36,867 nucleotides of DNA from Thermoanaerobaculia bacterium (GTDB lineage: Bacteria; Acidobacteriota; Thermoanaerobaculia; Multivoradales; JAIOJS01). Of this stretch, positions 1 to 36,867 are shown in pieces. How positions within the stretch are numbered: position 1 is the stretch's first letter; the number at the start of each line of letters is the position of its first letter. The notes beneath the pieces were generated by a model. The model was not told the origin of the DNA. It ran no database searches and worked only from the letters and a program-made list of their open reading frames with translations. The DNA is taken from positions 1 to 36,867 of the forward strand of contig JAUIDB010000037.1 in the NCBI GenBank assembly GCA_030429235.1, read 5' to 3'. The translations under genes were made by a program, and so were the position numbers.

Positions 1-177
1 GACTCCATCGCCGGAGACCCATCGTTCCGTTTGAGCCGACCGGAGATCGAGGCCTTGATCGACCCCCAGAAGTTCACGGGACGCTCGGCCGAACAAGTCG
101 AGGAGTTCGTATCGGCCGAAGTCGAGCCCATCCTCGAGGCCGCGTCTGCCCACCAGGTGGAGGCGCCGCGGGTGTGA
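1..177 (+). CDS. purB: Adenylosuccinate lyase, C-terminal end (partial)
   Basis: Only the last 58 codons are in the window, so the gene is cut by the left edge. The visible tail reads in frame from base 1 to a TGA at 175-177 and contains [19 protein letters not shown], which fits the ADSL_C region that closes PurB of the Bacillus/Thermotoga type (a helical cap ending in '..DP..y.G.a...v..'). PurB splits SAICAR and adenylosuccinate to release fumarate in purine synthesis, in the cytoplasm. The stop overlaps the GTG start of rlpA (GTGA), so the two genes are probably co-transcribed and coupled. The call rests on a short tail only; the catalytic loop lies outside the window. Confidence 0.75.
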
Positions 178-821
178 GATCACCCAGCGCCGTCCGTGGC
201 CGAGCCGTTCTCCTGGCACTGGCTCTGGCGGGAGCGGTCACAGCCTGTCGGTCGGGGCCAGCCTCCGATCCAGGCCGGGGCTGGTCGCAGCGCGGGCACG
301 CCTCGTGGTACGGCAAACCGTTTCACGGTCGGCAAACGGCGAGCGGCGAGATCTACGATATGCACGAGTTGACGGCAGCCCACAAGAAGCTCCCCTTCCA
401 TTCGGTAGTCGAAGTCCGCAACCTCGACAACGGCCGAACCGTCAGGGTCCGCATCACCGACCGCGGCCCCTTCGTCAAGGGCCGGATCATCGATCTCTCC
501 TACGCCGCCGCCCGCGAGATCGACATGATCGGCAGCGGGATCGCTCCGGTCGAGATCCGACTGGTGAGCCGCACGCCAAGACACCCCGCCGCCGACCTTC
601 TCTTCACCGTCCAGATCGGCGCCTTCCGGGACCGTCGCTACGCCGAGGAACTCGCCGGCCGAGTGGCCGACGGCCTCTCCGCCCGAGTGGAGACCGAGGG
701 TGGTTGGCACCGAGTCCGGGTCGGTGAGTTCCAGCGGGAGGAAGCGGCCCGCCGAGTCCGCGATCAGCTGCACCGAGCTGGCCATCGCGCAATCGTCGTA
801 CGCTACGGCCGAGAACGATGA
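174..821 (+). CDS. rlpA: RlpA-like septal lytic transglycosylase lipoprotein with SPOR domain
   Basis: 215 aa. The GTG start overlaps the purB stop. Residues 1-24 form a signal peptide ending in a lipobox (VTAC, Cys25), so this should be an outer-membrane lipoprotein. Residues about 41-131 are the double-psi beta-barrel of RlpA: HASWYG at the beginning, then ASGEIYD (Glu59), AAHKKLP (His70) and ITDRGPF (Asp97), the positions expected for the catalytic acid and its partners. Residues about 142-211 are a SPOR repeat (FTVQIGAF ... WHRVRVGEF), which binds glycan strands stripped of stem peptides at the septum. RlpA of Pseudomonas cleaves such denuded glycan; the same role is inferred here. Length and domain order are normal for the family. 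Confidence 0.93.
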
Positions 822-862
822 CGCAACGACCCACCCGATTCCCTGACCCTCGGTAGCTGGCC

Positions 863-1786
863 GTGCGACTCGTACAGACCCTCGTCGTACGCGACGAGAT
901 CGACCTGATCGATGACCACATCTGCTACCACCGGCGGGCAGGGGTCGACCACTTCCTGGTGACCGACAACGGCTCGGTCGACGGCACACGGGAGAGGCTT
1001 CAGCACTACGCAGATCTGGGTTGGCTGGACCTTACGTCCCGTCCGGCCCATGAGTTCGCGCAGTATCGCTGGGTCACCCAGATGGCGCGAGATGCCTACC
1101 AGAGACTCGGCGCCGACTGGGTCATCCATGCTGACGCCGACGAGTTCTTCGTCTCGCCTGAGCACGACCTCAAGCAGAGTCTGGCGGCGGTCGACGCCGC
1201 CATCCAGGCGGTCGAGGTACAGCGCCACGACTTCGTGCTGACTAGCTATCGGCCCCGAGGATCGGTCCGCGACATGGTGGTCCGCAAGACTCGATCGACC
1301 GACTATCAGGGTCGACCCCTGAAACCCAAGGTGGTCCATCGAGGTCGGCCCGACATCGCGGTCGCCCAGGGCAACCACGACGTGAACCTTCCTGCATCCG
1401 CCCGACAGCCCTGGTCGCGCCTCGAGATCCTGCACTATCCGGTGCGATCCTACCGCCAGTTCCAATCCAAGGTGACGCACGGGGGAAACGGCTACGGAGC
1501 GTCTCGTGATCCACGATTGGCGGCGCACGGCGGCCACAAACGACGCTGGTACGACCTCTTGCGTCGAGGGCTTCTCGGTCAGGAGTTCCAGCGCCACCTG
1601 TTCGACGCCGAAGAGGTCAGTGAACTGCTCGCCAGCGGCTGGCTGGTCGAAGACCGACGGATGGTCGACTTCCTCGCCGAGGCCCCCGACCATCCATCCG
1701 GAACCCAAGGGAGCGTCCCCGAGTTCGGATCAGTCCTTCCAGACCAGCCGGACCTTTCGGACCAGCGGCATCAGCCGGACTCGTAA
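863..1786 (+). CDS. Family-2 glycosyltransferase (Glyco_tranf_2_4-like)
   Basis: 307 aa with a GTG start; an in-frame TAG nine bases upstream rules out a longer product, and no clear Shine-Dalgarno is present. The N-terminus (RLVQTLVVRDEIDLIDDHI) and VTDNGSVDGT are the nucleotide-sugar-binding strand of this GT-A subgroup, and HADADEFF near residue 90 is the metal-binding DxD region. No signal peptide or membrane segment is seen, so it is probably cytosolic and acts on an unknown acceptor. It lies 41 bp after rlpA and is likely in the same transcript. The 3' end overlaps the convergent kinase gene by 57 bp (1730-1786). The family is clear; donor and acceptor cannot be told from sequence. Confidence 0.85.
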   Translation: MRLVQTLVVRDEIDLIDDHICYHRRAGVDHFLVTDNGSVDGTRERLQHYADLGWLDLTSRPAHEFAQYRWVTQMARDAYQRLGADWVIHADADEFFVSPEHDLKQSLAAVDAAIQAVEVQRHDFVLTSYRPRGSVRDMVVRKTRSTDYQGRPLKPKVVHRGRPDIAVAQGNHDVNLPASARQPWSRLEILHYPVRSYRQFQSKVTHGGNGYGASRDPRLAAHGGHKRRWYDLLRRGLLGQEFQRHLFDAEEVSELLASGWLVEDRRMVDFLAEAPDHPSGTQGSVPEFGSVLPDQPDLSDQRHQPDS

Positions 1787-3340
1787 CAGTTTGACCTCGC
1801 CGGAAGCGAAGGAGGCAGCGGTCGTGGCCGCGGCATCGACCTTGCCTTTGCGGCCCAAGACGTGGACTTCGATCGAGTAGTCGCCCGGCGGCAGGGGCAC
1901 ACTGAAGCGATGAGGAACTCCACGACTCCGCGCCAGGAACCCTCCGTCGATCCCCATCCGTTCGGATGCCACTTCGCGGCCGTCGACTCGGACTCTGAGA
2001 GTGGCGTCGGCGAGCCGGTTCTCGTGCAGAAGAACCAGGGTCGCGGTCGGCTGAGGAGCTGCTGGCTCCAGCACCTGGAGTTGGTCCGCCATCACGGCCG
2101 CGCCGTGGTCGGGTGCAGCCGACGGGGCCGCGTCCCGAGTCATCTCCGACGAAGTCGTCGGGGTGTGCTCTCCCCCCCAGTGCACCACCAGGGCCAAGGC
2201 CGAGACGGCCACCGCCAGAGTCAGCCAGAGCAACGTCGACCAGACCCACCCGCGAGTCGTCGACTTCTCGGCGATGGCCGGCGAAGGTTCACCGAACGGC
2301 GGCGAGGAGTCGACCTCCGTAGTACTCGGAGTGAAGACCAGGGTGCCCTGGGTGGCTCGCGCCGCCGGTACCGCAGGTTCCGGCCGCTCCTCGTCGCTGC
2401 CTCCGAGTCGGCGCGCCTCCAGGACCCTCCGCTCGAGGGCCCGCCGGCCCTCGGGTTCCAGCTCCAGCGACTGCCGTAGGCGAGCCGCGACCTCCCGGCC
2501 ACTGGCCAAACGCTCGCTGGCTTCTTTCTCCAGCAGACGGAGTACCACTGCCCAGAGCGCACTCGGCACCTCCGGGATCCCTGGGGGCATCGGCTGGACG
2601 TGGAGGATTCGATAGACGATCGTAGCGACGTTCTCGGCCTGGAACGGGCTGACCTGGGTCAGGGCCTCGTAGAGGACCGCGCCGAGAGAAAACAGGTCGC
2701 TACGACCATCGAGTGGCAGACCCCGAACCTGTTCGGGCGACATGTAGGCGGGGGTACCGAGGACCTGCCCCCCGACCGTGTAGGAGGCTGAACCGACCTT
2801 GGCGACACCGAAGTCGAGGATCTTCGCCTGCCCCGTGACGTCGACCAGGATGTTCTCCGGTTTGACGTCCCGATGAACGATGCCCTGCGAGTGGGCGTAG
2901 TCGAGGGCCAGAGCGACCTGCTCGCCGAGAGAAGCGGCCGCCACCGCAGTCAGCGCCGGCCCTTGAGCCAGGAGCTGCGCCACCGACCGCCCGTCGACGA
3001 GTTCCATGGCGATGAAGGCGAGGTGGCTGGTCGGGTCGATCGCCGCGTCGTAGATGGCGACGATGCCAGGATGGCTGATTCGCCCCGCCGCCCGTGCTTC
3101 GATGACGAATCTGCGTTGCAGATCGGTCGCATCGTCGCCCGCCGCCCCTCCCCGCCCGACCGGCATCAAGACTTTGAGGGCAATCCTCCGTTCGATGTTG
3201 GGGTCGTAGGCGACGAAGACGCGCCCCATGCTGCCTCGCCCCAGTTCGGTGAGCAGCCGGTAGCGACCGATGTGCTCGGGAGGAGGAGTGGCGTCGGCGA
3301 CCACTGCCGGAAGCGTGGGTTGGCGGTTTCCGTTCGACAC
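1730..3340 (-). CDS. Transmembrane PknB-type serine/threonine protein kinase
   Basis: 536 aa, GTG start. The kinase domain spans residues about 27-290 with an intact set of motifs: glycine loop GRGSMGRV (34-41), ATP-anchoring Lys56, catalytic loop HRDVKPEN (156-163, Asp158), DFG (176-178) and the TPAYMSPEQ activation/P+1 region. A Pro/Ala/Ser-rich juxtamembrane linker (about 310-362) leads to one membrane helix (about 365-387) and a roughly 150-residue extracytoplasmic part. That part is beta-rich near its end (HRFSVPLPPGDYSIEVHVLG) and does not look like PASTA repeats, so the ligand is unknown. The gene is last in the moaC-to-kinase run, 66 bp after ddl. No convincing ribosome-binding site precedes the GTG; an alternative GTG lies 12 codons in. 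Confidence 0.92.
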   Translation of the reverse strand: MSNGNRQPTLPAVVADATPPPEHIGRYRLLTELGRGSMGRVFVAYDPNIERRIALKVLMPVGRGGAAGDDATDLQRRFVIEARAAGRISHPGIVAIYDAAIDPTSHLAFIAMELVDGRSVAQLLAQGPALTAVAAASLGEQVALALDYAHSQGIVHRDVKPENILVDVTGQAKILDFGVAKVGSASYTVGGQVLGTPAYMSPEQVRGLPLDGRSDLFSLGAVLYEALTQVSPFQAENVATIVYRILHVQPMPPGIPEVPSALWAVVLRLLEKEASERLASGREVAARLRQSLELEPEGRRALERRVLEARRLGGSDEERPEPAVPAARATQGTLVFTPSTTEVDSSPPFGEPSPAIAEKSTTRGWVWSTLLWLTLAVAVSALALVVHWGGEHTPTTSSEMTRDAAPSAAPDHGAAVMADQLQVLEPAAPQPTATLVLLHENRLADATLRVRVDGREVASERMGIDGGFLARSRGVPHRFSVPLPPGDYSIEVHVLGRKGKVDAAATTAASFASGEVKLLRVRLMPLVRKVRLVWKD

Positions 3341-3406
3341 GGCGCGACAGAGTCTACCGCCAAGGGCACGACGCGCTGGATCGTCCGGGGCGGTCGCCGG
3401 CCCGGA

Positions 3407-4504
3407 TCAGGAACCCTGGGCCGAGTCGCCCAGCGCTGCAATCCAGCTCTTGATCCCGCGATCGAGGGCTCGCCGTCGACGATGCCGCGAGATCCCACCC
3501 TCGACCAATCGACCCACGACCTCCGCCAGGGAGCGTCCCGACAATTGCCACAAGCGAGGGAACATCGAGATCGCGGTAAAGCCAGGGACCGTGTTGAGTT
3601 CGTTGAGGAAGAGCCGGCCATCGGCCGCGAGCAGGAAGTCGACGCGCGCCATGCCTTCTCCACCCGCGGCCGCGAAGGCGCGGTGTGCCAACTCCCGAAT
3701 CTCGGAGGCCCGTTCCTCGGAGAGACGAGCCGGAGCAATCAGCTGCGCCGTATCGGCCAGATACTTGTCCTCGTAGTCATAGAACTCCCGACCCGGCACG
3801 ATCTCGCCGAGGACCTCCGCCACCTCGCCATCGAGGACCGCACACTCGATCTCGCGGGCGCCGTTGACCCCCTCTTCGATCAAGATTTTGTCGTCGAACC
3901 GAAAGGCTTCGGACACCGCGGCCTCGAGGCGCTCGGTGGTCTCGACTCGGCTGACTCCTACGCTGGAACCACCGACGCTCGGTTTTACGAACCAAGGGGC
4001 TAGCAGCTGGTCGGCACCGGCGAGCGCCGCCGCGGGGTCGGCCTCGAACTCGGCCCGATGCACCACATGGTCGGCGACCACGGGAACGTTCACCGCACTG
4101 AGCAATCGTTTGCAACGGTCCTTGTCCATAGCCACCGCGCTGGTCGCCACATCGGCCCCGGCGTACGGTAGGTCGAGCATTTCGCACAGACCCTGCAGGG
4201 TGCCATCCTCGCCCCAGGTTCCGTGCACCAGGGGGAAGAGCGAATCGACCCCTGATCGCAGCAGGTGGTGCAGGCTCTCCAGGATGGAGCGTCCCGAAGG
4301 GCCCAGGGAGGCGATTCCGTCGTCCAACGCTCGGGCCGAATCGACGGTCGACCACCAGCTACCGTCCGTTCCGATGGCGAGGCAGACGACACCGTAACCG
4401 GCGTCGACCAAGCCCTGTCGCACCGTGCGCGCCGAATTCAGGGAAACGGCGTGCTCGACACTGCGCCCCCCGAAGATGAGCCCTACTCGATGGCGTCGAC
4501 TCAT
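3407..4504 (-). CDS. ddl: D-alanine--D-alanine ligase
   Basis: 365 aa. The ATG at 4504 is chosen because AGGAG lies about 5 bases upstream and the protein then starts directly on the first strand (RHRVGLIFGG). ATP-grasp enzyme that joins two D-Ala for peptidoglycan stem peptides, in the cytosol. Visible motifs: GGRSVEHAVS (12-21), HGTWGEDG (94-101), the loop KPSVGGSSVGV (174-184), EFYDYEDKYL (240-249) and the Mg-binding LNELNTVPGFT (300-310). The FYDYEDKYL segment resembles ordinary Ddl rather than VanA-type D-Ala-D-Lac ligases, so no resistance role is suggested. It sits 70 bp after serA and 66 bp before the kinase. The basic stretch RHRRRR near residue 340 is unusual but lies after the catalytic core. 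Confidence 0.95.
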   Translation of the reverse strand: MSRRHRVGLIFGGRSVEHAVSLNSARTVRQGLVDAGYGVVCLAIGTDGSWWSTVDSARALDDGIASLGPSGRSILESLHHLLRSGVDSLFPLVHGTWGEDGTLQGLCEMLDLPYAGADVATSAVAMDKDRCKRLLSAVNVPVVADHVVHRAEFEADPAAALAGADQLLAPWFVKPSVGGSSVGVSRVETTERLEAAVSEAFRFDDKILIEEGVNGAREIECAVLDGEVAEVLGEIVPGREFYDYEDKYLADTAQLIAPARLSEERASEIRELAHRAFAAAGGEGMARVDFLLAADGRLFLNELNTVPGFTAISMFPRLWQLSGRSLAEVVGRLVEGGISRHRRRRALDRGIKSWIAALGDSAQGS

Positions 4505-4574
4505 AGCGCTCCTGTGGTCTCTTCCATGCGAACAATGTGGCCGATCAATGTGGCCGGGTCGAGGCACACGTGCG

Positions 4575-6152
4575 TCAGACCTGGGCGACTTCGATCAGTC
4601 GGGCGTCGGAGATCTCGGGCAGCTGGGCGATCTTCTCTAGTACTTCTGCCGAAGGTTCCTGGTCCAGTCGGAGGACGGCCAGAGCTCGCTCGTGACCATC
4701 CCGTGCCAGATGGATCTCTCCGATGTTGACGCCGTCGTCTCCCAACAGAGCTCCGAGGCGACCCACCACTCCCGGGACATCCTGGTTGCGGAGCACCAGC
4801 AAACGACCTGCAGGGCGGAACTCGAGTCGGAAGTCCATCCAGCGTACGACCCGTGGTTTGCCGTCCCCGAAGAAGGTCCCGGCGACACTGACCTCGCCGT
4901 CCGGTCCCACCAGAGTGACCCCCACGACGTGCGAGTAGCCGGCCTTCTTCTGGTGGGTCGACCGTACCACTTCGATGCCACGATCGGCGGCCTGACTTTC
5001 GGCATTCACGTAGTTGATGGTGTCGCCCAGGAATGGGGTCAGGGCTCCGCGGAGTGCCGCGATCGAGGTCGGCACGCGCAGCTCTTCGTCAACCCCCCAC
5101 AGGTCGACCTGCAACCGCTTCGGACGTCCCTGCAGGTAGGCACCGGCGACTCGACCCAGTTGCTCTGCGAGCTGCAGGAAGGGCTGCGCTCTGCCCCCGG
5201 CCGACCGGAAGGGCAGGTTGACCGCGGAAACGGCCAGTGATCCCTCGAGGGCCGAGGTCACCATGCGGGCGGTCTCCAGGGCGATCCGTTTCTGGGCCTC
5301 TTTGGTCTGGGCTCCGATGTGCGGCGTAGCCACCACCCGAGGGTGCTGCGCGAGCCGCCAGTCGGTCGGCGGTTCTTCGGCGAAGACATCGATCGCAGCC
5401 CCCGCGAGCTGGCCCGAATCGAGGACCTCCAAGAGCGCCTCTTCGTCGACCACTCCACCCCGAGCGCAGTTGACCAGGAAGGAGCCCGGCTTGACGTGAC
5501 GAAGCTCTTCTTTCGACAGGAGATTCCGCGTGTCGTCGGTCAGGGGAACGTGCAGGGTCACCACGTCGGACTCGGCCAGTAGATCCACCAGCGGCATCAG
5601 TTCGACGTCGAGTTCCCGGGCGACTGCCGGATCGAGGAACGGATCGAAGCCGAGGACCTTCATGTCGAAGGCCCGCGCCCGCCGGGCGACCTGCTGGCCG
5701 ATTCGTCCGAATCCGATCACTCCCAGGTTCTTGTGCTGGAGTTCCTGTCCCACAAAGGTCTTGCGGTCCCAAACTCCCTGTTTCATGGCTGCGTCGGCTC
5801 CCGCGATCTGACGAGCCCAGCCCAACATCAGAGCGAAGGTGTGCTCGGTGGCCGAAATCAGGTTGGCGGTCGGCGCGTTGACCACCAGGATGCCCCGGTC
5901 GGTAGCGGCTGGCACGTCGACGTTGTCGACACCGATGCCGGCTCGCCCGACGACCCGGAGTCTCTTGCCCGCCTCGAGAACCTCGTCCGTGACCTTGGTG
6001 CTGGATCGAACCACCAGAGCGTCGAAGTCCGGGATGATCTCCAGGAGCCGTGGTTTGTCTTCGGCGGCCAGGACGACGACCTCGGCCCCGGAAGCCCGAA
6101 GTGCTTCGATCCCGGCGGGATTGAGGGTATCTGCAATAAGAATGCGGTGCAC
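4575..6152 (-). CDS. serA: D-3-phosphoglycerate dehydrogenase (long, ACT-domain form)
   Basis: 525 aa, the usual length of the Bacillus/Mycobacterium-type SerA. GTG start at 6152 with AGGAG nine bases upstream; the open frame continues further upstream but that part is not SerA. First step of serine synthesis: 3-phosphoglycerate + NAD to 3-phosphohydroxypyruvate. The NAD-binding Rossmann motif is VIGFGRIG (145-152); the catalytic trio is Arg231 (CARGG), Glu260 (FAEEPP) and His278 (TPHIGA). Residues about 310-445 are the allosteric-substrate-binding (ASB) insert and about 450-525 the ACT domain (LLVLRNQDVPGVVGRLG), expected to bind serine for feedback control. The class V aminotransferase 53 bp upstream probably supplies the next step. 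Confidence 0.96.
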   Translation of the reverse strand: MHRILIADTLNPAGIEALRASGAEVVVLAAEDKPRLLEIIPDFDALVVRSSTKVTDEVLEAGKRLRVVGRAGIGVDNVDVPAATDRGILVVNAPTANLISATEHTFALMLGWARQIAGADAAMKQGVWDRKTFVGQELQHKNLGVIGFGRIGQQVARRARAFDMKVLGFDPFLDPAVARELDVELMPLVDLLAESDVVTLHVPLTDDTRNLLSKEELRHVKPGSFLVNCARGGVVDEEALLEVLDSGQLAGAAIDVFAEEPPTDWRLAQHPRVVATPHIGAQTKEAQKRIALETARMVTSALEGSLAVSAVNLPFRSAGGRAQPFLQLAEQLGRVAGAYLQGRPKRLQVDLWGVDEELRVPTSIAALRGALTPFLGDTINYVNAESQAADRGIEVVRSTHQKKAGYSHVVGVTLVGPDGEVSVAGTFFGDGKPRVVRWMDFRLEFRPAGRLLVLRNQDVPGVVGRLGALLGDDGVNIGEIHLARDGHERALAVLRLDQEPSAEVLEKIAQLPEISDARLIEVAQV

Positions 6153-6205
6153 TGTATGGTTCTCCTGCGACGCGACTCGCCGCTCTAGCGTGAGATGAAG
6201 TGAGA

Positions 6206-7351
6206 TTAGAGTGAGGATGAGGTCAGACTGGGAGGCCTCTCGGCGATCTCCTCCATGGCATCGAGAAGCCCTTCCAGGTCCCGTTCGAGAATCTCTCCCA
6301 TGTGACCGATGCGAAACGTCGTGGCCGCCAACTCCGCGTAGCCAGGACCAAGCGTATACCCCTCGGCCGCCAGGGCGGAGACGAAATCGGGCGCCGCCCA
6401 CCCCGCCGGGGCCCGCAGCGCCGTGACCGTGGGAGAACGATGCCCCTCGGCGGCGGCGGGCTCGAAACCGTGGGCCTTGGCCCACTCCAGGGTTCGCTGG
6501 CGGAGCCGAAGGTGCCGCCGAAAGCGCGGTTCCAACCCCTCCAGCGCCAGGTGACCGAGCTGAGCGTCGAGCGCCCAGTAGACCGACTCGACCGGCGTCG
6601 ACAGGGTACCGCCCCCGCGGTGCTTGGCCAGGTACCGAGCCAGATCGGTGTAGTAGCCGCGGGATTCGACCGCCGACATCCGGGCCTCGGCACGTTCCGA
6701 AACCGACACGAAGGAGACACCTGGCGGCACCGCCAACGCTTTCTGCGACGCAGTCACCACGAGATCGAGGCCCCATTCGTCGGTCGCAACCGGAGTTCCA
6801 GCGAGAGACGAAACCGCGTCGACCAGCACCAACGCATCGCTCTCCTCGCGGACGACGCGAGCCAGGTCGGCCAGGGGATTGAGGACCCCCGTCGACGTCT
6901 CGCAGTGCACCACTGTCACCGCTTCGAAGCGCCCCGAACGCACCACCTCACGCACCTGGGAGGGATCGATCGCCTGGCCAAAGGGTACCGCCAGCCGTTC
7001 CGCTTCGAGACCGAGCGAGCGTGCGATCTCGAACCAGCGCTGCGAGAAGGCTCCGTTGACCAGGTGCAGGCTCCTTCGCTCGACGGTCGACTGCAGACAG
7101 GCCTGCAACATCAGCGTGGCGCTGCCCGTCGCCGTAACCACCGGACTTCGGGTCGCAAAGAGAGAGGGCAGTTGCCGCGCGATCCGCTCGTAGACCGGGT
7201 TGAAGATCGGCCCCCGGTGGGCCACGGTGGCGCGTGTCTGAGCCTCTCTCACTCGCGCCAGCACGTAGCTGGGACCGGGGAGGAAGAAGCGAATGGGGTC
7301 GTCGGCGGCGGAGCGCAGCGACGCGGATCGATCGAGGTGCGGATTCGCCAT
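6206..7351 (-). CDS. Class V PLP-dependent aminotransferase, candidate phosphoserine transaminase
   Basis: 381 aa. The ATG at 7351 shares its A with the TGA of the upstream namZ-like gene (TGATG), implying coupled translation. It belongs to the small alanine-glyoxylate/serine-pyruvate aminotransferase group: FFLPGPSYV near the N-terminus, VTATGSATLMLQ in the PLP phosphate-binding region, VDAVSSLAGTP (Asp178, cofactor ring) and ASQKALAVPPG with Lys204 as the Schiff-base lysine. Family members act on alanine, serine or phosphoserine. Because it directly precedes serA and no classical serC is in view, I infer that it transaminates phosphohydroxypyruvate to phosphoserine. The sequence alone would also allow alanine-glyoxylate or serine-pyruvate transaminase. 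Confidence 0.88.
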   Translation of the reverse strand: MANPHLDRSASLRSAADDPIRFFLPGPSYVLARVREAQTRATVAHRGPIFNPVYERIARQLPSLFATRSPVVTATGSATLMLQACLQSTVERRSLHLVNGAFSQRWFEIARSLGLEAERLAVPFGQAIDPSQVREVVRSGRFEAVTVVHCETSTGVLNPLADLARVVREESDALVLVDAVSSLAGTPVATDEWGLDLVVTASQKALAVPPGVSFVSVSERAEARMSAVESRGYYTDLARYLAKHRGGGTLSTPVESVYWALDAQLGHLALEGLEPRFRRHLRLRQRTLEWAKAHGFEPAAAEGHRSPTVTALRAPAGWAAPDFVSALAAEGYTLGPGYAELAATTFRIGHMGEILERDLEGLLDAMEEIAERPPSLTSSSL

Positions 7352-8538
7352 CACTCGTACAGCCAGAAGGGCGCTGTGGTTCGCCGGAACGCGGCGACGT
7401 CGTCTTCCCAGCTCGCGAGCCAACTCGCCAGGGAGACCTCATCTCCGGCTTCCAGAGCCCGTCGCACGCGATCGGTTCCGAACAGTAGATCGATCGCCGG
7501 ACGGTCGGTCACGAACTCGTAGGCTTCACGCCGCCAGAGGTCGATTCCGACCTCGCTGGCCTGTTCCCACAGTTCGCAAATCAGCTCGTATCCGAGGCGA
7601 TAGGAATGCAGAGCGGCCACGTCGTCGAGGAGCAACTCCACACCCACGCACACCTCGCCGGCGTGTTTCTGGAACTGCGGTCGAAAGAGCGTCGGCAGGG
7701 CCCGCACGCCGGGCTGGTTCCCGGCCCGCTCCGCCAGCCGCTTCCCATCCACCCACGGAGCGCCGACGAGCTGGAAAGGACGCGTCGTACCGCGGCCCTC
7801 GGAGACGGAGGTACCCTCGATCAGACAGAGCCCCGGGTACAGCGCTGCGGCGTTGAACGAGGGCATGTTGGGCGACGGAGCCACGAAGGGGCATCCGGTG
7901 TCGGGCCAGACCATGCGCCGCTGCCAGCCCTCCATCGCCCAGACCAGAAGCCGCGGATGGTCGGAGCAGGCCCAGCGCACCAGTTCACCAAGGGTGAGAC
8001 CGTGGCGTACTGGCAGCTCGAAGACGCCGACGAAGCTCTCGAAACCCGGTTGCCGAAGGTTGCCCTCGACCACCGTGCCCCCGATCGGGTTCGGGCGATC
8101 GAGGATCCAGACCTCCAACCCGGCCTCGAGGGCGACCTCTGCGGCCCAGACGGCGGTCGCCGCGTAGGTGTAGTAGCGAGCGCCGACATCCTGAAGGTCG
8201 ATTACCAGCAGGTCCAGCCCCTCGAAGGCAGCCGCCTCCGGCCGCAGCGAGTGTTCGGACTCCCCGTACAGCGATCGAATCGCCAGTCCACTGAAGGGAT
8301 CGATGCCGTCGGCGGCCGCCACCATGTCCTGCTCTACGGCGTAGTACCCATGCTCCGGACCCAACAGCCTCTGCGGCGGGTTGCCACTCGCAGCCAGGGC
8401 CAGATGGGCCGGACTCCCATCACCGGTGATCGAAGCCTGGTGGGCGAGCAGCCCGTACCGTCGCTGCGCCAAAGACGCCGGATCAGCGAGCAGGCGATCG
8501 AGACCAGTCGCCACCGGGGACGTCGGGTGTCGGCTCAT
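7351..8538 (-). CDS. namZ: DUF1343 / NamZ-like exo-beta-N-acetylmuramidase
   Basis: 395 aa. ATG start at 8538 overlaps the moaC stop (ATGA). The protein matches the DUF1343 (PF07075, GH171) pattern: GLLAHQASI early, GPEHGYYAVEQD, SLYGE, DLLVIDLQDVGARYYTY, ILDRPNPIGG, then VAPSPNMPSF and EGTSVSEGRGTTRPF. Characterised members (NamZ of Bacillus subtilis and Tannerella) remove terminal N-acetylmuramic acid from peptidoglycan fragments. Family assignment is strong; activity is inferred. Unlike the exported enzymes there is no signal peptide: the N-terminus is MSRHPTSPVATGLDRLLADP, polar and directly followed by the domain. It may therefore act on imported fragments in the cytosol, or be a domain-only form. 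Confidence 0.88.
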   Translation of the reverse strand: MSRHPTSPVATGLDRLLADPASLAQRRYGLLAHQASITGDGSPAHLALAASGNPPQRLLGPEHGYYAVEQDMVAAADGIDPFSGLAIRSLYGESEHSLRPEAAAFEGLDLLVIDLQDVGARYYTYAATAVWAAEVALEAGLEVWILDRPNPIGGTVVEGNLRQPGFESFVGVFELPVRHGLTLGELVRWACSDHPRLLVWAMEGWQRRMVWPDTGCPFVAPSPNMPSFNAAALYPGLCLIEGTSVSEGRGTTRPFQLVGAPWVDGKRLAERAGNQPGVRALPTLFRPQFQKHAGEVCVGVELLLDDVAALHSYRLGYELICELWEQASEVGIDLWRREAYEFVTDRPAIDLLFGTDRVRRALEAGDEVSLASWLASWEDDVAAFRRTTAPFWLYE

Positions 8539-9008
8539 CGGCGTTCGAAGGAGCCGTGCCGCCCCCCACTCTTGCGTTCGAGCCGTAGATCCGTGACCAC
8601 CGCCTGGCGCTCGACCGCCTTGACCATGTCGTAGAGCGCCAAAGCCGCGTTGGAGCAGGCCACGAGCGCCTCCATTTCGGCCCCGGTCCGACCGTGCACC
8701 ACGACACGACTGCGGATCGAGACTCCCGATTCGGTGGTCTCGATCTCGACATCGACCTGGTCGAGCAAGAGCGTGTGAGCCAGCGGAATGAGGTTGGAGG
8801 TCTGCTTGGCTCCCTGCACTCCAGCCAGCCGCGCGACCGCCAGGGCATCTCCCTTCGGGAGTTCGGAGAGTCGAGCCACGGTCTCGGCCGAGAGGAGAAC
8901 CCGGCAGGAAGCCTCGGCCACCCGGCGCGTCACCGGCTTTTCCGAGACGTCGACCATCCGGGCCGCGCCCTGTTCATCGAGATGGGAGAAGGAAGTTGAA
9001 TCACTCAA
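8535..9008 (-). CDS. moaC: Cyclic pyranopterin monophosphate synthase MoaC
   Basis: 157 aa with a TTG start at 9008 chosen because AAGGAG lies seven bases upstream; Escherichia coli MoaC is 161 aa. MoaC turns the MoaA product into cyclic pyranopterin monophosphate in molybdenum-cofactor synthesis. Conserved stretches are all present: HLDEQGAARMVDVSEKPVT, KQTSNLIPLAH (68-78), GRTGAEMEAL (106-115), ALYDMVKA with Asp127 and Lys130 of the active site, and the C-terminal LERKSGGR with Lys146. No other moa/moe gene is in the window. It is first in the six-gene minus-strand run and its stop overlaps the namZ-like start, so an otherwise unrelated pathway is physically coupled to cell-wall and serine genes. 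Confidence 0.95.
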   Translation of the reverse strand: MSDSTSFSHLDEQGAARMVDVSEKPVTRRVAEASCRVLLSAETVARLSELPKGDALAVARLAGVQGAKQTSNLIPLAHTLLLDQVDVEIETTESGVSIRSRVVVHGRTGAEMEALVACSNAALALYDMVKAVERQAVVTDLRLERKSGGRHGSFERR

Positions 9009-9055
9009 GGCGTGCTCCTTCGAGCCGTTCGAGCGCCCCAGGGGCGCAGCGGCCG

Positions 9056-9775
9056 ATGGTAACATCCGCCGCCTTGGAACGCCCCCTCCAGACTCCGTCG
9101 TCGCCTCATCTGGCCATCGTGATCCCGACCCTCGACGAGGCGGAGACCCTGGCCCGCAACCTGCCCCTGGCCCTGGACCTCGCCGACCAGGTGATCGTAT
9201 CGGATGGCGGCAGCCGGGACCCGACCCTCGACGTGGCGCAGCGTCTGGGCGCTAGGACCGTGACGGGTCCACCGGGACGAGGAACCCAGCTCAACCGAGG
9301 CGCTCGAGCCTGCCGAGCCGAGATCATGCTCTTTCTCCATGCCGACACCATACTGCCGTGCCAGGCCGCGGAGGCGATCCGTGACGCGATCGCCAACGGG
9401 GCTGTCGGGGGTGGCTTCCATGTGGAGTTCGACGACCCGCGCCCCCTCTTGCGGCTGGGGAACCGCCTGGTGGCGGCGCGGACTCGCTGGACGAAGACAC
9501 CCTTGGGAGATCAGGCGCAGTTCGTACGCGCCGACGCCTTTCGCGAGCTCGGTGGTTTTCGCGAATGGCCGATCCTCGAGGACCTGGACTTTGCTCGGCG
9601 CTTGCGACGCTACGGCCGGATCGTGATCCTGCCGGGCCCGGCCACCACCGCGGCCCGCCGCTTCGTGCAGCAGGGAATCGTGCGAACCGTCGTGGGCAAC
9701 TGGCTGATCTGGGCCCTCTTCTTCGCTGGCGTGTCGCCCCATCGTCTAGCCAAGCTCTACCGCGTCATCCGCTGA
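9056..9775 (+). CDS. TIGR04283-like family-2 glycosyltransferase
   Basis: 239 aa from the ATG at 9056; a TTG at 8996 could add 20 residues but would run across the start region of divergent moaC. The GT-A fold is shown by AIVIPTLDEAETLARNLP, VSDGGSRDPT, RGTQLNRGARA and FLHADTILP (DxD equivalent), then GGGFHVEFDD, GDQAQFVRADAFRELGGF and ILEDLDFARRLRRYG. This order is that of the TIGR04283 group, often paired with a TIGR04282 partner, sometimes called arsenosugar-related; no partner is seen here and no arsenic gene is nearby, so that role should not be assumed. A hydrophobic C-terminal stretch (NWLIWALFFAGVSPHRL) may touch the membrane. It converges on the HU gene across a strong hairpin. Confidence 0.85.
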   Translation: MVTSAALERPLQTPSSPHLAIVIPTLDEAETLARNLPLALDLADQVIVSDGGSRDPTLDVAQRLGARTVTGPPGRGTQLNRGARACRAEIMLFLHADTILPCQAAEAIRDAIANGAVGGGFHVEFDDPRPLLRLGNRLVAARTRWTKTPLGDQAQFVRADAFRELGGFREWPILEDLDFARRLRRYGRIVILPGPATTAARRFVQQGIVRTVVGNWLIWALFFAGVSPHRLAKLYRVIR

Positions 9776-9783
9776 ACGCACGA

Positions 9784-9812
9784 AGGCCTCGGAGCAGAAC
9801 ACTCCGAGGCCT
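9784..9812. terminator. Bidirectional hairpin between convergent genes
   Basis: A perfect 11-bp stem (AGGCCTCGGAG / CTCCGAGGCCT) closes a 7-base loop. It lies 9 bp after the glycosyltransferase stop and 22 bp after the HU stop on the other strand, the expected place for a terminator shared by both. Neither side has a proper T-run (only short TCGTCT and TTCG), so its efficiency as an intrinsic terminator is uncertain. Confidence 0.7.
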
Positions 9813-9834
9813 CGTCTAGAGCGCCAGGACGAGC

Positions 9835-10113
9835 CTAGTTGAGCTTGTCCTTGAGATCCTTGCCGGCCTTGAACCGAACGTTCTTGCTGGCCTGGATCTG
9901 GATCGCTTCGCCGGTCTTCGGGTTGCGTCCCATCCGGGCCGCCCGCTCGCTGACGATGAAGCTACCGAATCCGGGGATCGATACCCGCTCGCCCTTGACG
10001 AGTTCCGAGCTGATCGCCGCGACGACACAGTCGAGAGCCTCGGCCGCGTCCTTCTTGCTCATGCCGTCGATGTTGTCGGCGATGAAGTTCACAATGTCTG
10101 ACTTACCTGCCAT
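9835..10113 (-). CDS. hup: HU-family DNA-binding protein
   Basis: 92 aa, the standard HU length. ATG at 10113 preceded by GGGAGGA, a strong ribosome-binding site. The fold is clear: helical N-terminus (KSDIVNFIADNIDGMSKKDA), the IPGFGSF turn at the dimer core, the DNA-wrapping arm with RMGRNPKTGEAIQI, and the closing VRFKAGKDLKDKLN. The RNP..G..I arm places Pro at the tip where HU/IHF proteins intercalate. It is a nucleoid protein that bends DNA without strong sequence preference. Monocistronic: own promoter upstream (TTGACA/TATGTT) and a hairpin after the stop. HU and IHF cannot be separated firmly, but lack of a partner gene favours a homodimeric HU. Confidence 0.97.
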   Translation of the reverse strand: MAGKSDIVNFIADNIDGMSKKDAAEALDCVVAAISSELVKGERVSIPGFGSFIVSERAARMGRNPKTGEAIQIQASKNVRFKAGKDLKDKLN

Positions 10114-10204
10114 CTTGTCCTCCCGGAGGGATGTGATTGGTGCAGACCAGGAGATCGACTCGACTCTAGGCTGAGTACCGTCCTGGCGAATTCACGAAGG
10201 GCGA

Positions 10205-10233
10205 AACATACGGTTCGCTGCTCGCACTGTCAA
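10205..10233 (-). promoter_or_regulatory. Sigma70-type promoter of the HU gene
   Basis: Reading the minus strand, a perfect -35 TTGACA (10233-10228) and a -10 TATGTT (10210-10205, 4/6) are separated by exactly 17 bp. Transcription would start near 10198, leaving a leader of about 85 nt before the HU ATG. This is the best promoter match near this gene. Confidence 0.65.
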
Positions 10234-10257
10234 GCGGTCCGACGTCAAACGGTCGGA
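10229..10257. repeat. Tandem 14-bp direct repeat over the HU promoter -35
   Basis: GTCAAGCGGTCCGA (10229-10242) and GTCAAACGGTCGGA (10244-10257) are direct copies with two mismatches, 15 bp apart start to start. The copy nearer HU contains the -35 hexamer; the other places a second TTGAC 15 bp further upstream. It could be a paired regulator site or a duplicated -35 element. Confidence 0.55.
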
Positions 10258-10465
10258 ACCCTCCCAGGCGCCCCCCCTGGCCCACAGCCGTCGAGATTCG
10301 AGGACGGGACTGGCCTGCGCGGGTGACACCACCGCCTCCGACTCCCAGCGAACAGCCCATCCATCGCCAAACTTCTCGAGGCATTGATTTTGCTTGCAAC
10401 TTCCCTGTCCCCCGTTTCAAACTGTGAGCCTCAGCGACCACCGACACCCAGGTAGGAGCTCGACC

Positions 10466-13400
10466 ATGTCCGTACTCTCGCGTCTCCCCTTTGCACTTGC
10501 CCAGCCCGATAGCCTTGACCGTCCCCGTGCTGTGGTCTGGCTGCTCGCAGTGGCGTCTCTGATCGCGTTACCTGGGCTCGGCCAGAGCGCCGGGGACCTG
10601 GCCATCCCGACCTATCCGGTCGGGCTGGTGACCGGCGAACTCCTGGTGCAGGCTGAACTCGGCGCCACCGCCACCCCGGCCACGCTCTATCTCGATGGCG
10701 AAGCGGTCTGCGAGATGACCACGAGCCAGACCAGCTGTACGGTGGATCTAGGACCGGATCCCCATGTCCACCTTCTCGAACTCGTGCGCCCCGCCGCGTC
10801 GGGCCGCGACGTCGAGCGGGCCTTTCGATGGATCAACCGTCCCGGCCAGGAGGCGGAGCTACGCCTCCAGCTGAGCCCCGCCGACGCCTCTGGTCAGTGC
10901 AAGGCGCGCGTCTTCACCAACCACCCCCAGCGCCAGCGGCCGGTCGTTCTCGAGGTGCTCCTGAACGGCAACCCGCTACCGTTCGGCTCTGACGGTGCCG
11001 CCGCCGTACCCTGCCCTACCGACGACGCGTCACACATCCTGGTGGCCTCCGGCATCTTTCCCGATGGTCGCAGAGTCGAGGACGTACGGCTGATCGGAGG
11101 CTACGCCGGTCGCGCTGAGTCCGAACTCACCGCCCTTCCCGTGCTCGCCGATCAGGCGGGAGACTGCACCGCGGTCGACTGGCCCGATGAGGTGGTTCGG
11201 GTCGAGAAGGCGAACTACGAAGTGGTCATCGTCCTCGACCCCAGCGTGCCCTTCCAATCGATCTTCAAGACCGGCTGGCACCTCGGGAGTGGCAGCGCCG
11301 CAAAGTCTACCGACAAGGCGTTCGATACCTTCGTCGGGGACGAAGGGAGCGACATGCGGCCACTCGCGACCTGGCAGCGGGCCGAGGTTCCCTTCCAGAC
11401 CGCCGAAAAGATCTGGTACGTCGCTCCGGGCGAGGGTCTACCCCGAATCAACGGCTTCTCGGCCGGCAAGAAGAACTGGCTGCAGTTGCTCTTCAAGTTC
11501 GGCATGAGTGACTTCCCCGGCAACCCGCGCCTCGCCGATGCCGTAGCCAGCTCAGGACTGGTGGCCGGAGCAGGTCCCCGGCGTCGGGCGGTGATCCTGA
11601 TCCTGGGAAACAAGAGCAAGGACGAGAGTGTCTTTTCTCCCCAGCAGGCGATGAACTACCTGGCGGAAGTTGGAGTTCCCCTGGTCGTCCTCCGATCCGG
11701 CAAGCCCAAAGGTGACGGCTGGCCGGAGGGGCTGAAGAACGCCAACATGAACTCGATGGCCAAGAACCTCGAGGCGACCTTGGAAGAGCTCGAGCGGCAG
11801 TGCGTGGCCTGGTTCGAGGGCGGGTCGAGACGACCTACCCAGCTAGCAGCGAGCCTGCCAACCGGATTCCACGTCGCCGGGCACGGCGACACGCCTCCCG
11901 CCACGCTGTGGGACAGTCTCTCGACCACCGAGCTGGCCGAACTCAGGGGTCTCGAAGCGGCGGAGGAAGCCGAGACCAAAACATCGCCGGCAACCCGTCA
12001 GTTCACGGGACGGCTAGACCTGGTCTCGGTGACCGTGCTGATCAGCGCCGAAGACGCGGCGGGAGAGCCGATCGTCGATCTCCGCCCCGACGACCTGGTG
12101 GTGACCGAAGACGGCAAGACGGTCAACATCGTCGACCTCGAACGACTCGACGTGCGAAGCCCGAGAACCCAGGTGGCACCACCACCGGCGGTGGCCTCAG
12201 CCCAAGAGGCGCCGGAACCCCTACCGGTCTCGATCTACATCGAACCGGCTCTGGCCGCCCGCGGGGGCCTCCGCGCCGCGCTCGGCGATCTGGCCGAAAA
12301 CGCCAAACTCCTGACGGCGCTCGGTCCGGTCGAGGTCGTGGTGGCTCGCTCGCAGGCCGAAACGGTCCTCGCTCTGGCCCGCGATCCTCTGGCGTTGGCC
12401 GCCTTCCTGGACGAGTTCGATATTCCGACCGCCAGTCGGCCCGCCATCGAGGACATCCGCACCCGCTACATCCGTGACATCCGGCAGACCTACGGCCACA
12501 CGACCCAGGGGACCTCTCTTCGCGACGACCCGTCGGACGACAGGCTCAATTTGGACGGATTGGGCAGCAACCCCGACGACGCTCAGAACTTGAGAACTGC
12601 TCCCGCCCAGATCAAGATGCGCACCCTCGCCGCGGCGGGAGAGGAGTTCTCCAGCGTCGCGGCCTCCCTCGATGTCTTGTCGCGCTGGATGCAGAGCAAG
12701 GAGATCGGAGAACCCCGTCTGTTGCTGCTCATCGGCACCGGCTTCGACGAAAACCCCACCGAGTTTTACGTCCCGATGGCGCGAGCCATCGAACCCCAGA
12801 GTGCGTCCGATCTACAAAGCCGACTCGATCGGTACCACAAGGGCAAAGAGGTCAATCAAGCGGCCCAGGCGCTGGCCGGCAACAGCTGGCGGGTCATCGC
12901 GCTCGCGACCAGTTCGACCGGGGGCAGCACCATCAGCGCCTCCGAGCGAGGCGGCGATCGCTTCCAGTCGTTCCTTACCGACGCCGATCTCGGAACCAGT
13001 CTGCAGCCGGGCTTCTTGCTGCTCGATCCCCTCGAGGCCCAGCGCCGCGTGTCTCGCCCCAGTGGCGGCGACGTAGCCCTCGGAGCCCGGGGACTCGGTG
13101 AGGCACTCGACCGGGCGAGTGGCTGGTACCGTTTGACCTATCAGGCCGAGCGGACCCCTGACGGAGCGGTCCATCAGTTGGCCACTTCCACTGCACGGGA
13201 CGGCGTCTCCTTGCGCGCTCCCGAGGTGGTCACGTCCGAGTCCTCCGAGGGCCGAGCCGAAAATCGGCTGCGCCTCCTCCTCGCAGGCGACGCCGGGGAG
13301 GGCCTCCTCCCGGTGAGCGCCAAGACCGTGGACGTCTCGAGCCAAGGTAAGAAGGTCTCGGGAACGGTGGAGATCACGACCGATCTCGCCCAGCTTCAGG

Positions 13401-13627
13401 ATCTGATGCAGAGTCTGGGAGGCGGTGCCTTCCGGGTCTCGGTGCTGGTGACCGCGGAAGGTGCCGAACCGAGTGCGGCCCACCAGACCGTCACCCTGGA
13501 ACCGATGGCTGGCTTCATCCACACCCTGCCGATCGAGTGGTCCACCGGAACCGCACGCCTGGCGATCGGGGTCGAGGACCTTGCATCTGGTGAGTGGGGG
13601 GGTACGATTCTCGAACTCGGCAGTTGA
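10466..13627 (+). CDS. Large secreted VWFA-related domain protein (TIGR03436-like)
   Basis: 1053 aa from the ATG at 10466, which has AGGAG eight bases upstream. A signal peptide with an unusually long n-region (hydrophobic AVVWLLAVASLIALPGL, about 26-42) precedes the mature protein. A first von Willebrand-like fold begins near residue 250 with VVIVLDPSVP; a second region from about 521 carries VTVLISAEDAAGEPIVDL and DDLVVTEDGK, the N-terminal signature of the acidobacterial VWFA-related family, followed by LLLLIGTGFDE (about 752) and the closing GWYRLTYQAE (about 885). The metal site looks degenerate (DPSVP instead of DxSxS). The role is unknown: extracellular or periplasmic protein-protein contact is the usual guess. 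It is followed after 42 bp by an MFS transporter. Confidence 0.82.
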   Translation: MSVLSRLPFALAQPDSLDRPRAVVWLLAVASLIALPGLGQSAGDLAIPTYPVGLVTGELLVQAELGATATPATLYLDGEAVCEMTTSQTSCTVDLGPDPHVHLLELVRPAASGRDVERAFRWINRPGQEAELRLQLSPADASGQCKARVFTNHPQRQRPVVLEVLLNGNPLPFGSDGAAAVPCPTDDASHILVASGIFPDGRRVEDVRLIGGYAGRAESELTALPVLADQAGDCTAVDWPDEVVRVEKANYEVVIVLDPSVPFQSIFKTGWHLGSGSAAKSTDKAFDTFVGDEGSDMRPLATWQRAEVPFQTAEKIWYVAPGEGLPRINGFSAGKKNWLQLLFKFGMSDFPGNPRLADAVASSGLVAGAGPRRRAVILILGNKSKDESVFSPQQAMNYLAEVGVPLVVLRSGKPKGDGWPEGLKNANMNSMAKNLEATLEELERQCVAWFEGGSRRPTQLAASLPTGFHVAGHGDTPPATLWDSLSTTELAELRGLEAAEEAETKTSPATRQFTGRLDLVSVTVLISAEDAAGEPIVDLRPDDLVVTEDGKTVNIVDLERLDVRSPRTQVAPPPAVASAQEAPEPLPVSIYIEPALAARGGLRAALGDLAENAKLLTALGPVEVVVARSQAETVLALARDPLALAAFLDEFDIPTASRPAIEDIRTRYIRDIRQTYGHTTQGTSLRDDPSDDRLNLDGLGSNPDDAQNLRTAPAQIKMRTLAAAGEEFSSVAASLDVLSRWMQSKEIGEPRLLLLIGTGFDENPTEFYVPMARAIEPQSASDLQSRLDRYHKGKEVNQAAQALAGNSWRVIALATSSTGGSTISASERGGDRFQSFLTDADLGTSLQPGFLLLDPLEAQRRVSRPSGGDVALGARGLGEALDRASGWYRLTYQAERTPDGAVHQLATSTARDGVSLRAPEVVTSESSEGRAENRLRLLLAGDAGEGLLPVSAKTVDVSSQGKKVSGTVEITTDLAQLQDLMQSLGGGAFRVSVLVTAEGAEPSAAHQTVTLEPMAGFIHTLPIEWSTGTARLAIGVEDLASGEWGGTILELGS

Positions 13628-13669
13628 CGCCCGCGGCGAGCTGCGTGCCTCGGTACCCCCGATTCCCCC

Positions 13670-14884
13670 ATGCGCAGACTCGCTACCTTCTATCTCGACG
13701 CCTTTCGTGGCCTGCCCCGGGCCGTGTGGCTGGCGTGTATCGTCACTCTGGTCAATCGCGCCGGCACCATGGTGTTGCCCTTTCTCAGCCTCTACCTGGT
13801 CGAGAAGCTCGAGTTCAGTGCCACCGCCGCCGGCTGGTTCCTCGCCGCTTTCGGCCTCGGCTCGGTCGTCGGATCCCACGTGGGTGGGATCCTGTCCGAA
13901 CGCATCGGTTCCCGCACCGTCCTGATCCTCAGCCTCTTCGGAGCCGGTCTCGCGTTTCTGGTCCTCCCGCTGGTGCAGAGTGCCGCCTCGATCGCGGCGC
14001 TCCTCTTCGTGATCGCCGCCATTGGGGACTCGTTTCGACCTGCGGTGATGTCCTACGTAGCCGACGGCACCGAGCCCGAGGGCAAGACGAGAGCTCTCGC
14101 CCTCCTCCGTCTCGCGGTCAACGTCGGTATGGCCCTGGGACCCGCGGTTGGGGGCCTGCTGGCGGCGATCGACTACACCTGGCTCTTCCGAGTCGACGGT
14201 GCTACCTGCATCCTGGCCGCGGCCGTCGGCGCCTTCATCCTGCCGCGAACGTCCGGCGACCCCAGTGCGCCCGTGAGTTTCGACCAGCCCACGGCCAGTC
14301 CGTGGCGAGATGGTCCCTTCGTGCTCTTTCTCGGACTCGTCCTGGTGACTTCGTGCCTCTTCTTTCAACTGCTGGCTACGGTACCCGTTTGGCTACGGCA
14401 GGAGGCCGGCCTGCCGGAGGTGCGCATCGGGCTGTTCTTTGCGATCAACGCTCTGACGGTCAGCCTTCTGGAAATGCCGACCGTGCACTTCGCCGAGCGC
14501 TTTCGTCCCCTGGCCGTCTGTGGGGTCGGCGCCGCCCTGGTCGGGCTGGGCCTAGGCCTGATGCCGCTCACGGGTGGTCACTTCGGCTGGATCATCGCCA
14601 CCCTGATGGTCTGGACCCTGGGAGAGATGCTGTCGGCCCCGTTCAGCAACGCGGTGGTGGCTCATCGTGCTCCCGCCGGGCGGTCCGGACGCTACATGGG
14701 AGCCTACGGCATGATGTGGGCGCTGGCCCTGCTCATCGGACCTGTCGTCGGCATGGCCACCTACGAGACGATCGGACCGGACGCGTTCTGGACCGTCGTA
14801 GCCATCCTCGGTGCGGGGCTGCTTCTCGCCTATCGACTGCTCGCCTCGTTCTGGCAGCGCTCACCCCGACCGTCGGCCGCGTAG
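13670..14884 (+). CDS. Major facilitator superfamily transporter
   Basis: 404 aa, ATG start 42 bp after the VWFA-related gene, no obvious ribosome-binding site. About twelve hydrophobic helices are visible, beginning WLACIVTLVNRAGTMVLPFL. The loop between helices 2 and 3 is GGILSERIGSRTVLILS, the MFS A-motif (G-x-L-x-[DE]-R-x-G-R) in slightly changed form. The pattern fits the drug:H+ antiporter/YajR- or MdtH-like group of efflux carriers, but the substrate cannot be read from sequence. There is no fused domain and the C-terminus is short. It converges with the membrane-protein gene on the other strand, 17 bp apart, without a clear terminator. Confidence 0.88.
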   Translation: MRRLATFYLDAFRGLPRAVWLACIVTLVNRAGTMVLPFLSLYLVEKLEFSATAAGWFLAAFGLGSVVGSHVGGILSERIGSRTVLILSLFGAGLAFLVLPLVQSAASIAALLFVIAAIGDSFRPAVMSYVADGTEPEGKTRALALLRLAVNVGMALGPAVGGLLAAIDYTWLFRVDGATCILAAAVGAFILPRTSGDPSAPVSFDQPTASPWRDGPFVLFLGLVLVTSCLFFQLLATVPVWLRQEAGLPEVRIGLFFAINALTVSLLEMPTVHFAERFRPLAVCGVGAALVGLGLGLMPLTGGHFGWIIATLMVWTLGEMLSAPFSNAVVAHRAPAGRSGRYMGAYGMMWALALLIGPVVGMATYETIGPDAFWTVVAILGAGLLLAYRLLASFWQRSPRPSAA

Positions 14885-14901
14885 CCCGCCGGCCGAGAGC
14901 C

Positions 14902-15897
14902 CTACTCCTCTTCCGAGAGGTCGGCCAAGGCTTCCGACTGCCCCGGCAGCTCCGGCTCCACCAGCAACAGGGGTGAGATCGGCTCAGCCAAGGTCGGCGG
15001 CAGATCAGCCGGGTACCGACCGGTACTACCCTCCACGTAGTGCTCGTCGAGAAGCGACGATCCAGCGTAGCGCGCCACCCGCCACCACGCGCGCCACAGC
15101 AGGTAGACCTGCCCTAGAGCTGCCGCTACCAGCACCGCCCCCTCCTGGTCGATCGGCAGACCCTGCCGGATCGTCAGAAAGACCCAACCGACCGCCGCCG
15201 CCAGACCCAGCATCAGCACGGCGTATCCCATGACCGTAGGGAGCCGCCGAACCGCCAGCTGCAGCGACCGCCACAGCACGCGGCGGGTGGCCCGCTCTCG
15301 ACGACGAGCGATCGCCGCTCGGGCCAGGTCCAGGGCGGTGCGCAGATAGAGCAGACCGCACCCGAGGATCAGCCACGAGATCAAACTCGCCAGCGATTCG
15401 ACATCGCGCCCCGGATCGCCTCCGGCAGCGCGAGACACCCACCAGCCCGGCACGCGGCTCAGAACTCCGATCAGGACGAGGGGGACCAGACTCCACAGCA
15501 GAAGTCGCAGGTAGCGGGGAAAACAAGCCACCGCCCCGCTCCAGAACGCCGTGCCGTCGTAGCCATCGGGCCTCGAGACGGTCGAGAAGACGCCGCCGGA
15601 CAGAAAAAAGCCCAACCACCAACCGAGGGCGAGCAGCGGCATCAGCGGAGTCAGCGCGACCGCGAAACGCTCCTCATGGTTGATCGCCAAATCCACCAGG
15701 AGATCCGTGGTCAACCCCTCGGTCGACAGCTCTGCCGCCGCGACGGATCGAGCAAAGGCCTGTTCCAGCGCCGAGCCCAACGGCAAGGTGGCCAGGGCTC
15801 CCGGAATCCAGACCGCTAGGAAGAGCCAGAGCACGGCCCGTTTGTTCGAGAGACTGCGGCGGAAACCACCGAGGAGCGCTTTGAGCAACACAACCAT
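14902..15897 (-). CDS. Six-helix integral membrane protein of unknown function
   Basis: 331 aa from ATG 15897. GGAGG lies only two bases before that ATG but eight bases before a GTG at 15891, so the true start may be two codons later (329 aa). I do not recognise a named family. Hydrophobic helices: AVLWLFLAVWIPGALATL, the segment around LMPLLALGWWLGFFLSGG, YLRLLLWSLVPLVLIGVL, SLISWLILGCGLLYLRTA, TVMGYAVLMLGLAAAVGW and GAVLVAAALGQVYLLWRA. Arg-rich loops (AIARRRERATRRVLWR) probably face the cytosol; the tail is acidic. The arrangement recalls DUF4013/YciC-like membrane proteins. It starts 11 bp after the M1 peptidase and is surely co-transcribed with it. Confidence 0.75.
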   Translation of the reverse strand: MVVLLKALLGGFRRSLSNKRAVLWLFLAVWIPGALATLPLGSALEQAFARSVAAAELSTEGLTTDLLVDLAINHEERFAVALTPLMPLLALGWWLGFFLSGGVFSTVSRPDGYDGTAFWSGAVACFPRYLRLLLWSLVPLVLIGVLSRVPGWWVSRAAGGDPGRDVESLASLISWLILGCGLLYLRTALDLARAAIARRRERATRRVLWRSLQLAVRRLPTVMGYAVLMLGLAAAVGWVFLTIRQGLPIDQEGAVLVAAALGQVYLLWRAWWRVARYAGSSLLDEHYVEGSTGRYPADLPPTLAEPISPLLLVEPELPGQSEALADLSEEE

Positions 15898-15908
15898 GTC
15901 CTCCGTGG

Positions 15909-18056
15909 TCAGAGACTGAAGAGATCGAGAACCAACTGGGCGAAGAGTCTCGCCGAGGCGGACAGACGGTCGACGCCGAGTTCGCTGGCGGGGCCGGCGG
16001 TAAGGCCGTTGTTCAGATAGTCGCGGTCGAGGGTGATCAGTCGCTCGGGATCGACGGTAGCCTCGACGATCTTGCTGTTCCCCTCCCATTCGAACCGGCG
16101 CCAACGCCCCTCTCCGTCCCAGACCTCCTCCGCCACGGTTCCGTCATCGAAGGTCACCTGGAGACGAACCGGGAACCTGAAGCCACCGAGCCGTTGGACG
16201 AGTACCCGGTTCCGGTAGCGCGTCGGCTCCTCTTCGGGACTCTCGCTCGCCTCGTCGACCTCTGGCCCCGCGAACTCGCCCTGGCCATTCCACGGTTCCT
16301 CCACCGACCGGGTCAGGTCGTAGCCGCGGTCCTCTAGCTTTCGGTTCTCGATCTCGGTCACCGCGTAGTCGAGTTCTTCGGTGCCATAGAGAGCCTGGTC
16401 GAAGAACCAACCGAGATCTTCTGCCGCCACGTCCTCGACCACGGCCACGAAGTCCTCGGTCGTGGGATGACGGAAACGCCAGCGTTCGACGTAGGTCCGC
16501 ATCACCTCCTGCATGCGCTCGGGCCCCAAGTACCCTCGTAGGGTCCCGAGAATGGCGCCGGGACGGGAGTACGAGTTGGACCTGTAGCTCCCCCGCGTGG
16601 CCATCTTCCAGGACGTGGTCTTGACGGGGTCCTTGATCGAACTGGCCAGAAAGAACCGGTCGAACGCCGACAGGTCGAGATCGAGCCCGAGAAGCCGCCG
16701 ATCCGGGAACACCTCGGCCGCCACGCGGCCATCGGTATAGGTGTTGATCCCCTCGTCCAGCCAGCTCTCCTCCGCCTCGTTGGAGGCGAGGAGGTGGTAC
16801 CAGTAGTTGTGTCCGAATTCGTGGACGATGACACTTTCGATGAGGAGCTCGGTGACCCCGGGCAACAGGCCACCACCTCGTGTCGTACCGGCCGTCACGA
16901 TCGTCGGGTATTCCATGCCCCCGGACCCGCCGGCTCCCCGACGTGGGTCGACGACCGTGAAGTTCGGAAAGGGATAGTCGCCCCAGGTGGCCTGAAAGAA
17001 CTCGATGGTCCTGACCGTCGCATCGAGATGCAGCTGCGCCAGATCCAGATTGTCGCGTTGCATCAGGACCCGGACCGCGACATCACCATCGCTGGTCTCG
17101 GTCTCGAACTCCACGTAGTCCGGACTGGATGTCCAGGCGAAGTCATGGACGTCCTCGGCGTAGTAGCGGTGCGTGCTGGTGCCATCACCGTGGTCGATGC
17201 GCTCGAACTCCTGACCGGTGGCCCCGACCACATGGTCGGTGGGGACGGTGATCGCGACGTCGTAGACCCCGAAGTCGGCGAAGAACTCCGAGTTGTAGTG
17301 GAACTGGTGGCAGTACCACTCCTCGCCAGTGTGTACCGCGATCTTGGGAAACCACTGTCCCACGAAAAAGTACTCTTCCTTGGCCCCGGTGCGGGCAAAG
17401 GGAGGGGTCGGAAGCTGGGCGTGAAAGTCGATGTCGAGAGCGACCGCTTCACCGGGTGGCAGCGGTTCAGGAAGGGCCACGCGAAAGACCGTGCGATCCC
17501 GGAGATTGCCGTCGTCGGGTTGGAGAAACTCCATTCCTGAGGTTAGATCGAACGGCTGGCGGTTCAGCGGAAACCCGCCCAGCGGACCCAGGTCATGGGT
17601 GGGTTCGGCGGCACCCGAGGCGTCGGAGACCGCCGGTAGCGGCATCATGCCCGGCAGAGACGAGACATAGCGATCCAGCGCCAACGTACCCATCGCCTCG
17701 GGACCGACCAGTTCGATCCGGTCGACCTCGATGAACCCCCAACCGTTCTCGTCGAGGTCGGCTCCCCGCATCCGACCGCCGGACTCTTCGATGAAGGTGC
17801 TCCGGGTGTTGCGGAAGCCGTTGAGATAGAGATGGAACCGGAGTTCCTCGATCGGCACCGGGCTCTTGTTGATCCAAGTCAGTAGCTCACTCCCGTGGAT
17901 CATCCTCCGTGCCGGCTCCAGCCGCACTTCGATGTCGTAGTTGGCGATCCGGGGAGAGAGAGGCTCCTCGAAGAGGATCGGCGGCACCACTTCTGAAGCG
18001 GACAGGGCGGTGACGAGGCAAACCCCGACCGCGATCAGGGACAGGATCGAACGCAT
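15909..18056 (-). CDS. Secreted M1-family zinc metallopeptidase
   Basis: 715 aa. ATG 18056 with GGGAG eight bases upstream. Signal peptide MRSILSLIAVGVCLVTALSA, no lipobox, so soluble in the periplasm or beyond. An aminopeptidase-N-like beta domain (IANYDIEVRLEPARRMIHG, with WFPKIAVH and VTVP-type strands) precedes the catalytic domain. Zinc site: HEFGH (His412, Glu413, His416) with Glu435 nineteen residues later (SWLDEG). The exopeptidase loop is GGMEYP (379-384) in place of GAMEN, as in many distant M1 relatives. A beta-rich domain closes the protein. Such enzymes trim N-terminal residues from peptides; the substrate is unknown. The downstream membrane protein is in the same operon. Confidence 0.92.
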   Translation of the reverse strand: MRSILSLIAVGVCLVTALSASEVVPPILFEEPLSPRIANYDIEVRLEPARRMIHGSELLTWINKSPVPIEELRFHLYLNGFRNTRSTFIEESGGRMRGADLDENGWGFIEVDRIELVGPEAMGTLALDRYVSSLPGMMPLPAVSDASGAAEPTHDLGPLGGFPLNRQPFDLTSGMEFLQPDDGNLRDRTVFRVALPEPLPPGEAVALDIDFHAQLPTPPFARTGAKEEYFFVGQWFPKIAVHTGEEWYCHQFHYNSEFFADFGVYDVAITVPTDHVVGATGQEFERIDHGDGTSTHRYYAEDVHDFAWTSSPDYVEFETETSDGDVAVRVLMQRDNLDLAQLHLDATVRTIEFFQATWGDYPFPNFTVVDPRRGAGGSGGMEYPTIVTAGTTRGGGLLPGVTELLIESVIVHEFGHNYWYHLLASNEAEESWLDEGINTYTDGRVAAEVFPDRRLLGLDLDLSAFDRFFLASSIKDPVKTTSWKMATRGSYRSNSYSRPGAILGTLRGYLGPERMQEVMRTYVERWRFRHPTTEDFVAVVEDVAAEDLGWFFDQALYGTEELDYAVTEIENRKLEDRGYDLTRSVEEPWNGQGEFAGPEVDEASESPEEEPTRYRNRVLVQRLGGFRFPVRLQVTFDDGTVAEEVWDGEGRWRRFEWEGNSKIVEATVDPERLITLDRDYLNNGLTAGPASELGVDRLSASARLFAQLVLDLFSL

Positions 18057-18189
18057 TCGGCAACTCCCTCTGCAGGGACGCCACAGAGTCCCAGAAACCT
18101 GGAATCGCGGCGTGAGATCAGCGGTATCTACGGCAGCCGGGGGATGCTAGCACAGCACCCTGGTACCCCTGCCGCAGGGTCGTCCGTCG

Positions 18190-19236
18190 CTACCGTACCG
18201 CCGGTTCGAGCAGGCGAATCCGTCCAGTGTCGGCGTCGATCTCGGCTTCGATTCCGATCGGAAGGGTGAACTGCCGTTCGATGTGGCCGACCATGGCCCC
18301 GTAGAACGCCGGGACACCGACCGGTTCCAGGTGATCCCGCAGGACCTCCTCGACCGTGAGGGAACCGAAACCGTTCCCCGAGTCGCACCGGGTACAGTGG
18401 CCGAAGACGAATCCCGCGATCTGGTCGAAAACGCCCGCCAGACGCAGCTGCGTCAGCATCCGGTCGACCCGATACACCTCCTCGCGCACCTCCTCGAGGA
18501 AAAGAATCGCCCCCCGCCAATCGGGCAGGAAGCCCGAGCCCACGATGGCCGAGAGCACCGCCAGATTGCCACCCACCAGCCGTCCGCGAGCGCTCCCCGG
18601 AGTGATGGTCAGAATGCGGTCGCGTCGCTGGACCATCTCGTGGTCGGATCGATCATCGGGAGGCATCATGTCCACGGCGTGTCCCTCGAAGAGGAGACGT
18701 TGCTGCCATTCTGCCGAGGTGCGGTGTTTGGGAAACGGACCGTGGAAAGTGACCAGGCCGGTACGAGCGTGGAGCGCCAGAAGCAGGGCGGTGGCATCGC
18801 TGAATCCGACCACCACCTTGGGATTGCGGGCAATCAGGTCGTAGTCGAGCAGGGGCAGGACGCGGGCGCTCCCCCACCCCCCGGTGGCCCAGAGACCGTC
18901 GATCTCGGGATCGGCGAAAAAGGCGTTGATATCGTCCGCCCGCTGCTGGTCGGTTCCCGCCAGGTAGCCCCGCCGAGCCCGGTAGTTCGCGCCGCGACGG
19001 GGCTCGAGACCGATCGCCTCGATCGCCTCCGCCTGCAGGTCGGCAGTCTCGGTCTCGAACAGGGCCCGAGCCGGGTTGACGAGACCGATGGCGCTGCCGA
19101 CTCGCAGCCGTCGGGGCTTGAGAATCTCGGGAGGGGCCACGGACTCGGACGGGGCAGCCGGAGCAGGCCGCGCGCCCAGAGCGGTCGCCGCGACTGCGCC
19201 CCCGAGACCTACCAGCAGGTCACGACGGGTGGTCAT
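18190..19236 (-). CDS. ldcA: Tat-exported L,D-carboxypeptidase (peptidase S66, LdcA family)
   Basis: 348 aa from ATG 19236, whose ATG overlaps the stop of the small Cys-rich gene (ATGA). The N-terminus MTTRRDLLVGLGGAVAATAL has a twin-arginine motif and h-region, suggesting Tat export; most LdcA proteins are cytosolic. S66 features: nucleophile Ser146 in VVVGFSDATALLLA, then FLEEV (Glu248) and GHIERQFTLPIG (His318) as the other two members of the Ser-Glu-His triad, plus the nearby GHCTRC. LdcA removes the terminal D-Ala from murein tetrapeptides; some S66 relatives cut other substrates such as microcin C. Its place at the end of the feo operon is odd for a murein enzyme. The exported location is an inference from the signal. 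Confidence 0.9.
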   Translation of the reverse strand: MTTRRDLLVGLGGAVAATALGARPAPAAPSESVAPPEILKPRRLRVGSAIGLVNPARALFETETADLQAEAIEAIGLEPRRGANYRARRGYLAGTDQQRADDINAFFADPEIDGLWATGGWGSARVLPLLDYDLIARNPKVVVGFSDATALLLALHARTGLVTFHGPFPKHRTSAEWQQRLLFEGHAVDMMPPDDRSDHEMVQRRDRILTITPGSARGRLVGGNLAVLSAIVGSGFLPDWRGAILFLEEVREEVYRVDRMLTQLRLAGVFDQIAGFVFGHCTRCDSGNGFGSLTVEEVLRDHLEPVGVPAFYGAMVGHIERQFTLPIGIEAEIDADTGRIRLLEPAVR

Positions 19237-19394
19237 GGCCGGTCCGGCTCCCGAGTGGGAGGGCCACAGCCGACCGTCGTCGCACAGGTTCCACAACCAC
19301 TCCCGGCCGAACGGCGGCGCCACACCCGAAGCCGGTGCCAGGCGAACACTCCCACGACCATGCCGACGAACGCGAGGGCCAGGTACTCCTGCAT
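19233..19394 (-). CDS. FeoB-associated Cys-rich membrane protein (53 aa)
   Basis: A short gene of 53 codons plus stop. It starts with ATG at 19394, 19 bp after the feoB stop, and its TGA overlaps the ATG of the L,D-carboxypeptidase. The translation opens MQEYLALAFVGMVVGVFAWH, one membrane helix, followed by the basic RLRVWRRRSAGSG and a Cys cluster C-x2-C-x5-C (Cys34, Cys37, Cys43). This is the layout of the 'FeoB-associated Cys-rich membrane protein' family (PF12669), thought to play the FeoC-like accessory part in ferrous iron uptake, possibly sensing iron or an Fe-S cluster. Size, helix, Cys cluster and place directly after feoB all agree; no clear ribosome-binding site is seen. Confidence 0.82.
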   Translation of the reverse strand: MQEYLALAFVGMVVGVFAWHRLRVWRRRSAGSGCGTCATTVGCGPPTREPDRP

Positions 19395-19413
19395 CACGGC
19401 ACTAGCCTATCAA

Positions 19414-21630
19414 TCATCCCGTCGCCGACAGAAACCAGTCCGCCAGGCGATAGGTAGCGAACGCTCCCAGATAGGCCAGGCTCGTCATGTAGACCCAGGC
19501 GAAGACCGGCCAGGACCAGGAGTTCGTCTCACGCCGCATGGCCGCCACGGTAGCTCCGCATTGCAAACAGAATGCGAAGAAGACCATCAACCCCAAGGCC
19601 ATCGCCGTCGAGAACACCGGTCGGCCGTCTGCATGCTGCGCCTCGACGATCTTGGCCACCAGACTGGGATCCTCCTCGTCGACGTCGGAGCCCACGGAGT
19701 AGATCGTGCCCAGGACCGCCAACACGACTTCGCGGGCCGGGAACGACGCCACCACCGCCGCCGATACCTTCCAGTCCCATCCCAACGGGGCAAACAGGGG
19801 CGCGATCGCCTTGCCGGTTCGGCCCAGAGCGCTCTGTTCGATCAAAGTGGAGGCCTCGAGATTGTCCAGTTCGGCCAGGCGCTGCTCCAGCGTCTCTCCG
19901 GAAAACTCCGCCGTCGCCTCTGCTCGCCGGGTCTCGAACTCCTCGAGGACGGAAGCAGGACGAGGGAAATAGGCCAGGGCCCAGACCACCACCGCTACGG
20001 TAAAGATGACCGTACCCGCCCGGACCAGGAAGATCTTCGAGCGTTCCCACAGGCGCAGCAGAACGGAGCGTAGGTTCGGCCAGCGGAAGGGCGGCAGCTC
20101 CATCAGGAAGGTAGGAGTAGGACCCCTCAACAAAGTGCGCTTCAGGATCAGCGCGGTGACGATGCCACCGATGATCCCCAGAAGGTACAAGGCGAGGAGC
20201 ACGAGGCCCTGAAGACTGAGCCAACCCCAGAGGTAGCGGGTGTCGGGAACGAAGGCAGCGATCAGCAACGCGTAGACCGGAAGCCGAGCCGAGCAGGTCA
20301 TGAATGGCGCCGCCAACATCGTCGCCAAACGATCGCGTCGATTCGGAATCACGCGGGTGGCCATGATGCCCGGCACGGCGCACGCAAAACTCGACAGCAT
20401 GGGGATGAAGCTCTGTCCTGACAAACCACAGCTGCGCATCAGCCGATCCATCATGAAGGCAGCTCGCGCCATATATCCCGAGTCCTCCAGGAAGATGATG
20501 AAGGCGAACAGGATCAGGATCTGCGGAAGGAAGATCACGACGCTGCCCACCCCAGCCACCACTCCGTCCACCAACAGACTCGAGATGGCACCGGGGGGCA
20601 GGGTGCTGGCCACCCAACTGCCCAGCACCGCCGTGGCGCCGTCGATGAGATCCATCATCGGCGTGGCCCAGGAGAACACCGCCTGAAAGACCAACGCCAT
20701 CAGCGCGACGAAGAGGAGACTCCCTAGCAGCGGATGCGCGACGATCCGATCGAAGCGACTGAGCGCGGGCGCCTCGGGAGTGGTGCGGCGGGTGGTCTCG
20801 CCCACGATCCGGCCCACCCAGGCGTAGCGTTCCCGCGCCTCGAGCGCAGCCAGAGAGCCGTCGCCGGCGAGTTGCCGACGGATGGCGGCCAACTGATCGG
20901 CGGCCCCGGCACCCAGCTTGGCCAGAAGCTGCGTCTCGGCCGCGCCGCCCTCGTCGATCAAACCACGTTCGATCTCGAAGGCCGGAAGCTGGTGCTGAAG
21001 TGCCAGCTGCGCCGCCCGGTTCTTGAGCTCCGAAAGCAGGCCCGTAGCCGATCGCGGCGGCCTCTGCAGGGCATCGTCCAGTGCCGCCCGGAGGGCGTCG
21101 AGCCCCGAACCGGCACTGGCCACGACCTCGACGACCGGGGCACCGAGCCGCGACGCCAGGGCCTGTGAATCGATCATCAGGCCCAGGGGACCGACCCGGT
21201 CCATCATGTTCAGGGCCACGACCACGGGCAGCCCCAGCTCCAACACCTGACTGACCAGAAACAGGTTGCGGGTCAGGTTCGAGGCGTCGGCCAGGACGAG
21301 CACGGCGTCGGGAGGCGGCTCGCCTTCGACTCGCCCCAGGAGGATCTCCAGTGCGATCAATTCGTCCGGTGAATGGGCGGCCAGAGAGTAGGTGCCGGGG
21401 AGATCGACCAGCTCGACCACCCTGTCGCCGAGCCTCATCGAGCCCACGTGCTTCTCGACGGTGACTCCGGGATAGTTCCCGATCTTCTGTCTCAAGCCGG
21501 TGAGGGCATTGAACAGCGTGCTCTTACCCGTATTCGGGTTGCCGAGCACCGCGATCCGTGCCGTGCTCGGTCGCGTTGTTGGATCAGGCCCGGGTTCGAC
21601 GGTCGCAACGACCGGTCGACTCGCGGTCAA
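19414..21630 (-). CDS. feoB: Ferrous iron transport protein B
   Basis: 738 aa. TTG start at 21630 whose last bases form the feoA stop (TTGA); GGGAG lies just upstream inside feoA. The N-terminal G domain has G1 GNPNTGKS (30-37), the NYPGVTVEK switch I (Thr57), G3 DLPG (76-79) and G4 NMMD (141-144), followed by the helical GDI-like region. The membrane part has the two gate repeats (FRIV..PLLGSLLFVALMAL, then MARAAFMMDRLMRSCGLSGQSFIPM and the second copy near the C-terminus, VLAVLGTIY). It imports Fe2+ across the inner membrane. The stop of this gene is 19 bp before a small Cys-rich accessory gene. Length is normal, and no residue of the G motifs is missing. Confidence 0.97.
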   Translation of the reverse strand: MTASRPVVATVEPGPDPTTRPSTARIAVLGNPNTGKSTLFNALTGLRQKIGNYPGVTVEKHVGSMRLGDRVVELVDLPGTYSLAAHSPDELIALEILLGRVEGEPPPDAVLVLADASNLTRNLFLVSQVLELGLPVVVALNMMDRVGPLGLMIDSQALASRLGAPVVEVVASAGSGLDALRAALDDALQRPPRSATGLLSELKNRAAQLALQHQLPAFEIERGLIDEGGAAETQLLAKLGAGAADQLAAIRRQLAGDGSLAALEARERYAWVGRIVGETTRRTTPEAPALSRFDRIVAHPLLGSLLFVALMALVFQAVFSWATPMMDLIDGATAVLGSWVASTLPPGAISSLLVDGVVAGVGSVVIFLPQILILFAFIIFLEDSGYMARAAFMMDRLMRSCGLSGQSFIPMLSSFACAVPGIMATRVIPNRRDRLATMLAAPFMTCSARLPVYALLIAAFVPDTRYLWGWLSLQGLVLLALYLLGIIGGIVTALILKRTLLRGPTPTFLMELPPFRWPNLRSVLLRLWERSKIFLVRAGTVIFTVAVVVWALAYFPRPASVLEEFETRRAEATAEFSGETLEQRLAELDNLEASTLIEQSALGRTGKAIAPLFAPLGWDWKVSAAVVASFPAREVVLAVLGTIYSVGSDVDEEDPSLVAKIVEAQHADGRPVFSTAMALGLMVFFAFCLQCGATVAAMRRETNSWSWPVFAWVYMTSLAYLGAFATYRLADWFLSATG

Positions 21631-21854
21631 GTAACTCCCTCGACCTCGACCAGACCGGCCTCCTGGCGTCGCAGGGAGAGGGAGTAGCCCAGGACCCGAA
21701 CCTCCAGCGGATCACCCGCGGGAGCCCGTCGGATCAGCTCAACCTCCTCCTCGGGGAGGAGCCCCAGTTGCAGGATCCGCTGTCCCACGCTGCCGAGATC
21801 GCGAAAACCGACGATGCGGGCGCGCTGTCCGGGTTTGAGCTCTGCCAGTGTCAC
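21627..21854 (-). CDS. feoA: FeoA-type SH3-like protein of ferrous iron uptake
   Basis: 75 aa with a GTG start at 21854; GGGAG lies six bases upstream. The single FeoA domain is complete: LAELKPGQRARIVGF, then LGSVGQRILQLGLLPEEEVELIRRAPAGDPLEVRVLGYSL with the usual 'R..LG..PG..v' pattern (here LPE), and SLRRQEAGLVEVE at the end. FeoA is a small cytosolic SH3-like protein that supports FeoB, probably by direct contact. It is first in the operon; its TGA overlaps the TTG start of feoB. The promoter and a perfect palindrome just upstream suggest iron control. Confidence 0.95.
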   Translation of the reverse strand: MTLAELKPGQRARIVGFRDLGSVGQRILQLGLLPEEEVELIRRAPAGDPLEVRVLGYSLSLRRQEAGLVEVEGVT

Positions 21855-21872
21855 GGGGTCTCCCTGTCTCGC

Positions 21873-21893
21873 TATTGAGATATTGTCTCAATA
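21873..21893. promoter_or_regulatory. Perfect palindrome at feoA, Fur-like operator candidate
   Basis: Arms TATTGAGA (21873-21880) and TCTCAATA (21886-21893) are perfect inverted copies around TATTG. The inner 15 bases can be read as a 7-1-7 dyad, TGAGATA-T-TGTCTCA, which keeps the outer TGAnA / TnTCA of Fur/PerR-family boxes. It sits 19 to 39 bases before the feoA GTG, just downstream of the likely transcription start, a repressing position. AT-rich palindromes are rare in this GC-rich window. Other iron or metal regulators (DtxR/MntR type) are possible. Confidence 0.6.
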
Positions 21894-21904
21894 ACCTCCA
21901 GAAG

Positions 21905-21934
21905 ATTCTGGACCGATTTGGGACAGATTGTCAA
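21905..21934 (-). promoter_or_regulatory. Candidate promoter of the feo operon
   Basis: On the minus strand a perfect -35 TTGACA (21934-21929) is followed after 18 bp by CAGAAT (21910-21905, 4/6 to TATAAT). The start point would be near 21898, immediately before the palindrome, so a bound repressor would block transcription initiation or early elongation. Confidence 0.5.
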
Positions 21935-21959
21935 GCTTCGACCGCGGTAGAGTTGCCGC

Positions 21960-23012
21960 GTGCCGAAACTGATCGTGCAGATCCCCTGCTACAACGAGGA
22001 AGAAACCCTGGCGGCGACCCTGGCAGATCTGCCGAGGTCGGTCGAGGGCTTCGATACCGTCGAGTGGTTGGTGATCGACGACGGAAGTACCGACCGCACC
22101 GTCGATGTCGCCTGGGCAGGAGGCGTCGATCATCTCGTCCGACACCCGTCCAACCGCGGCCTGGCTCGGGCCTTCATGAGTGGGATCGAAGCGAGCCTGC
22201 TGCTCGGAGCCGACGTGATCGTCAATACCGACGCCGACAACCAGTACGACGCCAGCTGTATCCCAGACCTGGTGGCACCGATCCGCCACGGCGAGGCACA
22301 GATCGTGATCGGCAGCCGTCCGATCAAGACCATCGCCAGCTTCTCTCCCCTCAAGAAGCTTCTGCAACGCATCGGCAGTCGGGCGGTTGCCCGCATCAGT
22401 GGCACCACCGTCGAAGACGCCCCCAGCGGTTTTCGAGCGATCCATCGCGACGCAGCCGTCGTCCTGAACGTACTCAGCCCCTACACTTACACCCTGGAAA
22501 CGATCATCCAGGCTGGCCTGGAGAAGCTGCCGATCCGCTCCGTGCCCATTCGGGTCCACCCGGTCGCTCGTCCCTCGAGGCTCGTACGCAGTTCAGCGGA
22601 CTACGTGCGGCGTTCGATTCGGACGATGTTCCGGATCTACCTCCACTACGAGCCCCTGCGGTTCTTCTCCCGCTGCTCGGTCGCCCTCGCCCTGCCTGCG
22701 GTCGCCCTGGGTCTTCGCTTCCTCTACCTCTACGCTACCGGAGACGGCGACGGACACGTGCAATCGTTGATCCTCGCCGCCGTGCTGGCTACGGGCTCCT
22801 TTCTCACCGCCATGGCGGGAGTGCTCGCCGACCTGACGGCGACCAACCGAGCGATCCTCGGCTGCCTTCGAACCCGGCGACTTCGGCAAGAGATCCTGTC
22901 CGCCCGCGGCCAGTCACCCGAAGACATTGGCCGGCGAGCCTGGAGCCTGCTCGGCGTCCCCCTCGAGAGTTCCAGTCGAACCTCTCCCCGGCCCCAGGAC
23001 GAGCCGATTTGA
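21960..23012 (+). CDS. Family-2 glycosyltransferase with two C-terminal membrane helices
   Basis: 350 aa, GTG start, no clear ribosome-binding site. The GT-A domain is of the dolichyl/undecaprenyl-phosphate sugar transferase kind: LIVQIPCYNEEETLAATL, VIDDGSTDRT, NRGLARAFMSGI, VNTDADNQYD (metal-binding DxD), IVIGSRP and DAPSGFRAIHRDAA. After about residue 235 two hydrophobic helices follow (ALALPAVALGLRFLYLY and LILAAVLATGSFLTAMAGVL), as in GtrB/DPMS-like enzymes anchored to the inner membrane. It probably loads a sugar on a polyprenyl phosphate carrier for envelope glycans. Its TGA overlaps the TTG start of the methyltransferase (TTGA). The gene diverges from the feo operon. Confidence 0.9.
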   Translation: MPKLIVQIPCYNEEETLAATLADLPRSVEGFDTVEWLVIDDGSTDRTVDVAWAGGVDHLVRHPSNRGLARAFMSGIEASLLLGADVIVNTDADNQYDASCIPDLVAPIRHGEAQIVIGSRPIKTIASFSPLKKLLQRIGSRAVARISGTTVEDAPSGFRAIHRDAAVVLNVLSPYTYTLETIIQAGLEKLPIRSVPIRVHPVARPSRLVRSSADYVRRSIRTMFRIYLHYEPLRFFSRCSVALALPAVALGLRFLYLYATGDGDGHVQSLILAAVLATGSFLTAMAGVLADLTATNRAILGCLRTRRLRQEILSARGQSPEDIGRRAWSLLGVPLESSSRTSPRPQDEPI

Positions 23013-23629
23013 GCCCGACCCCCGCGACCGAGCACGGGGTGGTCGCCGGCAACGTCTACGACAAGTACGGAAGCCGGAATCCGCTGGTACGCCGCATGAT
23101 GGCCGGCTTTCTCACAGCGTTCGATGAGCTGGTAGAAGCCAGCGGCCAGACCCGGGTCCACGAAGTCGGCTGTGGGGAGGGAGTGCTGTCTCGTCGACTG
23201 GCCGAACGCGGCTTCACCGTGCTCGCCTCCGACCTGTCCCAGCCGTTGATCGAGCAAGCCCGTCAACCCAACCCCCACCACAATCTCGAGTTCGAGGTGT
23301 GTGATCTCTACTCGATGCACCCGACCCGCCACCAAGCCCCACTCGTCATCTGCTGCGAGGTTCTCGAACACCTCGAAGCCCCGGAGCGGGGCCTCGAGGT
23401 CCTCCGCGATCTTGCTCGTCCCTACCTGCTGGTCAGCGTGCCGCGGGAGCCACTGTGGCGCCTTCTCAACCTGCTACGCCTGCGCTACGTACGCCACCTC
23501 GGCAACACCCCGGGACACCTGAATCACTGGTCTGCTCGGTCCTTCCGCCGTCTACTCGAGCGTCAGTTCGAAATCGTGGAGTTCCGCCACCCGTTGCCCT
23601 GGAGTATGGCTCTGTGTCGTCACCGCTGA
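23009..23629 (+). CDS. Class I SAM-dependent methyltransferase
   Basis: 206 aa. The TTG at 23009 overlaps the TGA of the glycosyltransferase and is the natural start: the protein then opens with SPTPATEHGVVAGNVYDKYG. The SAM-binding motif I is VHEVGCGEGVLSRRLAERG, followed by VLASDLS (motif II acidic/Ser end) and VICCEVLEHLEAPE (motif IV, with the EHL typical of Methyltransf_11/23 enzymes acting on small molecules or glycans), then YLLVSVPREPLW. Cytosolic, no signal peptide. Because it is sandwiched, with overlaps on both sides, between a lipid-carrier glycosyltransferase and a membrane protein, a sugar or polyprenyl-linked glycan is the likely acceptor; this is inference. The target cannot be read from the sequence. 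Confidence 0.85.
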   Translation: MSPTPATEHGVVAGNVYDKYGSRNPLVRRMMAGFLTAFDELVEASGQTRVHEVGCGEGVLSRRLAERGFTVLASDLSQPLIEQARQPNPHHNLEFEVCDLYSMHPTRHQAPLVICCEVLEHLEAPERGLEVLRDLARPYLLVSVPREPLWRLLNLLRLRYVRHLGNTPGHLNHWSARSFRRLLERQFEIVEFRHPLPWSMALCRHR

Positions 23630-24582
23630 TCGAAGCGTCCTCGGACCCACCCTCCACAGTCCCGACCCCCTCCGCATTCCTCTGGATCGGTCGAGGGATT
23701 ACCGCGGTCTCTCTCGTCATCCTGGGCCGTGCGCTTCTCGCGATCGAGGTCTCGCAGATCCAGGTACCGCTCCCCAAGATGGTCACCTGGCTGGCCCTGG
23801 CATCGGTGCTCTACGCCCTGGCCAACCTGCTGGTGATCGAAGCCTGGTACCGCTGGGTCCACCTGTTCAGTCCAGTCCGACTGGCCCGCGGCCCGGCCTA
23901 CCTCCTCTACGCGCACACCCAGATCGCGCGCTACATCCCGGGAAACGTCGCCCATATCGCCACTCGCCACGTGGAGGCTCGCCGGCGAGGCATCGGACAC
24001 GGCCCGCTGACGGGCGCGGCGCTGTTCGAACTCGTCGGGCTGGTGACGGCCGCGGGACTGGCCAGCCTCCCCGGAATCGGCCGGTTGGCTCTCTCCGGTC
24101 TCGAGGTAGCCCAACCGAATCGCGCTCTCCTGATCATCGCCTTCGGAGGTTCCCTCGCCGGCCTGGGAGCGCTGCTGATCCTGCCGCGAACGCCTTGGGC
24201 CAGCCGCCTCGGCATTCGGCTGACTTCGAGGACACCACGGACATCCATCCTCGGAACTCTCTGTCTGTACCTGATCTTCTTCGGCGTCCTTGGTGGCGTT
24301 CTCTACCTTGCCGCGGTTCCCTTCGACCCCCCTGACGCCGGCGCCGCGTTCTTCGTGGCCGTCTTTGCCGTCGCCTGGATGATCGGCTTCGCGACTCCGG
24401 GCGCCCCGGCCGGCATGGGGGTTCGCGAAGTAGCTCTCCTCGCCCTGCTCCAGCCGATCCTCGGCGTCGACGCGGCCCTCGCGTTCACTCTCTGTCTGCG
24501 GCTGGCTACCGTCAGTGGAGATCTGCTGGTCTTCGTCCTGTCTCTTCTCGCGAGGAGTCTCCGCTGGGGGGCGACGGCCTGA
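23614..24582 (+). CDS. LPG-synthase-like (UPF0104) integral membrane protein
   Basis: 322 aa from a GTG at 23614 that lies 16 bp inside the end of the methyltransferase gene. About eight hydrophobic helices are visible. The stretch HTQIARYIPGNVAHIATRH matches the hallmark of the lysylphosphatidylglycerol synthase membrane region family (PF03706, 'K[YF][IL]PG[NG]...R'), and FATPGAPAGMGVREVALLAL is its other conserved segment. The aminoacyl-transferase domain of MprF is absent, so this is a stand-alone flippase-like module; such proteins are often found beside glycosyltransferases of lipid-linked sugars. A role in moving a lipid-linked product across the membrane is inferred. The 3' end overlaps the convergent glycosyltransferase gene by 71 bp. 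Confidence 0.85.
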   Translation: MSSPLIEASSDPPSTVPTPSAFLWIGRGITAVSLVILGRALLAIEVSQIQVPLPKMVTWLALASVLYALANLLVIEAWYRWVHLFSPVRLARGPAYLLYAHTQIARYIPGNVAHIATRHVEARRRGIGHGPLTGAALFELVGLVTAAGLASLPGIGRLALSGLEVAQPNRALLIIAFGGSLAGLGALLILPRTPWASRLGIRLTSRTPRTSILGTLCLYLIFFGVLGGVLYLAAVPFDPPDAGAAFFVAVFAVAWMIGFATPGAPAGMGVREVALLALLQPILGVDAALAFTLCLRLATVSGDLLVFVLSLLARSLRWGATA

Positions 24583-26752
24583 CGTCGAGCGTGAGGGCGG
24601 TCCAGTTAGAGGTGGGAGCTTCAGTCTGCGGATCCGGCAGCTCCTGGCGCACCGCCACGAGCAGCGTCCGTTCGCCCTCCCATTCGTGCGGGGCCTCGAC
24701 CGGGAGCCGCACCGACACCGTGTCGCCGGGGTAGGCCATCGAAAGGAGGTCAGCCCAGAAGAGCGCTTCGGGCTCCTCCAACCAGTGCCCTACGACGCGC
24801 ACACTGAATCCTCGCTGTTTCCAGCCACCGCGATGGGGCCACGGTACCCCTCCCCGATTGACCACCGTCAACTCCAAGCGCCGACCGACGCCGGCTCGCA
24901 CCTCCGCCCCTTCCCCTGCCAAAGTGAAGTCTGCGCGCAACCGGGAGGCGTCGAGTGGGGCTGGGAACCCGACCGGGAGGAGTCGTCGTTCCGCCGCCAG
25001 TCGATCCAGGCGAGGCCCCGGCAGGACCCAGAGCCCCGCCGGACGGCGCGTGCCGAAGTGGTGGTAGTTCTCCAGCGCGAAGAGGCGAGCCCCCGGCAAC
25101 TCCCCCCCGAACCCGCGTCGCCGGCTGAATACCAGATCTGCCGTGGGTCGCGACTCGCCGAGTCGGAACTTGGATATCTCCAGCTCTGGTAGGAAGTAGC
25201 CGAGTTGAAAGTAGTGGTAGTGGTACGGATCCGACTTCACGTCGACCGCCAACGGGCCCGCCGCTGCCCCGACCTCTCGCAGCCGATCGACGAGGGTGCG
25301 CTGCTCGGCCATCGCCTGGTAGCGCGTCACCCAGTTCCCCTGGTAGCTGACACCGAGCGAAACCAGAAAGAGCAGGGTCAGGAGCGCGACTCCGAAACGC
25401 CAGCGCCTCGCCAGTAGGGCTCCGAGCGCGGAGTAGAGCCCGCCGAGGACTACCACCGCCGACACCAAGCCGCAGCCTCGGAGCCAGGTGAAGAGCGGCA
25501 TGCTGCTAGCGTTGAAGGAGTAGGGCATCTCCATGTCGGGCGCCCACAGGGCGCGCAGAATCGCTGTGAGCAACCCCAGAACCGACGCTGCCTCCAGCCA
25601 GCAACGAAGGTAGGGTTTGGGCCTCATCCCGCGAATCGCCAGCAGGGCGACGACCAGAAGCGGAATCAACACGCCCTCGTTGTAGCGCCCATAAGCCCAG
25701 TGCGTCGCCCGCACCACGTGGCGCTGCGCCATGAAGAGCACCGAAATGGCGAATACCGTACCGGCGGCCAGGACGACTGCTGCCTGGATGGCCACGGCAC
25801 GGGGATGGCGACGCCATTCCTCCCGGAAACGGACCAGGACGCAAGCTACTCCAAGGAAGAGAACCCCGAAGCTCGCGAGGCCTAGGTACCAGCTCTGTCC
25901 CACCGCCGTGTGCAGCAGGTTGGCCGGATCCGACAGCGCCCGGACTACCACGCTGGCCGACTTCTCCCCGGTCGTCCAGCGCGACCCCGGAGGCGAGAGC
26001 GCAGCCAGGCTCCACCAGGCCAGGGCACTGGTCGCCAGAGCCGAGAGGGGCCGCCACGATCTGCGAGGTCGCGCCGCGGCCAGCAGCGACGCCAAGGCCA
26101 CGAGGGCGAGAATCACCATGGCCCGCTCGTGGGTCCAGTAGAGCCAGCTGGCGAGCAAACCGACGAGGGACCAGGCGAGGGTCCGCCCCGTCTCGAGCGC
26201 GCGGTGGACGGCCACGATCAGGCCGAAGTACAGCGGCATGAACAGGTTCTCCCCCATCGCCGTCGTCGCGTAGAGAACCGCCGCCGGGTAGGCGGCCACA
26301 CAATTGGCCACCAGGAACCGATCGCGAAACGACCAGTTGGTCCGTAGCATCCCGACCCACCAGAACGCGATGGGGTACAGAAGTGAGAGCAGTAGCGCGT
26401 TGAGACGCTGCACCCACTCGAAGGCGACCAGCGGATCGCTGGTCGCCGCGAAAATCGGCGTCAACAGCAGAGAGTAGCCGACCTTGTAGGGCGAACGATG
26501 GGTGGGATCGATCAGCCCTTCGCCGGTGGCTAGCACCCGAGCGTTACTCAGATACCCCAGTTCGTCGGGTTTCAACGGTCCATCCAGGGGAGCCGACAAC
26601 CAAAGCCGCAGGGCGACGTGCAGCAGATAAGGAACGACTACCCACCAAAGAGCGGGTCCAGCCCTTCGTGCCCCGGCGGTTGATGGCGTGGGCGCCGACC
26701 GCGGCTCGGGCCTGGCGGTTCCTGATGGGTACCTAACTGGCGACACAGACAT
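24512..26752 (-). CDS. GT39/GT83-like membrane glycosyltransferase with C-terminal beta-sandwich
   Basis: 746 aa, ATG start. The N-terminal 500 residues hold about eleven membrane helices in the manner of PMT/ArnT-type enzymes that take sugar from a polyprenyl phosphate. The first periplasmic loop is LKPDELGYLSNARVLATGEG, with the Asp-Glu pair expected for the catalytic base, and DPTHRSPYKVGYSLLLTPIF follows. After the helices (end near SLGVSYQGNWV) come a soluble region and, from about residue 625, a beta-sandwich-like module (VGRRLELTVVNRGGVPWP ... YPGDTVSVRLPVEAP) of the kind found in extracytoplasmic accessory domains. The acceptor is unknown. It ends in 71 bp of overlap with the convergent flippase-like gene and diverges from the phosphatase-like lipoprotein gene. 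Confidence 0.82.
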   Translation of the reverse strand: MSVSPVRYPSGTARPEPRSAPTPSTAGARRAGPALWWVVVPYLLHVALRLWLSAPLDGPLKPDELGYLSNARVLATGEGLIDPTHRSPYKVGYSLLLTPIFAATSDPLVAFEWVQRLNALLLSLLYPIAFWWVGMLRTNWSFRDRFLVANCVAAYPAAVLYATTAMGENLFMPLYFGLIVAVHRALETGRTLAWSLVGLLASWLYWTHERAMVILALVALASLLAAARPRRSWRPLSALATSALAWWSLAALSPPGSRWTTGEKSASVVVRALSDPANLLHTAVGQSWYLGLASFGVLFLGVACVLVRFREEWRRHPRAVAIQAAVVLAAGTVFAISVLFMAQRHVVRATHWAYGRYNEGVLIPLLVVALLAIRGMRPKPYLRCWLEAASVLGLLTAILRALWAPDMEMPYSFNASSMPLFTWLRGCGLVSAVVVLGGLYSALGALLARRWRFGVALLTLLFLVSLGVSYQGNWVTRYQAMAEQRTLVDRLREVGAAAGPLAVDVKSDPYHYHYFQLGYFLPELEISKFRLGESRPTADLVFSRRRGFGGELPGARLFALENYHHFGTRRPAGLWVLPGPRLDRLAAERRLLPVGFPAPLDASRLRADFTLAGEGAEVRAGVGRRLELTVVNRGGVPWPHRGGWKQRGFSVRVVGHWLEEPEALFWADLLSMAYPGDTVSVRLPVEAPHEWEGERTLLVAVRQELPDPQTEAPTSNWTALTLDVRPSPPSGDSSREETGRRPADLH

Positions 26753-26798
26753 ACTGGTTGCTTCCCACGAGCCACCCAGCAGGCGCCCCGACCGGGAG

Positions 26799-26827
26799 AT
26801 GCTGATCTAGCCGAGGCACCCTGTCAA
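26799..26827 (-). promoter_or_regulatory. Possible promoter of the membrane glycosyltransferase
   Basis: A perfect -35 TTGACA (26827-26822 on the minus strand) is followed after 17 bp by CAGCAT (26804-26799), only 3/6 to the -10 consensus. It would give a leader of about 40 nt before the ATG at 26752. Position and -35 are good, the -10 is weak. Confidence 0.35.
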
Positions 26828-26860
26828 CCGGTTGGCCGATCGAACGGACAGCCTCCGCCC

Positions 26861-26889
26861 TTGCAACCGGCACGAGGGCACCGTAGGGT
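26861..26889 (+). promoter_or_regulatory. Possible promoter of the phosphatase-like lipoprotein gene
   Basis: TTGCAA (26861-26866) and TAGGGT (26884-26889) are 17 bp apart, 31 bases before the ATG at 26921. Each hexamer keeps only part of the consensus (4/6 and 3/6), but GC-rich genomes often use such sites. It diverges from the glycosyltransferase promoter in a shared 168-bp spacer. Confidence 0.35.
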
Positions 26890-26920
26890 TGCTCGGCTGC
26901 CGCTCTGGGACTCGCCATCC

Positions 26921-28282
26921 ATGACTCGACTGAACCTCCTCACCCTTATAGCCCTCTGCTGCGTCCTCGCAGCGTGCGGAGGAGACCAGGCTGCGGACCG
27001 CCAGGGGCAGAAAGCGGTCGAGCACGCTGGTCGACCAGATGTCGTCCTGATCCTGATCGACACCTTCCGTCCCGATCACCTGGGCTTCTTCGGCTACCAC
27101 CAGGACACTGCCCCGTTCCTCGATCGGCTCCTCTCCCGATCCACCGTGTTCGATCGAGCCTTCTCGACCTCCTCCTGGACTGCCCCTTCGACGAGTTCCC
27201 TGTTCACCGGGCTGTACCCCAGCCACCACGGTGTCACCGAAGGATTCCTGGCGCGCAAGCAGAGGGCCGAAGCCAGTCCCGAACCGGAGACCGTGCAGCT
27301 CAACCGACTCCCTGCGCAGGTTCCGACCCTGGCCGAACTCCTCGCCGCCCATGGCTACGCCACGATGGGAGTCGCTTCGAACATCAATATCGGAACCGAA
27401 ATCGGTTTCGACCGCGGCTTCGATCGCTTCCGCAAGCTAGCCGACCGTCCCGCGAGCCAGCTCGGTCGCCAGATCCTGGATTGGAACGGCGAGTTCCCCG
27501 ACGAGCAACCTCGCTTCTTCTACCTCCACTTCAACGATGTCCACGAACCCTACGTCCCCCGCGATCCCTGGTACCGAGAACAGGAGAACGAACTCGCTTC
27601 GTTGGTGGCTGCGTACGACAGTGAGATCTCGTACCTCGATCGAGAGATCGAGGCGCTCTACACCCAGCTCGGCTGGGATGAGAACACGCTCCTCGTCCTC
27701 GCCTCGGATCACGGCGAGGAGTTCGAAGAGCACGGACAGATCGGGCACCAGTTCACGCTCTACAACGAGTTGATGCGCGTACTCCTCGCCTTCTCGGGAG
27801 CGGACCTGGCGATTCCCGCCCAGCGCCACGACGCCGTGAACGTGTCGTTGATCGACGCCCTCCCCACGATTCTGGGCCTCCTGGAACTACCAGCTCCAGA
27901 GGGGCGTGACGGCACATCGCTGGCCCCACTGGTGCGACGGTCCCAGGCTCCACGTCTGGAACGACGCTTGCGCCGACGGGTGCTGTTCGGTCACCGATCG
28001 CACCACCGCGAGAGAATCGGCCTGCCAGAAACCCATCTATGGGCGGCCGTCAAGGGAGACTGGAAGCTCATCGAGGGTGAGAACAACCGGGAACTCTACG
28101 ACTTCGCTCAAGATCGCGAGGAACGAAACAACCGGTGGGACGACGAGCCGGAGAGAGTACGAGGCCTCAAGAGACCGCTTCGAACCCTACAGGCCAAGGG
28201 CTTTGCGGAGGGCGAGACCACTGCGGTCGAGATCGACGAGGCGACGCGCGAGCAGCTCCGGGCCCTCGGCTACGTCCAGTAG
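26921..28282 (+). CDS. Sulfatase-like alkaline-phosphatase-superfamily lipoprotein, Thr nucleophile (paralogue A)
   Basis: 453 aa. The ATG at 26921 gives a lipoprotein signal (LIALCCVLAAC, Cys19). The fold has the superfamily metal ligands: VVLILIDTFRPDHLG (Asp47), the SDHGEE pair and a later GQIGHQF His. At the position where sulfatases have C/S-x-P-S-R for formylglycine, this protein has WTAPSTSSLFTG (Thr87, and Thr instead of Arg). It is therefore unlikely to be a formylglycine sulfatase; a Thr nucleophile is used by phosphoethanolamine transferases and some phosphodiesterases of the superfamily, so phosphoryl transfer or phosphoester cleavage in the periplasm is more plausible. The tail is LRALGYVQ. 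It is followed after 90 bp by the beta-helix gene on the same strand. Confidence 0.82.
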   Translation: MTRLNLLTLIALCCVLAACGGDQAADRQGQKAVEHAGRPDVVLILIDTFRPDHLGFFGYHQDTAPFLDRLLSRSTVFDRAFSTSSWTAPSTSSLFTGLYPSHHGVTEGFLARKQRAEASPEPETVQLNRLPAQVPTLAELLAAHGYATMGVASNINIGTEIGFDRGFDRFRKLADRPASQLGRQILDWNGEFPDEQPRFFYLHFNDVHEPYVPRDPWYREQENELASLVAAYDSEISYLDREIEALYTQLGWDENTLLVLASDHGEEFEEHGQIGHQFTLYNELMRVLLAFSGADLAIPAQRHDAVNVSLIDALPTILGLLELPAPEGRDGTSLAPLVRRSQAPRLERRLRRRVLFGHRSHHRERIGLPETHLWAAVKGDWKLIEGENNRELYDFAQDREERNNRWDDEPERVRGLKRPLRTLQAKGFAEGETTAVEIDEATREQLRALGYVQ

Positions 28283-28372
28283 TCCACCGGTCGCCTATGC
28301 AATGGTCCATAGGTTCCCGCGGCGAGCTGCAGTAACCTTGGGGAGTCTCATTCTCTGACCGAGGTGCCTTTG

Positions 28373-30784
28373 ATGCGTTGTCTCGCCCCACTGTTTCTCT
28401 CCCTGATCTCTCTTCCTCTGCACGCCACCGAGGTCTTGGTACCCGTCGGTACCACGGCTGAGTTGACGGCTGCCCTGAACACAGCTCAGGACGGTCACGT
28501 CATCGAGTTGGCCGCGGGTACCTACGTCGCCCCGGCTGGAGGCTGGACCATCCTGACTCCGTCCGAGAACTTCACCGTCCGGGGCGCCGCCGGACAGACG
28601 GTGGTCCTCGACGGGCAATCGGCACGCCCACTGCTGCGGATCGACTCGGGCACGGCCGGCTCGAGCATCGTCTTCGAAAACCTGACGTTTGCCAACGGTC
28701 TGTCGACCTCCGACGGCGTGGCGGGCGGTGTGACCCTGGTGAGTTCGAACGCCACCTTCGTCGACTGCACCTTTCTCGACAACAACTCGGACGCCCCCAA
28801 CACCGGAGGAGGGGCGCTGGCGGCCTTTACCGACTCGATCGTCCACGTGGTCGACAGTCACTTCGAAGACAATGTCGCCACCAACGAAGCCGGGGCGCTG
28901 AAGGTAGGCGGCGACTCGCAGGCCTACGTCCACAACACTTCCTTCGTGGCCAATCGTACCAACGTGCCCGGCCACCGACCCTCCGCGGCCGGCGGCGCCA
29001 TCCACGTCGGCAACGCCTTCCTCGATGTCACCAACTCCCGGTTCGCCGATAACGAGGCCGGCTGCGTCGGTGGGGCGCTCTACTCGATCGGAGACTTCAA
29101 CGGTGCTCCATCTCCCACCAGCCAGGTCCGCCTCAGCCACACCACCTTCGAAGACAACCACGTCACGCCGAACGGAGTGAGCTGCAACTTCTTCGGCCTG
29201 GGAGGTGCACTCCACACCGAAGACTACTCGCAGATCGACATCTACAGTTCCCGGTTTCTGAAGAACACCTCCGAGGACGGAGGCGCGGTCAGCTCCTACC
29301 GCAGTCGGGTGGAGATCTACGACTCGACCTTCCGCGGCAACGTGGCCGACGGTAGTGGAGCTCGTGGCAACGGCGGTGCGATCGCGGTGAGTTCGCAGGA
29401 CAGCTCCGGCGACAGCGAGAATCACCCGTCGGCGGTCATCCTGGTGCGTCGCTCACTCTTCCAAGGACAGTACGACGGCAGTGGCGTCAATGGCCTCCGC
29501 GGTGGCTGTATCTGGGCTCTCGGCGATACCAATCGCACCTTCGGCTTACAGGGCGTAACGCCCATGGGTACCGCGGCCCAAAACCGCACCGCTCTCGATA
29601 TCGAAGACAGCATCTTCTTCGACTGCGATGTCGTGCGCCAAAACGGAGTCGTCGGCAGCGGAGTGGGCGGTGGCCTCTCCCTCAGCCACACCGACCTGAC
29701 CCTGGTGGGCTCCCTGGTGGCCAACTGCGACGCGACAGGAACCAACGCTGCCGGCGGGGGACTCCGTGCGATCAGCGACTCGGCCCTGACGATCGACGAC
29801 ACGACGTTCGCCAACAATCAGGCTCAACTCCGATCGGCAGCGGTCGATGCGAACGGCAGTTCGGTCGATATCGACGACAGCCGCTTCATCGACAACAGCC
29901 TGATCAGTGGTAGCACCGGCGGCGTCATGACCCTGACCGCGGGCAAGAACGTGATCGCGGGCACGATCGACCTCGACATGACGGGAACCGTGACCAACTC
30001 GACCTTTACGGGAACGCCCCAGACCATGATTCGCGACGCCGACTTCGCCTGCAGCGCCGAGGTCGAGCCGATCAACTCTGTCCGCTACAACGGCAACGAC
30101 TTTTCGACCAGCCCACCCGACGGCGCGGTGTACTCCAATAGCGTGGCCGGTGGTTCCCAGACCGCGGCTCAGCTCAACAGCCTGACCATCGTCCGCACGC
30201 TCTGTTCGAATACCAACAAGTCGACGGTAGCCAATTCAGCCCTTGGCTCGACCCCTTCCCTCGCCACCCTCGTCGCTGCCCCACCGCACCAGTTGGGTAC
30301 CGCCGCCGCGGGTGACCCGGCGCCACCAACCGAAGCTTTCCTCGGTTGGGGTTGGAGCGGCGCCTCGGCAACCCTCAACGGCAGTCCCTTGGCACCCGAG
30401 ACAGGGCTTTCTGCCGAGACGCCGGACACCTACCTGTTGGTGGCGGGAGGCGACTCGGACAGCGCCACCATCAGTTCAGCCAGCACGCCCTCCCTATCGT
30501 TCGTGGCTTCGCCGATGGCGATCGAGTCCGGCCAGTCATCGGACCTCGAATGGAGTGGACTCTCCGGAGCTTTCGTCGACCTCTCGATCGACCGCGGGGT
30601 CGAGATCACCACCCCTTCGGCCAGCGGCGCCGAAAGCGTATCCCCCGCGGCGACCACGCACTATCGGCTGCACCTGGTGACCGAAGAGGGCGGCGCCGTC
30701 GAGACGACCACGGTCTTCGTCGACGAGAATCTGGCGGAGATTTTCTCCGACGGCTTCGAATCAGGAGACACCACCGCCTGGTGA
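28373..30784 (+). CDS. Secreted beta-helix protein with PMP-type repeats, Ig-like end and DGFESGD tail
   Basis: 803 aa. The ATG at 28373 is preferred to the GTG nine bases earlier because GAGGTG then sits 6-7 bases upstream. Signal peptide MRCLAPLFLSLISLPLHA. Residues about 40-520 form a right-handed beta-helix: repeated GGALAAF, GGAIHVG, GGALYSIG, GGALHTED, GGAVSSYRS, GGAIAVSS alternate with FEDN, FVAN, FADN, FEDN, FLKN, FRGN. This GGA[ILV]/FxxN alternation is that of the chlamydial polymorphic membrane protein repeats (PF02415), which form surface passenger domains. An Ig-like region follows (about 700-780, SDLEWSGLSG ... TTHYRLHLVTE) and the end is IFSDGFESGDTTAW, a tail I recall from many exported acidobacterial proteins. 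No autotransporter barrel is present. An adhesin-like or glycan-binding surface role is inferred. Confidence 0.85.
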   Translation: MRCLAPLFLSLISLPLHATEVLVPVGTTAELTAALNTAQDGHVIELAAGTYVAPAGGWTILTPSENFTVRGAAGQTVVLDGQSARPLLRIDSGTAGSSIVFENLTFANGLSTSDGVAGGVTLVSSNATFVDCTFLDNNSDAPNTGGGALAAFTDSIVHVVDSHFEDNVATNEAGALKVGGDSQAYVHNTSFVANRTNVPGHRPSAAGGAIHVGNAFLDVTNSRFADNEAGCVGGALYSIGDFNGAPSPTSQVRLSHTTFEDNHVTPNGVSCNFFGLGGALHTEDYSQIDIYSSRFLKNTSEDGGAVSSYRSRVEIYDSTFRGNVADGSGARGNGGAIAVSSQDSSGDSENHPSAVILVRRSLFQGQYDGSGVNGLRGGCIWALGDTNRTFGLQGVTPMGTAAQNRTALDIEDSIFFDCDVVRQNGVVGSGVGGGLSLSHTDLTLVGSLVANCDATGTNAAGGGLRAISDSALTIDDTTFANNQAQLRSAAVDANGSSVDIDDSRFIDNSLISGSTGGVMTLTAGKNVIAGTIDLDMTGTVTNSTFTGTPQTMIRDADFACSAEVEPINSVRYNGNDFSTSPPDGAVYSNSVAGGSQTAAQLNSLTIVRTLCSNTNKSTVANSALGSTPSLATLVAAPPHQLGTAAAGDPAPPTEAFLGWGWSGASATLNGSPLAPETGLSAETPDTYLLVAGGDSDSATISSASTPSLSFVASPMAIESGQSSDLEWSGLSGAFVDLSIDRGVEITTPSASGAESVSPAATTHYRLHLVTEEGGAVETTTVFVDENLAEIFSDGFESGDTTAW

Positions 30785-30803
30785 CCCCGAGTCGCCCGAC
30801 GGC

Positions 30804-33518
30804 TCAGAGATACCCCAACGCCTCCAACTGCTGTCGAAGCTCGTCGTCCATCGGTCCCGTTTCGGCGTCCCTCGTGGTCCCGAGTCGATCGACCGTGATG
30901 GCGACGTTCGACTCGGGATCGTCCGGCCCGCGGCTCCAGCGACCCTCGCTCCAGGACAGCTGGAGGCCGTCGCCGGCATCCCCGAGGTCCCGGAAATCAA
31001 ACCGATGGGAGAAGGTCGAGACCTCTCCTCCGACGGTCAGATCACCCTCGACCACCAGGTCGGATCCGAACTGCTTCTCGAGAACCAGCGTCAACTGGTC
31101 GCCGGGCGCCAAGTCGAAGCGAGCCACCCCGGTCTCCACCCAACGCACGCAGTCACAACCCTGATCGATCGACTTGGTCGCCACCGGGCGTACGGCTTCC
31201 CCCGTCAGGAGCCCCTCGAACCGTCCCGTCGAGCCGTTGCGAAACTCGATCCGAACTCCTTGCGCTTCCCGCCGCCAGTACTCGGCCAGAGCCGAGAGTG
31301 CGGTTGCGCACCGCTCCTCTTGGCCGGGAGAGATGCGCTCGGACTCGCCAGGATCCTGGACGAGATCGAAGCACCCGGACAGTGAACGGTTCGGACCCGT
31401 GGCGACCACCGCCCACGCGTTGTTGTCCAACATCGCCTTGTATTCGGGGTGGCGGAGCGACAGCCCGCGGTTGGCGGCCGCACTGTAGCTCCAAGCCGGT
31501 AGGTCCGATTGGCCGGCCTCTCTCAGTCCCACTCCGTGCAGTGGTTCGGAAGACGCGACGCCGGCCGCAGCCAGCAGGGTGGGAGCGATGTCGATCGAGC
31601 GCACCTGCCGAGCGTCGCGCTGCCCGGCGCGATAACCGTCGGGCCAGGCGACGATCAGAGGGATTCGAAGCACTTCGTCGAAGAGGTCGACGTGGCCAAA
31701 CCGACCTCCTTCACCCAGGGATTCGCCATGGTCCGAGGTCAGGACGACAACCGTTCTCTCGTCGAGCCCGGCGGATTCCAGGCCCCCGAGCAGCCGGCCC
31801 AGGTGCTCGTCGACTCGAGCCAGACCGCTGTCGTAGAGGGCTCCGAGCAGGCGACGCTCCGCCGCTCCCAAGGGACTCTTCGATCCCCCGTCGCGCCATT
31901 CGAAGCGCACCTGCTGCCGCAACGCGTCCTCGGCCCGATTGGCCGGCGAAGACGCAGCGGCCACCGCTGTCGGCGGCTCCAGCTTCGGATACAGCCGCTC
32001 GAAATGAGGGCTCCGCGCTCGATAGGGATCGTGCGCGGCGTAGGTGTGCAGGAAGAGGAAGGTCGGCCGAGGCGCTTCCGACAGCCGCCGCAACGCCCGA
32101 TCGACCCCCTCGGGGAGTTCGGGGTCGTCCCGGGAGCGGTCGTTCCAATATCGGTATGACGAGAAACCACGGTCGAACCCATAGTCGGGATGGAGGTAAG
32201 CGCCACCGGTGATCGCGACAGTGTCGTAGCCAGCTCCCCGCAGTCGCTCGGCCAGGGTCGAGAACGGCCACTGGCGCCCCGTCGCCGCCCCCACATCGTG
32301 GTTGACCCCGTGCTGCAGGGCATCGAGCCCGCTCAGCATCGACACGTGGGAGGGCAGGGTCCAGGGTGCGGTGGCCACAGCCTGCTCGAAGACCAGAGCT
32401 CGGCGACGAGCCCAGCGGCCGATCGCAGGCGTCGTAGCCTTCTGATACCCGTAGAGACCCATCCGATCCGCCCGCACCGTGTCGAGCGATACCAGAAGGA
32501 GATGAGGTTGCGCACCTTCCCGCCGCGCCCGTGTCCCGCGCAGCACCGTTGGATCTCCCCAGTACGCAACGCCGGCGAGCCCTTCGGACTCAGTCTCCAG
32601 GCGGATGCGACTGACGCCGTCGGACCGCGGAAGTTCGACTCGTCCCAGGTGCCAGCGATTGCGATCGGCCGGCGACCGGCCGAGTCGTTCCTCCCAGAGG
32701 ACGGCGTCATCGACCCGCACCCGGAACACCGCCTGTCCGTGATAGCTGCGATCGAGCCCGTAGCCGAAGACCAGCGTGTCGCCGGCTCGAAGCGCGGCTC
32801 GGCGCCCAATCGACTCGCGCGTCGATACCACGAAGGCCGGCTGGACCTCGTGATCGAGTTCGACTCGGAGTCCACGATCTGCGACCGATGAGATCGCTGC
32901 GGCGTCCGGACGCTCGCTCCACAACCGCAGCGATTCGAGTCGAAGGCTCTCCTGACGCGGCCGAAGGACGATTTCGATCTCGGCGATCTGACCCGACCAG
33001 TCCGAGCGCTCGGCCACGGCAAAACGAACCAGGTCTCCCTCGGCCGAACGCCGCCGCGTTCCCCGAACACCGGGTCCGGACGACCACTCTTCACCCGCCC
33101 GGCGAAACCTCAAGATCGGGATCGCCCCGCGGCCCGCCGCGAATCGGGCTTCGATCTCCACCACGCGAGCGGCCAGCAGGTCCACCTCCCGTCGAAGGCG
33201 GACCGGGCCGTCGACCACCACGGTATCGGCTTCGAGTCGCCAATCCCGCCCCCCTTGGGGGTCCGGCTCGAGTTCCTCGACCTGCCAGGCTTCGATCTCC
33301 TGGGCGACCGGCCACTCATCGACCGCGATCGAGACGAAGAGCTGCTTGTCCCCTCGACGCAGGACGGTGGAGTCATCGAGCCAGTAGGCGACATCCGAAC
33401 GGAACTCGAGTTCGGTCCCTCCTGGAGTGCAGGCGGACCAAAGCGCCAGGGCGAGAACCGACGCGGCGCCGACGCGTCGGAACTCCCTCGATCGGCTTCT
33501 CGATCTCGGTGCTCGCAC
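30804..33518 (-). CDS. Sulfatase-like alkaline-phosphatase-superfamily protein with large N-terminal beta region, Thr nucleophile (paralogue B)
   Basis: 904 aa. The GTG at 33518 shares its G with the TAG stop of the upstream paralogue (TAGTG), so it is translationally coupled; a longer frame exists upstream but would run into that gene. The signal segment VLALALWSAC (Cys30) resembles a lipobox with an unusual Trp at -3. Residues about 35-330 are beta-rich, with a jelly-roll-like stretch (SYHGQAVFRVRVDDAVLWEE), possibly glycan binding. The catalytic part begins LLLVSLDTVRADRMG (Asp346) and has APWTLPSHVSMLSG with Thr387 at the nucleophile position, then SDHGESLGEGG and RFGHVDLFDEV. After about residue 715 comes a further beta-rich part. 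The tail is LEALGYL. The substrate is unknown; phosphoester chemistry is more likely than sulfate ester. Confidence 0.8.
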   Translation of the reverse strand: MRAPRSRSRSREFRRVGAASVLALALWSACTPGGTELEFRSDVAYWLDDSTVLRRGDKQLFVSIAVDEWPVAQEIEAWQVEELEPDPQGGRDWRLEADTVVVDGPVRLRREVDLLAARVVEIEARFAAGRGAIPILRFRRAGEEWSSGPGVRGTRRRSAEGDLVRFAVAERSDWSGQIAEIEIVLRPRQESLRLESLRLWSERPDAAAISSVADRGLRVELDHEVQPAFVVSTRESIGRRAALRAGDTLVFGYGLDRSYHGQAVFRVRVDDAVLWEERLGRSPADRNRWHLGRVELPRSDGVSRIRLETESEGLAGVAYWGDPTVLRGTRARREGAQPHLLLVSLDTVRADRMGLYGYQKATTPAIGRWARRRALVFEQAVATAPWTLPSHVSMLSGLDALQHGVNHDVGAATGRQWPFSTLAERLRGAGYDTVAITGGAYLHPDYGFDRGFSSYRYWNDRSRDDPELPEGVDRALRRLSEAPRPTFLFLHTYAAHDPYRARSPHFERLYPKLEPPTAVAAASSPANRAEDALRQQVRFEWRDGGSKSPLGAAERRLLGALYDSGLARVDEHLGRLLGGLESAGLDERTVVVLTSDHGESLGEGGRFGHVDLFDEVLRIPLIVAWPDGYRAGQRDARQVRSIDIAPTLLAAAGVASSEPLHGVGLREAGQSDLPAWSYSAAANRGLSLRHPEYKAMLDNNAWAVVATGPNRSLSGCFDLVQDPGESERISPGQEERCATALSALAEYWRREAQGVRIEFRNGSTGRFEGLLTGEAVRPVATKSIDQGCDCVRWVETGVARFDLAPGDQLTLVLEKQFGSDLVVEGDLTVGGEVSTFSHRFDFRDLGDAGDGLQLSWSEGRWSRGPDDPESNVAITVDRLGTTRDAETGPMDDELRQQLEALGYL

Positions 33519-34867
33519 TACAGGTACCCCAGGCTGCGCAGGCGCTCCGTCTGTTCGGCATCGAGCTCGGGGGTCGGTTGGCTCGAGGCGCCGACGTCGG
33601 GCTGAGTCCGACGCCACTCGGCCAGGGCCCGAGCCAATCGGCGCACCTCACTCTTGTTGGCCGCCGCGATGTCGACCTGCTCCTCGGGATCGGCGACCAG
33701 ATCGTAGAGCCGCCGGCCCTTCCCGACGCTCTGGATGAGCTTGTAGCGCCGGGTCCGCACACTGTAGAGCAAGCCTCCGTACTGTGAGAACACGGCTCGG
33801 AACTCCGCCGCTGGGATCGCTGGGTCCAGTAGGTTCCTCCCCCGCATGAAGGCAGGAACCGGCTCCCCGGCCACACCCAGCAAAGTCGGAGCAAGGTCGA
33901 GGGTCGAGACCATCCGATCGTCGGTCCCAGGGGTTACCCCCGGTCCCGACAGAATCAGAGGAACGTGGAGTAGTTCGTCGAAGAGGCTCCCAGGATGGAG
34001 CACTCGGCCATGTTCACCAAATTCCTCGCCGTGGTCTGAAGTGATCAACACGATGGCGTCGTCGAGAAAGCCGATCTCCGAGAGCTCGTCGAAGAGCCGC
34101 TTCAATTCGTCGTCAAAGTAGCGGATCCCGCGATCGTAGGCCGCGACGATCGCCGCGAGATCGTCCGGGGCCAGCCGGCGACGAACGTCACCTCGCAAAG
34201 CCCGCAGGTTGCGGCTGGTAGGCCGAAAGTCCGATTCGAAGGTACCGAACAGCTGACCGTACTCCTTTGGCGTCTTGTATGGCGAGTGCACCTCGTAGCT
34301 GTGCAAGAAGGCGAACACCGGCTGTCCGGTGGCCCGCGCCCTCTGGATCTCGTGCACCAAGAGCCGACGCTGGCGGCGAATGCCCTTGCGGGTCGCGAAG
34401 CGAGAGAAACCTTGGGACAGTCCGAACTCCTCGCTCAGGAAACCACCGCCGGTCACCGCCAGGGTCGCATACCCCGAACGTGCCAGGATCTCCGGAAGGA
34501 GATCGAGTTCCGGGGGTACGACCGAGCTGGCTTCCGGGTCCGACTCCGTCACCATGCCCACTCGGTGGCTCTCCTGGGCCAACGACGAAAAGAGGGTGGT
34601 GTGAGATGGCGGCGTGCCGTGGGTATTGACGAAGGCGTGGCTGAAACGGCGCCCCTCCGCGGCCAGTTGATCGAGAAAGGGCGAAGTCTCTCGTTCGTAG
34701 CCCCAAGCCCCCAGGTGATCGGCGCGGAGGGTATCGATCGACACCAGCAGGATATGAGGCCTCGCCGGCGATTCGCCCCGCGTCGGTGGCACTCCGGAAT
34801 CCGCCCCGCAGCCGAGCAGTCCGGCGGCGAGCACGACCACCGAGACCGTGCGCAACCCAACGATCAT
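33518..34867 (-). CDS. Sulfatase-like alkaline-phosphatase-superfamily lipoprotein, Thr nucleophile (paralogue C)
   Basis: 449 aa. The ATG at 34867 directly abuts the TAG of the upstream paralogue (TAGATG). Lipoprotein signal with VVVLAAGLLGC (Cys20). Superfamily motifs: ILLVSIDTLRADHLGAWGYE (first Asp), FVNTHGTPPSHTTLFSSL with Thr85 where sulfatases have formylglycine, LITSDHGEEFGEHG and the following LHPGSLFDELLHVPLIL. It is clearly a tandem duplicate of the upstream gene: long identical runs include the first motif, the Thr segment, QESHRVG and the region AAYDRGIRY. The tail is LRSLGYL. An envelope phosphoesterase or phosphotransferase role is inferred from the missing formylglycine residue. 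Confidence 0.83.
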   Translation of the reverse strand: MIVGLRTVSVVVLAAGLLGCGADSGVPPTRGESPARPHILLVSIDTLRADHLGAWGYERETSPFLDQLAAEGRRFSHAFVNTHGTPPSHTTLFSSLAQESHRVGMVTESDPEASSVVPPELDLLPEILARSGYATLAVTGGGFLSEEFGLSQGFSRFATRKGIRRQRRLLVHEIQRARATGQPVFAFLHSYEVHSPYKTPKEYGQLFGTFESDFRPTSRNLRALRGDVRRRLAPDDLAAIVAAYDRGIRYFDDELKRLFDELSEIGFLDDAIVLITSDHGEEFGEHGRVLHPGSLFDELLHVPLILSGPGVTPGTDDRMVSTLDLAPTLLGVAGEPVPAFMRGRNLLDPAIPAAEFRAVFSQYGGLLYSVRTRRYKLIQSVGKGRRLYDLVADPEEQVDIAAANKSEVRRLARALAEWRRTQPDVGASSQPTPELDAEQTERLRSLGYL

Positions 34868-36226
34868 CTACAGGTACCCCAGGGTCCTCAGCTGCTGCTC
34901 TTCCTCGGCACTCAACTCGGGTCCGTCCTGCAGCATCTCGGCGACCGGGGGCTGCGCCGCTCGCCACTCCCTGAGTTGGCGTCGCAGCTGGCGGACGACC
35001 TCCGGATGGTCTCGACTCACATCACGTCGTTCCTTCGGATCGGCGACCAGATCGAAAAGCGCCAGGCGACCGTCGGCGGTCCTCTCCATGAGCTTCCAAC
35101 GGGTGGTGCGGACCGCGTACAGGGAGGTACCGAATTGAGAAACTACAAACTCTGGAGCTGGCACGTCCGAGGCCAGCAGATCGCGGCCCTGCATCTGCTC
35201 CGGCACCGGGATACCGACGAGTTCCAGGAGGGTCGGCGCCACGTCGATCGAAGTGACCAGGGCCTCCTCGACCGCCGGCTCGACCTCCGGTGCCACCAGG
35301 ATCAAGGGGACGTGGAGGAGTTCGTCGAACAGCGACGCCGGATGGAGGAAACGACCGCGTTCCCGAAACTCCTCTCCGTGGTCCGAAGTGATCAGCAGGA
35401 TCGCGTCGTCGAGAAACCCGAGCGCCTCCAACTCGCCGAGGAAGCGGCCCAGGACGTCGTCGGTGTATCGAATCCCCCGGTCGTAGGCCGCGACGATGGC
35501 ACCGACCTCCTCCTCGGTCATGGCTGTGATCTCTTTCCGGGTCAGCGCTCGTAGATTCTCGCTGGTGGGTTCGAACTCGCTGGGCCAGGCACCAAACAGA
35601 TCTTGATACTCCGGCGGGCTGACGTAGGGAGAATGCACTTCGTAGGTGTGGAGGAAGGCAAACACAGGACGCGAATCCTCGGTGGGAGACGCCAGGCGAT
35701 CGAACAGGGTCTCCGTCTGGGCGGCGATCCCCTTGCGCAGATCGAACTCCTCGAAGCCCTGATCCAGTCCGAACTTGCGCCCCATATAGGCTCCGCCCGT
35801 CACCCCGACCGTACGGTACCCGGCGGCGGCGAAGATCTCGGGGAGTAGTTCCAGGGCCCCGGGAGCGATGTAGCTGGGAGCGGTCCCAGTCTCTGCCGAA
35901 ATCCCCACGCGGTGGCTCTCTTGCGACAGCGACGCAAACAGGCTCGTGTGGGACTGCGGCGTGCCGTGGGTATTGACGAAGGCTCGTGCGAACCGCAAGC
36001 CGCGGCCGGCGATGCGATCCAACGCCGGAGAGGTGTCCCTCTCGTAGCCCCAGGCTCCGAGGTGATCAGCCCGCAGGGTATCGATCGAGACCAGCAACAC
36101 ATTGCGTGGCGCCGTCTCGGTGGTCCCGGACTCAGGGCTCTCTCCGCACCCCGCGCAGAGCCCAGCGCAAGCGAGCAGGGAAAGCAGCAGCCGGCGCCAG
36201 CGGGCCGTAGAACGAGATCGCGACAT
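34868..36226 (-). CDS. Sulfatase-like alkaline-phosphatase-superfamily lipoprotein, Thr nucleophile (paralogue D)
   Basis: 452 aa. ATG 36226, 33 bp after the stop of the methyltransferase gene on the same strand. Lipoprotein signal ending LCAGC (Cys27). Motifs: VLLVSIDTLRADHLGAWGYE, FVNTHGTPQSHTSLFASL with Thr89 at the nucleophile position (the usual Pro of x-P-S is Gln here: T-P-Q-S-H), LITSDHGEEFRERG, and FLHPASLFDELLHVPLIL. The stop abuts the start of paralogue C, and the two share most of their length. The tail is LRTLGYL. As in the others, formylglycine chemistry is excluded by the missing Cys/Ser. It is the first of three paralogues in this operon, so its promoter or that of the methyltransferase drives the set. 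Confidence 0.83.
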   Translation of the reverse strand: MSRSRSTARWRRLLLSLLACAGLCAGCGESPESGTTETAPRNVLLVSIDTLRADHLGAWGYERDTSPALDRIAGRGLRFARAFVNTHGTPQSHTSLFASLSQESHRVGISAETGTAPSYIAPGALELLPEIFAAAGYRTVGVTGGAYMGRKFGLDQGFEEFDLRKGIAAQTETLFDRLASPTEDSRPVFAFLHTYEVHSPYVSPPEYQDLFGAWPSEFEPTSENLRALTRKEITAMTEEEVGAIVAAYDRGIRYTDDVLGRFLGELEALGFLDDAILLITSDHGEEFRERGRFLHPASLFDELLHVPLILVAPEVEPAVEEALVTSIDVAPTLLELVGIPVPEQMQGRDLLASDVPAPEFVVSQFGTSLYAVRTTRWKLMERTADGRLALFDLVADPKERRDVSRDHPEVVRQLRRQLREWRAAQPPVAEMLQDGPELSAEEEQQLRTLGYL

Positions 36227-36259
36227 CGGGCGAATGATAGTCGGTTCTCTCGGAGGATC

Positions 36260-36867
36260 TCAGCTCGGACGCTGCAGCACCCAGGTCGTCATCGCTCGCT
36301 GCCCCTGCACCACGGTCGTCTTGATCGGCTCGAGGGCCACGGCTCGCCATTGTCTCTGGTACTCGGCAAGGGTCGCCTCGTCCACCAGCAAGCGCTCGCT
36401 CCCATCCGGAAGCAGAAACCGGCGATCTCCCAGGGGTCGGACCAGATCCTCGATCCCGATCTCGGAGGCCAGACGGGCAAAGAAGAGTCCGCCAGGGCGC
36501 AGGACTCGCCACAGCTCCCGTACCTGCCGATCGAAATCGTCCGGCCCCCGCGCGAAGTGCAAGACGGCACAGCTGAGCACACAGTCGAACGTCGCGTCGG
36601 GCCAGGGCAGGGCTGCCCCCTCGCCCACCCGGAACCGGTCTTTCGACCGCTCTCCGGAGAGCCCAAGATCCACCGCCAAACGCTGCACGGAACGCACCGC
36701 CTCGGGGCGCCGATCGAGGCCGTGAACCTCGAAACCTCGGCCCAGCAGCCAGGCGATGTTTCTCCCCCCTCCGCAACCCACGTCCAGAACCCGGGCCGAG
36801 CCGGCCAGCCGACCCTTGGCCAGTTGGTCCAGCCAGTAGATGTCTACGCCACGCAGATCGGCCAGAT
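36260..36867 (-). CDS. Class I SAM-dependent methyltransferase (N-terminus beyond window)
   Basis: 201 residues are visible; the gene runs off the right edge, so the start is not seen. The visible N-terminal part VDIYWLDQLAKGRLAGSA leads straight into motif I, RVLDVGCGGGRNIAWLL, then VHGLDRRPEAVRSV (acidic end of strand 2), ALPWPDATFDCVLSCAVLHF (motif IV) and VLRPGGLFFARL. This is the Methyltransf_11 kind acting on small or lipid-linked molecules. It is 33 bp before paralogue D and on the same strand, so it probably starts the operon with the three phosphatase-like lipoproteins. Whether it modifies their substrate or is a chance neighbour is unknown. Confidence 0.83.
   Translation of the reverse strand, partial: LADLRGVDIYWLDQLAKGRLAGSARVLDVGCGGGRNIAWLLGRGFEVHGLDRRPEAVRSVQRLAVDLGLSGERSKDRFRVGEGAALPWPDATFDCVLSCAVLHFARGPDDFDRQVRELWRVLRPGGLFFARLASEIGIEDLVRPLGDRRFLLPDGSERLLVDEATLAEYQRQWRAVALEPIKTTVVQGQRAMTTWVLQRPS

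Follow-up and report, generated by a model that had tools for sequence, protein, structure and literature searches.

The four sulfatase-like proteins encoded in the window (the whole 36,867-nucleotide stretch of DNA analyzed here) are members of a large, already noticed class of PF00884 proteins that have threonine where sulfatases have cysteine or serine; the mis-naming of this class is published, and its biochemistry was not found in the literature searched. On balance, we favor the view that the four are exported, metal-dependent phosphodiesterases or phosphotransferases that become phosphorylated on this threonine and work on an envelope substrate. What is new is the definition of the Thr class by a measured set of features, namely D-T, T-x-P-[SA], D-H-G-E, a histidine 13 positions after the aspartate of D-H-G-E (His+13), and a C-terminal L-x-x-L-G-Y motif.

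The window is one entire contig (C12) of a genome of 4.85 Mb in 92 contigs. A sequence-only reading had placed four sulfatase-like open reading frames in it, and all four were found at the coordinates that it gave, each being a real PF00884 protein that scored 140 to 156 bits against a cut-off of 25. SUL1 (26921..28282, plus strand) is a Thr-type lipoprotein of 453 amino acids (PF00884, 140 bits; lipobox VLAAC), with orthologues of 52 to 56% identity in three other genomes. SUL2 (30804..33518, minus strand) has 904 amino acids and a GTG start, an alternative GTG start at 33617 being possible. Its N-terminal region of ~330 residues had no Pfam match and was modeled with low confidence; an extra region (residues ~750 to 890) precedes its LGY motif, and a SUL2 orthologue is present in the same genus. 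SUL3 (33518..34867, minus strand; 449 amino acids; lipobox LLGC) and SUL4 (34868..36226, minus strand; 452 amino acids; lipobox-like LLAC) are tandem duplicates with 57% identity. Judged by sequence, the lipoboxes of SUL1 and SUL3 are clear, that of SUL4 is plausible, and that of SUL2 is ambiguous; all four proteins are predicted to be exported, SUL1, SUL3, and SUL4 with clear or plausible lipoprotein signals. Upstream of SUL4 and in the same direction, a class I methyltransferase gene (PF08241; 36260..36865, minus strand) runs off the contig end. The order on the minus strand is methyltransferase, SUL4, SUL3, SUL2: 33 bases separate the first two genes, SUL4 and SUL3 abut (0 bases), and the SUL3 stop codon (TAG) shares 1 base with the GTG start of SUL2, a layout that predicts an operon.

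The sequence-only reading had also claimed that threonine occupies the position of the sulfatase Cys/Ser and that the arginine of C/S-x-P-S-R is lost, and both claims were borne out. The predicted catalytic threonines are Thr87 of SUL1 (WTAPST; codon at 27179..27181, plus strand), Thr387 of SUL2 (WTLPSH; 32358..32360, minus strand), Thr85 of SUL3 (GTPPSH; 34613..34615, minus strand), and Thr89 of SUL4 (GTPQSH; 35960..35962, minus strand), the arginine being replaced by threonine in SUL1 and by histidine in SUL2 to SUL4. SUL3 and SUL4 share the variant T-P-[PQ]-S-H, and the C/S-x-P-x-R nucleophile signature is absent from all four. The further claim of retained metal ligands is true of the alkaline phosphatase superfamily and fails for the sulfatase set: the sulfatase DD pair is D-T (ID-T-LR), with threonine in place of the second aspartate, and DNG is DHG, with histidine in place of asparagine, so that all four proteins have D-T and D-H where S1 sulfatases have their Asp-Asp and Asp-Asn calcium ligands. 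The ligands are therefore those of the alkaline phosphatase/phosphoethanolamine transferase set. Each protein carries the Thr-type set of DT, TxP[SAN], H-x4-H, DHGE, His+13, and a C-terminal LxxLGY. The suspicion that "sulfatase" is a misnomer was justified: with D-T, Thr, His/Thr, and D-H in place of the sulfatase residues, these are not formylglycine sulfatases. At the level of sequence, the residue set, the family, and the fold are established, and the assignment of threonine as the nucleophile is strongly supported.

The sequence-only reading had recognized four paralogues, a count that falls short, since the source genome holds 37 PF00884 matches. A motif table of these 37 showed all of them to be of the Thr type except L028, a Ser variant, and L041, which matches only in part and lacks the N-terminal half. 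None was of the Cys type, and none had C/S-x-P-x-R. Within this genome, SUL1 to SUL4 thus do not stand out from a family of about 36 copies. L028 (G000:C33:136053-136991) has serine at the nucleophile position, E-S for D-T, GENGE for SDHGE, and no LGY motif, and is possibly an inactive or altered paralogue. A profile built from 26 Thr-type sequences (A1) matched 152 of the 199 genomes of the phylum at an E value of 1e-40 or better, and Thr-type relatives also came from Myxococcota, Planctomycetota, and others. One genome of the same order (G032) was the opposite of the source genome, with 29 Cys-type proteins in a sample of 30 PF00884 matches that is biased in that it comprised the best-scoring ones. 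Another Thr-type homologue (L053) lies on a metagenome-assembled contig labeled Klebsiella pneumoniae, a host in which this family is surprising, and that record is possibly mislabeled or contaminated.

We compared 214 distinct sequences with letters in the key columns, 171 of them Thr type and 41 Cys type, the latter mostly from one genome and so not independent of one another. Among the 171 Thr-type sequences, D-T was found in 159, glutamate three positions after the D-H aspartate in 157, and the histidine at +13 in 160; the Hb column was histidine in all 165 sequences with a letter there, and D-H was present in 163 of 163. The 41 Cys-type sequences had D-D or D-Q throughout, the arginine in 39, and D-N in 33; their +13 position was not conserved. 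The entire active site therefore shifts jointly between the two types, far from what chance would give. The histidine four positions after the nucleophile occurred in only 102 of the 171 Thr-type sequences; the histidine that replaces the sulfatase arginine is thus probably dispensable.

The C terminus separates the types as well. L-x-x-L-G-Y was present in 154 of the 159 Thr-type proteins with complete tails versus 1 of 37 Cys-type proteins. In the Thr type, it lies about 100 to 260 residues past the domain. Of 155 occurrences, 105 lie within 3 residues of the stop and 39 have more than 20 residues beyond them. In the window, the motif is LRALGY in SUL1 (28256..28273, plus strand; the protein ends LRALGYVQ), LEALGYL in SUL2 (30807..30827, minus strand), LRSLGYL in SUL3 (33521..33541, minus strand), and LRTLGYL in SUL4 (34871..34891, minus strand). 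The consensus L-[RK]-[AS]-L-G-Y-[LVI] is written with 34 codon combinations, which argues for selection on the protein. In SUL4, the motif stands directly ahead of the SUL3 start, and in SUL3 the stop codon behind it overlaps the SUL2 start. A disguised ribosome-binding site for the next gene was considered and rejected on the variety of codons and on the 39 proteins that continue well beyond the motif. In a model of SUL2, the final (LGY) helix has a pLDDT of about 90 and follows low-confidence residues, which suggests that it may pack back onto the catalytic domain; whether it serves as a docking or gating element is a guess.

That the active site matches the phosphoethanolamine transferases was confirmed by residue alignment with Escherichia coli EptA. 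In hhalign, SUL4 and EptA paired at D49/E244, T89/T282, H193/H380, H198/H385, D282/D455, H283/H456, and H295/H468. The Thr-class profile aligned with EptA/B/C at an E value of 2.8e-17 over 272 columns, with all catalytic residues in register. On this alignment and a direct check of the sequences, the class has a threonine nucleophile, E/D, D, and H zinc ligands, and two further histidines, as EptA and MCR do. We take Thr282 of EptA, and not the adjacent Thr280, to be the equivalent of MCR-1 Thr285, on the basis of an ungapped alignment and the MCR-1 sequence. In MCR-1, Thr285 is phosphorylated and T285A abolishes function; Glu246, Asp465, and His466 are the Zn1 ligands, and His395 and His478 are the second-site histidines (PMC5031297). 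Filing the four proteins as EptA-type enzymes was rejected: the best scores against the NCBIfam phosphoethanolamine transferase models were about 34 to 40 bits, where the cut-offs are about 400 to 1,250, and the membrane domain is missing, only 36 to 41 residues lying ahead of the domain in SUL1, SUL3, and SUL4.

The body of the protein points elsewhere. Against Cys-type sulfatases, hhalign gave an E value of 7.5e-40 on 375 columns that take in the C-terminal subdomain, and because the class as a whole resembles Cys-type sulfatases more than phosphoethanolamine transferases, the body is no guide to the type of substrate. The AlphaFold model of SUL4 (mean pLDDT, 88.5; pTM, 0.85) had S1 sulfatases and phosphonate monoester hydrolases (PMHs) as its best structural matches, with Z scores of 36 to 42, and shares the S1 fold with its C-terminal subdomain over about 365 residues; a viral-protein structural library gave nothing useful. 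In the model, Thr89 is the first residue of helix 89-98. Asp49 lies just past strand 42-48 and Asp282/His283 just past strand 275-280, so that, judged by secondary-structure position, the predicted nucleophile and ligands sit as the superfamily requires. In a tree of 76 domains, the Cys-type proteins grouped with E. coli YidJ, AslA, and YdeN (support, 98), EptA/B/C stood apart, and the Thr type branched separately from both, moderately supported (81% SH-aLRT) and with a weak, very long YejM branch inside it. The Thr class thus has a body like that of sulfatases and PMHs and a site like that of EptA.

For the metal, the chemistry, the substrate, and the choice between hydrolysis and transfer, we infer the following scheme, in SUL4 numbering. 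Asp49, Asp282, and His283 would hold one buried divalent metal ion, probably zinc, which would activate Thr89; this residue would attack a phosphodiester (or phosphonate) at phosphorus and become phosphorylated. The invariant His198 and the near-invariant His295 would bind a second metal or act in acid/base catalysis and pass the phosphoryl-X group on, either to water, as in a phosphodiesterase, or to the hydroxyl of a sugar or lipid, as in a transferase. The most likely substrate would be an envelope glycan or lipid that carries phosphate, with different acceptors for the many paralogues. Scores above the PF01663 cut-off in all four proteins also speak for this scheme. Phosphodiester chemistry together with an envelope substrate strikes us as likely, if by no great measure. 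A bolder scheme, which we regard as doubtful, would make the LxxLGY class a separate sulfatase-fold family that performs Thr-phosphoryl transfer between envelope polymers, with the LGY helix as a gate or docking element and tens of paralogues per genome providing combinatorial phospho-decoration in Acidobacteriota, Myxococcota, and Planctomycetota.

Might the proteins instead be NPP-like two-zinc phosphodiesterases/pyrophosphatases that simply hydrolyze nucleotide or lipid phosphodiesters? All four do score above the cut-off for PF01663 (type I phosphodiesterase/NPP), with 24 to 60 bits against 23 and an E value of 4e-16 for SUL1, and T-x-P-S-H resembles the T-F-P-N-H of NPPs. However, PF00884 always scores far higher, family members vary at the histidine of TxPSH, and H-x4-H with His+13 would fit EptA better than the second metal site of NPPs, D-x3-H with a distant histidine; we rate this reading as unlikely. 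The proteins could also be noncatalytic sensors or scaffolds of the kind represented by E. coli YejM/LapC in lipopolysaccharide synthesis, since sulfatase-fold proteins that have lost catalysis exist and YejM gives a weak score with the family profile. The near invariance of the metal ligands and the threonine over 171 sequences, across phyla and dozens of paralogues, argues for catalysis and makes such a role quite improbable.

There is very little chance, in our estimation, that these are true sulfatases that dispense with formylglycine and use the threonine directly or after modification, even though S1 sulfatases are the closest matches in whole sequence and fold and the genome has four FGE-domain matches in three proteins. 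Formation of formylglycine from threonine has never been shown, and oxidation would yield a ketone (PMC5066984); moreover, other residues stand in place of the arginine that holds formylglycine and of the second aspartate and the asparagine of the sulfatase site. Formylglycine made from Cys or Ser elsewhere in the genome was discarded as an explanation, there being no C/S-x-P-x-R protein of PF00884 despite the FGE-domain matches.

Phosphoryl chemistry at the cell surface, the reading that we prefer, is also consistent with the gene neighborhoods. Neighbors of the SUL genes include a GT2 glycosyltransferase and the methyltransferase. Between SUL1 and SUL2 lies a gene for a secreted Chlamydia-PMP-repeat (beta-helix-like) protein (28364..30784, plus strand; PF02415 match). 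The search covered one further genome of the genus (G001), in which SUL1, SUL2, one SUL3/4 protein, the PMP-repeat protein, and the methyltransferase are all together; SUL1 adjoins the PMP-repeat protein in G029, and SUL4-like and SUL1 genes are adjacent in G033, with a glycosyltransferase and a sugar-phosphate transferase close by. The context favors a role in cell-surface glycan work, with the limit that the glycan genes vary among genomes and much of the neighborhood is unconserved. From export, the partial lipoprotein signature, and the neighboring genes, SUL1 to SUL4 probably act on envelope glycans or lipids. In the G001 cluster, MBOAT and AlgX-like O-acetylation genes (L110:9138-11935) lie in between the other members; they are absent at that place in the window.

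The PMP-repeat protein ends in a tail, IFSDGFESGDTTAW, of the pattern [IL]F[AS]DGFE[ST]GDT-x-AW (30719-30784; also at L237 to L256 and L110), which had no Pfam or NCBIfam match. The pattern has 93 matches in the source genome. Of 20 places fetched, 19 yielded a total of 20 tails, every one within 18 residues of the protein end, and such tails occur in 30 of 40 related genomes, often dozens of times. None of the papers searched mentions DGFESG. The tail has the look of a protein-sorting tag that has not been described before and that lacks a membrane helix.

The sequence-only reading had presented the set as its best candidate for undescribed enzymology, but as a class it had already been noticed. 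In 2016, SulfAtlas reported threonine in 30 of the 59 seed sequences of PF00884, stated that these proteins cannot be called sulfatases and that none was characterized, and noted that PF00884 propagates false sulfatase annotations (PMC5066984). Many database "sulfatases" are used to claim microbial recycling of sulfated polysaccharides, and a study of Acidobacteriota took unspecified sulfatases in this way (PMC8528874). If the Thr class does handle phosphate, sulfatase counts are wrong for every Thr-dominated genome, the source genome included. The residue set with the LxxLGY tail provides a simple filter for the class. A search of papers available without subscription found no characterized Thr-type member, and we know of none that has been assayed; a soluble lipoprotein such as SUL4 would lend itself readily to assays bearing on one of the large Pfam families.

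Several known systems bear comparison with the Thr class. The SulfAtlas Thr members share its Pfam family and the threonine in place of Cys/Ser, in a paper that gives no definition, site set, or function (PMC5066984). EptA, EptB, EptC, and MCR-1 share all seven active-site residues with it, in matching order and, for EptA, at near-identical spacing, as well as the segment [DE]T-x-R-x-[DE] ... GY-x-R-x-T-x-P-x-L; unlike them, the class lacks the N-terminal membrane domain in SUL1 to SUL4, has a sulfatase-type C-terminal subdomain, and forms a separate tree branch. The formylglycine S1 sulfatases (SpAS1/SpAS2, choline sulfatase, and S1_25) share the whole fold, with Z scores of up to 41.6, but have a Cys/Ser nucleophile where the Thr class has threonine, and they differ in the arginine, the second aspartate, the asparagine, and other site residues and in the C-terminal LxxLGY, which is a feature of the Thr class. 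In the alignment, YidJ has lysine in place of His+13, and PMH too has lysine there. PMH (2vqr and 2w8s) shares the fold, with Z scores of about 37, and provides a precedent for phosphodiester cleavage within the sulfatase branch, although it uses formylglycine where the Thr class has threonine.
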